The notes beneath the pieces are model-generated. The model was not told the DNA's origin. It did no database searches and saw only the letters and a program-made list of their open reading frames with translations. From positions 248,001 to 312,000 of the forward strand of contig JAOZOU010000004.1 of assembly GCA_029933125.1 (NCBI GenBank): 64,000 nt of DNA, read 5' to 3'. Position 1 is the first letter of the stretch; each line of letters starts with the position of its first letter. The translations under genes were made by a program, and so were the position numbers. This document shows, in pieces, positions 1 to 64,000 of the stretch. Origin of the DNA: a bacterium. GTDB lineage: Bacteria; Arandabacterota; Arandabacteria; Arandabacterales; Arandabacteraceae.

Positions 1-248
1 AGTATAACAACCTCTTTCGAGAGCTGATGCAGGAGAAGGGATTGGTCATAAGCGGGGTGTCTCCTGATGGTAATCTTGTTGAGATAATTGAGCTCAAAGA
101 GCATCCATGGTTCCTGGGATGTCAATTTCATCCTGAACTCAAGTCGCGTCCTGGCAGGGCGCACCCCCTTTTCCGTGAATTCGTCAGGGCTGCCAAGGAA
201 TTTCGGTTTCGTGGAAGAACACTTGTTGAAGGGGATCTGAAACAATGA
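1..248 (+). CDS. pyrG: CTP synthase, C-terminal fragment
   Basis: This is the 3' end of a gene cut by the window edge; the reading frame is open from base 3. The visible 81 residues match the C-terminal end of the glutamine amidotransferase (class I) domain of CTP synthase, which supplies ammonia for UTP to CTP conversion. Diagnostic pieces are LVISGxSPDGxLVEIIEL, then HPWF, then the QFHPE motif carrying the catalytic His and Glu of the triad, then KSRPxRxHPLF. The stop codon overlaps the start of kdsA (ATGA at 245-248), so the two are translationally coupled. pyrG next to kdsA is a common arrangement in Gram-negatives because CTP is needed to activate Kdo. Confidence 0.95.
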
Positions 249-1078
249 GTATCAATGTCGTGAGGGTTGGTGATATCGGGGTTGGAGGGGGCAAGTTCAC
301 GATTATTGCAGGACCTTGTGTTATTGAAGACCTTAAGACCTGCTTGACAACCGCATCGGTAATTAAAGAACTTACAATGAAGTATGGTTTCAACTATATC
401 TTTAAGTCTTCTTATGAGAAGGATAACAGGTCAAGCGTTGAAGCATATGCTGGACCGGGTATTGAGGATGGGCTGTCAATGCTGGAAGAGGTCAAGAAAA
501 CTGTTGGAGTGCCGGTTCTCTCTGATGTCCACTGCAGCCAGCAGGTGCCTCAGGCTGCTAAGATACTGGATGTGATACAGATTCCTGCCTATCTCAGCCA
601 GCAAACCAGACTAGCGGTAACAGTTGGAAAAACTGGCAAACCTGTCAATGTCAAGAAGGGGCAGTTTGTTGCACCTGAGGATATGAAAGCTGTTGTTTCA
701 AAAATAAGAAGCACGGGCAACACTGAGATTATACTTACCGAACGGGGTAGCTGCTTTGGTTATAGAAGGCTTGTGGTTGATATGCGCTCATTTCCCATAA
801 TGAGATCGCTTGGATGTCCCGTGATATTTGATGTGACTCATGCTATAAGAATCTATGGTTATCCGAGTAGCGATCCTAAGGGAGGGGAGCCTGAGTTTAT
901 CAGGTGTCTGGCGCGTGCTGCTGTTGCTTGCGGAGTTGATGGTCTTTTCTTTGAGACTCATCCCAATGTTGCCAAAGCAAAATGTGATGCTGCTAGTATG
1001 TTACCCTTGAAAGACGCTGAGAATCTCCTTGCTGAAGTTGCAGCAATAAACAAGGTTGTGAGGGATCTAAAGGCCTGA
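245..1078 (+). CDS. kdsA: 3-deoxy-8-phosphooctulonate synthase
   Basis: A 277-residue cytoplasmic enzyme that condenses phosphoenolpyruvate with arabinose-5-phosphate to give Kdo-8-phosphate, the precursor of the LPS inner core sugar. The sequence shows the family blocks AGPCVIE (about 22-28), [12 protein letters not shown], the SDVH block, [36 protein letters not shown] and [19 protein letters not shown]. The Cys in AGPC (Cys25) is the residue that distinguishes metal-dependent KdsA enzymes (Aquifex type) from the metal-independent enterobacterial type, which has Asn; this one is therefore inferred to be metal-dependent. The length is normal. The start overlaps the pyrG stop, and kdsC begins 7 bases downstream. 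Confidence 0.97.
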
Positions 1079-1085
1079 AACTGCT

Positions 1086-1616
1086 ATGAAACCTATCAAA
1101 ATGTTTGGCATGGATGTCGATGGGGTTCTGACGGATGGCGGGATCTATTACGGAGATGGACAACTTGAGATCAAGCGCTTCCACGTTCAGGACGGCATGG
1201 GAATAACTCTGCTTCGAAAAGCTGGCATAATCCCATTTGTGATTACGGCAAGGAGGAGTGTTGCAACTGAAAGGCGTGCACGTGAGCTTAACATTCGTGA
1301 AACCTTTCAGGGGGTCAGGGACAAGCTCGAATGTCTTGAGAGGCTCATACGAAGATACGGCTTTTCCTCTGAGGAAATTGCCTACATCGGCGATGACCTT
1401 TCGGATCTGGAGATTCTTAAGCGAGTTGGCTTGCCACTTGCAGTTGCCAATGCTGTTGAGGAAGTGCGCAACATAGCCCATTATGTTACAAAGCGAAGTG
1501 GGGGCAATGGTGCGGTTCGGGAGGCTTGTGAATATGTGCTCAACCACAATGGGATCGGCAGACCATTTTCCGTCCTCCTCAAGAACGAGCACAGCAAAGA
1601 GGTGAGCAATGGCTGA
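1086..1616 (+). CDS. kdsC: 3-deoxy-D-manno-octulosonate 8-phosphate phosphatase
   Basis: A 176-residue HAD-superfamily phosphatase that removes the phosphate from Kdo-8-P to release Kdo. HAD motif I is DVDGVLTDG with the nucleophile at Asp10 and the acid/base at Asp12. Motif II is the Thr in VITARRS, and motif III is GDDLSDLEILKRVG near residue 100. The protein lacks a cap domain, typical of the C0 KdsC family that works as a tetramer. The KRSGGNGAVREACEYVL segment near the C-terminus is also typical of KdsC. It sits in the order kdsA-kdsC-kdsD and its last codons overlap the kdsD start by 8 bases. Confidence 0.95.
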   Translation: MKPIKMFGMDVDGVLTDGGIYYGDGQLEIKRFHVQDGMGITLLRKAGIIPFVITARRSVATERRARELNIRETFQGVRDKLECLERLIRRYGFSSEEIAYIGDDLSDLEILKRVGLPLAVANAVEEVRNIAHYVTKRSGGNGAVREACEYVLNHNGIGRPFSVLLKNEHSKEVSNG

Positions 1617-2643
1617 GGCTGGAAGGGCTGCCAACTTCGACAAAGAGGGCGACGTACTTGTCGTTGAGACAGCTCGCAATGTAGTGCGCATCGAGGCAAG
1701 CGAGATCGCCAGGCTTGAGGAGAGGATAGGCGACGAATTCGTTGGAGCGGTAAGAGCAATAGTTGAGTGCATTGAGAGAGGCGGCAAGGTCATCGTTACA
1801 GGAATAGGAAAGAGTGGTCTGGTTGGCAAGAAGCTGGCTGCGACGATGAACAGCACAGGTACAACTGCCTTCTTCATGCATCCTGTTGAAGCTGTCCATG
1901 GCGATCTTGGTATGGTATGTGCGAGGGATGTTGTGATTGCCATCTCTAAGAGTGGACGCAGCGAGGAGCTTGCTGCACTCCTGCCCACCTTCAAGCGCCT
2001 CGGCAACAGAATTGTTGCAATCACAGGCAATGTCTCATCTGAACTGGCAAAGGAAAGCGATTTTGTTCTCGATGTTGCCGTCCGCCAGGAAGCATGTCCA
2101 TATGACCTTGCGCCGACTGCATCGACATCATGTGCTGTAGCGATGGCAGATGCCCTCGCTATTGCAATCTTCGTTGTGAGAGGTCTCAAACCTGAGGATT
2201 TTGCCTTCCATCACCCAGGAGGTTCACTTGGCAAGCGTTTGCTGCTCAAGGTCAAGGACATAATGCACACGGGCCAGGAGATACCGCTCGTGAAAGAGAA
2301 TGCCACCATGCGTGAGGCTCTCATGGAAATCATAGAGAAACGACTTGGTGTTACGGGTGTGGTAAATGATGAGGGGAAACTGGTGGGAATAATAACTGAT
2401 GGTGATATAAAACGCATCCTCATGGGTCATCCCGATGTCAAAGATATAAGAGAGATAAGGGTTGGCAATGTGATGACGCCCAATCCTCGCACAATAGAAG
2501 CAGATGCACTTGTGGCAAGGGCAATTCAGAAGATGGAAGAAGATCCCCACCGCCTTATTACCTGCCTGATGATTGTGGACGATGAAGGCTATCCTATGGG
2601 GATAATTCACATGCATGACTGCCTTCGTACAGGAATCGCCTAG
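1609..2643 (+). CDS. kdsD: D-arabinose 5-phosphate isomerase, SIS plus two CBS domains
   Basis: A 344-residue isomerase converting ribulose-5-phosphate to arabinose-5-phosphate, the first committed substrate for Kdo. The N-terminal SIS domain (about 50-190) contains TGIGKSGLVGKKLAATMNSTGT, MHPVEAVHGDLGM and SKSGRSEELAALLP. The HHPGGSLGKRLLLKVKDIMH linker leads into a pair of CBS domains (about 220-340), ending with MGIIHMHDCLRTGIA. The length is about 15 residues above the E. coli enzyme, all at the N-terminus. The ATG at 1609 overlaps the end of kdsC, giving a complete four-gene Kdo supply unit with pyrG. A gap with a promoter follows. Confidence 0.95.
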   Translation: MAEAGRAANFDKEGDVLVVETARNVVRIEASEIARLEERIGDEFVGAVRAIVECIERGGKVIVTGIGKSGLVGKKLAATMNSTGTTAFFMHPVEAVHGDLGMVCARDVVIAISKSGRSEELAALLPTFKRLGNRIVAITGNVSSELAKESDFVLDVAVRQEACPYDLAPTASTSCAVAMADALAIAIFVVRGLKPEDFAFHHPGGSLGKRLLLKVKDIMHTGQEIPLVKENATMREALMEIIEKRLGVTGVVNDEGKLVGIITDGDIKRILMGHPDVKDIREIRVGNVMTPNPRTIEADALVARAIQKMEEDPHRLITCLMIVDDEGYPMGIIHMHDCLRTGIA

Positions 2644-2661
2644 AATTGGCATAGTATATGC

Positions 2662-2690
2662 TTGACAGCCTCTCACCGCGGCAATAACAT
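2662..2690 (+). promoter_or_regulatory. Sigma-70-type promoter before lpxL
   Basis: TTGACA (2662-2667), a 17-base spacer, then TAACAT (2685-2690) form a good vegetative promoter in the kdsD-lpxL gap. The expected transcription start near 2697 favours the ATG at 2742 over the TTG at 2706 as the lpxL start. Directly upstream, 2647-2662 reads TGGCAT, six bases, then ATGCT with the GG-N10-GC spacing of a weaker sigma-54 element. Confidence 0.6.
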
Positions 2691-2741
2691 CAAAGTGGTT
2701 GCACATTGAAGCTGACATCTCGCGAAGGCGATCACGAAGTG

Positions 2742-3647
2742 ATGAAGCGACCCTGGGTAAGATGGCTGCGGAGGCTTATCGCATACGCTTTTGTCAAATC
2801 AGTGACTAAGATAGGTGAGATTCTGCCTGCTAGGATCGGCAGACGGCTCTATGTCAGCCTCGGTAGAGCTTCCTACTATCTCCTGCCGAACTCGCGGCGC
2901 ATAGCTCTTGCAAACTTAAGGGTTGCCTTCGGAGAGCATGCTGCCGATAAAGAGATAAGGGCAATAGCCAAGGCAACCTTCGCAAATCTCGGAAGATTTG
3001 CCTACGATATAGTTCAGGCTCGTCATCGGGGTCCGGAATGGGTTAAGCACCTAGCTACAGTTCGGGGGAAGCACAATCTTGATGAAGCACTTGCAAGAGG
3101 TAAGGGTGTAATAGCACTGACGGGGCACGTTGGAAATTGGGAATTGCTTGCAGCCTACTTCTCAATGATCGGCTACCCAATCAATGTGCTCGCAACCTCT
3201 CTTAAGGACTCAAAGCTTAACGACCTTCTCGTAAAAATGCGGACGGATGTTGGGGTTAGAGTACTCGATAGGTCAAAGGGATTGATACAGGCTTTCAGAT
3301 GCCTCAAGCGTGGGGAGGTCCTTGGTGTACTCATAGATCAGGACACCTCTGTCGAGAGTGTTCTTGTCGATTTCCTGGGAACACCAGCAAAGACAGCTGT
3401 TGGTGCAGTGAAGCTTGCCTCGCGCACAGGTGCAGCAATCGTGCCTCTTGCGATGACATTGAACGACAGCGGTCACTATGAAATCGACATCAAGGAGGCT
3501 CTGAAGATTGGTGGGAGGGATGAAACCCTCCGTGAGGATGTGGAACTTTGCTCAAAGGCTATTGAGGATTTCATCAGGCGGAAGCCTTCGCAGTGGGTCT
3601 GGATGCACAAACGATGGAAATCTGTACTTGGCGAAATATATCAATAG
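2742..3647 (+). CDS. lpxL: Lipid A biosynthesis acyltransferase (LpxL/HtrB family)
   Basis: A 301-residue (from ATG 2742) lysophospholipid-acyltransferase-like protein of the LpxL/LpxM family, which adds secondary acyl chains to Kdo-lipid A at the inner face of the cytoplasmic membrane. The catalytic HX4E motif is seen in TGHVGNWELLA, about residue 132. It is followed by DRSKGLIQAFRCLKRGEVLGVLIDQD and a C-terminal [12 protein letters not shown], both family signatures. The N-terminal segment is basic with a membrane-associated stretch. A TTG 36 bases upstream (2706) is an alternative start but lies almost on the predicted transcription start. It lies between the Kdo genes and lptC, consistent with Kdo-dependent acylation. 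Confidence 0.92.
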   Translation: MKRPWVRWLRRLIAYAFVKSVTKIGEILPARIGRRLYVSLGRASYYLLPNSRRIALANLRVAFGEHAADKEIRAIAKATFANLGRFAYDIVQARHRGPEWVKHLATVRGKHNLDEALARGKGVIALTGHVGNWELLAAYFSMIGYPINVLATSLKDSKLNDLLVKMRTDVGVRVLDRSKGLIQAFRCLKRGEVLGVLIDQDTSVESVLVDFLGTPAKTAVGAVKLASRTGAAIVPLAMTLNDSGHYEIDIKEALKIGGRDETLREDVELCSKAIEDFIRRKPSQWVWMHKRWKSVLGEIYQ

Positions 3648-4189
3648 TCCTGAGACTCCTTTGCTTATCCTCTTTGATTCTCGGTGCTTGTTCAAAGGAG
3701 CAGGAGGAGCAGGGGATTAGCGGAAAGACTCGAATGATACCAGATCAGATAATCACCGATTTTGAGATAACGGAGACAGCCTCTGGCAGAAGGGATTGGA
3801 CCATGCATGCTGATAGTGCCTATCTCTATGAACGGCGAAACCTCTTGGAGGCTAAGTCGATAGAGGTTACATTCTATGATGAGAAGGGTGAAGTGCGATC
3901 GGTGCTTCAAGCGAATTATGGCAAGCTTAACCGGAGTACTGACGATATGGAAGCAAGGGGGAATGTCATTGTTACGAGCAAGGATGGTGTCAAACTTGAG
4001 ACACCGAGTCTGACCTGGCTCAACAAGCAGAGAAAGATAGTTTCAGACGATACGGTCAAAGTGACACGCGAACACGATATCTTGACAGGCTGGGGGTTCA
4101 GAGGTGATCCCGATCTTGGCACCTTCAAGATCCTTCGCAACATGAAAGCAACCATCAGAGGCGATGCAACTCAAGAGACGAAACAATGA
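3614..4189 (+). CDS. lptC: LPS export protein LptC, predicted lipoprotein
   Basis: A 191-residue protein whose body matches LptC, the inner-membrane-anchored periplasmic subunit that passes LPS from LptB2FG to LptA. Seen are the beta-jellyroll strands typical of the OstA-like fold, for example the stretch from MEARGNVIV through [30 protein letters not shown]. The N-terminus is a lipoprotein-type signal: basic residues, a Leu-rich core and the lipobox LGAC followed by SKEQEEQ. E. coli LptC has an uncleaved membrane anchor instead, so lipidation here is an inference. The ATG at 3614 was chosen over a GTG at 3593; both overlap lpxL. The stop overlaps the lptB start (ATGA). Confidence 0.85.
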
Positions 4190-4917
4190 AATCCAGTGTG
4201 CTTTGTACCGATAATCTAGTCAAGGTGTATCGAGGTCGAAGGGTGGTCGACGGTGTTTCGCTAGAGGTTAGGCAGGGTGAGATCGTTGGCTTGCTTGGGC
4301 AAAACGGGGCTGGTAAGACAACCACTTTCTATATGATAATGGGTCTTGTGAGACCTGAGAGTGGTCGCATCTTTCTTGACGGGAGGGATGTGACGGAGCT
4401 ACCCATGCATCTTAGAGCGAGGATGGGCTTAGGCTATCTTTCTCAGGAACCATCGGTATTTAGGAAGCTTTCCGTTGAGGACAATGTGAAGGCAATCCTT
4501 GAAACCCTCGGTCTTACCAAGGATGAGATTGAATCAGAGCTTAGGCGGCTCCTCAGTGAGCTGGGAATCGAACATCTGCGTAAGTCAAAAGCCTATATGC
4601 TCTCAGGTGGGGAGCGCAGAAGGCTTGAGATTGCGCGCGCTCTCGTGACCAAACCGAGATTCATGCTGCTTGATGAGCCGTTTTCTGGAATTGACCCAAT
4701 CGCTGTCCAGGATATTCAGTCAATTGTTGCCGGACTGAGGGAAAAGGGACTTGGGCTTTTGATAACCGACCACAATGTGAGGGAGACACTCTCGATAACC
4801 GACCGCTCTTATGTCATGGCGGAAGGCAGAATACTTGTCTCAGGTAAACCAGAGGAGCTTGCTAGCAACCCACTTGCTCGTGAGGTTTATCTTGGTGAGC
4901 GCTTTACGTTAGGATAG
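4186..4917 (+). CDS. lptB: LPS export ABC transporter ATPase
   Basis: A 243-residue ABC ATPase that powers extraction of LPS from the inner membrane with LptF and LptG. Walker A is GQNGAGKTT (38-46), the signature is LSGGERRR, Walker B is [16 protein letters not shown] and the switch is in [21 protein letters not shown] together with DHNVRETL is specific to LptB among branched-chain-type ATPases. It begins inside the lptC stop codon, so it is directly coupled to lptC; no lptA lies between them, unlike the proteobacterial order lptC-lptA-lptB. The partner permeases are encoded about 10 kb away on the other strand (14,177-16,593). Confidence 0.96.
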
Positions 4918-4941
4918 ATACCTGACAACGGAGGACGATCT

Positions 4942-6357
4942 ATGGAGATCCGACAGGACATGAGGCAGCAGCAGCGTCAGGAGATGCGCCTTGTAATGAC
5001 ACCCAAGCTCCAGCAGGCAATCAAGCTTCTTCAGGTTCCTGCCCTAGAGCTCCAACAGATTCTCAAACATGAGCTCATCACCAATCCCATGTTGGAAGAG
5101 GCTGATGAGGAAGAAAGTGAGATTCAAGAAGTCCAAGAGGCTGAGAGTGGTGATGAAGGTGAATTCAAGGCTTCAGAGGTTGAGATCGACTGGGATCGCT
5201 ACCTTAAAGACGGATTTGAGATGGGGGGAAGGGCTACAGGTGAGGTGGAGGAACAGGAAGAGACCCTTGAAAGAGTTCCTGTAGCTAAGCCGAGTTTTGA
5301 AGAGTATCTGACTTCTCAGCTCAGACTTGCCACGAGTGACGAAGACAAGATAAGAATTGGTGAGTTCATTATTGGAAGTCTTGATTCAAATGGCTATCTG
5401 ACCATTAGTCCTGAGGATATAGCCAGGGCGCTTGGGGTTGAGGTGGAAAAAGTGGAAGAGGTGCTTGCGATAATAAGAACGTTTGATCCTCCTGGTATTG
5501 CTGCCCGTGATCTCAGGGAATGCCTTCTTATCCAGCTTGAGCAGGCTAGTCTTGCGGACGGCCTTGCCTACATGCTGGTGAGAGATCATCTTGATGATCT
5601 CCTTAAGAAGCGTTACGGTGAGATAGCGCGCAAACTCAAGAGGAGTGTAAAGGAAATTCAGAAGGCTGCGGATGTCATTGGTCGCTTTGACCCAAGGCCA
5701 GGTGCAAGATACTCTCAAGAGGAACCCCGCTACATTGTCCCCGACCTTATTGTTGAGAAGGTTGATGGCGATTACATCGTTGACATAAATGACAGGAATG
5801 TACCTCGCCTCAGAATCAATCGTGCCTACCGTGACATCCTCTCGAACGCCAAGTCACGCAGCAAGGAAGAACATGATTATGTTATTGATAAGCTCAACTC
5901 AGCTAGGTGGTTGCTTAATACCATTGAGCAAAGACGCCAGACGATGCTAAAAGTAATGCAGGCAATTCTTGAGGCACAGCGTGATTTCTTTGATAAGGGT
6001 GTCGAACACCTCAAGCCGCTGACCTTGCAGGAGATAGCGGAGCGAGTTGGTATACACGAGTCGACAGTTAGTCGTGTAACGAGCAACAAGTATGTTCAAA
6101 CCCCGCGAGGTGTTTTTGAGCTCAAGTTCTTCTTCTCGACAGGACTTAAGACCGATGACGGAGATGTTGCCTCATCGAGGCATATAAAGATACGAATAGC
6201 CGAGATGATTGAGAAAGAAGATAAGCACCATCCCCTCAGCGATCAGGAGATTGCAAGGAGATTGAAGCAAGAGGGCTTTCTGGTGGCTCGGCGAACTGTT
6301 GCCAAGTACCGGGATCAGCTTGGGATCTTGCCGGCTCGCATGAGGAAAGAATACTAG
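4942..6357 (+). CDS. rpoN: RNA polymerase sigma-54 factor
   Basis: A 471-residue sigma-54. Region I is the Gln/Leu-rich N-terminus (MRLVMTPKLQQAIKLLQVP, near residues 14-32) that contacts the activator. An acidic region II follows at about 50-115, then the core-binding domain, a helix-turn-helix and the C-terminal RpoN box ARRTVAKYR (about 449-458) that reads the -24 element. The protein requires an AAA+ activator; one is encoded at 48,973-52,014, and candidate -24/-12 promoters lie at 45,255 and 52,225. A GGAGG SD lies 9 bases before the ATG. Position after lptB matches the conserved lptB-rpoN-hpf synteny of proteobacteria. Confidence 0.97.
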   Translation: MEIRQDMRQQQRQEMRLVMTPKLQQAIKLLQVPALELQQILKHELITNPMLEEADEEESEIQEVQEAESGDEGEFKASEVEIDWDRYLKDGFEMGGRATGEVEEQEETLERVPVAKPSFEEYLTSQLRLATSDEDKIRIGEFIIGSLDSNGYLTISPEDIARALGVEVEKVEEVLAIIRTFDPPGIAARDLRECLLIQLEQASLADGLAYMLVRDHLDDLLKKRYGEIARKLKRSVKEIQKAADVIGRFDPRPGARYSQEEPRYIVPDLIVEKVDGDYIVDINDRNVPRLRINRAYRDILSNAKSRSKEEHDYVIDKLNSARWLLNTIEQRRQTMLKVMQAILEAQRDFFDKGVEHLKPLTLQEIAERVGIHESTVSRVTSNKYVQTPRGVFELKFFFSTGLKTDDGDVASSRHIKIRIAEMIEKEDKHHPLSDQEIARRLKQEGFLVARRTVAKYRDQLGILPARMRKEY

Positions 6358-6371
6358 TAACAGGAGGGCAC

Positions 6372-7241
6372 TTGGCAAGAAGGTTACCTTCCTGGCTTAA
6401 AACAGATCTTCCAGACGCTCGCTCGCTTGCGCGTATCAGGCAAGCAGTGGAAGAGGGCGGTCTCAATACGATTTGCTACGAGGCGAGATGCCCGAACAAG
6501 GCTGAGTGTTTTCGTGAGAATTCGGTTACGTTCCTCATACTTGGAAGACATTGTACGCGTGCGTGCCGCTTCTGCAATGTCCAAACTTGCCAACCCGAGC
6601 CTGTGGAGCCGGATGAGCCAACCAAGCTTCTCGAAGCGTGCTTCAGCCTTGGACTGGACTATGTGATAATAACATCGGTTTCGAGAGATGATCTATCCGA
6701 TTATGGATCATCCCATTTCGCCAGGTGCGTTACAACCTTGCGGCCATATGTCGGGGCCATTGAATTGCTTACTCCTGATTTTATGGGTAGATTTGGACTG
6801 GTGGATGAAATGATCGAAGCTGGCACTGACGTTTTTGGTCATAACATTGAAACGGTTGAGCGACTCTATCCGTTTGTGCGGGATAGAGCTAGCTACAAAC
6901 GCTCGCTTGGTCTGCTGGAATATGTAAAATCTCACTTTTCAAACATCATTACCAAGAGTGGGCTACTCCTTGGTCTTGGCGAAAACCTGGAGGAGGTGAG
7001 GTGCACACTGAAACAGATGCATGAAGCCGGCTGCGACATAGTAACAATTGGTCAATACATGCAACCTTCGAGGCTTCATGTTCCAGTTAGCGACTACTTT
7101 GCCCCGAGCATCTTTGATGAACTCAGGGTGTTCGCAGAAGAACTTGGAATGATCGCGATTTGTGGACCCAAGGTTCGTAGCTCCTTTCGTGCAAGAGCAG
7201 CATACGATGCCGTGAAATCAAGGAGGTCCAAATGCGAATAG
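6372..7241 (+). CDS. lipA: Lipoyl synthase
   Basis: A 289-residue radical SAM enzyme that inserts two sulfurs into octanoyl groups on lipoyl-domain proteins. The auxiliary 4Fe-4S cluster motif is Cys35, Cys40, Cys46 (CYEARCPNKAEC) and the radical SAM cluster motif is Cys61, Cys65, Cys68 (CTRACRFC). The C-terminal RSSFRA is the Ser-containing motif that ligates the auxiliary cluster. The start is TTG at 6372, fixed by the SD AGGAGGG at 6361-6367. No lipB or lplA is next to it. Its location between rpoN and hpf is an insertion into an otherwise conserved cluster. The final codons overlap the hpf start by 10 bases. Confidence 0.95.
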   Translation: MARRLPSWLKTDLPDARSLARIRQAVEEGGLNTICYEARCPNKAECFRENSVTFLILGRHCTRACRFCNVQTCQPEPVEPDEPTKLLEACFSLGLDYVIITSVSRDDLSDYGSSHFARCVTTLRPYVGAIELLTPDFMGRFGLVDEMIEAGTDVFGHNIETVERLYPFVRDRASYKRSLGLLEYVKSHFSNIITKSGLLLGLGENLEEVRCTLKQMHEAGCDIVTIGQYMQPSRLHVPVSDYFAPSIFDELRVFAEELGMIAICGPKVRSSFRARAAYDAVKSRRSKCE

Positions 7242-7600
7242 AGATCACCTCGAAATCATATGATCTGACGGATGGAATGCGTCAGCACATCGAGAAAAAG
7301 CTCCTCAAGTTGAAGCACTACTTCGATAGTGTTTTAGATTGCCATGTATTCCTGAGGGTTGAACGTTTCATGTACAAATTTGAGATTACCTTGCATGGAA
7401 ATGGCTTTGATCTTTTTGCAGAAGCCCAGTCCGGAGATCTACATGCGGCATTCGATAGCGCTGCTGAGAAGATGGAAAGACAGGTTAGGAAACTCAAGGA
7501 CAAGATCAGAAGGCGTAGAAATCGCCGCCCAGGGAGGATGGTCGCTGGGGAATCTCCTGGTGAAGAGGTGGCAGAAGAGGTTGAGGGAAAGGGAGCATGA
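7232..7600 (+). CDS. hpf: Ribosome hibernation-promoting factor, short form
   Basis: A 122-residue HPF/YfiA-family protein that binds the 30S subunit and stabilises idle ribosomes during starvation or stress. It begins with the typical MRIEITSKSYDLTDGMRQHIEKKL and has the beta-alpha-beta-beta-beta-alpha fold ending in a basic helix (KDKIRRRRNR, near residue 90). The C-terminal tail is Gly/Glu-rich and lacks the second domain of long HPF, so it is the short type. The ATG follows a full AAGGAGG SD at 7219-7225 inside lipA. Position downstream of rpoN matches the proteobacterial rpoN-hpf-pts arrangement. It overlaps hprK by 4 bases. Confidence 0.92.
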   Translation: MRIEITSKSYDLTDGMRQHIEKKLLKLKHYFDSVLDCHVFLRVERFMYKFEITLHGNGFDLFAEAQSGDLHAAFDSAAEKMERQVRKLKDKIRRRRNRRPGRMVAGESPGEEVAEEVEGKGA

Positions 7601-8568
7601 AAGCAAAACAAATTCCGCTTTCCCAGATCATAAATGACTGTGGAGATTTCCTTCATCTTAGGGCGTTGAATGAGATAAGGGGCTCTGACCCCAACATTGA
7701 GAGAAGTGATATTGGGATACCGTCACTCAGCATGGTTGGTTTGGGACCCCCTCCACCAAGAGGTCAGATCCAGTTACTGGGGAAACAAGAATTGACTTAC
7801 CTCGAGGGACTGTCGCTTGAGGACTGTACCAAAGCCGTCGAGAACATTAGCAAGCTCGATGTTCCCTGCGTGATCCTTACCTCTGCAGAGAAGCTTTCTG
7901 GCAAACTGGTGGATGTTTTTTCAGCAAGTCCCGCACCTGTCATGACAAGTGATCTCTCAATGAGTCAGGTATTCCAGTATTTGAGCAGCTATCTTGAGGT
8001 TGAGCTTGCACCTGAGACAACCATCAACGGGACTCTCGTGGATGTCTACGGCGTAGGAATTCTCTTACGGGGTCCCAGTGGAATAGGTAAAAGCGAATGT
8101 GCACTTGATCTTGTAGAACGAGGGCACCGGCTTGTGGCGGATGATGCTGTGAAGACAATTGGCAAGCCACCGGGTATCCTGATAGGTCGCAGTGTTGCTC
8201 CTTTGCAGAACTACGTGGAGGTAAGGGGGATCGGGCTCATCGACATAGGAAGCATCTACGGCATAAGGGCCTTGCGCAGGCAGAAGCGTATTGAGATTGA
8301 GGTCAATCTTACTCCCTGGGACGAAACTAAGCTCCAGGATAGATCGGGCTTGGAGACAAGAAAAGCCGAGATACTTGGCATAAGCATACCTTCAGTCGCT
8401 GTGCCGCTTGTACCCGGGAAGAGCATCAGCGTTATTGTCGAAGTCATTGCCCTGAGTCATACTTTGAAGTCATATGGCTATGATGCGACCGCTGAGCTCG
8501 ACAGAAGGTGGCTTGAGCGCATCAAGACAAAGGCACGCACAAGCTTCGAACCCAGGGATACTGAATGA
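7597..8568 (+). CDS. hprK: HPr kinase/phosphorylase
   Basis: A 323-residue bifunctional enzyme that phosphorylates and dephosphorylates HPr on Ser46. The N-terminal DRTGG-like domain (1-125) precedes the kinase core with Walker A GPSGIGKS (159-166), LVADDAV and the signature VEVRGIGLIDIGSIYGIRAL. The motif before the P-loop usually reads TTxHGxLVDVxGVGVLI; here it reads TTINGTLVDVYGVGILL, so the conserved His is Asn144. That could alter the phosphorylase/kinase balance. It overlaps hpf by 4 bases and is followed by ptsH, its substrate, and ptsI, a normal arrangement in Gram-negatives that use HprK for regulation. Confidence 0.93.
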   Translation: MKAKQIPLSQIINDCGDFLHLRALNEIRGSDPNIERSDIGIPSLSMVGLGPPPPRGQIQLLGKQELTYLEGLSLEDCTKAVENISKLDVPCVILTSAEKLSGKLVDVFSASPAPVMTSDLSMSQVFQYLSSYLEVELAPETTINGTLVDVYGVGILLRGPSGIGKSECALDLVERGHRLVADDAVKTIGKPPGILIGRSVAPLQNYVEVRGIGLIDIGSIYGIRALRRQKRIEIEVNLTPWDETKLQDRSGLETRKAEILGISIPSVAVPLVPGKSISVIVEVIALSHTLKSYGYDATAELDRRWLERIKTKARTSFEPRDTE

Positions 8569-8620
8569 TTCATCAACCGCTTGTTGAGGTGTATGGAGCT
8601 TTCTTGTTTTGGGTTTGTAT

Positions 8621-8890
8621 ATGATCGAACGTGATGTCAAGATTATAAACAAGCTTGGGTTGCATCTGAGAGCAGCCGCTGCTCTGGTGCAAACAGCTTC
8701 CGGGTTCGCATCAGACATTCATCTCCGCAAGGACGATATGGAAGTCGACGCCAAAAGCATAATGGGCGTGCTGGGTCTTGAGGCGGGCCAGGGTACTCAC
8801 CTTAAGGTGATTGCAAGCGGAAGCGATGAGGAAGATGCTGTAAGGGCAATTGTTGGTCTGATTGAAGCAAAGTTCAATGAGGAGGAATAG
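8621..8890 (+). CDS. ptsH: Phosphocarrier protein HPr
   Basis: An 89-residue HPr (from ATG 8621; a TTG 12 bases upstream is possible). Counting from the ATG, the active-site His is His15 (KLGLHLRAA) and the regulatory Ser is Ser46 (DAKSIMGVLGL). These are exactly the canonical positions, which supports this start. It accepts phosphate from enzyme I on His15 and from HprK on Ser46. The active-site motif has Leu-Arg-Ala in place of the usual Ala-Arg-Pro. There is no EII permease nearby, so its role is probably regulatory rather than sugar uptake. ptsI starts 5 bases after its stop. Confidence 0.93.
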   Translation: MIERDVKIINKLGLHLRAAAALVQTASGFASDIHLRKDDMEVDAKSIMGVLGLEAGQGTHLKVIASGSDEEDAVRAIVGLIEAKFNEEE

Positions 8891-8894
8891 GACT

Positions 8895-10658
8895 TTGCCC
8901 GGAGACAGGGATGAGGTTGTTCTGAGTGGTATAGCTGCGTCCCCAGGTTTAGCGATGGGAAAAGCAATAGTCTTTGCCAAGCGGGACGTTCGTGTTCCTT
9001 TCAGAAGAATACAGGCTGGTGAGGTCGAGGTCGAAATTGATAGGCTGAAGAGAGCGATCGCCGAGTCAAAGCGTCAACTTGGCGAGATCAGGGATAAGGT
9101 CGCAAGTGAGATGGGAGAATCCTATGCACGCATCTTTGATGCTCACATGATGATCCTTGAGGACAGTCGTACCTTCCAAGAGGTGGAAAGCAAAATAAGG
9201 GATGGCTATAACGCTGAATTTGCCTTCAATTCTGTATTTCTTAGGCATGAGAAGGATCTGTGGGAAAAGGGAGATGTCTATATAAGGGATCGCGCCGGCG
9301 ATATAAGAGATGTTCGCAAGCGTGTTCTTTCTGTGCTTTCAGGCACAAGGAGAGTATCTCAGGAACTTTCCGATCTCCAGACAGATGTAATTGTCATTGC
9401 TCATGATCTTTCACCTGCCGATACTGCTCAGATGCGCAAGGAGAAGGTCTTGGCTTTTGCAACCGACATCGGGGGGAGAACATCCCACACTGCAATAATG
9501 GCGAGATCGCTCGAGATCCCGGCAGTTGTCGGTTTGCAGAATGTCAGCTCGCGGGTAAGCGATGGCGACTCGGTGATTGTGGATGGCAACAGAGGTAAGG
9601 TCATAATCTCACCAGCCCCTGAGACACAGGAGCGCTACAGGCTGGAGTCCAGGCGTTATGCAAGCTTCACCCGCGGTTTGCTGAAATTTAGAGACTTGCC
9701 TGCTGTTACGATTGACGGGCATACAATAATGCTATCCGCTAACATAGAGTCCCACGAGGAGGTTGGATCTGTCATCGAGCACGGAGCTCAGGGTATTGGG
9801 CTCTATCGGACTGAATTTATCTATATTGGACGTGAGGGCCTTCCAACTGAGGATGAGCAATATGAGATTTATAAATCCGTCGCAGAGGCTGTCAAGCCAG
9901 AGCCTGTGATCATCAGGACGATGGACCTTGGTGGTGATAAGTTCCTTTCGGCCTTCGAGAGCCCCAAAGAGATGAACCCGTACCTTGGTTGGAGAGGGAT
10001 AAGATTCTGCCTTGCCCGCAAAGACATATTCCAGACGCAGCTTCGGGCGATACTGCGAGCTAGTGCAGTTGGCAATGTAAAGATCATGTATCCCATGATT
10101 TCAGGTCTGGATGAACTCATTGAAGCCAACAAAGTGCTTGATGAGGTCAAGGATCAACTCAAAGCTGAGGGAGTTGAATTTGACGCTGATTGCGAAGTTG
10201 GAATTATGGTTGAAACACCTTCAGCTGTCGTAATTGCTGACGAACTAGCCCGTCATGTAAGATTCTTCAGCATAGGTTCAAATGACTTGATCCAGTATAC
10301 CCTGGCCGCTGACAGAGGTAATGAGAAGGTTGCCTACCTTTATGAACCGCTCCATCCTTCTGTTCTAAGATTGATCAAACAGACTATAGATGTTGCAAAA
10401 CGATCAGGGATATGGGTTGGGCTTTGCGGTGAGATGTCGAGCGACCTCGTCTGTGCCTTCATCCTGCTTGGAATGGGTATTGATGAGTTGAGCGCCAGCC
10501 CCTACGTTGTTCCCGCGGTCAAGGAGATGGTGCGATCTGTATACTTCAGCGATGCCAAAAGAGTAGCAGAATTCGCCCTTAAGACAACGGATCCAGCCAA
10601 GGTGCGTCAGGCGGCTATGGAAAACATCGGCAAGGAATTTCCAGAGCTGCTCCTCTGA
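8895..10658 (+). CDS. ptsI: Phosphoenolpyruvate-protein phosphotransferase (enzyme I)
   Basis: A 587-residue enzyme I that autophosphorylates from PEP and passes phosphate to HPr. The N-terminal HPr-binding and swivelling domains carry the phospho-His motif GGRTSHTAIMARSLEIPAVVG. The C-terminal PEP-binding barrel shows YRTEFIYI, RTMDLGGDK, YLGWRGIRFCL and the LCGEMSSD motif with the catalytic Cys. Start choice: TTG at 8895 lies 9 bases after AGGAGG (8880-8885); an in-frame ATG at 8877 inside ptsH is less well placed. It is the last gene of the hprK-ptsH-ptsI run and is followed by a predicted terminator. Confidence 0.95.
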   Translation: MPGDRDEVVLSGIAASPGLAMGKAIVFAKRDVRVPFRRIQAGEVEVEIDRLKRAIAESKRQLGEIRDKVASEMGESYARIFDAHMMILEDSRTFQEVESKIRDGYNAEFAFNSVFLRHEKDLWEKGDVYIRDRAGDIRDVRKRVLSVLSGTRRVSQELSDLQTDVIVIAHDLSPADTAQMRKEKVLAFATDIGGRTSHTAIMARSLEIPAVVGLQNVSSRVSDGDSVIVDGNRGKVIISPAPETQERYRLESRRYASFTRGLLKFRDLPAVTIDGHTIMLSANIESHEEVGSVIEHGAQGIGLYRTEFIYIGREGLPTEDEQYEIYKSVAEAVKPEPVIIRTMDLGGDKFLSAFESPKEMNPYLGWRGIRFCLARKDIFQTQLRAILRASAVGNVKIMYPMISGLDELIEANKVLDEVKDQLKAEGVEFDADCEVGIMVETPSAVVIADELARHVRFFSIGSNDLIQYTLAADRGNEKVAYLYEPLHPSVLRLIKQTIDVAKRSGIWVGLCGEMSSDLVCAFILLGMGIDELSASPYVVPAVKEMVRSVYFSDAKRVAEFALKTTDPAKVRQAAMENIGKEFPELLL

Positions 10659-10682
10659 AGCCACCTTTGGTGGGCTAAGTAT

Positions 10683-10725
10683 CTCCTTGCCTCTTTGCGT
10701 TAGAGCTTGCCTTGAGGAGTTTTTT
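10683..10725 (+). terminator. Rho-independent terminator after ptsI
   Basis: CTCCTTG (10683-10689) pairs with TGAGGAG (10713-10719), seven pairs including two wobbles. The loop contains an inner CTCT/AGAG stem, and six T residues follow (10720-10725). A small hairpin, CCACC-TTT-GGTGG, precedes it at 10661-10673. It closes the long lpt-rpoN-pts gene run. Confidence 0.6.
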
Positions 10726-10784
10726 GGCTATTATATCAATGATTCGCTTTCTCGGGATTGGGCCATTCTAAACAAGGAGATTGA

Positions 10785-11759
10785 GTGAGAGCTGTCATTC
10801 CTGTTGCCGGAGAAGGCACCCGGCTACGTCCACACACCCATACTACGCCCAAGCCACTTCTGAGGGTGGCTGGCAAGCCCATACTCGGGCACATTCTTGA
10901 TGATATAGTCCAGCTCGATATCGGTGAGGTCATCCTTGTTGTCGGATATAGAGGCGAGGATATCGTTGAATATGTAAAGTCTAACTACGATCTCAAGGTT
11001 GATGTCGTCGAACAAACTGAACGCCTTGGACTCGGTCATGCTGTCTTCCTTAGCAAAGAATACGTTTATGGTGATCCCGTCTTCATAATGCTTGGTGATA
11101 CGATCTTCAAAGGTGACCTTAAGGAAATGATTGCTGCCAGCGGAAATGTGATCGGTGTGAAGAGAGTCTCAGAACCAAAGCGATTTGGGATCGTCGAAGT
11201 TGTGGGTGGTAAAATAGTGAACCTGGTTGAGAAGCCTGACTCACCCAAATCAAATCTTGCCGTGGCCGGGGTTTATGCCATCTACGATTCACGCGCTCTC
11301 TTTGATGCTCTCGAGGAGCTTATCAGCATTGGATACAGGACAAAAGGTGAGTTTCAGCTGACAGATGCTCTCAATAAAATGATACAAATGGGTATTGAGA
11401 TAAAGGCATTTGAAGTTGAAGGCTGGTATGATTGTGGGAAGCCTGAGACGCTGCTCGAGACCAATCGAGCCCTTCTTGAAGCATCATCTCCTAAGACGAG
11501 CATTCCTGGGAGCATTGTGATAGATCCAGTCTTCATCGCTGAGGATGCTCAGGTACTATCCTCAATCGTTGGTCCATACGTTTCGATAGCTGGCGGTTCA
11601 GTTGTGAGGAAATCAATAGTGAGGAATTCGATAATAGGGGAGAAAGCCGTTGTTGAAGACGCCCTTCTTGAATCGTCCCTTATAGGAGACAATGCGATTG
11701 TGAGGGGTATGTTCAAACGTCTGAACGTCGGTGACTCTTCGCAGATTGATTTTAGTTAG
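10785..11759 (+). CDS. Sugar-phosphate nucleotidyltransferase with left-handed beta-helix tail
   Basis: A 324-residue protein. The N-terminal NTP-transferase domain (1-235) has the nucleotide-binding [18 protein letters not shown] signature, [10 protein letters not shown] and [16 protein letters not shown]. This is the pattern of glucose-1-phosphate thymidylyl- or uridylyltransferases (RmlA-long/GalU-like). The C-terminal 80 residues have hexapeptide-like repeats ([25 protein letters not shown]) predicted to form a left-handed beta-helix, as in long RmlA and GlmU-like enzymes. The exact sugar and nucleotide cannot be told. The start is GTG at 10785 with AAGGAGA at 10774-10780. It is followed 11 bases later by metK. 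It probably feeds surface polysaccharide or LPS synthesis. Confidence 0.85.
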
Positions 11760-11770
11760 GGAGGTTGAGA

Positions 11771-12913
11771 ATGACCAAGCAGAAGCATCTTTTTACTTCA
11801 GAATCGGTTACCGAAGGTCATCCCGACAAGATTGCTGATCAGATTTCAGATGCAATACTTGATGAAATCATGGCTCAGGATCCCGATGGTAGAGTCGCCT
11901 GTGAGACAATGGTAACGACCGGTCTGGCTTTTGTTGCAGGTGAGATAACAACTAGCTGTTATGTTGATATACCGTCTATTGTCCGCCGTGTGATAAGAGA
12001 GATCGGATATGTTGACGCCTCTTTCGGCTTCGACTACAAGACTTGTGCAATTCTGACATCAATCGACGAACAATCTCCAGATATAGCCCTTGGGGTTAAC
12101 AAGGAAGGTGCAGGTGACCAGGGTATGATGTTTGGCTATGCAAGGAGAGAGACCCCGGAACTCATGCCTCTACCGATTATGCTCGCCCATAAACTCGCTC
12201 GAAAGTTGGCTGAAGTCCGTAAGAACAAAGAGATTGATTATCTGAGACCAGATGGAAAGACACAGGTTACTGTCGAATATGAGAACGGTGAACCAATTGG
12301 TGTAAAGGCTATTGTTGTGGCTGCCCAGCACGAGCCTGACGTTAGTGCTAAACAGATTGAGGAAGATATAATCGAGAAGGTGATCAAACATGTGGTTCCA
12401 GCAGATCTTATTGGAGATGACATAAAGTACTACATAAATGCGACGGGTAAATTCGTCATCGGCGGGCCTCAGGGTGATTGCGGTCTTACAGGTAGAAAAA
12501 TCATTGTTGATACCTACGGGGGCGTTGGGAGCCACGGTGGGGGTTGCATGTCGGGTAAGGATCCTACGAAGGTCGACAGATCGGGTTCCTATATGGCTCG
12601 TTATGTGGCTAAGAATGTTGTTGCTGCAGGTCTTGCAGATGAGTGTGAGGTGCAGGTTGCATATGCAATTGGTGTGGACAGGCCAGTATCGATAATGATC
12701 GATACGCACGGAACCGGTGTTGTGCCTGATGAACAGCTGGTCAAGGTTGTAACGAAGAATTTTGATTTCCGTCCGAGGGCAATTATCGAGACACTGAAGC
12801 TTCGGCGTCCAATCTATCGGAGAACAGCAGCTTATGGGCACTTTGGCCGAGAAGAAGAAGGTTTCACCTGGGAAATCACTGATCGCGTTGAGGATCTAAA
12901 GAGATCTGTCTGA
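11771..12913 (+). CDS. metK: S-adenosylmethionine synthetase
   Basis: A 380-residue MAT that makes SAM from methionine and ATP. Seen are the N-terminal [23 protein letters not shown] (ATP-binding His/Asp), [17 protein letters not shown], the phosphate-binding loop [21 protein letters not shown] and [27 protein letters not shown]. The C-terminus includes the typical AAYGHFGR motif. The ATG at 11771 is chosen because GGAGG (11760-11764) lies six bases upstream; a TTG at 11765 would be too close. No SAM riboswitch is visible in the 11-base gap. ahcY follows at once, so SAM production and clearance of its by-product are co-transcribed. Confidence 0.97.
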
Positions 12914-12923
12914 GGGGGTAGAG

Positions 12924-14180
12924 ATGGAATACGACGTTCGGGACAAGTCTTTGGCACCGAAAGGGAAGCTGCGCATTCAATGGGCAGAAGGCAATATGCC
13001 TGTGCTCAGCATGATTGCACAGAGATTCAGGAAGGAACGTCCTCTAGATGGCGTAAAAATATCGGCATGCCTCCACGTTACTACTGAGACCGCAAATCTG
13101 ATGAGAACTCTTAAGGCTGGAGGTGCTGAGGTGCGCCTGTGCGCCTCCAATCCTTTGAGTACTCAAGACGACGTTGCCGCATCACTTGTTGTAGATCATG
13201 GCATAAGTGTTTTCGCAAAACGTGGGATTGATTCGTCAGGCTACTATGAGCACATAAGGGCTGCTCTGAGTTTCTCTCCAAACATCACTATGGACGACGG
13301 AGCGGATCTCGTCTCCACTCTCCATTCTGAGATGAAGAATATGATCGCCGGCGTAATCGGGGGAACCGAGGAGACGACAACGGGGGTCATAAGGCTCAGA
13401 AGTATGGCAAGGGAAGGGGCTCTTAGCTACCCCATCATCGCGGTAAATGATGCTATGACAAAGCATCTCTTTGATAATAGATACGGCACAGGACAAAGCA
13501 CCATAGATGGCATATTAAGAGCGACAAATGCTCTCCTTGCTGGTTCAAAGGTTGTGATAGCTGGATATGGTTGGTGTGGTAGGGGGCTTGCCGCGAGAGC
13601 TCGTGGAATGGGGGCGAATGTGATAGTTACAGAGGTTGATCCTCTCAAGGCGCTAGAAGCTGTTATGGAGGGTTTCACAGTTCTACCGATGGATGAAGCT
13701 GCCCGCATTGGTGATATTTTCATAACAGTTACTGGCAACACTTCAGTGATTCGCCGCGAGCATTTTGAGACCATGAAGGATGGAGCAATAGTTGCTAATT
13801 CAGGCCATTTCAATGTCGAAATCGACCTTGATGAACTTGAGAAGATGAAGAAGTCAAAGCAGGTTGTAAGAGACAATGTTGAGGAATATGTGGTCGATGG
13901 CGGCAGGAGAATAAGGGTGCTGGGCGAGGGAAGGCTGATAAATCTGGCTGCCGCAGAGGGGCATCCAGCCACTGTAATGGATATGAGCTTTGCAAATCAG
14001 GCTTTGTGCATCGAGCATCTCGTAAAGGCCGGTAGGCATATGAAACCAGGTGTTTATGGTGTTCCTGAGGAAATCGACAGCAGCGTGGCAAGTCTGAAGC
14101 TTAAGGCTCTTGGGGTCAAAATCGATACTCTGACTGAGAAGCAGCGCAAATACCTGGCATCCTGGAAGGCAGGAACCTAA
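12924..14180 (+). CDS. ahcY: Adenosylhomocysteinase
   Basis: A 418-residue NAD-dependent enzyme that reversibly hydrolyses S-adenosylhomocysteine to adenosine and homocysteine. Seen are the substrate-binding segments [28 protein letters not shown] and [13 protein letters not shown]. The NAD Rossmann motif is [31 protein letters not shown] near residue 210, followed by [33 protein letters not shown]. The C-terminus ends near [10 protein letters not shown], without the longer KPDHYRY tail of eukaryotic enzymes, as in many archaeal and thermophile types. It lies 10 bases after metK. Its stop region overlaps the converging lptG gene by 4 bases, so there is no room for a separate terminator. Confidence 0.96.
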
Positions 14181-15265
14181 TGCTTCTCAGCCCGCAATAT
14201 GAGGGCAATTCCGCAAGCGGCAAACACGAAATTACCCAGCCAGGCTGCTATGAAGGATGGCAGTAAAGCATGGTCTCCGAGGGTCTGGCCAACCCGAATG
14301 AAGCCATAATAGATGAAAGTAATGGCCAGACCCAATCCCACTCCGATAGCGATGCCTCCCCTTCTCAGACGTGCTGATAGGGGGGCACCGATCAGGATGA
14401 CGACGAGATTGGTGAAGGGAAAAGCAAGTTTCATGTTAAGACCTACCCGGTAGCGGGTCGGATCACCTCCGCTTTCTTCTATACGTCTGACAAGTCGTCT
14501 GAGCTCGCGGTAACTCATCTCCTCTGGTTTTCTTTGTTCGCGAACTATATCACTCGGATTATCTCGTAGGTTTGCGAAAGTACCCTCAGGGATGTAAGCC
14601 TCCCTTTTGACTTCGCCATTCTCATCGAACCATCGTACCCAGGCATCAACAAAAACCCATACAGAATCTTTCCATATGGCTTTCTTGGCATTGAGACGAT
14701 AGATGAGTTCTTCGCCTGCTGTCTTCTCGACGACGACTTCGTTCATGGTTTTCCTGTAAGTGTCAAACTCAGGAGTGAAGTAGAAAACCCCTGATTCACC
14801 TCTGTAGCTGATATTGATTTTCTTGTGAGGCTGCCTGCGTACCTTGGGCTTTTTAATCTCCGTCGCTTTTATCTTTCTCACGGTTGAATTGGTTTCAGGT
14901 TCAACGAGCTCACCAAGAGCGAGTGAGACCAGGCTTGCTATAAGGCCAACGGCGACGAGGGGCACAACGGTTCTAAGAAACCTTATCCCGGATGCCCGCA
15001 TGGCTACCAGCTCGCTATGCCTAGCCATCTGTCCCACTGTAAAAAGGCATGCTATAAGCGTAGCGATGGGGAGGGTAAGATTAAAAATGTATGGAACCTG
15101 GTACGCATAGTATTTTAGAACTGTCAGGATATGGACATCGTTGTCCACAAAATCATCCACATTCTCAACCATGTCCAGGCTTATAAAGACAACGAGGAAG
15201 GCGATGCTTCCAATGCATATCGTTTTGGCTGTCTCTCTCATCATGTACCTATCAAGGATTCTCAC
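14177..15265 (-). CDS. lptG: LPS export permease, LptG/LptF family
   Basis: A 362-residue YjgP/YjgQ-family permease. It begins [27 protein letters not shown], the usual LptG/F N-terminus. It has three predicted N-terminal membrane helices, a periplasmic beta-jellyroll domain (about 140-260) and three C-terminal helices. With LptF and LptB it forms the inner-membrane LPS extractor. The order lptF-lptG is standard. The start overlaps the lptF stop by 4 bases. Assignment to LptG rather than LptF rests on order and length only. The 3' end converges with ahcY. Confidence 0.88.
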
Positions 15266-16593
15266 TTAAGAAGGCTCCTTAGCCATTTGGTAAGCCGGGC
15301 TGGTACGAAGGGCAGCTCCTTATTGGCACGTATAAACAAATAGATACCAACAGCACCCAAAACAATGTTTGCTGCCCACATCGAAAGTGAAGGCAGTACG
15401 TAGCCTCTATCAGCAAGTTTCTCACCGGCTGTCAAGAAGGCATAGTAGATAGCAAAGAAACCTGAACTGATGACCATGCCAGCACCTGCGCCACCTTCCT
15501 TTGCCCTAACCGCAATTGGCACACCGAGCAAAACGAAGACAACGCAGGCAAAGGAGATTGCAATTTTCTTATGCACCTCAACCGATAGGGATCTTATCTT
15601 ACGTCTATAAGAATTTGCCTGATCTCTCAAAGTTTTGAGTCTATCGGTTGCGTGTTCAAGAGTGCTCGCAAGACTTCCTGTTGCAACACCCAGAGAATCA
15701 GATGTGACAAGCCTATCTCTAATGGCTGCGGCTTCTGTCACAGATTCACTTACGGTGCTGGCTACTTCATCTTCAACCGCATACAGTTTTGTTTTGTATT
15801 TTTCGATTTCGTGCATAAGGCCACCGATGCTAAGCTCACGGTCACCCCTGTACTTCCTGTCAACCTTGACAAGCTTACTACCAGCTTCTGGTATGTTGAG
15901 AGTATGCTCAGTAAATTTCACCCGAAGATACCTTCGAGGATCCTTGGGATCGACGTCATGGATTTCCCCATCATAGAGTTTTATTACGAGTGTTGTGCCA
16001 TCAGCTGCGTAGTATATCTCGCCATGGTCAGCCCTTATTGTCTGTGCTGGTTTGCCTTCGACAAGCTTAGAGATTGTTACACCTTCTATCTTCCTGCCCC
16101 TGGCTTTTTGCACAAGTATGCTATATCCCTTTATGTCGTTCATGAAAATGCCATCCCTGAGTTGAAGGGCAGGCTTTTTCTTGTGTATAGCTATTAGCAG
16201 GTTTGCTAATCTATGGTTGGTCTCGGGAACTACATAGTTGTGAACTGGTATCATGGCGAGGGAAAGCGCAAATGAGGCGATTATCAGAGGCTTGGCGATT
16301 TGCGTAAGGCTTAGACCCGCGGTTCTCATTGCCACAATCTCATTGTCAGATCCCAGTCGCATGAAGGATATTAGAACTGCTATCAGTACGGCCATAGGAA
16401 CAGCCATGACAACCATCCAGCCAAGGCTTAAGACGAGTAGCTCAATGGAAGTTGTGATAGGTACCCCTTTGCCTATCAAGGTCTCGAGGTTCTTGTAGAG
16501 GAAATTAAGGATAAGTATGAAAATGACAACGAACATTCCAAAGAGGAAAGGCGGAATCTGTTCTTTGAGCACATACTTATGGAGTGTCTTCAT
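15262..16593 (-). CDS. lptF: LPS export permease, LptF/LptG family, long form
   Basis: A 443-residue YjgP/YjgQ permease from ATG 16593 (MKTLHKYVLKEQIPPFLFGMFVVIFIL). An upstream in-frame start at 16626 is unlikely because MKTLHKY is the family N-terminus. Three membrane helices are followed by a periplasmic domain about 80 residues longer than in LptG. It contains a predicted coiled coil near 270-330 (HEIEKYKTKLYAVEDEVAS and TDRLKTLRDQANSYRRKI). Three C-terminal helices follow. The insert is typical of FCB and other non-proteobacterial LptF proteins. Divergent from sprA across a 120-base gap that holds a predicted promoter for this operon. Confidence 0.88.
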   Translation of the reverse strand: MKTLHKYVLKEQIPPFLFGMFVVIFILILNFLYKNLETLIGKGVPITTSIELLVLSLGWMVVMAVPMAVLIAVLISFMRLGSDNEIVAMRTAGLSLTQIAKPLIIASFALSLAMIPVHNYVVPETNHRLANLLIAIHKKKPALQLRDGIFMNDIKGYSILVQKARGRKIEGVTISKLVEGKPAQTIRADHGEIYYAADGTTLVIKLYDGEIHDVDPKDPRRYLRVKFTEHTLNIPEAGSKLVKVDRKYRGDRELSIGGLMHEIEKYKTKLYAVEDEVASTVSESVTEAAAIRDRLVTSDSLGVATGSLASTLEHATDRLKTLRDQANSYRRKIRSLSVEVHKKIAISFACVVFVLLGVPIAVRAKEGGAGAGMVISSGFFAIYYAFLTAGEKLADRGYVLPSLSMWAANIVLGAVGIYLFIRANKELPFVPARLTKWLRSLLK

Positions 16594-16648
16594 CAGTACA
16601 CCAGCGTATCCCAAAGTGGTCACCATCTATCGTGCCAGGTGCCAAGTT

Positions 16649-16677
16649 ATTATATGCATTCTCAAAGAGCAAGTGCA
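16649..16677 (-). promoter_or_regulatory. Predicted sigma-70-type promoter for lptF-lptG
   Basis: On the minus strand a perfect -10 hexamer TATAAT (16654-16649) lies 17 bases after TGCACT (16677-16672), a weak -35. The expected transcript would start near 16642 with a leader of about 50 bases before the lptF ATG. The gap also contains tandem TGGCAC copies on this strand, discussed among the rejected items. Confidence 0.45.
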
Positions 16678-16713
16678 CTTTTATTTTAGTATATTCAAGG
16701 GGTTTGAGCGATT

Positions 16714-19700
16714 GTGAGGAATGTTGAAGAAACTGGCATGGAAATTGCGGACAAACCCCCACGGGGAATGCTCTGCCGGAGTGCGTCTGTGAGGCATAAA
16801 GCGTGTTCAAGAATAGTTCTGGGGTGGCTGTTTCTCTTTGTCCCGATCTTTGCCGTAGGGGCTTGGGCCCGGGATGTTCCCTTTAAGCCTTTGAGGTCTT
16901 CAGGTATCTCGTTCCCGATCGGCTACCAGGATACACTTCACTATCTCACACCGACATTACCAGAATTCGCTCGAAAATCTCCCCTCGAGATACCCTTCCT
17001 CGATGCACTCGAGAGAGCTTGGCGTGAGACAAGATCCCGTGAGATCCTTGAACCCAAGAGCAGGAGTCTTGCCGATTTTAGCCAGATCGACATACCCATC
17101 AATCTGCCCAATCCGATTGAGAAGGTCATAGGGCAAGGTGCGAATCTGAGAGTTACAGGTAGCGAGCAGATAACCTTCGGAGGGCAGACGCGCTATAGGT
17201 TAAATGAACCCCTGACAGAGTATGGAAGGCGATCGCGCTTCCCGACACTTGACATGAAACAGCATCTCAAGATCAATCTCGAGGGAACGGTCGGGCAAAA
17301 AATACATGTCACGGTGCATCATGATAGCGATATTGAAACACCTTTAGAGAATCGCATCAAGCTTCGCTACGAAGGTGATGACGATGAGATAGTACAAAAG
17401 ATAGAGATGGGCAACACCAACCTCACCATACCTGGTTCTCAATTTGTCAGTTACAGCGGTAAGCAGGAAGGTCTTTTTGGTGCGAAGATGCTAGCCAAGC
17501 TCGGGCCTCTCGATATCACTGCGATCGCTAGTAAGCAGGAAGGAAGAACAGCTGCAGCCACTTTCCGCCCCAATGTTAGGGATTCCGTTGTCCTTGATGA
17601 CATAGATTTTGTGAGGAACAAGTATTTTTTCCTCATGGATCCCTACGACGTAGATCCCAGCAAGACCTTCTCTGAGGTTGAGCTCTACATTGATGATGGG
17701 ATTGGTACAAACAACGATGCTGCTGTTCATGCCTTTGCTTTTCTGGATCCAGATGCTTCGCGCTATCCTGACCCGGCAGCGTGGGATACCGTTAGCTCTG
17801 CCTTTGAAGGTAACTTTGATGTGCTGGAGCCAAACAAGGATTACGCCTTTGATCCCAGAACTGGAGAAATCTCACTTCAAAGAACACTTCAGTCAAGTCA
17901 GACACTTGCTGTGAGATACATTTACGGAGATGGTGTTGAAGCGGATACGATTGGCGGCTCAGTCGGCGGCACCCTCATGCTTAAGATGATAAGGCCCAAT
18001 GATGAGGTTTTGACAAACCGTTGGGGCGTCTGGGGGGGGACGCTCAACTATGAGCGCAAGAATGTTTATTCGATCGGTGTGAACTACATTGTCGAGGACA
18101 AAGTGCAAGTAAAGATATATAGGAAGGCTTCTCCAGTAGATGAGGATATTCAAAAGACCTACGAATATTCTAAGATATTGGGCATTGATCTGGTTGATGA
18201 GAATGGCGTAAGGGCTGGTCCCCAAAACAATTGGAAGACGGATGGCTACGCTGATGGCGGACGTATAAATGGTGAGGCGGGGCTCCTTCTGTTCCCAGAC
18301 CTCAGACCTTTTGATCCAGACGTACGCTTCATGGACGAAAGGCCTGAAACCCTCCTGGCTGAGAATCGCAACCCTGACATCTATGACAGGCCTCCTGTTG
18401 ATCTCAAACGCAAGGAGGAATTCTCGAAGTTCTATATAGTTGTCCGATTCACAACTCCCCAGACCACCTTCAAGATGAAGCACATGAATATCCTTGAGAA
18501 CAGTGAGGTTGTTACTCTTAACGGGAGGCGCCTGACTCGGAACGTTGACTACGAGATCTACTATGAGACTGGCCAGATCCGCTTTCTTACTGAGGAAGCC
18601 CTTGATCCAAATGCTCACATAACTGTCGACTATCAGTATGTTCCTTTTCTGTCGCTAGCGCAACAGTCCTTGGTTGGCCTGCACGGGATCTATAAACTAT
18701 CCGATCACTCCAATATCAGCACAGCGTGGATCTATCAGAGCAAGAAATCGCCGGAGGAACGACCCCGTCTGGGTCAGGAACCTTCAAGGATTGTGCTTGG
18801 CGATATCAGGGCACAGTTAGAATTCAAGCCTGACATCATGACATCCATTGTAGATGCCTTGCCATTCGTTGAGGCAACCAACCCCTCGCGATTGACGTTC
18901 TCTGGTGAAATAGCCATGAGCCTCCCCAATCCCAATACCAAGGGCAATGTCTACATTGATGACATGGAAGGAGTGCGTGATTTGAGATCTTTCTCGATAA
19001 TGCGGGAAGCATGGGTGCCAGCAAGCCCGCCTTTTGGATACAAATGGGAAAATACCCGCAAGATATGGTGGTATGTTCGCGACAACGAGGTTGATGAGAA
19101 GGATCTTTTTCCGAATGCCGAGTCAAGACCTGGTGAAGCCAAAATACCCGTCATGGAGATAAATTTCAAAGGGCAGAAGTATCGCTCTATCTATGATCCT
19201 GATTCCAGCTGGTCTGGGCTGATGAGATTGGTCTCAAAAACTGGAAGCGATTATTCTGAGCTCAAGTTTTTCGAGGTCTGGCTCAAACCCAAGGTTGGCA
19301 GCGGCGGCCGGATGAATATCGATTTGGGCTCGGTAAGCGAGAATTATTATCATCCCTGGGTTGATTCGCTTGATACCGAGGACAGGGATAACAATGGTGT
19401 AAGGAGTGCCGACGAGAATACGGGTTTGGACGGTGTTTTCACAGGAACCCCTGGTGATGATCCTGATGATGACTGGAGCTACAGTGAGGGTGATTATTCT
19501 CACATAAATGGTACAGAGAACGATCCCAGAATCTCTGCTGATACTGAGGATCTTGATCTTGATGGCAACCTCGATGTCAACGAGGTGCTTTTCAGACTGA
19601 GCTTCGATCTTGACGATACAACATACATTGTCAACGAAACTCCTGAGGGCTGGCGACAGTATCGTATACCTTTGAGCCAGGCAGACACCCTCGGGGGTTC

Positions 19701-22374
19701 TCCCAATTGGCGTTCTATAAAGTACATAAGGTTCTTTTTTACGGGCATTGATTCTCCGGCTATCTATCAAATCGCCTATCTCCAACTTGCAGGAGCAAGC
19801 TGGTTAGAGGAAGGGATAAGACAAAAGCAGACCATGACCCCTACCGATGTCAATCCTGATGAAGTATTCGAAATATCAGCCAAGAACACTCGCGACGATC
19901 CTGACTACATTCCCCCCTACGATCCGGGAAAGGATCCCCAGGGCTACAAGAAGCGTGAACAGTCGTTTGTTTTTAGCCTTCGAAATCTCTCCCCTGGAAA
20001 CAGTGGCTCGGTTTACAAGGCTGTGCCTGGAGAGCCTCAGGATTATACGCTTTATGAGAGCATGGCTTTCTATGTTCACGGACCGCAGGAGGTCACCCAG
20101 GAAAGTCTTTACATATTTGTTCGATTTGGAACCGACAGTCTCAATTTCTATGAATACGGAACTCGCATTGAGCCAGGCTGGCAAGATGTCCGCATACCAC
20201 TTGGCGATTTGACAAATCTCAAAACTGCCCCACCCGATACGATCTCTATCTATGGCAAGGATGGCATTGAGTATCGATATAGAGCCATACCTAGTGGCTG
20301 GCTGGCGGCCTATGGTTCACCAAACATAACCAGGGTGTCACGTATTGGAGCAGGCGTGGTTAATCTTGGCAGTAGAAAGACAAGTTCCAAAGCTCTTGAG
20401 GTCTGGTTCGATGACTTACGACTGACAAATGTCCGGAGGCAAGCTGGCTTCGCAAAGCGCCTCAGTGTGGGGGCTTCATTCTCAGATGTTGTCAAGATCG
20501 ATTTTGACTTCAGGCAGACAGATACTGAATTCCAGACACTTTCAGCAAAGCGCCGTGGAAGTGATGACACCGACTATTCGATTTCCTTCACTACTTCGAT
20601 TGAGCGTTTTCTTCCCTTCTCAAGTTTGACACTACCATTCTCGGCACGTTTCCACAGGGCGACCTCATTGCCTACACTCGCAAGTAAGTCGGACATACTT
20701 CTCAGGGAGGATCAAAGGAAGGAACAGGAAAAGACCTCTGCTGATGAGTCATATCGCCTGAGCTTCTCCAAACAGAAGAAATCTAGTAACTGGTTTATGA
20801 GATTGACATTTGATGGGCTCTCGGGCAATGCCTCATACACGCGCAACAGAGGTTCATCGCCAGAGTTGGCTGACACAAGCTCGGGTTACACGGGGAGTCT
20901 CAACTACAAGTTCACACCTTGGTGGAATCATAGTCTGAGGTTTTTCCGAGGCTACGCAATTTCATACCTGCCTGAGAACTTATCTGCCACGATAACAGGG
21001 CAGACCAGATCCATAAAACGGATAAATAAGCGTCAGGGCGTAGTAACCGAGGATAGGTACACTCGCGAGGTTAAAGGTGTCTTCAATATCAGCTTCAAAC
21101 CTGTAAGCGGCCCATCCTTCCAAACAGACTATAGTCTTAAGATGACGCGTGATCTCGACCTCAATAAGAAAGTGCCTTTGATAAGGAGCCTGGGAAAGGG
21201 GAGGGAACTCAGTAGGAACCAGCGGGCAAGCCTTAAGTACAGTCCCTCTTTCGGCAAGTGGTTACGCCCTACATTGAGCTATGACGTGAACTATGAGGAG
21301 AATGCAGACCCTAAGCTGAGAGCTCAGACTGATCCGCCTGGCGTAAGAAGGGTATCTGTCTCGGGCAGATCGCGTGTTGATGTGATACTGAGCCCCGGCT
21401 CCGCATTCATTTCACGTGACCATGGACCCGATACTTCAGGAGTCTCGTTTATACAGAAGCTGGTTAGTAAGATTCCTGATGTCGATATCCGTTACGTTCT
21501 TGACCGCAATGCTAAGTACAATAAGGTGATTGGGCGCCCCAGTCTCAAGTTCCAGCTCGGGATTGATCCTGAGGACGTCAGCCAGATAGTTGTACTTGGT
21601 TCATCAGGTGCGGCTCAGCGAACTGATCAGCAGACCCGAAAGACCGGCTTTGATATTTCTACGGATTTCAGACCGATTGCTTGGCTTTCAATGGAAACTA
21701 AATACAAATTTGATCGTTCCCAGCGCACCTACGGTGGGGCTAAAACCTTCACTGAGCAATCCGTTTGGCCAGATATTACTGGAAGTGTTTCTTCCCTTGC
21801 CAATCTCAACCCTTTTTCGAATTGGTGGAAGAATTCCTCGATATCGATGGGTTACAAGGGAAGTCGCAATGTTGAAGGGCGAGGAGTTTCCGTTAAGACA
21901 AAAGAGACCAACAAGCATGAGTGGCTCCCCTTGCTAGGTTGGGATGCAACCTGGCAGAATGGTGTTCGGACGACTCTGAACGTGCGGAGGTCAACTAGTG
22001 AAGCAGAGAATCTCTCAGGAACGAGGACACTTAAGCGAACCCAAACAAGCTCAATCAATTTCCAGATTCGCCACTCTTTCAGTGCTCCTCAGGGCATAAG
22101 TATACCTCTTGCTGGTCGCCCTCTCAAGTTCAAGAGCAACTTAACACTTTCGGTAGACTTCACATATGAAGCGAGCAAGACAACGACCCCTACAGCTGGC
22201 AACAGGGTTGATAGGGATACGCGCAAGTTCAGCTTCATTACAACTGCTAGCTACAGTTTCAGCAAGAAGGTAACCGGGAGTGCCAATGCCAAGTTCATAC
22301 AGGAGAGTGATAAGGTAAGAGGTGAAACCTTCCGTACAATCGGTCTGAGCGCTTCCGTCTTGATTCGCTTCTGA
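16714..22374 (+). CDS. sprA: SprA-like T9SS outer-membrane translocon protein
   Basis: A 1,886-residue protein matching the cell-surface protein SprA, the giant outer-membrane barrel of the type IX secretion system. A signal peptide is visible (hydrophobic core VLGWLFLFVPIFAVGAWA). The family hallmark NTKGNVYIDDMEGVRDL (around 743-755) and the preceding EATNPSRLTFSGEIAMSLPNPN are seen, as are repeated IPLGDL/VWFDDLR segments. Residues about 888-955 form an Asp-rich block with DxDxDGxxD-like elements as in other SprA proteins. The C-terminal third is rich in alternating aromatic/hydrophobic strands ending in LSASVLIRF, a typical outer-membrane barrel end. It is shorter than the roughly 2,400-residue Bacteroidetes SprA. 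Start GTG 16714 (AAGGGG upstream); ATG 16738 is an alternative. Confidence 0.85.
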   Translation: MRNVEETGMEIADKPPRGMLCRSASVRHKACSRIVLGWLFLFVPIFAVGAWARDVPFKPLRSSGISFPIGYQDTLHYLTPTLPEFARKSPLEIPFLDALERAWRETRSREILEPKSRSLADFSQIDIPINLPNPIEKVIGQGANLRVTGSEQITFGGQTRYRLNEPLTEYGRRSRFPTLDMKQHLKINLEGTVGQKIHVTVHHDSDIETPLENRIKLRYEGDDDEIVQKIEMGNTNLTIPGSQFVSYSGKQEGLFGAKMLAKLGPLDITAIASKQEGRTAAATFRPNVRDSVVLDDIDFVRNKYFFLMDPYDVDPSKTFSEVELYIDDGIGTNNDAAVHAFAFLDPDASRYPDPAAWDTVSSAFEGNFDVLEPNKDYAFDPRTGEISLQRTLQSSQTLAVRYIYGDGVEADTIGGSVGGTLMLKMIRPNDEVLTNRWGVWGGTLNYERKNVYSIGVNYIVEDKVQVKIYRKASPVDEDIQKTYEYSKILGIDLVDENGVRAGPQNNWKTDGYADGGRINGEAGLLLFPDLRPFDPDVRFMDERPETLLAENRNPDIYDRPPVDLKRKEEFSKFYIVVRFTTPQTTFKMKHMNILENSEVVTLNGRRLTRNVDYEIYYETGQIRFLTEEALDPNAHITVDYQYVPFLSLAQQSLVGLHGIYKLSDHSNISTAWIYQSKKSPEERPRLGQEPSRIVLGDIRAQLEFKPDIMTSIVDALPFVEATNPSRLTFSGEIAMSLPNPNTKGNVYIDDMEGVRDLRSFSIMREAWVPASPPFGYKWENTRKIWWYVRDNEVDEKDLFPNAESRPGEAKIPVMEINFKGQKYRSIYDPDSSWSGLMRLVSKTGSDYSELKFFEVWLKPKVGSGGRMNIDLGSVSENYYHPWVDSLDTEDRDNNGVRSADENTGLDGVFTGTPGDDPDDDWSYSEGDYSHINGTENDPRISADTEDLDLDGNLDVNEVLFRLSFDLDDTTYIVNETPEGWRQYRIPLSQADTLGGSPNWRSIKYIRFFFTGIDSPAIYQIAYLQLAGASWLEEGIRQKQTMTPTDVNPDEVFEISAKNTRDDPDYIPPYDPGKDPQGYKKREQSFVFSLRNLSPGNSGSVYKAVPGEPQDYTLYESMAFYVHGPQEVTQESLYIFVRFGTDSLNFYEYGTRIEPGWQDVRIPLGDLTNLKTAPPDTISIYGKDGIEYRYRAIPSGWLAAYGSPNITRVSRIGAGVVNLGSRKTSSKALEVWFDDLRLTNVRRQAGFAKRLSVGASFSDVVKIDFDFRQTDTEFQTLSAKRRGSDDTDYSISFTTSIERFLPFSSLTLPFSARFHRATSLPTLASKSDILLREDQRKEQEKTSADESYRLSFSKQKKSSNWFMRLTFDGLSGNASYTRNRGSSPELADTSSGYTGSLNYKFTPWWNHSLRFFRGYAISYLPENLSATITGQTRSIKRINKRQGVVTEDRYTREVKGVFNISFKPVSGPSFQTDYSLKMTRDLDLNKKVPLIRSLGKGRELSRNQRASLKYSPSFGKWLRPTLSYDVNYEENADPKLRAQTDPPGVRRVSVSGRSRVDVILSPGSAFISRDHGPDTSGVSFIQKLVSKIPDVDIRYVLDRNAKYNKVIGRPSLKFQLGIDPEDVSQIVVLGSSGAAQRTDQQTRKTGFDISTDFRPIAWLSMETKYKFDRSQRTYGGAKTFTEQSVWPDITGSVSSLANLNPFSNWWKNSSISMGYKGSRNVEGRGVSVKTKETNKHEWLPLLGWDATWQNGVRTTLNVRRSTSEAENLSGTRTLKRTQTSSINFQIRHSFSAPQGISIPLAGRPLKFKSNLTLSVDFTYEASKTTTPTAGNRVDRDTRKFSFITTASYSFSKKVTGSANAKFIQESDKVRGETFRTIGLSASVLIRF

Positions 22375-22403
22375 GTTTTCGCTTGCTTTCCGAAGAGCCT
22401 TAT

Positions 22404-22442
22404 TGTAAGTTTGAGACGGAGTGGGCAAAGCCCACTCTTACA
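22404..22442 (+). terminator. Hairpin between sprA and rimP
   Basis: GAGTGGGC-AAA-GCCCACTC (22419-22437) is a perfect 8-bp stem. It is flanked by TGTAA (22404-22408) and TTACA (22438-22442), which can extend the stem across a 10-base internal bulge. There is no long T run, so it is a weak terminator candidate. It may instead be a small palindromic repeat or a leader structure of rimP, which starts at 22462. Confidence 0.45.
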
Positions 22443-22461
22443 GTTTGTGCTGGGGGCTGGT

Positions 22462-22923
22462 ATGTTCGGTCAAGATGGGGTTATTGAGACTATAAAGAAC
22501 CTTGTCGAGCCGACGCTTGAAGCCCTTGGATACGATCTTTTAGAGATCAAACTCGTTGTTACGCATGGTAGGCGTACGCTGAGGATTTTTATAGACAAGC
22601 CCGGCGGCGTGACCGTGGAGGATTGTGCTCATGCGAGTCGAGCGATTGGTTCCATACTCGACGAGGAGGGGCTCTTTGATGAACGCTACTATCTTGAGAT
22701 CTCTTCGCCAGGTGCAGAGCGCCCTCTCAGGGAACCGCACGAATTTGAGCACTTCAAAGGTAGGAAGGTGTTTGTTAGACTGAAACGGCCCATGCTTGGA
22801 AAGGTTGAATTCAGAGGGTTGATAGATGATTTTGTTGACAATTCCCTTCATCTTAAAGTCGAGGGGGGAGATATTCTCATAATAGGGTTTGAGGATATCG
22901 CCGCTGCTAGGCTCAGTCTGTAG
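22462..22923 (+). CDS. rimP: Ribosome maturation factor RimP
   Basis: A 153-residue RimP, required for 30S subunit maturation. The sequence begins MFGQDGVIETIKNLVEPTLEALGYDLLEIKLV and contains LRIFIDKPGGVTVEDCAHASRAIGSILDEE and the YYLEISSPGAERPLREPHEFEHFKG hallmark. A C-terminal SH3-like domain follows. The ATG at 22462 is preceded by TGGGGGCTGG; further upstream in-frame codons would run into the hairpin. It is the first gene of the nusA-infB cluster, the standard position in bacteria; nusA follows after 16 bases. Confidence 0.93.
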   Translation: MFGQDGVIETIKNLVEPTLEALGYDLLEIKLVVTHGRRTLRIFIDKPGGVTVEDCAHASRAIGSILDEEGLFDERYYLEISSPGAERPLREPHEFEHFKGRKVFVRLKRPMLGKVEFRGLIDDFVDNSLHLKVEGGDILIIGFEDIAAARLSL

Positions 22924-22939
22924 CGGGGGAGACTTGGTG

Positions 22940-24340
22940 ATGGATATGAGTCTTGAAGTTATTCATGCATTGAAGTCGATTGCACGCAGCAAGGAAGTCG
23001 ATGAGGAACTTATCCTCGAGACCCTCCGCGTAGCTCTGGTTAGCGCAGCCAAGAAGAAATTTGGTGCAGAATGCAGGGTAGACGTTGCCATAGATGAGGA
23101 GGCAGGCAAGCTCGAAGTCTTCTGTTTGAAGACGGCAGTTGAGAAAGTTGAAGATCCAGCAGTCGAAATATCTCTTGAAGAAGCTCGCAGAATTGATCCG
23201 GAAGCCAAGCTTGGTGATGATGTAAAGATAGTCATTCCCATTGAAGCTTTCGGAAGGAATGCCATTCAGGCTGCGAAGCAAATTGTTGTCCAGAGGGTGA
23301 GAGAAGCCGAGCGGGAAAGGATATATCAGGAATATCAAAAGCGTATCGGCGAGATCGTAATGGGGAGTGTGCAACAGATTGATCGCGGGAATATCATCGT
23401 GAACCTCGGTAGAGCAGAGGCCATCCTGCCTTCGCGGGAACAGATACCTAGGGAGCAGTTCAGGCAGGGTAATACAGTTAAAGCATATATAGTAGATGTC
23501 AACAAGAGCTCTAAAGGGCCTCAGGTTGTACTCTCTAGAGCGCACCGTGATTTCCTGGCGAAGCTCTTCGAACTTGAGGTTCCTGAGATTAAGGATGGGA
23601 CTGTCGAGATAAAGGCTGTAGCAAGAGAACCTGGAGCAAGGTCAAAGATAGCGGTTCATTCGCACGACGACAAGATCGATGCTGTCGGTGCATGTGTAGG
23701 AATGAAGGGTTCAAGGGTGCAGACAATAGTTAGAGAGCTCGGCGGTGAGCGAATAGACATAGTACTATGGAGCGATGACCCCATAACTTTTGTGACGAGG
23801 GCACTCAGTCCAGCAAAGGTGATTCATGCTGAGCTTGATCCTGACGATAGGAAGGTGACGGTTGTTGTAGCAGACGATCAGCTTTCCCTAGCTATTGGCA
23901 AGGGTGGGCAGAATGCTCGGCTTGCTGCTAAACTCACCAACTATAAGATAGACCTAATAAATGAGTCGCAATATGCTGAACGCCTTGAGTTTCAGAAGAT
24001 GGCTCGTGTGTCGATAGATGAGGTAGAGGGTGTCTCTGAGAAGATAAAGGAGCGGCTGCGAGCTGCTGGTATCGACACTGTGGATGCCATTCTTAAGACG
24101 GATATTGGGGGCTTGCAGGAGATCGATGGGATAGGAGAGAAGACAGCTGAGAAGATCATAGAAGCAGCCAATGCGAAGCTTGAGACTCTCAAGGAGGCTT
24201 ATCGCACCGCTAAGGCAGCCAAATCTCAGGAGGTTTTAGCAGAGAGAGACGAGTCCGAATTACGGGATGAGGGAGAAGAAAGCGAGGCCAGGGAGAAAGA
24301 ATCCTCTGAAGTTGATGCTGCAGATGACCAGGCGAAATGA
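22940..24340 (+). CDS. nusA: Transcription termination/antitermination protein NusA
   Basis: A 466-residue NusA that binds RNA polymerase near the RNA exit channel and modulates pausing and termination. Domains in order: N-terminal RNAP-binding domain (1-115, with EEARRIDPEAKLGDDV), S1 (about 120-190, GSVQQIDRGNIIVNLGRAEAILP) and two KH domains. The KH region includes REPGARSKIAVHS, GACVGMKGSRVQTIVRELGGERIDIV and LAIGKGGQNARLAAKLT. A C-terminal helix-hairpin-helix segment follows (LQEIDGIGEKTAEKIIEAANA, about 390-420), then an acidic tail rich in Glu and Ser. The chosen ATG has a GGGGGA purine tract 13 bases upstream. Its stop overlaps the rnpM start by 4 bases. Confidence 0.96.
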   Translation: MDMSLEVIHALKSIARSKEVDEELILETLRVALVSAAKKKFGAECRVDVAIDEEAGKLEVFCLKTAVEKVEDPAVEISLEEARRIDPEAKLGDDVKIVIPIEAFGRNAIQAAKQIVVQRVREAERERIYQEYQKRIGEIVMGSVQQIDRGNIIVNLGRAEAILPSREQIPREQFRQGNTVKAYIVDVNKSSKGPQVVLSRAHRDFLAKLFELEVPEIKDGTVEIKAVAREPGARSKIAVHSHDDKIDAVGACVGMKGSRVQTIVRELGGERIDIVLWSDDPITFVTRALSPAKVIHAELDPDDRKVTVVVADDQLSLAIGKGGQNARLAAKLTNYKIDLINESQYAERLEFQKMARVSIDEVEGVSEKIKERLRAAGIDTVDAILKTDIGGLQEIDGIGEKTAEKIIEAANAKLETLKEAYRTAKAAKSQEVLAERDESELRDEGEESEAREKESSEVDAADDQAK

Positions 24341-24633
24341 AGCGGGGACATGTTCCTATAAGAATGTGTGTCGGATGTTTGGGCAAGAAACCTAAGGCAT
24401 CTCTTGTGCGTTTTGTGGTTTCATCTGAGGGGCTCAAGACAGGGAATGTTGAGGGAAGGGGTTTTTACCTTTGTCCCGATAGCCGGTGTCTTGAAGCTGC
24501 TCTGCGTAGAAGGGGTTTTATGAGAACAGTCGGTGCAAGATTGAAGGATAGAGATCTTGAATCCATAAGGGACATTCTGCAGCAAAAGAGGCTTGACTCG
24601 AAGACCTCGAACGGTGTTATATGTCAGACCTAG
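24337..24633 (+). CDS. rnpM: YlxR/RnpM family RNA-binding protein
   Basis: A 98-residue YlxR (DUF448) protein. Family marks are RMCVGCLGKKPKASLVRFVV near the N-terminus and GRGFYLCPDSRCLEAALRRRGF in the middle. The GRGFYLC stretch is the conserved GRGAYxCxxxxC motif. In Gram-positive bacteria this family (RnpM) binds RNase P RNA and modulates its activity; that role here is by homology. It sits between nusA and infB, the invariant location of this family, with a 4-base overlap with nusA. Confidence 0.9.
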   Translation: MKRGHVPIRMCVGCLGKKPKASLVRFVVSSEGLKTGNVEGRGFYLCPDSRCLEAALRRRGFMRTVGARLKDRDLESIRDILQQKRLDSKTSNGVICQT

Positions 24634-24648
24634 GTGGAGGTGCTCTGT

Positions 24649-26778
24649 TTGGCTAAGAAAAGAGTTTATCAGGTTGCTCGTGAGCTCAATCTCTCGAGCG
24701 AAGCCCTTCTCAAGATGTTGAGATCTATGGGCATAGCTGTCAAGAGCCACATGAGCGCCATCGAAGATGAGACCGCTGAGGCTGTAAGGCAGAAGCTTAA
24801 GGATGAGAAAGAAGCCGTAAAGAAGGAAGTTGAGAGAAAGAAGCGCCTGACTGAGGAAACCGAAGCCAAACCTAAGATTGAAGAGCAGCCCCAGGTGGCA
24901 CCGAGGAAGGTTCTACGCAGGCGGCCTGATGAGAAGTCGGTTAAGGAAACAGTTCGGCGCACGCTTGCTGAATTGGAAGGAGCTGGTAAGCCACGCAGGA
25001 GGAGGCGCAAGGACAAGTCAGACAAGCAGGCGGTTGAAACAGAAGAGCACAAGATAAAATTGACTGAGTTCAGCTCAGTGGCCGAGCTGGCGAGTGCCCT
25101 TGGGGTCAAACCTGCCGAGGTTATCGCATGCTGCATGCGGCTCGGGGCGATGGTTACCGTGAATCAGCGGCTTGATGCCGACACAATAGAGGCTGTAGCT
25201 GACGAGTTTGGATATGAAGTTGAATTTGAAAAGGAGTATGGGGCTGAGATTGCAGAGGAGATTGAAGCGCCACCTGAGCCGCGTCCACCAGTTGTGACCA
25301 TAATGGGACACGTCGACCATGGCAAGACATCCCTGCTGGATTACATTCGCAGCAGCAACATTGTTGGAGGAGAGTCGGGTGGTATAACTCAGCACATCGG
25401 CGCCTACGAAGTCGAGACGCCTTTGGGCAAAGTGACCTTTCTTGATACCCCCGGTCACGCAGCATTTACCGCAATGAGGGCAAGAGGGGCTCAAGTCACT
25501 GACATTGTCGTTGTCGTTGTCGCTGCAGATGAGAGGGTTATGCCGCAGACTGTCGAAGCAATAGATCATGCGAGGGCTGCTGGCGTTCCAATCATTGTAG
25601 CGATAAACAAGATTGATTTACCAAATGCAAATGTTGAGCGAATCAAGCAAGACCTGGCAAATCATGGGCTTACTCCAGATGAGTGGGGTGGCAATACGAT
25701 AATGGTGCCTGTTTCAGCGAAGACGGGTGAGGGAGTTGATCATCTTCTTGAGGTGATCCTTCTTCAGGCTGAAGAACTCAAGTTGGTTGCTCCTCGGGAG
25801 GGAAGGGCAAGTGGGGTTGTGATCGAGTCACGTGTCGAGCAGGGTAGAGGCATTGTTATCACAGTCCTTACCCAGAAGGGGAAGCTCACTGTGGGCGATC
25901 CATTTGTAGCTGGAATTTGGTATGGCAGAGTGAGAGCGATGTTCAACGAACGACTTAAGCGTGTCGATGTTGCATATCCGTCTACGCCTGTTGAGCTTTT
26001 GGGATGCCAGGGAGTTCCTCAAGCTGGAGATTCCTTTATTGTCACGAGAGATGAACATGAGGCTAAGGAAATAGCTCTAAAGCGCCAATTGCTCCAGCGT
26101 GAGCGGGAACTTAGACGTATTCGCCACATCAGTCTTGAGGATCTCCATGAAAAGGTCAGAACTGGCGAGCTTAAGGAGCTCAGGATCGTTGCCAAAGCTG
26201 ATGTGGATGGCTCACTTGAAGCACTTGCTGATATTCTGGAACAGCTTGGGAAACAGGAGATCGGCATAAAGATCATTCATAGAGGTGTGGGTGCGATAAA
26301 TGAATCCGATGTCTTGTTGGCTGCCGCTTCGGATGCTATCGTGATTGGCTTCCATGTCAGTGCCTTACCAAAGGCGCGCGATCTTGCCAAACGTGAGAGG
26401 GTTGATATCAGGACTTATGATGTCATCTATGAGATAAGCAAAGATATCACGGCAGCCATGGAAGGATTGCTGGGACCCAAGATCGAAGAACGGATTGTTG
26501 GTAGTGCTGAAGTTAGAAGGGTTTTCAACATAAGCAAGGTGGGAAGGATAGCCGGCTGCTATGTCAAAAACGGTGTGATTCCCCGAAATGCAATGGTTCG
26601 TGTGCTTCGCGATGGGGAGACCGTACATGAAGGTAGGATAGTGTCCCTGAAGCGTTTCAAGGACGATGTCAAGGAGGTTGCACAGGGATTTGAATGCGGT
26701 ATTGCTATTGAGGATTTCAATGACTTTCATGAAGGTGACATCCTTGAAGCGTTTGTACTTGAAGAGCTAGAGAGATAG
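24649..26778 (+). CDS. infB: Translation initiation factor IF-2
   Basis: A 709-residue IF-2 that delivers fMet-tRNA to the 30S complex. The N-terminal IF2_N helix begins MAKKRVYQVARELNLSSEALLKMLRSMGI. A highly charged Lys/Glu/Arg linker (50-135) and a second IF2_N copy (VAELASALGVKPAEVIACCMRLG) follow. The G domain has GHVDHGKTSLLDYIR, DTPGHAAFTAMRARGA and NKIDLP, then domains II-IV ending in AIEDFNDFHEGDILEAFVLEE. The TTG at 24649 is chosen because it yields the canonical MAKKRVY start and lies 8 bases after GGAGG (24636-24640). The linker is shorter than in E. coli. Confidence 0.97.
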   Translation: MAKKRVYQVARELNLSSEALLKMLRSMGIAVKSHMSAIEDETAEAVRQKLKDEKEAVKKEVERKKRLTEETEAKPKIEEQPQVAPRKVLRRRPDEKSVKETVRRTLAELEGAGKPRRRRRKDKSDKQAVETEEHKIKLTEFSSVAELASALGVKPAEVIACCMRLGAMVTVNQRLDADTIEAVADEFGYEVEFEKEYGAEIAEEIEAPPEPRPPVVTIMGHVDHGKTSLLDYIRSSNIVGGESGGITQHIGAYEVETPLGKVTFLDTPGHAAFTAMRARGAQVTDIVVVVVAADERVMPQTVEAIDHARAAGVPIIVAINKIDLPNANVERIKQDLANHGLTPDEWGGNTIMVPVSAKTGEGVDHLLEVILLQAEELKLVAPREGRASGVVIESRVEQGRGIVITVLTQKGKLTVGDPFVAGIWYGRVRAMFNERLKRVDVAYPSTPVELLGCQGVPQAGDSFIVTRDEHEAKEIALKRQLLQRERELRRIRHISLEDLHEKVRTGELKELRIVAKADVDGSLEALADILEQLGKQEIGIKIIHRGVGAINESDVLLAAASDAIVIGFHVSALPKARDLAKRERVDIRTYDVIYEISKDITAAMEGLLGPKIEERIVGSAEVRRVFNISKVGRIAGCYVKNGVIPRNAMVRVLRDGETVHEGRIVSLKRFKDDVKEVAQGFECGIAIEDFNDFHEGDILEAFVLEELER

Positions 26779-26787
26779 GATCCTATC

Positions 26788-27069
26788 TTGGTTGTCTACA
26801 CTTGCCTTGTTAGCCTGCACATTCCGGATAGCGGCTCCTTGAAGGCCAAGCGTCTTGTGCTTAGGCGCCTCAAGGATAGGATAAAGAACAAGTTTAATGT
26901 TTCAGTGGCTGAGGTTGATGATTTCGATTTATGGCAACGCACCACTCTAGGGATTGCTGTGGTTTCCAAAGATTCCTACTTTGGGCAGCAGGTTATCTCG
27001 AATGTGATCAATCTGATTGAGGCGGATCGCAGTGTCAACGTGATAGACATCGAGACAGGTGTGAGGTGA
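26788..27069 (+). CDS. DUF503 family protein YlxP
   Basis: A 93-residue DUF503 protein starting with TTG (26788). The fold begins VVYTCLVSLHIPDSGSLKAKRLVLRRLKDRIKNKFNVSVAEVDDFDLWQ, which is the family signature, and ends with IEADRSVNVIDIET. The molecular function is unknown. It consistently lies between infB and rbfA, as here, so a link with ribosome assembly is inferred from context only. A 16-bp perfect palindrome (26,773-26,788) spans the infB stop and this start. The stop overlaps the rbfA start by 4 bases. Confidence 0.85.
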   Translation: MVVYTCLVSLHIPDSGSLKAKRLVLRRLKDRIKNKFNVSVAEVDDFDLWQRTTLGIAVVSKDSYFGQQVISNVINLIEADRSVNVIDIETGVR

Positions 27070-27428
27070 TTACGCTGGAGAGGCGAAGACTTAGCAGGCT
27101 CGGTGTGCAGATACAGGAAGAGGTTAGCGATATCATTCGCAGACGCCTTAAGGACCCAAGAATAGGCTTTGTGAGTGTAACAGGCGCACGCGTGACAGCT
27201 GATCTTAGCTTTGCCTATGTCTACATAAGTGCTATGGGCAGCGAGGAGGATATTGGAAGAAGCCTCGAGTGCCTTATCGGAGCTGCAAGTTTCATAAGAT
27301 CGGAGCTTGGAAAGAGATTGAGAATAAAGCGGATCCCGGAGCTTCGCTTTGTCTACGATGATACAGGTGTGCGGGCGGCAAAGATTGAAGCTATCTTGAA
27401 AGATCTAAAGGATGGTTCCGATGAGTGA
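27066..27428 (+). CDS. rbfA: Ribosome-binding factor A
   Basis: A 120-residue RbfA, a KH-fold protein that binds the 30S subunit during late maturation. The family pattern is present: RLGVQIQEEVSDIIRRRLKDPRIGFVSVTGARVTADLSFAYVYIS, then SFIRSELGKRLRIKRIPELRFVYDDT. The start is GTG at 27066, inside the stop codon of ylxP (GTGA). The last 8 bases overlap nrnA. Position and order match the nusA operon of most bacteria. Confidence 0.94.
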   Translation: MITLERRRLSRLGVQIQEEVSDIIRRRLKDPRIGFVSVTGARVTADLSFAYVYISAMGSEEDIGRSLECLIGAASFIRSELGKRLRIKRIPELRFVYDDTGVRAAKIEAILKDLKDGSDE

Positions 27429-28407
27429 CGCTTACAAAGCAATAGCGGAAATCTTTAGGTCTAAGGGGACTTTTGTCGTGACCAGCCACATCGATCCTGA
27501 TGGTGACGCAATAGGTTGCATACTGACTATTTATTCTGTTCTTAAACGGTTAGGGAAATCAGTTAATGTAGTACTTGAAGACAGGGTTCCACTCAATTTC
27601 TCGTTTCTTAAGGGGAGTGATGAGGTCGTCTGCGAGCATGTTGAGCCTTGTGAAGTCGGTATAGTCGTCGATGCTGCTGCAGTCGAGCGAACCGGATGGG
27701 TCAAGGACATTATCCTGGCTTGTGAGGTGATTGTCAATATCGACCATCATCGTTCTAATGACTATTTCGGGACATACAATCTCGTTGTTGAGGGAACGGG
27801 TGCATGCGGTGAGATAATCTATAAGCTGCTTGTTGAAATAGGGGAAGGCATAGCTCTCGAAGAAGCAGAGGCACTTTTTGTGGCTATCCTTAGCGATACT
27901 GGATGTTTCCGTTTTCCAACAACGACAGCTGAGACGATGCGAATCGCAGCCCATTTGCTTGACCTTGGCGTCAGGCCATATCGAGCTGCCTCTGAAATAT
28001 TCTGGAACAGATCACCCAAAGCATTGATGCTTTTGAGTAATGCTCTTGGAACCATTGAGATTACCAATGACGGTGCGGTTGCATCAATGGAGATAACCCG
28101 CGAGATGTATGAATCCACAGGTGCGAGCCCCCGCGATACCGAAGGCTTCGCAAATTATCCACGTTCAATACGTGATGTCCTCGTTGGCATTCTTTTCCGC
28201 GAAGTTGATGATGGTGTTTATAGAGTCAGTTTGCGGTCACGGGAGGGTTATCCGGTTGATGGAATCGCAAAAGCCTTTGGTGGGGGAGGGCATCCGACTG
28301 CTGCTGGCTTCAGAGTCAAGGGGGAGCTTGAATCACTCAAACAGGATGTTCGTCGGGAAATAGATTCCCAGATTCTTCAGCCTCACAGGATCTCCGACAC
28401 TCAGTAA
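27421..28407 (+). CDS. nrnA: DHH/DHHA1 phosphoesterase (NrnA-like oligoribonuclease/pAp phosphatase)
   Basis: A 328-residue DHH-family phosphoesterase that degrades nanoRNA and/or dephosphorylates pAp. DHH-family motifs: SHIDPDGDAIG (about 26-36), VVDAAAVERTG, NIDHHRSNDYFG with the DHH triad, and SDTGCFRFPTTT. The C-terminal DHHA1 domain ends in GGGGHPTAAGF. The ATG at 27421 is preferred over one 9 bases upstream because AAAGG lies about 8 bases before it. It lies between rbfA and truB, a recurrent position of nrnA in bacteria lacking classic Orn. Confidence 0.9.
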   Translation: MSDAYKAIAEIFRSKGTFVVTSHIDPDGDAIGCILTIYSVLKRLGKSVNVVLEDRVPLNFSFLKGSDEVVCEHVEPCEVGIVVDAAAVERTGWVKDIILACEVIVNIDHHRSNDYFGTYNLVVEGTGACGEIIYKLLVEIGEGIALEEAEALFVAILSDTGCFRFPTTTAETMRIAAHLLDLGVRPYRAASEIFWNRSPKALMLLSNALGTIEITNDGAVASMEITREMYESTGASPRDTEGFANYPRSIRDVLVGILFREVDDGVYRVSLRSREGYPVDGIAKAFGGGGHPTAAGFRVKGELESLKQDVRREIDSQILQPHRISDTQ

Positions 28408-28408
28408 T

Positions 28409-29296
28409 ATGGATGGTGTCCTTCTTGTCGATAAGCCCGCTGGTATGACTTCACACGATGTGGTAGATGCCTTAAGGCAACTGACAGGAATGCGCCGCAT
28501 TGGACATGCGGGCAGCCTAGATCCACATGCTACAGGGGTTCTTCTATTGCTCCTTGGGAAGGCAACGAGGATATCAAGATGGCTGATGGAGCTCGACAAA
28601 GAGTATGTTTTCACCATTCAGCTTGGCTTGGAGACCAGGACGCACGACAGATGGGGAGAGATTGTGGCCCATTCTGATATAGATGGAATCCCTGAGGAAA
28701 GAGTAGTGAATGTTTTGATGAGTTTTGAAGGGAAATATCACCAGATAGCTCCAGCGGTATCAGCCTTAAAGCACGAGGGGCGACCCCTTTACAAGATTGC
28801 TAGAGAAGGTGGTAGGGTGCCGATCAAGGCCAGAATCGTTAGCATAAGGCGGATAGAGATACTTGACGTATTCCTGCCCTTTGTCACGGCACAACTCGAG
28901 TGCTCATCAGGAACCTACGTGAGAGCTATTGCCAGAGATATTGGACACAAACTCGGATGCGGTGCAACCGTTTTCTGTCTGAGACGTACAAGGGTCGGGG
29001 ATTTCACAGCGCAAAATGCACTAACTCTTGGGGTCCTGGCTAGTAAGCAGTCAGAGATAGACAAGGCACTCATTCCAATTGATGAGGCTCTCGGGCATTT
29101 GCCAAAACTTAGGCTTAGGAAAGGTGTTGCGCGAAGTGTGCGGCAAGGTAAGCAGCCTGACAAAGATGGTTTCATCGAAGCAGTGCATTTTCCTCTAGGT
29201 TCCTTCCGGCTCGCCGACAGCGATGGGAGTCTTGTCGGCATAGCCCGAAGGGAAGCATGCGGGGGTTTCCACATTAAGGTAGAGAGGATTCTTTGA
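28409..29296 (+). CDS. truB: tRNA pseudouridine(55) synthase
   Basis: A 295-residue TruB that converts U55 of tRNA T-loops to pseudouridine. The N-terminus GVLLVDKPAGMTSHDVVDALR and the catalytic block GHAGSLDPHATGVLLLLLGKATR are diagnostic, with the nucleophile Asp38. SAxKHEGRPLYKIAREG and SSGTYVRAIARDIG are also conserved. A C-terminal PUA-like extension is present. It starts one base after the nrnA stop and overlaps ribF by one base. Confidence 0.95.
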   Translation: MDGVLLVDKPAGMTSHDVVDALRQLTGMRRIGHAGSLDPHATGVLLLLLGKATRISRWLMELDKEYVFTIQLGLETRTHDRWGEIVAHSDIDGIPEERVVNVLMSFEGKYHQIAPAVSALKHEGRPLYKIAREGGRVPIKARIVSIRRIEILDVFLPFVTAQLECSSGTYVRAIARDIGHKLGCGATVFCLRRTRVGDFTAQNALTLGVLASKQSEIDKALIPIDEALGHLPKLRLRKGVARSVRQGKQPDKDGFIEAVHFPLGSFRLADSDGSLVGIARREACGGFHIKVERIL

Positions 29297-30219
29297 TGAG
29301 GCTCATAAGAAGACTTTCCACTTCGCTTGGGAAGCCCAGTGTGGTTACGATAGGCTCGTTCGATGGTGTTCACCTCGGACATTCCAGGATATTAGAAGAG
29401 GTTGTTATGCTTGCAAGGGGACTCAGCTTCAAGAGCGTAGTTGTGACCTTTGATCCTCATCCCCTTGCTGTCTTACAGCCAAATGAGCAACCGTCTGTGC
29501 TGACAACCTCTTCTGAGAAGGTCAGCCTGCTAAAGAATGCAGGCATTGAAATAACCGTCATGCTACAATTTAGTACTAAGCTTGCGTCTCAGCCAGCCGA
29601 ATCGTTTGTCAGGGAGATTCTCCTCGAAAAACTCAGAATGTGCCGACTTGTAATTGGTTACGACTTTCGCTTTGGCAGACAGAGGGAGGGGAATCCGTCC
29701 TATCTGGAAGAGCTGGGTGAAAAGATGGGATTTGGCGTGGACATAATTCCGCCTGTGACTTACTTGGGATATCCCATCAGTTCGACTCGCATAAGGACGG
29801 CAATCCTTAGGGGGGATGTTACATCCGCAGCGAACATGCTTGGCAGAAGATACAGCTTCGAGGCCAGTGTGATACGTGGTGAGGGCCGGGGAAAGAGACT
29901 ATCGTTCCCTACAGCCAATCTTAGGGTAAAGGGCTCGTCCAAAATAGTGCCAGCACCAGGAGTCTATGCGACAAAGGTAACCATAGAGGGGAATGCCTAT
30001 CCTGGGGCTCTTTATATTGGGACCAAGCCAACATTCGGCGGTTCAAGCCCAACGATTGAGGTCTATATGGCCGGGTGTGGTGGAGACCTTTATGGCAAGA
30101 AGGTTACTGTTGAGTTCTTCAAGCGCCTGAGGGGAGAGAAGCAATTCGCCTCCAGGGGTGATCTTGTACGGGCAATTGAGCATGACACTGCAAAAGCAGT
30201 CAAGATTGTTTCAATTTAG
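29296..30219 (+). CDS. ribF: Bifunctional riboflavin kinase/FAD synthetase
   Basis: A 307-residue RibF that makes FMN and FAD. The N-terminal adenylyltransferase domain has GSFDGVHLGHSRIL, TFDPHPLAVL, GYDFRFGRQREGN and ISSTRIR. The C-terminal kinase domain has GRGKRLSFPTANL, PAPGVYATKV, GTKPTFGG and ANIEVY-like spacing (SSPTIEVYMAG). The start is ATG 29296, with TTG one codon upstream as an alternative; it overlaps the truB stop. The truB-ribF-rpsO-pnp order is highly conserved. Confidence 0.95.
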   Translation: MRLIRRLSTSLGKPSVVTIGSFDGVHLGHSRILEEVVMLARGLSFKSVVVTFDPHPLAVLQPNEQPSVLTTSSEKVSLLKNAGIEITVMLQFSTKLASQPAESFVREILLEKLRMCRLVIGYDFRFGRQREGNPSYLEELGEKMGFGVDIIPPVTYLGYPISSTRIRTAILRGDVTSAANMLGRRYSFEASVIRGEGRGKRLSFPTANLRVKGSSKIVPAPGVYATKVTIEGNAYPGALYIGTKPTFGGSSPTIEVYMAGCGGDLYGKKVTVEFFKRLRGEKQFASRGDLVRAIEHDTAKAVKIVSI

Positions 30220-30279
30220 GTGTTGATTTATGCGCCAAAAAGGTCTAAGTAATAGTATTAAGAAGGGGGTGAAAGTGAC

Positions 30280-30549
30280 GTGCCTTTGACGAAAGAGAAG
30301 AAACAGGAGATCATAAGGAAGTTTCGTGTCCACGAACGTGACTCCGGTTCTCCTGAGGTTCAAATCGCGCTTTTGACCGAGCGCATAAACCAGCTAGCAA
30401 ATCACTTCCAGGTACACAAGAAGGATTATCATTCCCGTAGGGGGTTGCTAAAGCTGGTAGGTCAGCGAAGAAGGCTATTGGATTATCTGAAATCAAAGAA
30501 GATTGAAAGATATCGCCAGATAGTCAAAGAACTTGGTTTGAGAAAATAG
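30280..30549 (+). CDS. rpsO: 30S ribosomal protein S15
   Basis: An 89-residue S15, primary binder of the 16S rRNA central domain. It starts with GTG at 30280 behind AGAAGGGGG (30261-30269). The sequence [19 protein letters not shown], then [19 protein letters not shown] and [21 protein letters not shown] is unmistakable. Its length is universal for the family. It precedes pnp, the usual arrangement. The 60-base gap before it would be the place for S15 autoregulation, but no clear structure is visible. Confidence 0.97.
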
Positions 30550-30568
30550 ATGGAGTCTAGATTCTAAG

Positions 30569-32662
30569 ATGATAATTAAGGAAAGTGTTGAAATTGGTGG
30601 AAGGACCCTGTCGATAGAGACTGGGCGCATGGCAAAGCAGGCAGATGGGGCAGCATTGGTGCAGTATGGCGATACTATCGTCCTTGTCACAAGCGTGATC
30701 TCAAAGGATCCCCTTGAAGGGGCAAGCTTCCTGCCCTTGCTTGTCGAGTACAGAGAGAAGACCTATGCTGCTGGCAAGATTCCCGGTGGATTCTTCAAGC
30801 GTGAGGGTAGGCCGACCGAGAAAGAAATTCTAAGTGCAAGATTGATTGATAGATCTTTGCGTCCTCTCTTCCCAAAGGGTTTCAATCATGAGGTGCAGAT
30901 CATAGCTAATGTTCTTTCCTCTGATCAGCAGAACGATTCGGATATTCTTGCGTTAATAGGCGCTTCGGCGAGCCTTGCAATTGCTGGGGCACCCTTTGAA
31001 GGACCTATTGGAGTTGTGCGCGTTGGGCGGCAAGACGGTAACTTGATAGTCAATCCCACATTTGCACAACGTGATGAAGGTGATGTTGATCTTGTTGTGG
31101 CTGGCTTTAAGGACAGGGTTGTGATGATTGAGGGAGGTGCAAAAGAGATCTTAGACGAAGATCTTGTCAGAGCAGTTGAATTTGGACTGGAATTCTTGCC
31201 CAAGATAATAGAAGTTCAGCGACGTGTAGCAGATACCTGTGCGAAGGAAAGGATGGAGTTTGAGGCTAAAGAGCCTCTTGAGGAGATTGTCTCAGAGATC
31301 CAGACCTCATTTGGTGAGAAAATAGCTCAGGCAGTTCGCATAGGTGAGAAGGAAAAACGGCAGGCAGAACTTGACGGCATTAAGCAAGAAGCCCTCGATG
31401 CGCTTCTTGAGAAATATCCTGAGCAAGAAGCTGATATAGTCATGGCTCTAATAGACCTCGAGCGGAAGGAAGTTCGAAAGCTCATAGCTCAAGAACACAC
31501 ACGTGTCGATGGGCGAGGCTTACGTGACTTAAGACCTGTCTCCTGTGAAGTTGGTATACTGCCACGTACTCATGGTTCAGCGCTATTTACCAGGGGTCAG
31601 ACTCAGGCGCTTGCTGTTACAACCCTTGGCACTGCTATAGATGAACAGAGGGTGGAAGAGCTTGAGGGTGAGACAACGAAGAGCTATATGTTGCACTATA
31701 ATTTCCCTCCTTTCAGCGTTGGTGAGATTAGGCCATTAAGATCGCCCGCAAGACGCGAGATTGGTCATGGTGCACTTGCTGAAAGGGCAATACAACCTGT
31801 CATTCCTGCTTCTGGGATCTTCCCATATACGATTAGAGTTGTATCGGACATTCTCGAGTCCAATGGATCCTCATCTATGGCGACGGTTTGCAGCGGATCG
31901 CTATCACTAATGGACGCAGGTGTGCCAATTCGTGCAGCTGTTGCTGGTGTTGCAATGGGGCTTGTAATGGATGGAGATACCTATCGCATCCTTACGGACA
32001 TTCTGGGAATCGAAGATCACCACGGAGATATGGACTTCAAAATAGCAGGTACCCGCAAGGGCATAACTGCGGTACAGATGGATCTTAAGATTACTGGCAT
32101 ACCAGTGGATGTTGTGCGCGAGATAGTTTTCCAATCAATCGAAGCTCGTCAGACCATCCACGATATAATGGATAACACGATTTCTGCACCGCGATCCGAG
32201 ATTTCAATGTATGCGCCCCGGATAGTAGCTATAAGGATCGACAGGGACAAGATAAGAGACATCATTGGCCCTGGAGGCAAGACAATCCGCAAGATTATTG
32301 ACGAGACAGGAGTGGTCATTGACATTGGGGATGATGGTGAAGTAAAGATAGCATCACCTGATGGGAGAGCTCTCGATAAGGCTCTCGGTATGGTAAATGC
32401 TCTCATTGAGGAGCCGGAGGTTGGCAAGGTATACAATGGAACTGTTAAACGTATTGTTGACTTTGGAGCTTTTGTTGAAATCTTGCCTGGCAAGGAAGGG
32501 TTACTGCACATTTCAGAGATAGAGCACCACAGGATAAACAGTGTTCGCGATGTGCTGAAAGAGGGCGAGCAGGTTCTGGTGAAGGTGATAGGCACTGAGA
32601 GGGATGGCAAGATCAGGCTCAGCAGAAAGGCCTTGCTAAAACCGAAGGCCCGTAAGAGATGA
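30569..32662 (+). CDS. pnp: Polyribonucleotide nucleotidyltransferase (PNPase)
   Basis: A 697-residue 3'-5' phosphorolytic exoribonuclease. Two RNase PH domains (about 1-225 and 300-530) are joined by a helical domain. They carry GDTIVLVTSV, IPGGFFKREGRPTEKEIL and RLIDRSLRPLFPKGF in the first copy, and RGQTQALAVTTLGT and GSSSMATVCSGSLSLMDAGVP in the second. A KH domain (RDKIRDIIGPGGKTIRKIIDETG) and a C-terminal S1 domain (GKVYNGTVKRIVDFGAFVEILPGKEGLLHISEI) complete the protein. It starts 19 bases after rpsO and overlaps the M16 protease by 4 bases. Confidence 0.97.
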   Translation: MIIKESVEIGGRTLSIETGRMAKQADGAALVQYGDTIVLVTSVISKDPLEGASFLPLLVEYREKTYAAGKIPGGFFKREGRPTEKEILSARLIDRSLRPLFPKGFNHEVQIIANVLSSDQQNDSDILALIGASASLAIAGAPFEGPIGVVRVGRQDGNLIVNPTFAQRDEGDVDLVVAGFKDRVVMIEGGAKEILDEDLVRAVEFGLEFLPKIIEVQRRVADTCAKERMEFEAKEPLEEIVSEIQTSFGEKIAQAVRIGEKEKRQAELDGIKQEALDALLEKYPEQEADIVMALIDLERKEVRKLIAQEHTRVDGRGLRDLRPVSCEVGILPRTHGSALFTRGQTQALAVTTLGTAIDEQRVEELEGETTKSYMLHYNFPPFSVGEIRPLRSPARREIGHGALAERAIQPVIPASGIFPYTIRVVSDILESNGSSSMATVCSGSLSLMDAGVPIRAAVAGVAMGLVMDGDTYRILTDILGIEDHHGDMDFKIAGTRKGITAVQMDLKITGIPVDVVREIVFQSIEARQTIHDIMDNTISAPRSEISMYAPRIVAIRIDRDKIRDIIGPGGKTIRKIIDETGVVIDIGDDGEVKIASPDGRALDKALGMVNALIEEPEVGKVYNGTVKRIVDFGAFVEILPGKEGLLHISEIEHHRINSVRDVLKEGEQVLVKVIGTERDGKIRLSRKALLKPKARKR

Positions 32663-33921
32663 GCTTTACCTACCGCAAGGATGTCCTCGAAAACGGAATA
32701 AGAATTGTCAGCGAAACCAGTAACGATGCCAATTCAGTAGCTCTGGGTTTCTGGGTTGGTGTGGGTTCGAGATCCGAGCCTCAGGATCTCAGCGGAATCT
32801 CCCACTTCATTGAGCATCTTCTCTTCAAGGGAACACGCAGACGCAGCGCTTTCGAGATTGCCCATACCCTCGAATCTGTCGGCGGAAGTCTCGACGCCTT
32901 TGCCGGCAGGGAAAGCACGGCTTTTGTTGGAAGATGTCTTCCTGAACATCTGCGCCGTGCGATTGACGTTCTCAGTGATATGCTGTGTCATCCAGCGATG
33001 AAAGATGAGGCGATTAGGCTCGAGAAGCAGGTGGTAATAGAAGAGATCCGTAATTTTGAGGATACACCTGAGGAGATTGTGCACGAGCTTTTGGGCAGGT
33101 CGGTATGGAGGACCAAGCCCATTGGGAATTCTGTTCTCGGAACGGTAGAATCAGTCAGCAACCTGCGAAGGGATGTCATCAGACGATTTTTTCGTGAGCA
33201 CTATGTGGCTTCCAATACGATAGTTGCCGCAGCTGGCAGGGTTGACCACGCAAAGCTCGTCGAGTACGTCGCCAAGATGCTCAAGTTGCCTCGTAATGGT
33301 CGTCCTGTTGAAGAACCCGAGGGCAAGCCCTTACCAAGAGTTCACCATGAGGCAAGAGAGGTAGCTCAATGCTATATAACTATGGGCGTTGAAGCACCAT
33401 CTTACGTCGATAAAAGGCGTTACGCAGCAATTTTGTTATCCCTTATCGTTGGCGGTGGGATGACCTCAAGGCTTTTCCAGGAAGTCAGGGAAAGAAAGGG
33501 TTTGGCATATTCGGTTTATTGCAGCTGCGAATTCTACAGGGAAACTGGAATTCTCACCATATTTCTTGCAGTAGATCCGAAAAAGGCGCGTAAAGCAGTC
33601 AGAAGTGTTTCGACTGAGCTCTCCAGGCTTCTGAAGGATGGCTTAGCCAGAGGTGAATTGAAAAGTGCAAAGCAGCAGCTTAAAGGTAATCTGATTTTGG
33701 GTCTGGAAAGTACAGCTGCCAGAATGAGTCGCATTGCCAGGCATGAATTCTATCTTGGTGAGTACATCTCTGTGGAGAAGTCGCTCGAAGAGGTTATGGG
33801 GGTAACTGCCGATAAGGTTATGGCTGAAGCCAAGCGCCTTTTCAAACCTCAAGCATTCTCACTTGTGGTGGTGGGGCCGCCCAGCACGGATTTTCCGCAG
33901 GAAACCGATCTTGATTTCTAG
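32659..33921 (+). CDS. M16 family zinc peptidase (processing-peptidase-like)
   Basis: A 420-residue M16B peptidase. The inverted zinc motif HFIEH has His49, Glu52 and His53, and the downstream Glu lies in the segment near 120-130 (EEIRNFEDTPEE). The N-terminal active half is followed by an M16_C domain with GGGMTSRLFQEVRERKGLAYSVYC, the R/Y pair typical of the family. Such proteins (MlpA/YmxG type) lie next to pnp in many bacteria; their substrates are not settled. The start overlaps the pnp stop. The 3' end converges with the aminotransferase with a 4-base overlap. Confidence 0.92.
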   Translation: MSFTYRKDVLENGIRIVSETSNDANSVALGFWVGVGSRSEPQDLSGISHFIEHLLFKGTRRRSAFEIAHTLESVGGSLDAFAGRESTAFVGRCLPEHLRRAIDVLSDMLCHPAMKDEAIRLEKQVVIEEIRNFEDTPEEIVHELLGRSVWRTKPIGNSVLGTVESVSNLRRDVIRRFFREHYVASNTIVAAAGRVDHAKLVEYVAKMLKLPRNGRPVEEPEGKPLPRVHHEAREVAQCYITMGVEAPSYVDKRRYAAILLSLIVGGGMTSRLFQEVRERKGLAYSVYCSCEFYRETGILTIFLAVDPKKARKAVRSVSTELSRLLKDGLARGELKSAKQQLKGNLILGLESTAARMSRIARHEFYLGEYISVEKSLEEVMGVTADKVMAEAKRLFKPQAFSLVVVGPPSTDFPQETDLDF

Positions 33922-35093
33922 ATCAGACCTGAATCGACCATTCTCGTAACGGCTTCCTCAAGCCTGAGTCTGTCTTCGATGAGCGAGATGCGAACATAAC
34001 CTTCTCCGAAGGTTCCGAAACCGATTCCCGGAGCCAAGACAACGCCCGCCTTCTCAAGTACAGCCTTTGAAAATTCCATAGAGGAGGTAAAGGCTTTTGG
34101 AATAGCTGCCCACACATAAATAGTGGCAAGGGGTTTGATTGCTCGTAGGCCTGTGCCAGCAAGTTTTTCAATAAGTACGTCTCTACGTTCCCTATAGTGC
34201 CTGCGGGTTGGTTCTATAAGGCGGTCTCCAGCATCGAGCACACGGGCCCCAGCCTTTTGCATTGCCATAAAAACCCCAAAATCCATATTTGTCTTTATCT
34301 TTAGCAGGTTTGCCAGGAGATCTGCGTTGCCAGCTGCGAAACCCAACCGCCAACCAGGCATCGAATATGTCTTCGAGAACGAGTAGAATTCAATGGTTCT
34401 TGCCTTTGCACCTGGTATTTCGAGAAAGCTCATTGCCCTATATGTAGGTTCGAGATTAAGTTCTGCATAGGCTATATCGGAGATGACAATGAGATCAAAG
34501 CGCTCTGCCACTTCCAGAATCTCTTCGTAAAGTTCCTGTGTCTCAACAGCTCCAGTTGGATTGTTGGGGTAGTTGATAAGAATAAGCACTGCTCTTTCGA
34601 GAACTTCTTGCGGTATCTCCTTAAGGTCAGGTCTAAACCCGTTGGTTTCACGCAAAGGCAATTCGTAGAGATCACCATCGGATATACCTATAGCACCAAG
34701 ATAGGCGGGATAGCATGGTGACGTGATGATTGCAATGTCACCTGGATCAAGATGGGCAAGGAAAAACTTCGCGATTCCTTCTTTTGACCCAATCAATGGA
34801 AGAATTTCGCGCTCGGGGTCTACAGTAACCTTGAAACGACGTCTATACCATCTGCTGGCTGCTTCTCTAAGCTCCCTTAATCCGTGAAAGGGTGGATACC
34901 TGTGGTATTGCGTTGTTTGATCATCAAGAGCTTCCTTAAGAAATTGAGGGATGGGGGCAGGTGGCCTGAGATCAGGATTGCCAACACCCATGTCGATCAC
35001 ATCAATGCCAGCCTGAATAGCCTTATCACGAGCTTGGTTGACTTCGGCAAAGGGATAAGGTTTTAGCGAGAGAAGTCGCTTGCTTCCTTTCTT
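33918..35093 (-). CDS. PLP-dependent aminotransferase, LL-diaminopimelate aminotransferase-like
   Basis: A 391-residue fold-type I aminotransferase. It shows IDMGVGNPDLRPP near the N-terminus, NYPNNPTGAV, the pyridoxal-binding FYSFSKTYSMPGWRLGFAAGN (Lys near residue 227) and LAPGIGFGTFGEGYVRISL at the end. This resembles LL-diaminopimelate and alanine/aspartate aminotransferases of the DapL/DapC group; the substrate is not certain. The start is the GTG at 35093: AGGAGG (35107-35102) lies 8 bases before it and a good promoter ends upstream at 35130. An in-frame TTG at 35126 would lie at or before the transcription start. Confidence 0.88.
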   Translation of the reverse strand, partial: KKGSKRLLSLKPYPFAEVNQARDKAIQAGIDVIDMGVGNPDLRPPAPIPQFLKEALDDQTTQYHRYPPFHGLRELREAASRWYRRRFKVTVDPEREILPLIGSKEGIAKFFLAHLDPGDIAIITSPCYPAYLGAIGISDGDLYELPLRETNGFRPDLKEIPQEVLERAVLILINYPNNPTGAVETQELYEEILEVAERFDLIVISDIAYAELNLEPTYRAMSFLEIPGAKARTIEFYSFSKTYSMPGWRLGFAAGNADLLANLLKIKTNMDFGVFMAMQKAGARVLDAGDRLIEPTRRHYRERRDVLIEKLAGTGLRAIKPLATIYVWAAIPKAFTSSMEFSKAVLEKAGVVLAPGIGFGTFGEGYVRISLIEDRLRLEEAVTRMVDSGLI

Positions 35094-35129
35094 CACAATT
35101 GACCTCCTTTTGTTGGAAAGGCTCAATCT

Positions 35130-35157
35130 ATTGTAACAAAAAGCTTGGCAGTGTCAA
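35130..35157 (-). promoter_or_regulatory. Sigma-70-type promoter for the aminotransferase
   Basis: On the minus strand, TTGACA (35157-35152), a 16-base spacer and TACAAT (35135-35130) form a strong vegetative promoter. The predicted start near 35122 gives a leader of about 30 bases with a strong SD before the GTG at 35093. On the plus strand, another TTGACA (35176-35181) with TAGTCT 18 bases later could serve the small ORF and dut. Confidence 0.65.
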
Positions 35158-35215
35158 TCCAGAGCACAATTTGGTTTGACACGCCTAGGTCATTTCGATT
35201 AGTCTAGAAGATGTT

Positions 35216-35512
35216 ATGGAGATACTTGAAACTGGAAGACGCATCGGAGGTACTGAACCTAGCACCTTAGAAGGTGAAAGCCTGACCAGCAGAGTCGCCC
35301 CAAGGCAGCACGTATGTGAAGCTTGCAAGTGCTGCTCCTGTGTCAGGGATTGTATGAAATGCAGACAGAACTGCGAGCCCAGGGAGGATAGCTTCATTCC
35401 TGTTGTTGCGTGCCCTGACTTTGAGGATATACGTTCAGCTCCCAGGATTCGATACCTTTACCGAAGTGATTATACCTGTGTCTACAGGTTACATCTGCCT
35501 AACAACCGGTAG
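35216..35512 (+). CDS. Small Cys-rich protein of unknown function
   Basis: A 98-residue ORF I do not recognise. Ten Cys residues occur, eight within residues 38-56 (CEACKCCSCVRDCMKCRQNC). This is a dense C-x2-C-x-C-C-x-C-x3-C-x2-C-x3-C pattern suggesting a metal cluster or zinc binding. Another motif, VVACPDFE, follows at about 65-72 and resembles the closing knuckle of some zinc ribbons. The N-terminal 35 residues look disordered. It lies 12 bases before dut, and a plus-strand TTGACA at 35176 could drive both. There is no clear SD before the ATG. It could be non-coding, but the Cys concentration argues for a real gene. Confidence 0.5.
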   Translation: MEILETGRRIGGTEPSTLEGESLTSRVAPRQHVCEACKCCSCVRDCMKCRQNCEPREDSFIPVVACPDFEDIRSAPRIRYLYRSDYTCVYRLHLPNNR

Positions 35513-35524
35513 AGAACCTACCCC

Positions 35525-35989
35525 ATGTCGCTCGAACAAAGCAACAAAGTATCCATCAGAATTCGGAGGTTACCGAAAGCCAGGGATATACCTTTGCCAT
35601 CGAGGGCCAGCGATGGGGCATCGGGTGTTGATCTTATCGCCTGTGTTCAAGAAGACGTAACCATCCTTCCTGGTGATTGGAAACTCATTCCTACTGGCAT
35701 TGCACTTGAGATCCCTGCTGGTTGCGAAGCACAGGTTAGACCTAGATCTGGTCTGGCATTAAGGTATGGGGTTACAACTCTCAATTCTCCAGGAACTATA
35801 GATTCCGACTACCGCGGTGAGGTTGGTGTTATCTTGATCAACCATGGCAGGAAGCCCTTCGTTGTTAAGCGTGGCGATAGAATTGCTCAGCTTGTTTTCG
35901 CGAGAGTTATGGAAGTCGAATTCGAGGAGGTTGATCGACTTGACGATAGCGCTCGTGGTGATGGGGGCTTTGGTCACACCGGTCTATAG
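35525..35989 (+). CDS. dut: dUTP diphosphatase
   Basis: A 154-residue trimeric dUTPase that hydrolyses dUTP to dUMP and pyrophosphate, preventing uracil incorporation. The five family motifs are visible: [11 protein letters not shown] (1), [11 protein letters not shown] (2), [19 protein letters not shown] (3), [14 protein letters not shown] (4) and [11 protein letters not shown] (5, the Gly-rich closing tail). The N-terminus is about 15 residues longer than usual. An M16 protease, dut order is common in Gram-positive and FCB genomes; here an aminotransferase on the other strand separates them. The next gene starts 3 bases later. Confidence 0.95.
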
Positions 35990-35992
35990 GGA

Positions 35993-36751
35993 ATGCAGGC
36001 TATACTCACATATCACCATATTGGCAGTAGCCTTGGGTTGGGAATTGGAAGTGTTAAACCCAAGGCTTTCATAGAACATGTCCATCTACTTCGCAGATTG
36101 GGCCTGCGTAGCGTTCCAGTGACACAGGTCCTGGAGAACGATGACGATACCTTGATCTCAATCACTTTCGATGATGGTTATGCATCGGTTTACGAGATAG
36201 CGTTGCCCGTAATGCTCTCGGCTGGGTTCAAGGGGTCGGTATTCCCGGTGGTTGGGGCAATAGGTGGAACCAATAGCTGGGATGTCAGGCTCAGTCTGAA
36301 TTCTCTTAAACATCTTGGATGGGATGATGTACGCTATCTGGCTGAGCATGGATTCGAAATAGGTTCACATACGGTGACCCATAGCGATCTTACGCGCCTC
36401 AGTCGGAAGAGGTTGCGTTGGGAACTTCGAGTTTCGAAGGCTATGCTTGAGGATAAGCTCGGAATCCCAGTCACTGCGATAGCCTATCCATTCGGTAAGT
36501 GCTCACAAGAGGTCATTGAGGAGGCACTTGATGCTGGCTACACTTACGGCTTTCTAAGCTATTTCACAGGTTCAAGTGAACCAATGAGGCTGGGTAGATT
36601 CTCTGTTTATTCTATCGATACACTTTCAACGCTCCGAAGCAAACTTGGTCTGGGCAGAGGTCGTAGGATTGAGATCCTTAAGTGTCGTGTCATATCGTGG
36701 CTCTCACGTGGCACCCCACTTGTCAAAAGGGGGCAGCATCTTGTCTTCTAA
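35993..36751 (+). CDS. Polysaccharide deacetylase (NodB homology domain)
   Basis: A 252-residue CE4-type deacetylase. The catalytic base/metal motif is ITFDDGYASVYEIALP near residue 56, and the HxxxH metal motif is seen in GSHTVTHSDLTRLS near 123. AYPFGKCSQEVIEEALDAGYTYGF is the later conserved block. It lacks a signal peptide, so it probably acts on a cytoplasmic or membrane-face glycolipid/peptidoglycan intermediate, or is exported by another route. It overlaps the downstream UbiA gene by 11 bases, indicating coupling with a prenyltransferase. Confidence 0.85.
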   Translation: MQAILTYHHIGSSLGLGIGSVKPKAFIEHVHLLRRLGLRSVPVTQVLENDDDTLISITFDDGYASVYEIALPVMLSAGFKGSVFPVVGAIGGTNSWDVRLSLNSLKHLGWDDVRYLAEHGFEIGSHTVTHSDLTRLSRKRLRWELRVSKAMLEDKLGIPVTAIAYPFGKCSQEVIEEALDAGYTYGFLSYFTGSSEPMRLGRFSVYSIDTLSTLRSKLGLGRGRRIEILKCRVISWLSRGTPLVKRGQHLVF

Positions 36752-37670
36752 GAGTGTAAAGACCAAGATCCTTGATCTCATCTTCCTTGTGAGACCGCCT
36801 TTGCTCTGGGCTTCGGCTGCTTTCTTCTTTGCAGGTGTGACGTCTGGCTTTAAAGGTAGGAGTCTTGTTCAGCCTCTGAGAGAAATTCCCCTTATGCTAC
36901 CCAATCTGGGGTTGTTCTTACTCATCACTGCTGCAGCTTTCATAGTGAACCAGGCTTTTGACATAAAGGGTGACACCTTGAATCGTAAGGCTTTCATATT
37001 GCCAAGGGGTCTGATCAAGCTGCGTGAGGCACTCCTCTTCGGCTCAGGTATCTATATCGTAACCTTCTGGCTAAGTTTGAAGCTAGCACCGTTTAAGCAA
37101 TATCTTGTCTGGTCGGGCCTCGCTCTCGGTCTGCTTTACTCTTTACCACCGGTGAGGCTCAAGGCAAGAGCAATTTGTGATTTGATAGCTAATGTTGTCG
37201 GATTCGGTGTCATCGGTTTTCTTCTTGGTAGCTTGACCTATATGAAACCGAGCAAGGGTATGATTATCTCTGCACTTCCATACACTGTAGGGATGGCAGC
37301 CATATTTCTTAACACATGCATTGGAGATGAGGAGGGTGATCGCCAGGCTGGTGACAGGACAATCTGTGTTGCCTTTGGGAAGCGAAGGGTTGGGTTGATA
37401 GCATTCTTATCACTTGTCTTCACAGTATTTCTTGCTGCCCTGAGAGGCGAGATAGTGCTCTGGCTTGCAGCAGCGGGTGCCTTACCTGCATTTGTAGCAC
37501 TCGGTATTGAGCCAAGCAGGGAAAGCTCGACCATTGCTAGCCACCTGGCAGGTTGGCTTTTGATTTTGCTTATCAGTATCAAGATACCCGTCTATGGTAT
37601 CACGGCGATCGGTATCTACTTGGGCTCACGCTGGTACTATGGTAAGCGTTTTGATCTTTCCTATCCTTGA
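36741..37670 (+). CDS. UbiA-family membrane prenyltransferase
   Basis: A 309-residue integral membrane protein with about eight or nine predicted helices. The two Asp-rich motifs of UbiA prenyltransferases appear as NQAFDIKGDTLN (near residue 74) and DEEGDRQAGDRT (near residue 196). These bind Mg-prenyl diphosphate. Family members attach prenyl chains to quinone, heme, chlorophyll or geranylgeranylglyceryl phosphate; the acceptor cannot be told here. The start is TTG 36741 because AAGGGGG lies 8 bases upstream; a longer frame opening inside the deacetylase is unlikely. The 3' end converges with a DUF4388 gene across 17 bases. Confidence 0.85.
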   Translation: MSSKSVKTKILDLIFLVRPPLLWASAAFFFAGVTSGFKGRSLVQPLREIPLMLPNLGLFLLITAAAFIVNQAFDIKGDTLNRKAFILPRGLIKLREALLFGSGIYIVTFWLSLKLAPFKQYLVWSGLALGLLYSLPPVRLKARAICDLIANVVGFGVIGFLLGSLTYMKPSKGMIISALPYTVGMAAIFLNTCIGDEEGDRQAGDRTICVAFGKRRVGLIAFLSLVFTVFLAALRGEIVLWLAAAGALPAFVALGIEPSRESSTIASHLAGWLLILLISIKIPVYGITAIGIYLGSRWYYGKRFDLSYP

Positions 37671-37687
37671 CTGATCCCGAATACGGG

Positions 37688-38746
37688 TTAGGGTAGGAGA
37701 ACGTAGGTAGTTTCAGCCGAAGATTGCCAGTAGGTAAAGCGAGCTCCTCGTAACGACTGGATTTCATTCTGACTTATCAAACCCTCTTCAACAAGCTCTT
37801 CTAGACTGTCGGGGTAACATCCTTTCACCAATTTATAGGCTTCGAGTGCAAAGTTCAGATCATCTATCCTCCGCTGTTCGACAAATGAAGCCATGGTTTC
37901 GGTAAGATGTTTCATGGATGCCTTTGAATCTGTGTTGATAATAGCAAACCTGATTGCGGTTGAGATGGCGACGATTACCAGAGCTAAGATCCATGAACGC
38001 AGATGTGTGACTTTTGGCCTGGATACAACATCCTCGCTTTGCCCTTCAACTATTGCAACTATCCCGAGCGCGAACAGGCGTTCAAGGCAATCAAGAGTCT
38101 CGATCTCCTCACACTGGCTGATCTCAAGGATCTCGTCAATTGTTCGCTCGCCATCTACCAGTTGTAGGACCTGCTTATCCACGTCTTCGAGTGCCAGCTC
38201 CTCGAGATTCGAGACTGCGACGCGAATCTTGGTGTCGAAGGATGGTAGGAATCTCCTTATCTCATCGACTTCATCCTTTCGGCGCAGGGCCTCCATGAGG
38301 ATTGGCTCCAAACGCATGGGTTTGACCACATTTTTCTCCGGTGGAGAATCGGTTGTGGAGATGAATTCAAAAGTTCCCGTTTCCCATTTCACCACCGTCT
38401 CAAGTGTTTCGACGACGTATTCGGAAAGCAGGCTTGCAAGCTTGGATTTATCAAGTAAGTTTCGATTGAGAATTATCTCTATTGTATCGCCACCCTGGTT
38501 TTGTTTGAGTTCACTAATTTGATTGGCGGTTTCAATATCTATTGCTCCCTTTTCTCTGAGGTAGCTAAGGAAAGTGTCTCGGCCACTCTGACGACGATCG
38601 CGGGTAGATACTACCTTACCGCTTTCAAAGAATATGCTTGCCGATCTTCCACGACTTCTGAGATGCAATATCCCTGTCTTCTCTTGCATGGCAATCATCT
38701 GCAGGATTTCTGCGATGCTGAAGGATCCAATTTCACCCTTAAGCAT
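37688..38746 (-). CDS. DUF4388 domain membrane protein with pseudopilin-like C-terminus
   Basis: A 352-residue protein. Residues 1-130 match DUF4388 (PatA N-terminal type): LKGEIGSFSIAEILQMIAMQEKTGILHL, IFFESGKVVSTRD and WETGTFEFIS. A winged-helix-like middle part (GERTIDEILEISQCEEIETLDCLERLFALGIV, about 205-240) follows, then one transmembrane helix (about 255-275, WILALVIVAISTAIRFAII). The C-terminal region, FALEAYKLVKGCYPDSLEELVEEGLI, resembles the globular part of type II secretion pseudopilins. The function is unknown; DUF4388 proteins occur in gliding and signalling systems. It overlaps the upstream TPR gene by 8 bases, so they are probably one unit. Confidence 0.75.
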   Translation of the reverse strand: MLKGEIGSFSIAEILQMIAMQEKTGILHLRSRGRSASIFFESGKVVSTRDRRQSGRDTFLSYLREKGAIDIETANQISELKQNQGGDTIEIILNRNLLDKSKLASLLSEYVVETLETVVKWETGTFEFISTTDSPPEKNVVKPMRLEPILMEALRRKDEVDEIRRFLPSFDTKIRVAVSNLEELALEDVDKQVLQLVDGERTIDEILEISQCEEIETLDCLERLFALGIVAIVEGQSEDVVSRPKVTHLRSWILALVIVAISTAIRFAIINTDSKASMKHLTETMASFVEQRRIDDLNFALEAYKLVKGCYPDSLEELVEEGLISQNEIQSLRGARFTYWQSSAETTYVLLP

Positions 38747-40487
38747 TTGAGTGCTCCTCTCTGGCTTTCTTCAGTGTCACTCGAAACATTCGCCAGACAT
38801 AGAAGGCATAGCAGATTGCTGAGAGAGGTAGCAGCCACCCATTAAAGCTCGCTGCTCTCAGATTCGGAAGTGGCTTGATGAGGGGACCGTTTGCCACGAG
38901 CAAGAGTAGCAGAGATGAGAAGCAGGCTGTGATCAGCAAGCCCTTGAAGCGCTTTCCAGTCATGTGGTACAGCGTACCGGGCAGGAGAAGCCCAAAGATG
39001 ATGGTTAGCCACCTGCTTCGCCGTTCGAGCTCAAGAATTCTTTGGTTATATCGAAATTCCAATTCGCGATGCTCATGGTGGGCACTGGCGATCGTGGCAC
39101 AGGCCTTGCAAAGGAGTTGCTTGCCACGGCGTCTCGTTACCGGCAAGGGAATTGGTTCGTCACATATGTCGCAAGTCGCGGGTATGCGCAACCTGTAAGC
39201 CCCATAACCGAAGGCAAGGGCAACTACAACCAGAATTATAGAGCCCAGCGGTCCCGATTCCACTGGATGATAGGTCATTCTTAGATAGTCATTATCGGGG
39301 CTCAGGGCCAGCTGCCAAAGGACACGAGTCTGCAAGTTCATGGGGACAGGCCCAGGTTCTTGAGCAGTCAACAGTGTACGTATAGTGCCGAAGTCAAGGG
39401 CTGATGCCTTTGCTAGCTCCTCCTCTGCGAGATCATATTCAAGAAGTGCATTGAGGACCTGAGAATAGTTGTAGTGAACGATGGCGGCTCGCTGTCCATA
39501 CTTAAGAGCTGTTTCAAACATGCGCTTAGCTTGCTTGAGGTTTCCAAGTTCGTAATAGGCCACGCCAATGTTATTGAACACAGCTGCATTGGACGGACTG
39601 AACTTTGTAACCAGATTGAAATGGTCGATGGCTTGGCGATATTGCTTGGATTTAAGGCTAAGGAGGCCTGTTATGAACTGTCCGACGGGATCGAATTTCT
39701 TTTGGGATCTGTTGGTTGCGTAAGCTCTTACGAGCCATGTCTTGTCAACCTTGTCAGCGAGGGATGCGAGGCGTACTGTAGAATGGGGCAGCTGTGTCGA
39801 AAGTATCCTGCCCGTCAAAGTGAGAACACCTCCGATGAGCAAGAGATAGACTGCAAACACAACTATAATGCGTCTTTCCCCGGAGCCAGCAAATCTCCAG
39901 ACGCCTGCTGCACCGATTACACATATCCACGTCAACATAACAACAGGGCCACGGCTTGAGGTGACGAGGATGAGACCTGCAACGAGTGCATACATTACTG
40001 CCTTGCCATTTTTCCCCAGGAGCCATTCAGGCAAGCTGATCTGAAGCGAAGCCCAAATGAGTCGGGCATATCGGAGAAGTATAAAGACGATTGCGATGTA
40101 GATAGCAACACTGACTGCAATAACACCTACTGCAACTGTGTTTGATAACAAAACTGCCTGATAGAAGAAGTTCGAGAAAAGAAGCTTTACCCCTATCGCA
40201 AATTCTAGGAATGCATCCATTATCGATCTTCTGGCATAGACCTGAGCGAGAGCAAAATGGGGTTCGGGTGCATCCCGCATGTAGGTTGAAGCCTCAAGAT
40301 AGCTTTTGATAGCTCCCTCAACGTCACCTTGCTCAAGTTGCCTGTCACCCTTCCAGAGACTGACCTTAGCCTCAAGAAGCGGACTCGAATGCATCTTGTT
40401 TTCCTGGAGCGGTTGGCCCCAGATAGGCATAGCAAACCCCAGAAAGACGGCAATGCTAAGTGCAAGACTTTTGGCGGTCAAGCTCAT
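38739..40487 (-). CDS. TPR membrane protein with zinc-ribbon-like motif
   Basis: A 582-residue protein with an N-terminal signal (LALSIAVFLGFAMPIWGQP). Residues about 45-90 form one TPR-like repeat. About four membrane helices at 115-240 follow, then a TPR block at 280-380 (VFNNIGVAYYELGNLKQAKRMFETALKYG), a helix near 410-430, and a CxxC...CxxC module at about 435-465 (CDICDEP, then LLCKAC). A terminal set of hydrophobic helices follows. The module could bind zinc. I know no defined function; TPRs suggest scaffolding at the membrane. Its partner is the overlapping DUF4388 gene. The upstream divergent gap holds a strong palindrome (40,575-40,600). Confidence 0.7.
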   Translation of the reverse strand: MSLTAKSLALSIAVFLGFAMPIWGQPLQENKMHSSPLLEAKVSLWKGDRQLEQGDVEGAIKSYLEASTYMRDAPEPHFALAQVYARRSIMDAFLEFAIGVKLLFSNFFYQAVLLSNTVAVGVIAVSVAIYIAIVFILLRYARLIWASLQISLPEWLLGKNGKAVMYALVAGLILVTSSRGPVVMLTWICVIGAAGVWRFAGSGERRIIVVFAVYLLLIGGVLTLTGRILSTQLPHSTVRLASLADKVDKTWLVRAYATNRSQKKFDPVGQFITGLLSLKSKQYRQAIDHFNLVTKFSPSNAAVFNNIGVAYYELGNLKQAKRMFETALKYGQRAAIVHYNYSQVLNALLEYDLAEEELAKASALDFGTIRTLLTAQEPGPVPMNLQTRVLWQLALSPDNDYLRMTYHPVESGPLGSIILVVVALAFGYGAYRLRIPATCDICDEPIPLPVTRRRGKQLLCKACATIASAHHEHRELEFRYNQRILELERRSRWLTIIFGLLLPGTLYHMTGKRFKGLLITACFSSLLLLLVANGPLIKPLPNLRAASFNGWLLPLSAICYAFYVWRMFRVTLKKAREEHSNA

Positions 40488-40574
40488 CTGACCCCTTCAA
40501 CAAGAAGCAATTCCGAATGTAAACATTCTTATCAAGAGTTTCGGCATCTCTTATGGCATACTTGAGACTGGCTT

Positions 40575-40600
40575 AGGCACGCTTTGCAGAAAGCGTGCCT
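40575..40600. promoter_or_regulatory. Perfect inverted repeat in divergent intergenic region
   Basis: AGGCACGCTTT (40575-40585), loop GCAG, then AAAGCGTGCCT (40590-40600): 11 paired bases with no mismatch. It lies between divergent genes (TPR protein minus, Na/Pi transporter plus), where no transcript is expected to end. An operator, or a hairpin in a leader RNA, is more likely than a terminator. A plus-strand TTGACA at 40626-40631 lies downstream of it. Confidence 0.5.
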
Positions 40601-40664
40601 TATTTGAGTATGGTTACCTTTTGGGTTGACAGAGGCACAAACACGAGCTTAACTATAAAGACCA

Positions 40665-42728
40665 ATGGAAGCGACCAAACGACATAGGTGCCTTATTGGA
40701 GCCATCTTCCTGGCTTTGGTTGTGCTGGTGTGGATGGGACCTGCGGCATGTCAGGGTGAGGAGATTGTCAAACTCCAGTTTGCCAGAGGAGTCGATGGTC
40801 AGGACATATCTGGAAATGGCCAGATAGGGACAGCCGGCGAAGAGCTTGCCAGACCCTTAAGAGTGTTTGTCAGTGACCCTCAGGGGAGACCAGTTCCAGG
40901 TGTTCTCATTGAGTTCAAGCTTGTCGAGAAGGGAAGTAAGTTCTATAAGCACGGACTGCCCACAATCGAGCCCAGGCAGATACGCACATCTGAGGCAGGT
41001 ATTGCTGCCACCAAGATACACTTCGGGAAACTTGACGGGACATTTCACATTCTGGCTTCCCCCAAATCGCATGAGGGTAATTTTCTCATATTCACTGTCA
41101 AAGCATATAAGCAACACTGGCTTGCCTTCATGTTGCTTGGCTTGGCTGGTGGTCTTGCCATATTCCTCTTTGGCATCAAATTCGGCGGACGGGGACTCCA
41201 GAAAGCGGCCGGTAGCAAACTTCGTGAGACCATGTGCACTCTGACAAACAATAGATTCCTGGGTCTCATTACAGGAATTGTTGTTACGGTCATAATTCAG
41301 AGCAGTAGTGCAACGACCGCCATGCTAGTAAGCTTTGCCAATGCCGGGATAATCATCCTTCAGCAGGCACTTGGGGTCATACTCGGGGCCGACATTGGCA
41401 CTACTCTTACTGTGCAGCTCATAGCCTTTAGAATCTTCGACTATGCTCTCCTCATTGTTGCCGTAGGATTCGTCATCTTTATGTCGAGCACCGAGAGGTA
41501 TTCAAGGCTTGGTCAGATAATCATGGGTTTTGGTCTGCTTTTCTTTGGTATGAGTGTAATGTCAGGAGCTGTTGACCCAGTTAAGGATCACCCGGCCTTC
41601 ATAAAGTTCATGCTAGGAGTTGAAAGGAGTCCAGTCTTTGCAATAGTTGCATCTGCGATTTTTACAGCCATTATTCAGAGCAGTGCGGCTACAATAGGGC
41701 TTGTTCTGACGCTCGCTTTTCAGGGAATCATCCATCTTGAAACAGCCATACCCCTTGTTCTTGGAGCGAATATTGGAACATGTGCAACCGCCCTCTTGGC
41801 AAGTTTGGGGAGCACAGCCGAAGGTAGAAGGATCGCGTGGGCTCACATCTTCTTTAAGGTTGCGGGTGTACTTTTGCTCTTGCCTTTCCTAGGGCCATTT
41901 ACGCGATTTGTTGCCGGAACCTCGCCCGTGCTGACGCGGCAGATAGCTAATGCTCATAGTCTTTTCAACATTGGCGCTGCTTTTGCCTTTATTCCTTTCG
42001 TCAAACCCTGGGCTAAGCTTTTTAGATTCCTCGTCAAAGAGGAGGAGATAAAGATCAAGACCTTTAGACCCGTCTATCTTGACTCGAGAGTCCTCGACAC
42101 ACCAGCACTCGCTCTAGGGCAAGCAACTCGCGAGACCCTGAGAATGGCGGATATTACCTACAATATCTATTCCAATGCTATCAATGTCTTTCTCAATGAC
42201 GATGAGGGACTGAGAGAAAGACTCATAGAGGAAGATGACAAGATCGATACGCTTGAGGAAGCAATAACGCCTTACCTGACCATGCTATCGCAGAAGGAGA
42301 TGTCGGACGAAGAGGCTCAGAGGGCAGTTTCATTACTCTTCATTGTCAAGAATCTTGAGCTAATTGGCGATATCGTAACGAAGAGTCTTATGGATCTTGC
42401 ACTCAAGAAGATAACCGTTTCTCCGAGGTTCTCAAAGGAGGCGCTGGCACGCATTGAGCAGTACCACGGCGAGATTGAAAAGACTTTCCAGATGGCAATT
42501 GATTCCTTTGCTTCACAGGATAGAAGGTTAGCTGAAGAGGTGATACGTCGCAAGAGTGAAATGAATAAGCTGGAGCGAGAGCTTCATAAGGAACATCTTG
42601 CCCTGCTGCATGGCAGGAAGGAAGAGGTGACGGAAACAAGCACCATCTACCTAGACGTGATCAGCGACCTTAAGCGCATCAACTCGCTTGCTTCAGGCAT
42701 AGCCTATGCGGTGCTCGGTAGACTCTAA
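40665..42728 (+). CDS. Na/Pi cotransporter family protein with N-terminal Ig-like domain and C-terminal PhoU domain
   Basis: A 687-residue fusion. A signal/anchor helix (about 8-30) precedes an extracytoplasmic Ig-like segment (about 40-145). That segment includes PLRVFVSDPQGRPVPGVLIEFKLVEKG, a Big_1/invasin-like pattern. The NptA-type transporter follows with the duplicated QSSS motifs IIQSSSATTAML (Gln212) and IIQSSAATIGLV (Gln338), and NIGT/DIGT elements. The last 200 residues are PhoU-like helices (EEDDKIDTLEEAITPYLTML). Known relatives (YjbB/NptA) export or import phosphate with sodium. The Ig-like extension is unusual. ktrA follows 15 bases later, an arrangement that may reflect shared ion homeostasis. 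Confidence 0.85.
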   Translation: MEATKRHRCLIGAIFLALVVLVWMGPAACQGEEIVKLQFARGVDGQDISGNGQIGTAGEELARPLRVFVSDPQGRPVPGVLIEFKLVEKGSKFYKHGLPTIEPRQIRTSEAGIAATKIHFGKLDGTFHILASPKSHEGNFLIFTVKAYKQHWLAFMLLGLAGGLAIFLFGIKFGGRGLQKAAGSKLRETMCTLTNNRFLGLITGIVVTVIIQSSSATTAMLVSFANAGIIILQQALGVILGADIGTTLTVQLIAFRIFDYALLIVAVGFVIFMSSTERYSRLGQIIMGFGLLFFGMSVMSGAVDPVKDHPAFIKFMLGVERSPVFAIVASAIFTAIIQSSAATIGLVLTLAFQGIIHLETAIPLVLGANIGTCATALLASLGSTAEGRRIAWAHIFFKVAGVLLLLPFLGPFTRFVAGTSPVLTRQIANAHSLFNIGAAFAFIPFVKPWAKLFRFLVKEEEIKIKTFRPVYLDSRVLDTPALALGQATRETLRMADITYNIYSNAINVFLNDDEGLRERLIEEDDKIDTLEEAITPYLTMLSQKEMSDEEAQRAVSLLFIVKNLELIGDIVTKSLMDLALKKITVSPRFSKEALARIEQYHGEIEKTFQMAIDSFASQDRRLAEEVIRRKSEMNKLERELHKEHLALLHGRKEEVTETSTIYLDVISDLKRINSLASGIAYAVLGRL

Positions 42729-42743
42729 AAGAGGTGATAGGTT

Positions 42744-43430
42744 TTGGCTACACAGATGTTTGCTGTAATCGGTTTGGGCAGGTTTGGTTACACAGTTGCA
42801 AGCCACCTTGTTAAGAGTGGGGCTGAGGTAATCGCTATCGATTCCGATGAGAACATCATAAACGACGTCAGCAAGCAGATACCTGTTGCAATCTGTATGA
42901 ACTCGACGGATAAGGATGCTCTTCTTGCTCATGGGGTCGAGAAAGTGGATGCGGCAGTTGTTGCCATCGGACAAAATTTCGAAGCCAACCTGTTAACAAC
43001 CGCACTTCTCAAGGAGATCGGTGTACCTAAGGTTGTTGCACGCGCAAGCAATGATACGCAGAAGCGTATCCTTGAGTTGATAGGTGCTGATCAGGTCATC
43101 TTTCCTGAAGATGCTATCGGTATAAGAGTGGCTCAGAGCCTCTTGAGCTCACGTATCGTTGACATAACCTCACTCTTTGAGGGTCTCAGTGTCGCACAGG
43201 TTGTTGCTCCGAAAGAGCTCGTAGGCAAGAAGATTGGAGAAACCAAGTTCAGGCAGAAGTACAAATGCAACATAGTGGTCATAAAGCGGAAAGCGAACAA
43301 GTCAGACATAACGGGAGAATCGCCAAGATATAATGTCTTGCCCGGTCCTGATGATACCATACATGTCGGCGATATACTCGTTGTAATTGGCCACGAAAAG
43401 GACATCGAGAAGCTGGCAAGCAGCCTTTGA
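42744..43430 (+). CDS. ktrA: Potassium uptake regulatory subunit (KtrA/TrkA)
   Basis: A 228-residue RCK protein that gates a K+ channel-like partner in response to nucleotides. The RCK_N Rossmann fold starts with MFAVIGLGRFGYTVASHLVKSGAEVIAID, with the Asp that binds the ribose. RCK_C covers about 135-225. The length is that of single-unit KtrA rather than the double-length E. coli TrkA. Start TTG 42744 follows AGGTGATAGG. The membrane partner is encoded at 46,128-47,873, separated by asnS, hsp20 and an arginine decarboxylase. Confidence 0.92.
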   Translation: MATQMFAVIGLGRFGYTVASHLVKSGAEVIAIDSDENIINDVSKQIPVAICMNSTDKDALLAHGVEKVDAAVVAIGQNFEANLLTTALLKEIGVPKVVARASNDTQKRILELIGADQVIFPEDAIGIRVAQSLLSSRIVDITSLFEGLSVAQVVAPKELVGKKIGETKFRQKYKCNIVVIKRKANKSDITGESPRYNVLPGPDDTIHVGDILVVIGHEKDIEKLASSL

Positions 43431-43440
43431 GGCATAATCC

Positions 43441-44730
43441 ATGAAGTGGGTTTATGTGGAAGACATAGGCAAGCATGTCGGTGAGGAAGTATGCATTAAG
43501 GGCTGGGTCTATCATCTGCGCTCAATCGGCAAGGTTTGCTTTGTCGTCGTGCGTGATGGAACTGGAATCATTCAGTGCGTAGTAACCCAGGCAGATTCCC
43601 CTGAGGCCTTTGCCGCTTTTGATAGTCTTACCCTTGAGACTTCATGCGAGGTAACGGGTGTCGTGAGGGAAGATAGGCGTGCTCCAGGCGGCTATGAACT
43701 GCTCACAGGGTCCCTGAAGATCGTCCACAGGAGCGAGGACTATCCAATTACACCTAAGGAACACGGTATAGCATTTCTTATGGAGCGCCGCCACCTCTGG
43801 CTACGGTCGTCGAGACAGAATTCGATCTTGAGGATTAGAGCTGAGGTGATGAGAGCATGCCGTGATTACCTTGACGAACGGGGATTTGTTGAGGTTGATG
43901 CTCCAATCCTTACGCCGGCCTCTGTCGAAGGTACAACAACGCTTTTTGAGACAGATTACTTTGGTGAGCGAGCTTTCCTCTCGCAGAGTGGTCAGCTCTA
44001 TAATGAAGCTGCGTGCATGGCACTTGGGAAGGTCTATTGCTTTGGTCCGACCTTTCGAGCAGAGAAGTGTAAAACCAGGAGGCATCTCACCGAATTCTGG
44101 ATGCTTGAGCCTGAGATAGCTTTCGCCAACCTTGAGGATATCTTCCAGGTGGCAGAGGGTCTTGTCTGCTATATAGTTGAGCGTGTGCTTGAGAGGCATA
44201 TGAGGGAACTTGAGAATCTGGGGCGTGATATTGCTAGGCTTGAGGCAATAGAGTCCCCATTTGTGAGAATAACCTATGACGAAGCCCTTGAGATACTAGC
44301 TCAAGAAGGACATAGAATTGAGTGGGGGGAGGATTTTGGGGGTGATGAGGAGACCATCCTTTCCTCGGCTTATGAGAAACCTGTTTTCATCCACAGGTAT
44401 CCTGTTAAGGCAAAGGCCTTCTATATGCAACCCGATCCAGAAAACCAGGAGCTTGCAATGTGTACAGATATGCTGGCTCCCGAGGGCTACGGTGAGATCA
44501 TCGGTGGGAGTGAGCGTATCCATGATCTTGGGCTTCTTGAGCGCAGGCTTGAGGAATTTGGGCTTCCACGCGAACCGTTTGAGTGGTATCTTGATCTGCG
44601 CAGATATGGCTCGGTACCCCATGCTGGCTTTGGATTGGGTATCGAAAGAACAGTGGCCTGGATCTGTGGTATAAGACATGTGAGGGAGGCAATACCTTTC
44701 CCGAGGTTGATTTATCGGGTCTATCCATAG
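43441..44730 (+). CDS. asnS: Asparagine-tRNA ligase
   Basis: A 429-residue class IIb synthetase. The OB-fold anticodon-binding domain (1-105) has [27 protein letters not shown]. Catalytic motif 2 is [21 protein letters not shown] and motif 3 is [21 protein letters not shown]-type specificity residues ([15 protein letters not shown]) and a [11 protein letters not shown] stretch favour asparagine over aspartate. The length and the absence of an inserted GAD domain also argue for AsnRS. It starts 10 bases after ktrA and ends before a bidirectional hairpin. Confidence 0.92.
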
Positions 44731-44733
44731 AGA

Positions 44734-44757
44734 AGGGGAGGTCGTGTGACCTCCCCT
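44734..44757. terminator. Hairpin between converging asnS and hsp20
   Basis: AGGGGAGGTC (44734-44743), loop GTGT, GACCTCCCCT (44748-44757): a perfect 10-bp GC-rich stem exactly between two converging stop codons. Neither side has a long T tract, but the position fits a bidirectional terminator. Confidence 0.65.
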
Positions 44758-44766
44758 ATCCCGTTC

Positions 44767-45213
44767 TTAGGAGACCTGGACGGGGATCTCCTTGGCTTTC
44801 TTCTCCTCGAGCTTGGGCATCGTGACCTTGAGAACACCGTCTTTGTAGACAGCTTTGACTTTATTGGCGTCGACCTCAACCGGCAGCGCTACAGAGCGCT
44901 TGAAGTAGCCATAAGCCCGCTCAACCCTGTGTACATTCTCGTTCTCTTCAGTCTTCTCCTGCTTCTTCTCACCACTGATCGTAAGAACATCGTTGTTGAC
45001 GCTGACCTTGATGTCGTCTCGCTTGAGACCCGGCAGCTCGAGGGTTGCGATTACTTCGTTGTCAGTCTCAGTGATGTCCATTGCCGGATACCAATCCCCC
45101 TCATAGGTCTCCGTCGAAGGTAGCGTTCTCCCATAGAATTCGTTGAAGAGTCTATCAATTTCATCTCGAAGACTCAGCATGCTCCTAAACGGCGTCCATC
45201 TGATGATCGCCAT
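44767..45213 (-). CDS. hsp20: Small heat shock protein, Hsp20/alpha-crystallin family
   Basis: A 148-residue holdase chaperone. It begins MAIIRWTPFRSMLSLRDEIDRLFNEFYG. The alpha-crystallin domain runs from about 42 to 135 (WYPAMDITETDNEVIATLELPGLKRDDIKVSVNNDVLTISGEK, then YGYFKRSVALP and AVYKDGVLKVTMPK). The C-terminal IPVQV is the IxI-type oligomerisation motif. The ATG at 45213 has a full AAAAGGAGGTG SD. Upstream at 45,255-45,272 is a near-consensus sigma-54 promoter rather than a CIRCE or sigma-32 site. This makes it a likely RpoN-controlled stress gene. Confidence 0.95.
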   Translation of the reverse strand: MAIIRWTPFRSMLSLRDEIDRLFNEFYGRTLPSTETYEGDWYPAMDITETDNEVIATLELPGLKRDDIKVSVNNDVLTISGEKKQEKTEENENVHRVERAYGYFKRSVALPVEVDANKVKAVYKDGVLKVTMPKLEEKKAKEIPVQVS

Positions 45214-45254
45214 TTGAATCACCTCCTTTTCTCGTGATTCCACCTGATTCCATT

Positions 45255-45272
45255 CGCAAAGAGTGTGCCAGG
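45255..45272 (-). promoter_or_regulatory. Sigma-54 (-24/-12) promoter of hsp20
   Basis: Read on the minus strand, CCTGGCAC-A-CTCT-TTGC-G. The GG and GC dinucleotides are exactly 10 bases apart, with TGGCAC and TTGC complete; only the last base (G for A/T) departs from the consensus TGGCACR-N4-TTGCW. The start point would be near 45,244, about 30 bases before the ATG, leaving room for the SD. Confidence 0.7.
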
Positions 45273-45361
45273 CTCGAGCTCCTGAAGATCTGAGCGCCAA
45301 TTCTTTGAAAAATCAGCAATTACGTCAATGCATCTTTGGAGACACGCTGTTTCCATAGCTT

Positions 45362-45411
45362 GCCAACTTGGCTTAACTCTGCCGCTATGGACGTCCTCGT
45401 AGCAAGAGGAC
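45362..45411. promoter_or_regulatory. Inverted repeats upstream of the hsp20 promoter
   Basis: Two inverted repeats lie 100-150 bases upstream of the hsp20 sigma-54 promoter: GCCAA-C-TTGGC (45362-45372) and GTCCTC-N7-GAGGAC (45393-45411). The distance suits enhancer sites of an AAA+ activator, but they do not share a sequence with the palindrome at 52,148, and short repeats can arise by chance. Confidence 0.3.
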
Positions 45412-45463
45412 TGTCAGTCTGGCAAATTCTATTAGGGCTTGACAAAACCCGGGTCGTGTTAAA

Positions 45464-45555
45464 TCATTAGCGGTCGGCGAAGCTAATGACTGGAGGTGTA
45501 GTCTCCAGGTAGCTCCGATAAAGCATCAGCTCTCCTATGAAGCGACGGAGGGTCG
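45464..45555 (+). promoter_or_regulatory. Three-hairpin leader of the arginine decarboxylase
   Basis: Hairpin 1: TCATTAGC (45464-45471), 10-base loop, GCTAATGA (45482-45489). Hairpin 2 follows with no gap: CTGGAG (45490-45495), GTGTAGT loop, CTCCAG (45503-45508). Hairpin 3: CGAC-GGAGG-GTCG (45543-45555) places the ribosome-binding sequence GGAGG exactly in its loop. A TTGACA lies upstream (45439-45444), without a convincing -10. This looks like a structured, possibly regulatory, 5' leader. It does not match a riboswitch class I know. Confidence 0.45.
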
Positions 45556-45557
45556 TC

Positions 45558-46103
45558 ATGATACCTAAGAAGATGTTCTTGACCAAGGGGGTTGGTCGCC
45601 ACAGGGATAGGCTGACGAGTTTTGAGCAGGCACTCCGAAATGCTGGCATCGCCCATCTCAATCTCGTAAGGGTTTCGAGCATTTTCCCCCCTAGATGCAA
45701 GCTCATCTCACGCGAGCAAGGACTCAAACAGCTGGCACCTGGGCAAATCACCTATGCCGTTCTGAGTGAGAATGCTACTCAAGAGCCACATCGTCTCATG
45801 GCAGCCTCTGTTGGCGTGGCCATCCCCAAGGACCCTGAGCAGTACGGCTACCTCTCTGAGTATCACAGTTTTGGTGAGACAGAGCAAAAAGCTGGTGACT
45901 ACGCAGAAGATCTCGCTGCCTCAATGCTGGCAACCATCCTCGGTGTGGATTTCGATCCAGATGCCAGCTATGATACTAAGCGTGAGATTTGGAAGATCTC
46001 TGGGAAAATAGTAAGAACAACAAATGTTACCCAGTCAGCGATCGGCGACAAGCGGGGACTCTGGACAACTGTGCTCGCCGGTGCTATTTTCATCTGCACT
46101 TAG
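45558..46103 (+). CDS. pdaD: Pyruvoyl-dependent arginine decarboxylase
   Basis: A 181-residue PvlArgDC that makes agmatine from arginine, the first step of one polyamine route. It begins MIPKKMFLTKGVGRHRDRLTSFEQAL, and the self-cleavage site is VRVSSIFPP with Ser40-Ser41; the second Ser becomes the pyruvoyl group. GxAxPKDPEQYGYLSEYHSFGETE is also characteristic, including the catalytic Glu region near the middle. This family is mainly archaeal, with scattered bacteria (Chlamydia, FCB and deep lineages), suggesting past transfer. ATG 45558 is preferred over one 21 bases upstream because GGAGGG (45547-45552) lies just before it. Confidence 0.9.
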   Translation: MIPKKMFLTKGVGRHRDRLTSFEQALRNAGIAHLNLVRVSSIFPPRCKLISREQGLKQLAPGQITYAVLSENATQEPHRLMAASVGVAIPKDPEQYGYLSEYHSFGETEQKAGDYAEDLAASMLATILGVDFDPDASYDTKREIWKISGKIVRTTNVTQSAIGDKRGLWTTVLAGAIFICT

Positions 46104-46127
46104 GATTTGGGCCGGGAATGGTCTTCT

Positions 46128-47873
46128 ATGAGAGAGTTCGTTGATAAGCTCGTTGGCCGATTGTTAATCGGGGCTGCCTTCCTAGCTGCTGCTTCCCTTA
46201 TTGCTCAATACGGATTTTTCATGCCTGCTTCCTATCTGCAGTATCTTTTCAAGGTCGATGTGCTCATCATAATCCTCTTTGTAAGCGAGAACTTCATAAG
46301 GCTTGCCCTGGCCAGGGATCGCAGAGGTTATCTCAAAGCCCATTGGCTCGACTTCACACTCATAGGCCTCTTCGGTGTTCAGATTATCTCGTTGAGGTTT
46401 TTTTCCGAGTCAAGGATTGTCGCAGCTTTTCTTGCAAAGCTGGACATCAGATCGCTCACAAAAGCTTACATAATAGCAGCCCAAATCTATATCGGATCTG
46501 TGCTCTTCATCAAAACGGTGGATGCAAACAGAGTCATAGCTAAGCTTCGTCTGACTGCACCACAGCTCGTGCTTTTGACATTTGCTTCGGCAATAGGCAT
46601 TGGTACCCTACTTCTGCTCTTACCCCGAGCTACAGCCACAGGACAGTCAATGCCCATTGTCGATGCTCTTTTTACCGCGACTTCCGCTACGTGCGTTACA
46701 GGACTGATAGTTGTCGATACAGGTTCCTATTTTTCAGGATTCGGTCAGGGGATCATCCTCTTCCTTATCCAGCTTGGCGGTATCGGAATAATGAGTCTCG
46801 TTGCATTTTCGGCGACCGTCATGGGTAGGGGAATTGGTGTGAGGCAGAGAGCCCTCCTCAAAGATGTGCTGAGCTCTGATTTCTTTGGTGAGGTGACCCC
46901 CCTTATCCGAAACATTATCTTGATCACGATGAGTTGCGAAGCAGTTGGTGTTCTTATCTTGTCTCGTGTCTGGGCTAGCGATTTTGTTTCGCCTTTGACG
47001 ACCTTCTATTATGCCCTCTTCCACTCAGTCTCGGCCTTTTGCAACGCTGGTTTCTCACTGTTCGATGATAGCCTGGTGCGCTTCTCGCGAAGACCTGATG
47101 TAGTATTCACATTCGCAGGCCTGATAATAATAGGTGGACTGGGCTTCATGGTAATCTCTAATCTTGCCTCGGCTGGTTACAGGAGGATACGCGGCGATCG
47201 TGTCGGAAGCAGGCTTACTCTTCACACAAGGATTGTTCTGGTGATGTCGCTGACTTTGCTTGTGCTCGGAGCTGTCGCTGTGCTCTTCCTCGAGGCTGGT
47301 GGTTCTCCGCTTGGGGAGCGTGAGCAGCTCTTGACAGCGTTTTTCACTTCAGTTACCGCAAGAACTGCAGGCTTTAGCACAATCAGTATGGCTTCCCTTA
47401 GTGCGCCTACTGCTCTTGTCGTTATCCTTTTGATGTTCATAGGTGCTTCACCTGGCGGCACAGGAGGAGGTACCAAGACAAGCACCATAGCGGTTCTGCT
47501 TGCCACAATTCGGTCTATTCTGAGGGGAAGACCAAATGTCGAGCTTTTTAAGCGGACAATCCCGACCGACATTGTTAACAAGGCCATATGCGTTGTTTTG
47601 CTTTCGCTCGGCCTGATTTTTCTTAGTTCCGTTGCGATTTCAGCCCTCGAGCACCAGCCTTTGACTGAAGTTCTCTTCGAATGCGTCTCTGCTTTCGGAA
47701 CGGTTGGGTTATCGCGCGGACTGACCCAGCACTTGACTATCGCGAGCAAGTTGATAATAATAACAACAATGTTCTTTGGCAGAATTGGACCTCTCACCCT
47801 TGGACTTGCAATAGGTCAAAGGAGTAGGGAGACTGCTTATGCATATCCAAGCGAAAGAGTAGTCATTGGATGA
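46128..47873 (+). CDS. ktrB: Potassium uptake membrane subunit (KtrB/TrkH family)
   Basis: A 581-residue K+ translocator. An N-terminal extension of about four helices (1-150, with FVSENFIRLALARDRRGYLKAHWLDFTLIGLF) precedes the SKT core. Four selectivity-filter repeats are seen: TATSATCVTGLIVVDTG, SVSAFCNAGFSLF, SVTARTAGFSTISM and CVSAFGTVGLSRG. The core also shows the GxGTGGGTKTSTIA loop. The extension resembles the start of a voltage-sensor-like or ion-channel domain, but the charge pattern is weak. KtrA is encoded 2.7 kb upstream. ATG 46128 was preferred to TTG 46107, which sits almost on its SD. Confidence 0.9.
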   Translation: MREFVDKLVGRLLIGAAFLAAASLIAQYGFFMPASYLQYLFKVDVLIIILFVSENFIRLALARDRRGYLKAHWLDFTLIGLFGVQIISLRFFSESRIVAAFLAKLDIRSLTKAYIIAAQIYIGSVLFIKTVDANRVIAKLRLTAPQLVLLTFASAIGIGTLLLLLPRATATGQSMPIVDALFTATSATCVTGLIVVDTGSYFSGFGQGIILFLIQLGGIGIMSLVAFSATVMGRGIGVRQRALLKDVLSSDFFGEVTPLIRNIILITMSCEAVGVLILSRVWASDFVSPLTTFYYALFHSVSAFCNAGFSLFDDSLVRFSRRPDVVFTFAGLIIIGGLGFMVISNLASAGYRRIRGDRVGSRLTLHTRIVLVMSLTLLVLGAVAVLFLEAGGSPLGEREQLLTAFFTSVTARTAGFSTISMASLSAPTALVVILLMFIGASPGGTGGGTKTSTIAVLLATIRSILRGRPNVELFKRTIPTDIVNKAICVVLLSLGLIFLSSVAISALEHQPLTEVLFECVSAFGTVGLSRGLTQHLTIASKLIIITTMFFGRIGPLTLGLAIGQRSRETAYAYPSERVVIG

Positions 47874-47888
47874 GAGGGGGAGACGGTT

Positions 47889-48548
47889 TTGGTGGTGAAG
47901 ACCCGCAAGAAAAGCTCTACGCCTAAGCGCAAGAAGATTCGTAAGGCAACTACGAAGAAGTCTTCAAGAGCAACCAAAAAGAAGCCGGGAAAGGTAACGA
48001 GACCCAAAAAGGCAGCCAAGCCAAAGAAGGTGCGCTCGTCTTCGAAGGCAGGATCCGTCAAGAGCGGATCCAAGAAGAGCGGGATAGCGCGGAAGAAGGC
48101 GCAGACAAAAAGCTCCTCGAAGTCAAGCAAGCTAGCTGTTAAGCCTTCGCGCATTGAGGAACTTCGAGCAATGCTTGAGGCAAGGCGCGCGGAGATACTT
48201 GAGGAGATAAAGCGTGCAAGGCAGGACAGCCTTGAAATAGATAGAACAAGTTTTCCCGAGGTTGGTGATCTCGTTTCGGCTTCGGTTGAGAAGGAAAAGG
48301 CTTTTGAATATGGGGAGGCAGGGGTAAATGCTCTGCGTGAGATTGATCTTGCGCTTGAGAAACTCGAGGAAGGGACCTACGGTATCTGCGAATCCTGTGG
48401 TAAGCCAATCTCGTTGAAGCGGCTACGCATAATGCCTTCGGCGAGGCTCTGTATACGGTGCAAAGCCAAAGAAGAGGAAATCAAGCTCTCACATGATCGC
48501 CTCAATCGCTACCCCAGTGCATTTGGTCAAGAGGGTGCGGAGGATTAG
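47889..48548 (+). CDS. DksA/TraR family zinc-finger protein with Lys-rich N-terminus
   Basis: A 219-residue protein. Residues 1-85 are extremely Lys/Ser/Ala-rich and basic (KKSSTPKRKKIRKATTKKSS and repeats), histone-H1-like. Residues 95-165 form the coiled coil, and a C4 zinc finger follows at Cys167, Cys170, Cys188 and Cys191 (CxxC-x17-CxxC). DksA enters the RNA polymerase secondary channel and works with ppGpp; the long basic tail is common in Chlamydia, FCB and PVC relatives and could bind nucleic acid. The start is TTG 47889 after GAGGGGGAGA; GTG codons 3 and 6 bases downstream are alternatives. Located 15 bases after ktrB. Confidence 0.85.
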   Translation: MVVKTRKKSSTPKRKKIRKATTKKSSRATKKKPGKVTRPKKAAKPKKVRSSSKAGSVKSGSKKSGIARKKAQTKSSSKSSKLAVKPSRIEELRAMLEARRAEILEEIKRARQDSLEIDRTSFPEVGDLVSASVEKEKAFEYGEAGVNALREIDLALEKLEEGTYGICESCGKPISLKRLRIMPSARLCIRCKAKEEEIKLSHDRLNRYPSAFGQEGAED

Positions 48549-48569
48549 GGGCAAACCTTAGGCGATCCA

Positions 48570-48598
48570 TTGACAAAATGCGCCAATTGGGCTATAGT
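48570..48598 (+). promoter_or_regulatory. Sigma-70-type promoter
   Basis: A perfect -35 TTGACA (48570-48575), exactly 17 bases, and a near-perfect -10 TATAGT (48593-48598). It is the strongest vegetative promoter in the window and drives the small exported protein at 48,631 and possibly the regulator after it. Confidence 0.8.
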
Positions 48599-48630
48599 AA
48601 AGTTGTAGGCTGGAACTGGAGGCGATGCTG

Positions 48631-48930
48631 ATGCAGGTGAGGCTCTGGGTTGCTCTCATCATCGCTTGTCTTTTGATGCTTTCCACATCCGCAATTGCTG
48701 GACCAAAGATACCCAACTGGGGCGATCCCGACATAGTTGAGGGAATGCGACCTACGAACCCAACCCCAGAGGATGTGACGTTTGACGAGGTTGGAGCTAC
48801 GGTCACCATTTGTCCTTTCAGGCTGCCAATCATGGTGATCGAGAAGCAAGAGCACCCGAAGGAATCTGAACTTTCGAAGAAGAATCTGCCTGCTGTTTAC
48901 CGATTCTTAGGAAGAGCTGATAGCAGGTAG
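48631..48930 (+). CDS. Small exported protein of unknown function
   Basis: A 99-residue ORF from ATG 48631 (8 bases after GGAGG); ATG 48625 is possible. A clear signal peptide covers residues 1-23 (VALIIACLLMLSTSAIA, cleaved before GPK). The mature part is Pro-rich and acidic/basic mixed, with NWGDPDIVEGMRPTNPTPEDV at its start and RFLGRADSR at its end. I do not recognise it. A strong promoter precedes it. Its stop lies 42 bases before the sigma-54 activator gene, so the two may be co-transcribed. Similar Pro-rich small exported proteins are common and poorly studied in FCB genomes. Confidence 0.7.
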   Translation: MQVRLWVALIIACLLMLSTSAIAGPKIPNWGDPDIVEGMRPTNPTPEDVTFDEVGATVTICPFRLPIMVIEKQEHPKESELSKKNLPAVYRFLGRADSR

Positions 48931-48972
48931 CTATTGGAACTGCGCCCTTCTTGAAAGCGGGGAAAGGGTGAC

Positions 48973-51900
48973 ATGGAAGATCCATGTGGTGGGCCTGGCG
49001 AGCGAGAAGACGAAGATCCCAAGCCTGAAAACATTCGTTCTTCAACAGAAGACCTAGGCAATTTCTGTCTTGCCACTGGCGAGTTTAGTACGGCCATAGA
49101 GTATTTCACCCGAGTTCTTTGCACCTGCAATGCTGATGCCTCCCCATCGAAGAAAGCCTCCCTCCTCAGGAAGTTGGCCATCTGTTATTGCAAGATGGGC
49201 AAGTGCGATCATGCTCTTGAGCTTCTTGACAAGGCTTTTGCTCTTGTTGCTGACGGCGAAGATCCATTCGAACTGGCACGCATAATAGGGGAGCGGGGCT
49301 GGGTGCACTTCAAACGTGGTGAGTATGAGCTCTCTGAAGCAGACTTGCAAGCCGGTTTGGATATCCTCATCGGTGAAGAAAGAGGGAAGGTGATTGGTCG
49401 CTTCTACAACCGTCTGGGTGGTGTCTTTTACCGCAGGGGTGAGATCGATAAGGCTATGGATTTCTACCGAGCAGCTCTGGGTGTAGCGAGATCGCTTGAC
49501 GAACGTGAGCTTGTCGGTGTGTGCCTCAATAATCTGGGTCTAGTCTGCAAGAGCCAGGGTCGCTGGAACGAGGCAAAGGCATTCTTCGAGGATGCCCTGG
49601 CGATTGCTGAGGAAGTAGGGCAGCATTTTGAGAAGGGAACAAGACTCAACAATCTCGGTATTGTTTATTCCAAGCTGGGTGATTGGAAGAAGGCATATCG
49701 CTACTGGAGTGAGGCTCTCAACATTTTCGTCAGCATAGGTAATCGCTGGGAACTCGTCTTGGTTTATATAGCACTCGGCAACTATTATCTCACCTATCGC
49801 GATTTTGACCGTGCAGAGGAGTACTATGTGCGGGCTATGAGGGAAAGTTCCGACAACGGGGATGCGCGTACTGCTGCCTTGAGCTTCGAGGCTATGGGCG
49901 ATCTTCATCAGGCATGTGGGAGATTTGACTCGGCTCTAAGGTGCTACCATGAGGCGCTGGAGATAGCGGCGGAGATAGCCCCAACGAGCGATATTGTTGC
50001 CGAAGTGAAAAGACGTCTGGCCGACCTCGAAGTCAAGCGAGGTAATTACAAGGAAGCCCTCGATCTGAGTAAGCAGGCCGTTGAGACGTCGAGTAAAATC
50101 GGTGATGTTTTCGAGCACGCGTGTGCGATTCGGTCTCGCTCGTGTGCTTTGCATTACCTTGGTGAGTGGGAGCAGGCAAGAAATGGTTTCGAGAAGGCAA
50201 TTGATATTTTCTCGAGCCTTGGCAGTAAAAAGGAGCTTGCGACTACATATCTCATGGCAGGCGAGCTCATGCTATCTGAGGATGCTCACAGAAAGCTGGC
50301 TGCATCGTATCTTTCCTTGGCTGCCTCCCTCTTTGATGAGATGGGAATGACCTACGAAGCAGGCCTCGCTTCGCTGGGGCTTGGCAAGATCGCAGCGGCA
50401 AAAGGTGATGTTGAGTTCTGCTATGAGCTTCTTGATAGGGTTGCCAATGCGCTTGACGAACAAGCGCCCGAGGAGCTTCGTGAGATGATTCGGAGGATAG
50501 GGCTTGAGGCCGATGAAAGCGTTGCAAGGCTATCGGTAAGCGATTCAAACGATCTGGCAAGCTTCAATGAGATTGTTGGCAAGATTCTGGCAACCCATGG
50601 CGACGGTGAGAGAATGCAACTAGTGCTAAACGGTTGTCTCGATCGGACAGTTGCGGAGCGAGGCGCTATACTTGTGGGGACTCGTGACCATCTGGAGGCA
50701 GTTGCAAGCTCCAATTTCGAGAGCCAGGATATCGAAACAATCGGGGTACTGGTCAGGCGTCTTGCTGAAGCATCTGGCTCTTCACTGAGACCGATTGTGA
50801 CCACTTGCCTCAAGGATGACATGCGCTTTGGCTTTAGCGCCCAGAATGGTGTCCCGGAGCGCGCAGCTCTATGTGTCCCCTTAAAAATCAGCGACAGCGA
50901 GTATGCTTTCATTTATCTTGATTCACCATCCAAGAGTGTTTTTGGAAAATCACAGGTTGAATTCGTGGTAGCAATGGCTGGCATCCTCAAGACGGTGATA
51001 TCCGAGGCTAAACTTGGAAGGTACGTTGAGGAAACTCGGTATCTAAGAAGCAAGCTCAAGGACAGCAAGCGCATAGGTGGCCTCATCACTCAGAATCGTA
51101 AGATGCTCGAGATAGTAGACGCTATTCAATTCCTTTGTCGTACATCGACGACTGTGCTGATTGAAGGTGAGACGGGTACAGGGAAGGAGATGTTGGCAAG
51201 GGCTATCCACATGTGTGGCGACAGGAAGCGAAAGCCATTTGTAACGATCGATTGTTCAGCGCTTGCAAACGATATAATCGAGAGCGAGCTCTTCGGTCAT
51301 GTCAAGGGTGCCTTCACTGATGCCAAGGCGGCCAAGAAGGGCTTGTTTGAGGAGGCACATGGAGGGACGGTCTTCCTTGACGAGATTGATAAGACATCTC
51401 AGAAGTTCCAGCAGCGACTCCTGCAGGTGGTTGACAAGCGAGAGTTCAAACCAGTGGGATCGACAACCTCACGGAGAGTTGACTTCCGCCTGATATGTGC
51501 AACCAATAGGGACCTGGCAGAGCAAGTGCGGACAGGTCATTTCCTTGAGGATCTCTATTACAGATTGAAGGTGATCTCTCTTAAGATTCCGCCGCTGAGG
51601 GAAAGACGGGATGATATACCCCTTCTAGCCGAACACTTTCTCGAAGTTTACAATGAACGTCTTGGTAAGTCTGTGGTCGGTTTCACCTCAGGAGCAATGG
51701 ATCTCCTCGTAAGCTATTATTGGCCTGGTAACGTAAGGCAGCTGGAGCATGAAATCGAACGAGCTGTCACTTTCTCTAGAGATGGTGACCTCATTGTTCC
51801 AGATCTCTTTTCCGAAGAGGTGAGGGGGTGGAACATGCCCCTTGGGGAGACCAAGGTGAAGCCCATAGCCCAGGCTGTAGAGGAGGTCGAGAAAGCCCTA

Positions 51901-52014
51901 ATAAGGGAGGCTATGAGAAGATTTGGTGGAAATAAAACTAAGGTCGCAAAGAGCCTCGGCCTGAGCCGAAGGGGACTCCTCAACAAGCTTCATCGTTACC
52001 GCATAAAGGCGTAA
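48973..52014 (+). CDS. TPR-GAF-AAA+-Fis sigma-54-dependent transcriptional activator
   Basis: A 1,013-residue enhancer-binding protein. Residues about 20-490 hold around 10-11 tetratricopeptide repeats, for example GVCLNNLGLVCKSQGRWNEAKAFFEDAL. A GAF domain lies at about 530-690. The AAA+ core has Walker A GETGTGKE (732-739), the sigma-54-contact loop GAFTDA (779-784) and Walker B FLDEID (Asp803). An HTH of the Fis type closes the protein (GGNKTKVAKSLGLSRRGLLNKLHRYRI). The usual loop is GAFTGA; the fifth residue here is Asp783. The TPR region replaces the receiver or kinase input of better-known regulators. It immediately precedes a sigma-70-family gene with a sigma-54 promoter. Confidence 0.93.
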   Translation: MEDPCGGPGEREDEDPKPENIRSSTEDLGNFCLATGEFSTAIEYFTRVLCTCNADASPSKKASLLRKLAICYCKMGKCDHALELLDKAFALVADGEDPFELARIIGERGWVHFKRGEYELSEADLQAGLDILIGEERGKVIGRFYNRLGGVFYRRGEIDKAMDFYRAALGVARSLDERELVGVCLNNLGLVCKSQGRWNEAKAFFEDALAIAEEVGQHFEKGTRLNNLGIVYSKLGDWKKAYRYWSEALNIFVSIGNRWELVLVYIALGNYYLTYRDFDRAEEYYVRAMRESSDNGDARTAALSFEAMGDLHQACGRFDSALRCYHEALEIAAEIAPTSDIVAEVKRRLADLEVKRGNYKEALDLSKQAVETSSKIGDVFEHACAIRSRSCALHYLGEWEQARNGFEKAIDIFSSLGSKKELATTYLMAGELMLSEDAHRKLAASYLSLAASLFDEMGMTYEAGLASLGLGKIAAAKGDVEFCYELLDRVANALDEQAPEELREMIRRIGLEADESVARLSVSDSNDLASFNEIVGKILATHGDGERMQLVLNGCLDRTVAERGAILVGTRDHLEAVASSNFESQDIETIGVLVRRLAEASGSSLRPIVTTCLKDDMRFGFSAQNGVPERAALCVPLKISDSEYAFIYLDSPSKSVFGKSQVEFVVAMAGILKTVISEAKLGRYVEETRYLRSKLKDSKRIGGLITQNRKMLEIVDAIQFLCRTSTTVLIEGETGTGKEMLARAIHMCGDRKRKPFVTIDCSALANDIIESELFGHVKGAFTDAKAAKKGLFEEAHGGTVFLDEIDKTSQKFQQRLLQVVDKREFKPVGSTTSRRVDFRLICATNRDLAEQVRTGHFLEDLYYRLKVISLKIPPLRERRDDIPLLAEHFLEVYNERLGKSVVGFTSGAMDLLVSYYWPGNVRQLEHEIERAVTFSRDGDLIVPDLFSEEVRGWNMPLGETKVKPIAQAVEEVEKALIREAMRRFGGNKTKVAKSLGLSRRGLLNKLHRYRIKA

Positions 52015-52147
52015 ACTGCCTTCACGTTGGACTGTTACCTTGTTTACCACTGTAATCGTTTGCAACATAAAGAGTTAGCGTATATCGAGATCCACTGTGA
52101 ACCTTCTTCACGTTTAAACCCTGCCCTTGGCCGTTATCGGTTGCCTC

Positions 52148-52167
52148 ACAAGAATCATGAATCTTGT
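52148..52167. promoter_or_regulatory. Candidate enhancer (UAS) palindrome
   Basis: ACAAGA-A-TCATGA-A-TCTTGT is a 20-bp palindrome, with mismatch only at two symmetric A/A positions. Its centre is about 94 bases upstream of the expected start point of the sigma-54 promoter at 52,225, a normal distance for an activator binding site. The adjacent gene encodes such an activator. Confidence 0.5.
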
Positions 52168-52224
52168 AATACGTTGTGATCCAATAAGTTAATCTGGCAG
52201 GAAACGATTCAACTTTGGGGCTTT

Positions 52225-52240
52225 CGGCACGATGATTGCA
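52225..52240 (+). promoter_or_regulatory. Sigma-54 (-24/-12) promoter of the sigma factor gene
   Basis: CGGCACG-ATGA-TTGCA matches TGGCACG-N4-TTGCA at every defined base except the first. GG and GC are exactly 10 bases apart. The predicted start point is near 52,252, about 45 bases before the ATG at 52296. A TTG at 52236 that could extend the coding frame lies inside this element. Confidence 0.75.
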
Positions 52241-52295
52241 TTTTGCAAGGAGTGAGAAGCCTCTCGTCCAGAGGCAGTGTCGACAGGACCTGGAG

Positions 52296-53213
52296 ATGTG
52301 GTGCCAAGACCCGATGGAAGACAACACGCAAGCTGATTCCGTCGCATATTCGCGTTCGATCGAGAGGGGCGCTTCTGGGCAATCCTCGGAGGGTGATCTT
52401 GCAGCTTATATGCGAGCGATCAGTCGTATCCCTTTGCTCACCAAGCAGCAGGAACGCCAGCTTGCTCAACGGGTTCGCCGCGGGGACGCTAAGGCTAAGG
52501 AGCAAATGATCCTGGCAAACCTGAGGTTAGTAGTTTCGATAGCTCGGAAGTATCAAGGGATGGGGTTACCCCTTGCAGATCTCATTAGTGAGGGCAACGT
52601 AGGTCTCATGAAGGCAGTGGAGAGGTTTAGACACGAAAAGGGATTCAGATTCAGCACCTACGCTTCAAAGTGGATACGTCAAGCCATCACCAAGACACTT
52701 GCTAATCATGGCAGGACGGTTAGACTACCGGCAAATGTACTCGAGATGCTTAGGCGAGCTCGTGATGTTGAGGACGAATCTTTGCGCAGCCATGGCTCCG
52801 AAGCCAATGATCTCGAAATTTGTGACAGGCTGAGGGTTTCACGGAGAAGGTATGCACAGGTCGCCAATGCTTCGGTTACCTTCTCACTTGATTCCCCATA
52901 TGCTCTCGATAGCGATCTCAATCTTCATGATGTGCTTCCTGATACATTGCACAAGGCACCTGATGAAGCTGCATTTAGCAGGATAAATGCTCACACGCTT
53001 GAGTCTCTGTTGGCGCATCTTTCTCGGCGCGAACGAAGCATACTCTCATACAGATTTGGTCTTGAAGATGGAACAAAACGGTCGCTCGCTGAAACAGGCA
53101 AGATTGTTGGAATAACACGTGAGCGTATCCGCCAAATTGAAAAGCGAGCGATTGAGAAAATGAGGAAGGCGCTTCGCAAACGACGCATGCAGAAGCTCGT
53201 CAAAGGTGGCTAA
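52296..53213 (+). CDS. RNA polymerase sigma factor, sigma-70 family group 2 (RpoD/RpoS-like)
   Basis: A 305-residue sigma factor without region 1.1. Region 1.2 is GDLAAYMRAISRIPLLTKQQERQLA. Region 2 is NLRLVVSIARKYQGMGLPLADLISEGNVGLMKAVERF with the 2.3/2.4 part RFSTYASKWIRQAITKTL. Region 3 is at 140-200, and region 4.2 is TRERIRQIEKRAIEKMRKAL at the end. The completeness of regions 2-4 and small size indicate a group-2 alternative sigma, such as RpoS or a stationary/stress sigma. Start ATG 52296 lies about 45 bases after the predicted sigma-54 start point; ATG 52314 is also possible. The sigma-54 promoter suggests RpoN-dependent expression. Confidence 0.9.
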   Translation: MWCQDPMEDNTQADSVAYSRSIERGASGQSSEGDLAAYMRAISRIPLLTKQQERQLAQRVRRGDAKAKEQMILANLRLVVSIARKYQGMGLPLADLISEGNVGLMKAVERFRHEKGFRFSTYASKWIRQAITKTLANHGRTVRLPANVLEMLRRARDVEDESLRSHGSEANDLEICDRLRVSRRRYAQVANASVTFSLDSPYALDSDLNLHDVLPDTLHKAPDEAAFSRINAHTLESLLAHLSRRERSILSYRFGLEDGTKRSLAETGKIVGITRERIRQIEKRAIEKMRKALRKRRMQKLVKGG

Positions 53214-53221
53214 TTTTCCTC

Positions 53222-53263
53222 GGGATTGTGCCTTCGTTTTCCCCGCGGCGGGGGCACAATCCC
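53222..53263 (+). terminator. Long hairpin after the sigma factor gene
   Basis: GGGATTGTGCC (53222-53232) and GGCACAATCCC (53253-53263) form a perfect 11-bp stem around a 20-base loop that itself contains CCCC/GGGG. It starts 9 bases after the stop codon. There is no T run; a terminator or mRNA 3'-end protector is most likely. Confidence 0.55.
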
Positions 53264-53342
53264 CACGCTTCTTGACATTTGCCCTTCCAGCCTTTACCAA
53301 TTAGGTAGAATAAATCATACCCGATCTTAAGAGAGCTACACA

Positions 53343-54449
53343 ATGGATCGTCGTGAATTTATCCAAGCGCTCTGTCTTGCTACTGCAGGAATCTGTGTGT
53401 CTGGCAGTGTAATTCAAGCAGGCAATGACAAGAGGTTTATAACCGAAGCCCGCTTTTATGAGAAGCTCAGCGACAATAGCATCCGCTGCCTTATCTGTCC
53501 GCGTCAGTGCATCGTCAGTCCGGGAGGACGCGGCTTTTGCAGGGTGAGGGAGAATGATGACGGCAAATACTTTTCGCTTGTCTACGGTAGAGTCTGCACA
53601 TATCATATCGATCCAATTGAGAAGAAGCCTCTTTTCCATTTCCTTCCTGGAACGACAGCTTTCTCGATTGCCACGGCCGGATGCAACCTTGGTTGTAAGT
53701 TCTGTCAGAACTGGGAGATATCCCAGCAGCGACCGGAGGATATCGATGCTGTAAATCTGCCGCCCAAGAAGGTGGCCGGGGTTGCTGAGAAGTATAAATG
53801 TCCAACGATAGCTTATACTTACAATGAGCCAACGATTTTCTTTGAGTTTATGGTCGACTGTGCTCTCGAGGGCAAGAAGAAAAAGATCCGCAGTGTCATG
53901 ATATCTGCTGGTTACATAAACAAGCAACCATTGCTTCAGTTGATTAAAGCGTTGGATGCCATCAAGATAGATCTCAAAGGATTCAGAGATGACTTCTATT
54001 CCCAGATATGCCTGGGTTCACTCAAACCGGTGCTCGATACTATAGTGACAATAAAGGAGCATGGGCGGTGGTTGGAGATCGTCAACCTTGTCATCCCGAC
54101 GCTCAATGATGATCCCAAAGATATCGAAAAGATGTGCAAGTGGATCATTGACAATGTCGGCGACGACGTTCCTATCCACTTTACACGGTTTTATCCTACT
54201 TATAAGCTTAAGAACCTTCCTGTGACACCTGTCGCTTCAGTTGAGAAAGCCCGCGACATCGCCCTTTCCAAGGGTATTAAGTTTGCCTACGTCGGTAACG
54301 TACCGATAGGTCATCCTGGGGAATCAACCTATTGCCCCTCGTGCCACAAGCGTATAATTGATCGTTGGGGCTATTCAATTCGCAGTATCAGGCTAAAGGA
54401 TGGAAAGTGTGAGTACTGCGGTGAACCAATTCCTGGTATCTGGTCTTAG
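53343..54449 (+). CDS. amrS: AmmeMemoRadiSam-type radical SAM protein with twin-arginine N-terminus
   Basis: A 368-residue radical SAM protein of the AmrS group. The cluster motif is Cys114, Cys118, Cys121 (CNLGCKFCQNW). Other family marks are CPRQC near residue 50, ISQQRPEDIDAVNLPP, YTYNEPTIFFEF, KIDLKGFRDDFY, LVIPTLNDD and HFTRFYPTYKL. Two CxxC pairs near the C-terminus (CPSCHK, CEYCGE) could bind metal. The N-terminus MDRREFIQALCLATAGICVSGSVIQAG reads as a Tat signal, odd for a radical SAM enzyme. The biochemical role of AmrS is unknown; Memo and AMMECR1 partners are not nearby. Confidence 0.85.
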   Translation: MDRREFIQALCLATAGICVSGSVIQAGNDKRFITEARFYEKLSDNSIRCLICPRQCIVSPGGRGFCRVRENDDGKYFSLVYGRVCTYHIDPIEKKPLFHFLPGTTAFSIATAGCNLGCKFCQNWEISQQRPEDIDAVNLPPKKVAGVAEKYKCPTIAYTYNEPTIFFEFMVDCALEGKKKKIRSVMISAGYINKQPLLQLIKALDAIKIDLKGFRDDFYSQICLGSLKPVLDTIVTIKEHGRWLEIVNLVIPTLNDDPKDIEKMCKWIIDNVGDDVPIHFTRFYPTYKLKNLPVTPVASVEKARDIALSKGIKFAYVGNVPIGHPGESTYCPSCHKRIIDRWGYSIRSIRLKDGKCEYCGEPIPGIWS

Positions 54450-54493
54450 GCCGGCTTGACACCCCACTTTCACAATGATAGGCTTGCCTGCAA

Positions 54494-55714
54494 ATGACAG
54501 TACCTTCGCTTGTTAGCACAGAAGAAGCTATTGCCTTCATAGCAGAAAGACTTAGGAAGCCACGAAGAGACATCTGCTCCCTTGATGAGGCGCTGGGCAG
54601 GATAACGGCCAAGGATGTAAGGGCTCCGTTTGACTATCCTCAATATCCCATATCTCAAATTGATGGCTTCTGCCTTGTAACAGATGACGAGAAGTCTGCA
54701 GGAGTGTCAATGCCTTGCCGACTCCAGATTGTGGGAGAGGTTCACATAGGTGAGAGATCCGATCTCAAAATAGGCAAAGGTGAATGTGCAGTAATCTCAA
54801 CTGGCTGCATCTTGCCCAGTGGAGCAAATGCTGTTGTGCCGCGTGAAGAAGTTGGGATCGAAGGTAACAAGATTGCTCTGCAAGGTGAGATAGCTCGTGG
54901 ACAAAATATTGCAGCAAGCGGTGAAGTTTTCAGAAAGGGTGATATTGTGGTCCCGGAGGGAACACTTATCAATGGTGCGGTGATAGCGGTTCTGGCTGGT
55001 CTTGGGCTAAGCAGGATAGAGGTTAAGGAAAGACCCCGAGTGGCGATCGTGGTAACTGGGGAGGAGCTCCTCCATGATGCAGGTGAGTTGAAGACCTTCG
55101 AGTCGAACGCCTATCTCCTGAGAGGTCTTTTGCATCCGGTTTGCGAAGTGGTTGGTGAGTTCGCTGTTGGCAGTGATTTTGACGCCTTCGAAGGTGTCCT
55201 ACGATGCCTTGGCAAGTGCGATTTGGTGATTATGACAGGTGGAACTGGATTGGGATCGACAGATTTCACAAGGGCCTGGCTGAGAAAGATCTCAGCAGAG
55301 ATTGTTTTCAATGGGATACACTCTGCTCCTGGCTGCCATGTCATGTTTGCGAGTGCTTGTGGATTTTGTTTGCTTTGCCTACCGGGCAAGCCTGTGGGTT
55401 GTTTTATTCTTTTCAACACACTCCTAAGGCCGGTATTGGCCAGATTTTTCAATTCGCCGTCCCTTGATCTTTATAGGATTCAGGCAAGATTGAAGGATGA
55501 AGTCACCGGGAGGCACGAAACGCCGACATGGATGCTTGGCAGCCTGGGCGAGAATCTTGAGGTCAAATCGTTAGCGTATTCTTCGGGTTTGGATTTCACT
55601 GCTCCCATGAATGCCAATTGCATTTTGCGCATACCGGCGGGTAAAGGTATTATGAGGAAGGGTGAAAGCATCGAGGTTCGGCTACCGGTTCAGGGGTTTG
55701 GGTTTTTGAAATAG
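54494..55714 (+). CDS. moeA: Molybdopterin molybdenumtransferase MoeA
   Basis: A 406-residue MoeA, inserting molybdate into adenylated molybdopterin. It shows SLDEALGRITAKDVRAPFDYPQYPISQIDGFCL, STGCILPSGANAVVPREEV, the MPT-binding fold VAIVVTGEELLHDAG, VIMTGGTGLGSTDFT and FCLLCLPGKPVGCFILF. The usual DGYA is DGFC here. The C-terminal domain IV (about 330-406) is present. Whether it works alone or pairs with a second MoeA homologue cannot be seen. Other molybdenum cofactor genes are not nearby. recD2 begins 35 bases downstream. Confidence 0.9.
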   Translation: MTVPSLVSTEEAIAFIAERLRKPRRDICSLDEALGRITAKDVRAPFDYPQYPISQIDGFCLVTDDEKSAGVSMPCRLQIVGEVHIGERSDLKIGKGECAVISTGCILPSGANAVVPREEVGIEGNKIALQGEIARGQNIAASGEVFRKGDIVVPEGTLINGAVIAVLAGLGLSRIEVKERPRVAIVVTGEELLHDAGELKTFESNAYLLRGLLHPVCEVVGEFAVGSDFDAFEGVLRCLGKCDLVIMTGGTGLGSTDFTRAWLRKISAEIVFNGIHSAPGCHVMFASACGFCLLCLPGKPVGCFILFNTLLRPVLARFFNSPSLDLYRIQARLKDEVTGRHETPTWMLGSLGENLEVKSLAYSSGLDFTAPMNANCILRIPAGKGIMRKGESIEVRLPVQGFGFLK

Positions 55715-55749
55715 CAATAGAGGCTCAAGATACCAAGGCGAGGCTGTTC

Positions 55750-57885
55750 TTGAACGAGAATAAGGAGACAATTGAGATTAAGGGGGTAGTCAAGCGGATT
55801 ACCTTTCGGGCTGATGATGGCTACACAGTAATGCGCCTTCAGGCCGATTCTGGCGGAATGCTAACTTGCGTGGGCTATTTTATAAGAATTGGTGAGGGTG
55901 ATCACATAATATGCAAGGGGAGATGGGTATCCCATCCGAGGTACGGACCGCAGTTAAGTGTTGAGTCCTATCGCATAACTGCTCCTGAAACGACTGACGG
56001 AATTATCAGATACCTTTCCTCGAACCTAATTGCAGGAATAGGGGAGAAGATGGCTGAGCGCATAGTCAAGCGCTTCGGCAGGAAAACCATGGAGATCATT
56101 GACAAGGAACCCAACAGGCTGAAGGAGATCCCCGGAATAGGGGAGAAGCGCATAGCTGCTATCAAAGACGCCTGGCGCGAACACCGTGAAGTCAGTGAGC
56201 TGGTAGTTTTCCTCGAGTCTCATGGAGTTGCGGCGAGCACGGCTTTGAGAATCTACAAACACTACGGTCCCGAAGCCATCAAGATCGTCAAGGACAACCC
56301 ATACAGACTTGCATCTGAAGTCTGGGGTATCGGCTTCACTACGGCTGATCGGATCGCATCGAAAATTGGCATCCCACCTGATTCGCCTGTGCGCGTTAGA
56401 GCAGCAGTCGAATATGCGCTTTCTCAGGGTGTCGAAGCGGGTCATGTTTTCCTGCCCCTTGACTTCCTTAAGACGAGGTGTTGTGCTCTTCTCGGAGCGG
56501 ATGAGGACAGACTTGATGATTCACTCAAGGTTTTGGAGAGCGAAGGGCGCGTCATCCGTGAAAATGACCGCCTCTATCTGCCCGCTCTATTCCATGCTGA
56601 GAATATAGTAGCTTCCAAGATTGGCGAGCTAATCAGCACGCACGTTAGTTTTTCACCCGAGCTGGATTCAGGTTTTCTAGAAGCTGTCCAGGTTGAGCAG
56701 GGGATTGAACTCCACACATCCCAGGTGGATGCCGTGCTTGAGAGTCTGCAATCAAAAGTCATGGTGATAACAGGTGGACCTGGGACAGGTAAGACAACAA
56801 TTGTACGCGCTCTTCTCCATCTCTTCGAAAGGCAGGGTCAAAAAGTGTGTCTGGCAGCACCGACAGGGCGGGCTGCAAAAAGAATGGCAGAACTGGCGGG
56901 TTCGGAGGCTAAGACCATTCACAGACTGCTCGAATATAGTCCGCAGGAGGGGCTTTTTCGGCGCAATGCTAGCAATCCCCTTGATGCTGATGTTGTCATT
57001 ATCGATGAGGCTTCAATGCTGGATATACTTCTTGCTGCATCTCTTCTTGAAGCTCTGGCGCCAGAAGCTTCGGTCATCTTTGTTGGTGATGTTGATCAGC
57101 TGCCGCCGGTTGGTCCGGGTAACTTTCTTGGCGATCTCATAGAGTCAGGCAGGGTCCCTGTACGCAGGTTGACTCGTATTTTCAGACAGGATGCTGGTAG
57201 CCAGATTGTCAAGAATGCCCACCGAATAAACGCCGGCGAATTTCCTGTGCTAAGCAGGCAGTCAGGTGAATTCTTTCTCATAGAGCAGGACAGTCCAGGA
57301 GAGGTGGCCGATACGATTGTTGACATCTGCACAAGACGCCTGCCTGCTAGATTCGGTTTCGATCCCAGAAATGACATACAGGTACTTTCGCCTATGTACA
57401 AAGGAGAGGCAGGTGCGACCAACCTGAATTCAAGGCTCCAGCAGGCTATCAATCCAACCGGGAAGCGATTCCACGAAACGCGATTCAGGGTTGGAGACAG
57501 GGTCATGCAACTCCGCAACAATTATGAGAAAATGGTCTTCAATGGAGATCTGGGTGAGATAGTTGACTACGATCTGGATGAGGACAAGCTCATCGTGAGA
57601 TATGATTATGAGGTTGCCTACGATCGCTTCGAGCTTGACGAGATTACCTTGGCATATGCGATAACCGTTCACAAGAGTCAGGGGAGCGAATTCGGGTGCA
57701 TTATCATGCCAGTGATCACGCAGCATTACATCATGTTACATCGCAACCTACTCTATACGGCTGTTACACGGGCGAAAAACATGGTTGTCCTGGTCGGCAC
57801 ACGCAAGGCACTTGGGCTTGCCGTGCGCAATGTTCGTCATGATAAGCGCCTCTCTTCACTTGCAGAGCGCTTGAGGAATGTCTGA
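55750..57885 (+). CDS. recD2: RecD2-type ATP-dependent DNA helicase
   Basis: A 711-residue SF1B 5'-3' helicase of the RecD2 family, acting in DNA repair without RecBC. The N-terminal OB-like and HhH region (about 85-200, SSNLIAGIGEKMAERIVKRFGRK and EIPGIGEKRIAAIKDAW) precedes the motor. Walker A is GGPGTGKTT (342-350), the DEAx motif is VVIIDEASMLD, and motif III is VGDVDQLPPVGPGNFLGDLI. The last motifs are TLAYAITVHKSQGSEF and YTAVTRAKNMVVLVG. Start TTG 55750 has AAGGCGAGG upstream. It is slightly shorter than the Deinococcus enzyme. A gap of about 500 bases follows. Confidence 0.94.
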   Translation: MNENKETIEIKGVVKRITFRADDGYTVMRLQADSGGMLTCVGYFIRIGEGDHIICKGRWVSHPRYGPQLSVESYRITAPETTDGIIRYLSSNLIAGIGEKMAERIVKRFGRKTMEIIDKEPNRLKEIPGIGEKRIAAIKDAWREHREVSELVVFLESHGVAASTALRIYKHYGPEAIKIVKDNPYRLASEVWGIGFTTADRIASKIGIPPDSPVRVRAAVEYALSQGVEAGHVFLPLDFLKTRCCALLGADEDRLDDSLKVLESEGRVIRENDRLYLPALFHAENIVASKIGELISTHVSFSPELDSGFLEAVQVEQGIELHTSQVDAVLESLQSKVMVITGGPGTGKTTIVRALLHLFERQGQKVCLAAPTGRAAKRMAELAGSEAKTIHRLLEYSPQEGLFRRNASNPLDADVVIIDEASMLDILLAASLLEALAPEASVIFVGDVDQLPPVGPGNFLGDLIESGRVPVRRLTRIFRQDAGSQIVKNAHRINAGEFPVLSRQSGEFFLIEQDSPGEVADTIVDICTRRLPARFGFDPRNDIQVLSPMYKGEAGATNLNSRLQQAINPTGKRFHETRFRVGDRVMQLRNNYEKMVFNGDLGEIVDYDLDEDKLIVRYDYEVAYDRFELDEITLAYAITVHKSQGSEFGCIIMPVITQHYIMLHRNLLYTAVTRAKNMVVLVGTRKALGLAVRNVRHDKRLSSLAERLRNV

Positions 57886-58331
57886 GTGAGGCAATTCACC
57901 ACACCTGAGAAGGCGCGACAACCTGTAGCAGGGGACGTTTATAAGCAACATGGAAATAATTGGAAATAATAGAAAAACCTCCAGAACTTGTTCCTGGGGA
58001 CTCATCGAGGTATCACATCAAGACTATGGTCAGGCGATCAAGCCCTAAGGTGACTCCTCACTCGTGTGAACCCAGGGGCGAGCTCATAATTTGCTCACGA
58101 GTGCGATCGGTTCAGGGCGTCAGGAGCACACCACAAAGGCGAGATGCCTGACCACTAAAATTCTATACAACTTTAGTCCAGAAAGTCAACCCATGAACTT
58201 GCGGCGGGCATTGAGGGCGGGGGGTCAATCGGCTTCATTGAACTCTGCAGAGATGTATATCTTATTGTACAACAAAGTATTGGAGAGCTTATTTACAGTT
58301 TTACATGATGTGGATAAGTCGGCCACTCCAC
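57886..58331. other. Non-coding interval between recD2 and uvrA
   Basis: No gene is convincing here. A frame at 58,091-58,405 overlaps the uvrA start but has no SD and atypical composition. An inverted repeat CACTCGTG (58059-58066) / CACGAGTG (58096-58103), 8 bp with a 29-base spacer, is the main structure seen. A promoter for uvrA lies just after. Confidence 0.5.
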
Positions 58332-58360
58332 TTGCGAATGGCGGCGATACTCCTTATAAT
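58332..58360 (+). promoter_or_regulatory. Sigma-70-type promoter of uvrA
   Basis: TTGCGA (58332-58337), 17-base spacer, perfect TATAAT (58355-58360). The expected start near 58,367 leaves a leader of about 35 bases before ATG 58402. No LexA-type operator matching the E. coli or Bacillus consensus was found over it. Confidence 0.7.
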
Positions 58361-58401
58361 GTGACTTCGGACCCCAAGCGAGACGACGCTGGTGACATGA
58401 G

Positions 58402-61152
58402 ATGAATGCTATAGTGGTAAAGGGTGCGCGGCAGCATAACCTGCGGAATATCAACCTCAAGATCCCTCACCGCAAGATAACGGTTATTACGGGTGTTAGT
58501 GGCTCGGGCAAATCGAGCCTTGCTTTTGATACAATATATGCGGAGGGCCAGCGTAGGTATGTTGAATCCCTTTCAACTTACGCTCGGCAATTCCTTGAGC
58601 GGATCGCTCGTCCTGATGTTGATGAGATCCAGGGTTTACCTCCGGCTGTAGCTGTTCAACAAACAAACCCAACCAAGACATCGCGTTCAACAGTTGGTAC
58701 TGCAACTGAGATCTACGATCTCCTCAGGCTTCTGTTTGCCAGGATCGGAGTTATCCATTGTGACATATGCGAAGTCCCTATCAAGCGCGGTGGTACCCAG
58801 GAAGCTGTAGAACTCGCATTTAGGGTGGCTCGAGGCGATATGATTCTCATAGGTTGTCCCTATAAGATCATCTCCCCCGAAGCCTTGAAAACAAGTCTGC
58901 TCTCCCTTGGATTTGCCCGTATCCTAAAGGAAGGCAAGGTGTCTGAGATAGATGCCATCGACGAGAAGGCTATGAAGCCTGGGGAGACAATTGTTATCAT
59001 AATCGACCGCCTGACCGTCAGGGAAGATAACCGATCACGTATCGCCGAATCTGTTGATCTTGCCCTCTCAATGAGCAAAGATGGCGAGGCAAGAATTTTC
59101 ACGCCAGAAGGTAAGGCACATCGCATCTTCGGAGGCCTAAGATGTCCTCAGTGCGGCCTTACGTATGAAGCCCCTTCGCCTCTTCTCTTCTCTTTCAACA
59201 GCCCACATGGTGCCTGCCCTGAGTGCCGGGGCTTCGGAAACAAGCTCGAATTTGACTTGAATCTGATTGTTCCCAATAAGGATCGCACCCTTGAGGGTGA
59301 CGCCATTGAGCCCTGGGCAAGATCTCAATTCACATATTTCAAACAGTGGATGTTGCGAACATGCCGAGCCCAAGGTGTTCCTACTACAGTAGCATTCAAA
59401 AGGCTCACCGAGGAGCAGCAAGAGCTCGTTTTATATGGGCATGGTCGCTTTCCGGGTGTCATAGGTTTCCTTGAGCGTATGCGTGCTAAGGGCTATAAGG
59501 CATACGCTCGTTTCTTTGCGAAGAGGTATATGAGTTTGAGGGACTGCCCGAGATGTGGAGGGGCACGTCTTAGACCTGAGGCTCTCAGAGTGAAAATAAG
59601 TGGTAAGAATATAGCTGAAGTCTCTGCACTCGATATTGCAGGACTTAGAGCCTTCTTCGATAATCTAAAGCTAAGCCAAAGCCAGCAGACAGTGGCAGCC
59701 GACATCCTCAGGGAGATAAACTCCCGCATTGCCTATCTTATCGATGTGGGTCTCGACTATCTTACTCTCGATCGACCTTCGAAGACGCTTTCAGGGGGAG
59801 AGGCCCAGCGAATCAATCTTTCAAGTGCTCTTGGAGCGGGCCTAACTGGAACGCTCTATGTGTTGGATGAACCCACAATTGGCCTTCATGCGCGTGACAC
59901 TGGAAGATTGCTTGATGTCCTGCGGAAGCTAGCTTTGCATGGCAACACAGTGCTTGTTGTCGAGCATGATCCTCAGGTCATCCGTTCGAGCGACTATGTG
60001 ATTGACCTTGGACCTGGAGCAGGCGCTAACGGTGGACAAGTGCTTTACAGAGGAAGACCTGATGATCTTAGCAAGTCAAGGAGGTCACTTACAGGAAAAT
60101 ATCTTGCTGGTAAGCTAAAGATCCGCTGCGAAAGCAGGCAAACCAAACATGGGTCAGCCTATCTCCTCATCAGGAATGCAACGGAGCACAACCTCAAAGG
60201 CATAGATGTTCGCATACCACTATATTCGCTTGTATGTGTGACAGGCGTCTCGGGATCTGGCAAGAGTACACTCGTAGAGGATGTTCTCTATAATGCCATC
60301 AAGGCGCGCTCAAGTGCAGTTGAACACATTGGAAGCCACGATGGAATCGATGGTATGGAACAGATAAGGGACGTAGTCCTCGTTGATCAATCGCCTATAG
60401 GAAAGACACCAAAAGCCAATCCTATCACTTATGTCAAAGGATTCGATGCTATAAGGGCAGTCTTTGCGAGCACACGTGAGGCAAGATCACGTGGATACAG
60501 TCGTTCAACTTTTTCATTCAATCTCGCTGAGGGGCGTTGTGATGTCTGCGCAGGTGAGGGAGCTCTCAAGATAGAAATGCACTTCATGGCTGACATCTAT
60601 GTGCCCTGTGAGGAATGTCAGGGCAAGCGCTATAAGAAGACAGTGCTTGAGGTGACATATCGCGGAAAATCGATTAGTGACGTGCTCGATTTGACAGTCG
60701 ATGAAGCCATAGAGCTCTTCAAGCACGAATCGCGTGTGCTCCCACCGCTATATCTTCTCAAGGAGGTTGGACTTGGATACATAAAGCTCGGGCAGCCGGC
60801 TAACACCCTATCTGGAGGTGAGGCACAGCGACTCAAGATTGCTAGAGAGATTGCACGAACCGATGGCAGTCGCATCCTCTACATAATGGATGAACCTACA
60901 ACCGGTCTTCATCTGCATGACATTGCCAATCTTGTCAGGGTGCTGCGGAAGCTTGTTCAAAGCGGAAATACGGTTGTCGTGATTGAGCATAATCTTGAAG
61001 TCATCAAGTGCGCCGATCACATCATTGATCTCGGACCTGAAGGTGGAGAGAAGGGTGGGGAGATAGTAGCCCAAGGTACACCTCATGAGATTGCGAAGTG
61101 CAAGTGCTCCTATACAGGTCAGCTGCTTCGCGCAGTGCTGGCTCACGCTTAG
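58402..61152 (+). CDS. uvrA: Excinuclease ABC subunit A
   Basis: A 916-residue UvrA, the damage-sensing ATPase of nucleotide excision repair. Two ABC modules are visible: Walker A GVSGSGKSS at 31-39 and GVSGSGKST at 615-623. Each has an LSGGEAQR signature (near 464 and 806) and a VLDEPTIGLHARD or IMDEPTTGLHLHD Walker B. Zinc-finger Cys pairs occur at CPQCGLTYEAPSPLLFSFN with CPEC, and at CDVCAGEG with CEEC. Length is about 25 residues below E. coli UvrA. No uvrB or uvrC is adjacent. Start ATG 58402 is preceded by a weak GGTGA SD. Confidence 0.96.
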   Translation: MNAIVVKGARQHNLRNINLKIPHRKITVITGVSGSGKSSLAFDTIYAEGQRRYVESLSTYARQFLERIARPDVDEIQGLPPAVAVQQTNPTKTSRSTVGTATEIYDLLRLLFARIGVIHCDICEVPIKRGGTQEAVELAFRVARGDMILIGCPYKIISPEALKTSLLSLGFARILKEGKVSEIDAIDEKAMKPGETIVIIIDRLTVREDNRSRIAESVDLALSMSKDGEARIFTPEGKAHRIFGGLRCPQCGLTYEAPSPLLFSFNSPHGACPECRGFGNKLEFDLNLIVPNKDRTLEGDAIEPWARSQFTYFKQWMLRTCRAQGVPTTVAFKRLTEEQQELVLYGHGRFPGVIGFLERMRAKGYKAYARFFAKRYMSLRDCPRCGGARLRPEALRVKISGKNIAEVSALDIAGLRAFFDNLKLSQSQQTVAADILREINSRIAYLIDVGLDYLTLDRPSKTLSGGEAQRINLSSALGAGLTGTLYVLDEPTIGLHARDTGRLLDVLRKLALHGNTVLVVEHDPQVIRSSDYVIDLGPGAGANGGQVLYRGRPDDLSKSRRSLTGKYLAGKLKIRCESRQTKHGSAYLLIRNATEHNLKGIDVRIPLYSLVCVTGVSGSGKSTLVEDVLYNAIKARSSAVEHIGSHDGIDGMEQIRDVVLVDQSPIGKTPKANPITYVKGFDAIRAVFASTREARSRGYSRSTFSFNLAEGRCDVCAGEGALKIEMHFMADIYVPCEECQGKRYKKTVLEVTYRGKSISDVLDLTVDEAIELFKHESRVLPPLYLLKEVGLGYIKLGQPANTLSGGEAQRLKIAREIARTDGSRILYIMDEPTTGLHLHDIANLVRVLRKLVQSGNTVVVIEHNLEVIKCADHIIDLGPEGGEKGGEIVAQGTPHEIAKCKCSYTGQLLRAVLAHA

Positions 61153-61155
61153 GGC

Positions 61156-61184
61156 TTGACTAAGAATGAAGTAATTGATAATCT
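61156..61184 (+). promoter_or_regulatory. Promoter of the tRNA-Trp gene
   Basis: TTGACT (61156-61161), 17 bases, TAATCT (61179-61184). The predicted start near 61,191 gives a leader of about 50 bases. That leader contains GGACCC (61202-61207) and GGGTCC (61218-61223), a 6-bp hairpin that may help processing of the pre-tRNA. Confidence 0.5.
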
Positions 61185-61243
61185 CACAAATGGGAACTCG
61201 GGGACCCTAAGGGTGCTGGGTCCTCAACCAGAGATGACACTGT

Positions 61244-61320
61244 AGGCGTGTAGCTCAACTGGCTAGAGCACCGGTCTCCAAAACCGGGGGTTGCGGGTTC
61301 GAGTCCTGCCACGCCTGCCA
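61244..61320 (+). tRNA. tRNA-Trp (anticodon CCA)
   Basis: The acceptor stem AGGCGTG (61244-61250) pairs with CACGCCT (61310-61316). D arm GCTC/GAGC, anticodon arm CCGGT/ACCGG with loop CTCCAAA holding CCA, and T arm GCGGG/CCTGC around TTCGAGT. The discriminator base is G and the 3' CCA is encoded. All stems form with one wobble. CCA decodes UGG, tryptophan. It is a single isolated tRNA. Confidence 0.95.
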
Positions 61321-61351
61321 TCTTTCTTGATCCCTTCTGCCATGATAGTCC

Positions 61352-61379
61352 TTGACTCTATCGGGAAAAATGATATAGA
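61352..61379 (+). promoter_or_regulatory. Promoter and long leader of the subtilase gene
   Basis: TTGACT (61352-61357), 16 bases, TATAGA (61374-61379); TAGAAT at 61376 with an 18-base spacer is an equivalent choice. The transcript would have a leader of about 185 bases up to ATG 61575. I see no known riboswitch or clear coding ORF in it. Confidence 0.55.
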
Positions 61380-61574
61380 ATAGTGCGCGTGCGGGAGAAC
61401 CTGAGCGGGGAACGGCACATCAACCCTCCAATCTTTGTAGCCGAGCTTCTGCCGATTTGGATGTGGAGTTCCTCTCCGGTTGTTTCTGTCTCTCGCCACT
61501 CTCCGAGGGGGTGATGCCTGGCAATAATAGCGAGTTGTTTCACCAAGGTCTTCCAATCACAGGGGGGAGTGAGA

Positions 61575-63950
61575 ATGAAGACACGCACGATAGCATTTAT
61601 GTTTGTTGCTACCCTGATCCTTACACAGACTGTCCTGGCGGGTGACATCGAGCAACACTTCGCTAATCACCTGGCCAGCATCGGTGATAACGATTTCGCT
61701 TCAGCCATAATCTACCTGCGCGATCGTCCTAACATAAGGGCACTTGATAAGGAGCTCCAGAGAGAGCATGCCCCTCTTGCGGTAAGGCATATGCGCGTTA
61801 TTGAGACTCTCAAACAGGCTGCCGAGAGATCCCAGCCCGCACTTCTAAACTATCTTGAGGCAAGGAAGCGAGAAGGAAGTGTGAAAGGCTATACTCCCTA
61901 TTGGTTAGCAAACATGGTTGTTGTATCTGCAACCAAGGCTGAGCTCGAGAGGATCGCCAAACGTACAGATGTTGAAGCAATCGAAGCAAACTTCAGGGCG
62001 ACGCTAATTGAGCAAGCCGGCAAACCCTATCTCGGTTCCCCAACGGCTGGCATAGGTGTGACCAACAGCTTGATGGCAATCAATGCTGATCGTGTCTGGT
62101 ATGAGCTTGGAATCACAGGATCTGGAACCCTTGTAGCAAATCTTGATACTGGTGTGGACGGCTCTCATCCAGCCCTCAGCGCACGATGGCGTGGTAACTG
62201 GCATCCGTGGAATGAGTGCTGGCGTGATGCCCTCGGGACAGGAACCACTTTTCCAACTGACACCCATGGTCATGGCACACACACTATGGGGACGATGTGT
62301 GGCGCAGATCATGTGACGGGCGATACGGTTGGTGTTGCCTTTGATGCCCTCTGGATCGCAGACAATGCAATAAATCAGAGTGTAGGTCCTGAGTTCGACA
62401 ACGACGTTCTTGACGCTTTCCAGTGGTTTGCGGACCCTGATGGAAATCCTGAGACCACTGACGATGTCCCCGACGTCGTCCAGAACTCGTGGGGGATCGA
62501 CTCCCGCTTTGGTTACGATTACCAAGACTGTGACTATCGCTGGCAAGAAGCCATTGAGAATTGCGAAGCCGCAGGGGTTGTTGTTGTCTTTAGCGCTGGA
62601 AATGAAGGACCGTCAGCCCAGACACTCCGGTCACCTGCCACAATTTGCAATACTCCAACGGTCAATTTTTCAGTCGGAGCTGTCGACTGTGAAAACTATG
62701 GATGGCCTTATCCCATTGCTTCCTTTAGCAGTCGCGGGCCATCTGACTGTGACGGGGTAAGCATAAAGCCAGAAGTTTCTGCTCCAGGCGTTGATGTCTA
62801 TTCCACTTATCCAGGTGGGAGCTATGTTCGCATGAGTGGAACTTCAATGGCTGGACCCCATGTTTCAGGTGTTGTTGCGTTGATGCGTCAGGCAAACCCT
62901 GATGCAGATGTGCAAACCATCAAACAGATCCTTATGGAAACGGCTCGCGATCTTGGGACCGCAGGTGAGGACAATACATACGGCTGGGGTGTAATAGATG
63001 CTTACCAGGCTGTGCTTGCCGTCATGTCACCAGATACGATCCCGCCTAGTGTGGCCGTTCTGGATCCAAATGGTGGCGAGACCCTCACAGCTGGCACAAC
63101 CTATACGATTCGGTGGGATGCAAGTGACGATCGGGGTGTTGCTAGCACAAGTATCTATTACTCCTATGACGGTGGCTCGAGTTATTCCCTCATTGATAGC
63201 CTCTCAGGCAATCCTGGCTCATATGATTGGACAGTGCCTGACACACCTTCAGCAATGTGCCTTGTAAAAGTGTTTGCCTACGATGCAGCAGCAAATCTCA
63301 GCTGGGATACCTCTGATGGCTACTTCACAGTTGAAACAGCTCCGGGCCCATATGTTTGGGTAAAGAGCATTGATCTTGTACTGGTAACCCGAGGAAAGAA
63401 TACCTATGCTCAGGCGAAGGTGCTTGTCCTTGACCAGGACAGCAGTCCCGTGGCAAGAGCCGAAGTCCACAGTCACTGGGACGGTATTACTCATGACTCG
63501 GATGTATTTACAACCAAGCGCAAAGGAACAGGTTCATGTACATCCGATAAGGTAAAACAACCAAGTGGATGGTGGTATTACTATGTGGACGATGTGGTAA
63601 AGGATGGCTATACCTTCCGCAGTGATCTTGGTGAGACATCGGATGCCATCTATGTCGGATCTGCTCTGTTTTCCCAACCAAGTGGAGAGATGCTTAGCGT
63701 CGAGAAGCCAGGCTCTGAACCTACCTTTGTCCTCAATATCGCAAGAGATTCCTACGCTTCGTTTGTTATCTATAATGTGATGGGACAGAGGGTGAGAACG
63801 CTACTTGATAGGGTTATGGTGCCAGGGCAGATCACGGTAACGTGGGACGGAACAGATGACAATGGAAGAAGCGTACCAAACGGAATCTACTTCTATCGTG
63901 CAGTAAGCGGTGGTGAGATCGTAACAAGTAAGTTTATCCTTGCAAAGTAG
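61575..63950 (+). CDS. Secreted subtilisin-like serine protease with T9SS/FlgD-like C-terminal domain
   Basis: A 791-residue S8 protease (from ATG 61575, six bases after GGGGGAG). Signal peptide MKTRTIAFMFVATLILTQTVLAG. An inhibitor-like propeptide lies at about 25-150. Catalytic residues: Asp191 (NLDTGVDGSHP), His233 (GHGTHTMG), Ser424 (SGTSMAGPHVSG), with the oxyanion Asn in FSAGNEGPS. After the catalytic domain come an Ig-like domain (about 490-585, PNGGETLTAGTTYTIRWDAS), another beta domain, and a C-terminal SFVIYNVMGQRVRTLL, WDGTDDNGRSVPNGIYFYRA, SKFILAK module. This end is the FlgD-like/type-A sorting domain of T9SS cargo, consistent with the SprA gene in the window. Confidence 0.92.
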   Translation: MKTRTIAFMFVATLILTQTVLAGDIEQHFANHLASIGDNDFASAIIYLRDRPNIRALDKELQREHAPLAVRHMRVIETLKQAAERSQPALLNYLEARKREGSVKGYTPYWLANMVVVSATKAELERIAKRTDVEAIEANFRATLIEQAGKPYLGSPTAGIGVTNSLMAINADRVWYELGITGSGTLVANLDTGVDGSHPALSARWRGNWHPWNECWRDALGTGTTFPTDTHGHGTHTMGTMCGADHVTGDTVGVAFDALWIADNAINQSVGPEFDNDVLDAFQWFADPDGNPETTDDVPDVVQNSWGIDSRFGYDYQDCDYRWQEAIENCEAAGVVVVFSAGNEGPSAQTLRSPATICNTPTVNFSVGAVDCENYGWPYPIASFSSRGPSDCDGVSIKPEVSAPGVDVYSTYPGGSYVRMSGTSMAGPHVSGVVALMRQANPDADVQTIKQILMETARDLGTAGEDNTYGWGVIDAYQAVLAVMSPDTIPPSVAVLDPNGGETLTAGTTYTIRWDASDDRGVASTSIYYSYDGGSSYSLIDSLSGNPGSYDWTVPDTPSAMCLVKVFAYDAAANLSWDTSDGYFTVETAPGPYVWVKSIDLVLVTRGKNTYAQAKVLVLDQDSSPVARAEVHSHWDGITHDSDVFTTKRKGTGSCTSDKVKQPSGWWYYYVDDVVKDGYTFRSDLGETSDAIYVGSALFSQPSGEMLSVEKPGSEPTFVLNIARDSYASFVIYNVMGQRVRTLLDRVMVPGQITVTWDGTDDNGRSVPNGIYFYRAVSGGEIVTSKFILAK

Positions 63951-64000
63951 AGGTTCTCTAACTGGATCTCTAGGCCAAGAAGCGGGAGTTTTCATGAACT
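63951..64000. other. Intergenic end of window
   Basis: The last 50 bases after the subtilase stop contain no recognisable gene or terminator before the window edge. Confidence 0.6.

Follow-up and report, generated by a model that had tools for sequence, protein, structure and literature searches.

A probable two-step sigma switch: conserved sequence features connect a TPR-GAF sigma-54 activator with a group-2-like sigma factor gene

In the 64,000-nucleotide stretch of bacterial DNA analysed here (the window), a gene for a sigma-54 activator precedes a gene for a sigma-70-family sigma factor, and the arrangement raises the question of whether the activator and sigma-54 control the synthesis of the second sigma. 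Sequence features and their conservation indicate that they very likely do, and point to a dedicated switch of two steps in which a TPR-GAF activator and sigma-54 would turn on a second sigma. The relevant features are as follows.

4942..6357, + strand: rpoN (sigma-54), single copy in the genome (RpoN box ARRTVAKYR at 6286; single PF04552 match)
48973..52014, + strand: sigma-54 activator (bacterial enhancer-binding protein, EBP), TPR-GAF-AAA+-Fis, 1013 aa (Pfam, AlphaFold2, orthologues in three phylum-level groups)
49027..50454, + strand: array of about 12 TPR helical hairpins, residues 19-494 (Pfam; AlphaFold2 model)
50554..50946, + strand: GAF domain, residues 528-658 (Pfam matches in orthologues; AlphaFold2 model)
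51082..51825, + strand: AAA+ sigma-54 interaction domain (loop motif GAFTDA) with its lid (PF00158, PF25601)
51865..52005, + strand: Fis-type HTH, recognition helix SRRGLLNK (PF02954)
52011..52025, unstranded: putative enhancer palindrome 1, GTAAACTGCCTTCAC, which overlaps the stop codon of the activator gene (9/10 to GTGAA-N5-TTCAC)
52034..52048, unstranded: weak putative enhancer half-site 2, GTTACCTTGTTTACC (6/10 to GTGAA-N5-TTCAC)
52097..52111, unstranded: putative enhancer palindrome 3, GTGAACCTTCTTCAC (exact match to GTGAA-N5-TTCAC)
52225..52240, + strand: sigma-54 -24/-12 promoter element CGGCACGATGATTGCA (pattern match, genome count, orthologue comparison)
52251..52251, + strand: predicted transcription start, 12 bases past the C of the -12 GC (from the element)
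52296..53213, + strand: 305-aa sigma factor of the sigma-70 family (group-2-like), with Lys where sigma-70 has W433 (Pfam, clade support)

The activator gene lies directly upstream of the group-2 sigma gene, as originally described, on the same strand and across a 281-bp gap, and the 1,013-residue TPR-GAF-AAA-Fis architecture assigned to its product is borne out by Pfam, by GAF matches in orthologues and by the AlphaFold2 model. In particular, the Pfam matches comprise TPR_12 and others, Sigma54_activat (residues 704-870; PF00158 score of 214 bits), AAA_lid_14 and HTH_8 (969-1009). GAF is absent among the Pfam matches listed for the window's own protein; GAF_2 matches 9 of 10 orthologues and GAF matches 7 of 10, and the AlphaFold2 model shows about 24 TPR helices (residues 19-494), a GAF-like alpha/beta domain (528-658), the AAA+ domain and an HTH (965-1008). 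Across the 10 aligned orthologues, the AAA+ loop reads GAFTDA, or GSFTDA in one, the Walker motifs GETGTGKE and GGTVFLDEID are present, and the Fis HTH motif SRRG[LF]LNK is kept in all. The window protein has the AAA+ sigma-54 interaction domain, Walker motifs and GAFTGA-type loop by which a bacterial enhancer-binding protein is recognised; the top Foldseek matches of its AAA+ region are sigma-54 activators, and a GAFTDA loop is among the variants expected to stay active (PMC4641369). A direct scan of the activator protein against the genome contigs gave no match.

The downstream protein has Pfam regions 1.2, 2 and 4, and a separate gene of RpoD size (625 aa) lies on another contig; the presence of regions 1.2 to 4, similar to those of the primary sigma, without region 1.1 and beside a separate primary sigma, marks it as group-2-like. 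Its longest open reading frame begins at a TTG at 52236, within the promoter element, and this start does not hold, as homology (MWCQDPMEDN in the window; MLRQDLIDEG in L053) better places it at the ATG at 52296. The relatives in the comparison are uncultured sediment bacteria represented by metagenome-assembled genomes (MAGs). Sigma orthologues occur in 20 genomes of three GTDB phylum-level groups, and none above 340 bits was found outside these groups among the 386 genomes searched. In a tree with paralogues, the 18 whole orthologues fall into a single clade (support 100/98); the tree needs one label change, where shuffling gives 16 on average. All 18 align a Lys to Trp433 of sigma-70, while region 4.2 TRERIRQ and the Q437/T440 equivalents are retained. 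As a class, group-2 sigmas are dispensable for growth, and their promoters resemble those of RpoD; because of the Lys at position 433 in 18/18, use of the -10 element by this sigma may differ.

The gap between the two genes contains the sigma-54 promoter element at 52225-52240, whose GG-N10-GC core is flanked as in TGGCACG-N4-TTGCW and precedes the sigma gene. The site and its exact spacing agree with the original prediction; its score of 15/16 included four N positions, and CGGCACGATGATTGCA really fits 11 of the 12 defined bases. Allowing at most one mismatch, the pattern YGGCACGNNNNTTGCW has 97 sites in the genome versus 16 for the reversed pattern, a sixfold enrichment, and CGGCACGATGATTGCA is one of six sites with zero mismatches. 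The gene rpoN is present in the same window, as noted before, about 46 kb away, and its presence there does not amount to linkage; it was found in 19/19 genomes tested.

Conservation of the element carries much of the argument. At a threshold of at least 9/12 with GG-N10-GC, an element stands upstream of 18/18 whole sigma orthologues versus 1/35 paralogous sigma genes in the same genomes, and it occurs in 13/13 gaps, where dinucleotide shuffles yield an expected 1.1/13. Weak elements are found in L013 (GGGTATGGAAATTGCA) and in L015 (GGGCACGGATTCTGCG, with several candidates). The original prediction had staked itself on relatives that keep the activator-sigma pair, and every one of these has a GG-N10-GC element in the gap; the absence that would have told against it was not seen. 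Moreover, the element is retained where the two genes are split. One phylum has the sigma gene behind a Bat operon, with the activator gene at a distance of 16-61 kb or on a different contig, yet the promoter and the palindromes are still found at the sigma gene. Open reading frame lengths had suggested a split or frameshifted activator in L057, L059 and L061, and this candidate was rejected: no activator match exists at that place, L057 and L061 have genes of the Bat operon upstream, and the activator is located elsewhere.

These arrangements bear on whether most expression of the sigma gene instead stems from a constitutive sigma-70 promoter or from read-through out of the activator gene, with the sigma-54 promoter as an auxiliary input. 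Group-2 sigma genes often have several promoters, the two genes share a strand across a 281-bp gap in the window, and a sigma-70 promoter may also lie in that gap; however, read-through does not explain a sigma-54 promoter that is kept where the upstream gene is unrelated, and this explanation is unlikely. It is more improbable still that the promoter depends on sigma-54 but answers to another activator, the TPR-GAF protein having a different target. The window's genome (G000) does encode about 17 full AAA+ sigma-54 activator domains, and adjacency by itself is weak evidence, but the genes adjoin in genomes of two phyla and lie within 16-61 kb of each other in four other genomes, an activator orthologue, whole or in fragments, occurs wherever the sigma orthologue does in the three phylum-level groups, and in one phylum the palindromes precede the activator gene too.

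Those palindromes, which would be the expected enhancer sites for a sigma-54 activator, had gone unnoticed in the earlier reading, together with their conserved spacing. Sites related to GTGAA-N5-TTCAC stand at -216, -192 and -128 from the element, the last two 63-64 bp apart, and those at 52011 and 52097 are the only ones in the 64-kb window that match at 9/10 or better. In relatives, palindrome 1 lies at -207 to -218 and better copies of site 2 lie at -183 to -194; the 63-64 bp spacing is kept in all three groups, G007 excepted. Matches of at least 8/10 occur in 12/13 gaps (shuffle mean 1.06) and exact ones in 6/13 (shuffle 0.003), while L137, L164 and L166 reach at most 7/10. One phylum has a palindrome in front of the activator gene too, in 5/5 genomes and exact in two, compared to 0/10 elsewhere, as expected if the activator regulated itself; no sigma-54 autoregulatory promoter of the activator was found, the sole upstream match of at least 9/12 being in L056. 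A search for other chromosomal targets of the palindrome found none. The other exact copies in G000-G007 are inside open reading frames or next to them and have no well-placed -24/-12 element, so the target looks dedicated; the copy at mnmE/mnmG (L079, L081) looks parS-like. Overall, the activator ends in an HTH_8 domain and conserved candidate palindromes stand upstream of the sigma gene, and it is co-occurrence, the palindromes ahead of one phylum's activator genes and the conserved HTH that suggest a link between protein and site.

Palindromes alone cannot separate an activator from a repressor, and one phylum's copy upstream of the activator gene has no well-placed -24/-12 element; even so, that they are repressor operators is very improbable, as enhancers are usually laid out in this way, with several sites at constant spacing and over 100 bp upstream of a -24/-12 element; HrpS at hrpL is an example (PMC8657755). 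A chance origin of the -24/-12 match, for which the 97 genomic sites of such quality and 16 in the reversed control could be cited, is effectively ruled out by the contrast between orthologues and paralogues.

The proposal that the activator and RpoN switch on the alternative sigma thus gains support from the conservation of element and palindromes, including at split pairs. In the proposed switch, the TPR-GAF part would take the signal, and the activator would assemble on two or three GTGAA-N5-TTCAC sites about 113-215 bp upstream of the element, contact sigma-54 RNA polymerase by looping and, at the cost of ATP, open the promoter in front of the sigma-70-family gene; the sigma so made would then redirect RNA polymerase to its own promoters, giving a separate regulon. 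This model draws, from sequence and comparison, on the genes and their domains, the element, the enhancer-like sites at fixed spacing, the clade-specific conservation and the co-presence of the activator.

The best-known cascades from sigma-54 to a sigma-70-family factor are those of a few pathogens and of flagellar systems. The logic of such a cascade is already known; new here would be the TPR-GAF input, a sigma clade with Lys in place of the melting residue Trp433, and the depth of conservation. Searches of open-licence full texts yielded no account of a sigma gene under the control of a TPR-GAF activator, and the word TPR is absent from Francke 2011. The putative cascade can be traced by its promoter, enhancer-like sites and both proteins over three phylum-level lineages and appears to survive gene separation, which provides a predicted binding site, a regulatory link that a heterologous host could be used to test, and a starting point towards the master regulon in lineages for which no genetic system exists. 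More speculatively, and rather less likely than not, a one-component, TPR-sensed, enhancer-driven sigma-54 switch might be the ancestral dedicated control of the Trp433-to-Lys sigma clade in several of the candidate phyla around FCB, serving them as an equivalent of RpoS or sigma-B whose promoters form a stringent, non-standard class. Further, near-perfect -24/-12 elements were observed upstream of unrelated group-2 sigma genes in spirochaetes, which suggests that such wiring has arisen more than once.

Among known systems, MalT-type and other TPR-input one-component regulators share a TPR array as the likely sensory part, and the window TPRs match a MalT-like TPR profile; to our knowledge these regulators are not sigma-54 activators, whereas the output here is AAA+ and Fis. 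NifA/NorR-type activators have the same order of GAF, AAA+ and Fis, and the GAF domain of NorR is described as repressing its own AAA+ domain (PMC2941729); in contrast, the window activator has a TPR array of about 480 residues before the GAF domain and a sigma gene as its predicted target. The original prediction had invoked the logic of Rrp2-RpoN-RpoS in Borrelia burgdorferi, where an NtrC-family activator and sigma-54 likewise switch on one sigma-70-family gene (PMC11109971, PMC4014564), and the type of cascade is indeed the same. The comparison is otherwise loose, as Rrp2 reportedly acts independently of an enhancer (Blevins 2009, cited in PMC11109971). As a response regulator, Rrp2 has a receiver as input, unlike the window activator, which has a TPR-GAF input, conserved enhancer-like sites and no receiver among its listed Pfam matches, and so falls outside the Rrp2 pathway. 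Because Rrp2 is reportedly enhancer-free and the window promoter has enhancer-like sites, HrpS-RpoN-HrpL would be the closer architectural match. HrpS and HrpR have no sensory domain and HrpL is an ECF sigma; the window activator has TPR-GAF and another DNA site, and the window sigma has region 1.2 and is not ECF-like, which sets the pair apart from HrpS-HrpL. In HrpS(/HrpR)-RpoN-HrpL of Erwinia and Pseudomonas syringae, as predicted for this locus, a dedicated activator is combined with an upstream palindrome (in Erwinia, TGCAA-N4-TTGCA at -138/-125) and a GG-N10-TGC promoter before the sigma gene (PMC8657755).

The open reading frames and Pfam matches agree with the original prediction of an activator gene followed directly by a sigma gene. 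The activator has clear Pfam matches to TPR repeats, a sigma-54 AAA+ domain with its lid, and a Fis HTH; the GAF domain, also predicted, is weak in the window protein and gains its support from matches in 9 of 10 orthologues and from an AlphaFold2 model (mean pLDDT 80.7; TPR at 19-494, GAF at 528-658, then AAA+ and HTH). The model's top structural matches are sigma-54 activators, for example NtrX and NtrC1. The AAA+ loop reads GAFTDA in the orthologues compared, except for GSFTDA in one; GAFTDA is among the variants expected to be functional in a Desulfovibrio vulgaris list (PMC4641369). Further long TPR/AAA+ activators, with 29-34% identity across most of their length, occur in the window's own genome (G000:C76:340023-342980) and in the compared genome G007 (C28, C123), so that, judged by sequence, TPR-input sigma-54 activators are a family within these bacteria.

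Features of the activator-sigma locus (palindrome, GTGAA-N5-TTCAC)
48973-52014, activator gene
52011-52025, palindrome, 9/10, overlapping the activator stop codon
52034-52048, weak palindrome
52097-52111, exact palindrome
52225-52240, -24/-12 element, CGGCACGATGATTGCA
near 52251, predicted transcript start
52296-53213, sigma gene

The element matches 11 of 12 defined consensus bases and is one of six mismatch-free sites in a scan of the 3.2-Mb genome, which found 97 such elements versus 16 for the reversed control pattern. Further sigma-54-like elements (10-11/12) lie in the window at 39095, 16734, 45255(-), 40585(-) and 3431(-). In the strongest test, all 18 whole sigma orthologues have an element within 450 bp upstream. 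These genomes also contain 35 sigma paralogues with upstream sequence, RpoD included, and an equally good match precedes a single one of them. The longest sigma ORF begins at 52236, within the element, and the start was placed at the ATG at 52296 because homologous N-termini point there.

The relatives, metagenome-assembled and mostly fragmentary, fall into three phylum-level groups: the window's (8 genomes), that of G065 (7) and that of G060 (5). Two of these may be one phylum under the scheme of Gong et al. 2022, since LQ108M_Bin_12 and M3-44_Bin_119 are both placed in Orphanbacterota (PMC9727166). Activator and sigma genes adjoin in genomes G002-G007, G070 and G071 and in loci L056, L058 and L060, and, as the original prediction requires, each gap holds GG-N10-GC at 9/12 or better (13/13 gaps, versus 1.1/13 expected from dinucleotide shuffles). 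In the G065 group, the two genes are apart: a Bat operon precedes the sigma gene, and the activator orthologue lies at a distance of 16-61 kb or on a separate contig. Contig breaks fall inside both genes in the same-genus genome G001, and a likely activator orthologue in G063 is split into two pieces at contig ends.

The palindromes lie upstream of the element as putative enhancer sites. Of the gaps, 12/13 carry one of at least 8/10 (1.06 by shuffling) and 6/13 an exact one (0.003 by shuffling). Their distances from the element are constant at about -216, -192 and -128, the last two being 63-64 bp apart in nearly all lineages. The 64-kb window has no others of at least 9/10 besides 52011-52025 and 52097-52111. 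In the G065 group, the palindromes remain by the sigma gene and not by the activator gene. In the G060 group, an extra palindrome precedes the activator gene, within ~85 bp, in 5/5 genomes (L214, L058, L060, L056 and L210; two exact), where a -24/-12 element is absent except for one weak match; none precedes any of 10 other activator genes. This arrangement suggests activator autoregulation, and no other sequence evidence speaks as strongly for binding of the palindrome by the activator. The other exact palindromes in G000-G007 fall within coding sequence or at its margins and have no well-placed -24/-12, so the sigma gene appears to be the dedicated target. Separately, GTGAACATGTTTCAC, at 1501 in loci L079 and L081 between mnmE and mnmG, resembles part of a parS site.

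In the proposed mechanism, sigma-54 polymerase would wait in a closed state at its element until a signal to the TPR-GAF part led the activator to bind the upstream palindromes, oligomerise and, through DNA looping, use ATP to open the promoter. In L051, L052, L062 and L053, the leader has a hairpin just 5' of the sigma start codon, ACCC(A)-GGA loop-(T)GGGT, resembling a CsrA site; it is absent from the window sigma leader. A csrA gene was found in 6/7 genomes tested (not in G004).

The window sigma has regions 1.2, 2 and 4, and the 18 whole orthologues form a single clade in a maximum-likelihood tree (support 100/98), on which the promoter label changes once, versus a mean of 16 with shuffled labels. 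In 386 genomes (~328 genera), no other sigma exceeds 340 bits with the family model, on which whole orthologues score at least 410. In region 2.4 (YASKWIRQ), a Lys occupies the W433 position in 18/18 clade members, the paralogues compared all having Trp; TRERIRQ of region 4.2 and the equivalents of Q437 and T440 are retained. W433 is a wedge keeping the upstream bubble edge, and alternative sigmas without it are thought poorer at promoter melting and more selective (PMC4593229). Because Lys replaces this wedge, we may fairly infer that the sigma recognises a more stringent promoter class.

Near-perfect -24/-12 elements, followed by a Shine-Dalgarno and the ATG of a group-2-type sigma gene, also occur in Bullifex porci (L063 5907-5922, TGGCACGTTTTTTGCT) and a Spirochaetales MAG (L071 5906-5921, TGGCACGCTATCTGCT), a likely sign of a distinct cascade from sigma-54 to a sigma-70-family factor in spirochaetes other than Borrelia. 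Sigma-54-like elements lie closely 5' of other sigma-70-family genes in the unrelated genomes G024 and G103 (L030 1343, reverse complement, TGGCACACTTTTTGCA; L198 150, AGGCACAAATTTTGCA).

In the open-licence papers searched, we found no description of a TPR-GAF activator driving a sigma gene. The proposed likeness to Borrelia Rrp2-RpoN-RpoS holds for the cascade logic, but the conserved enhancer-like sites and the TPR-GAF input set this locus apart. HrpS-RpoN-HrpL shares the logic as well, whereas the window system has a putative sensory part in its activator and a non-ECF sigma; the hrpL promoter, with an HrpS palindrome at -138/-125 and GG-N10-TGC, is laid out very similarly to the window sigma promoter (PMC8657755).
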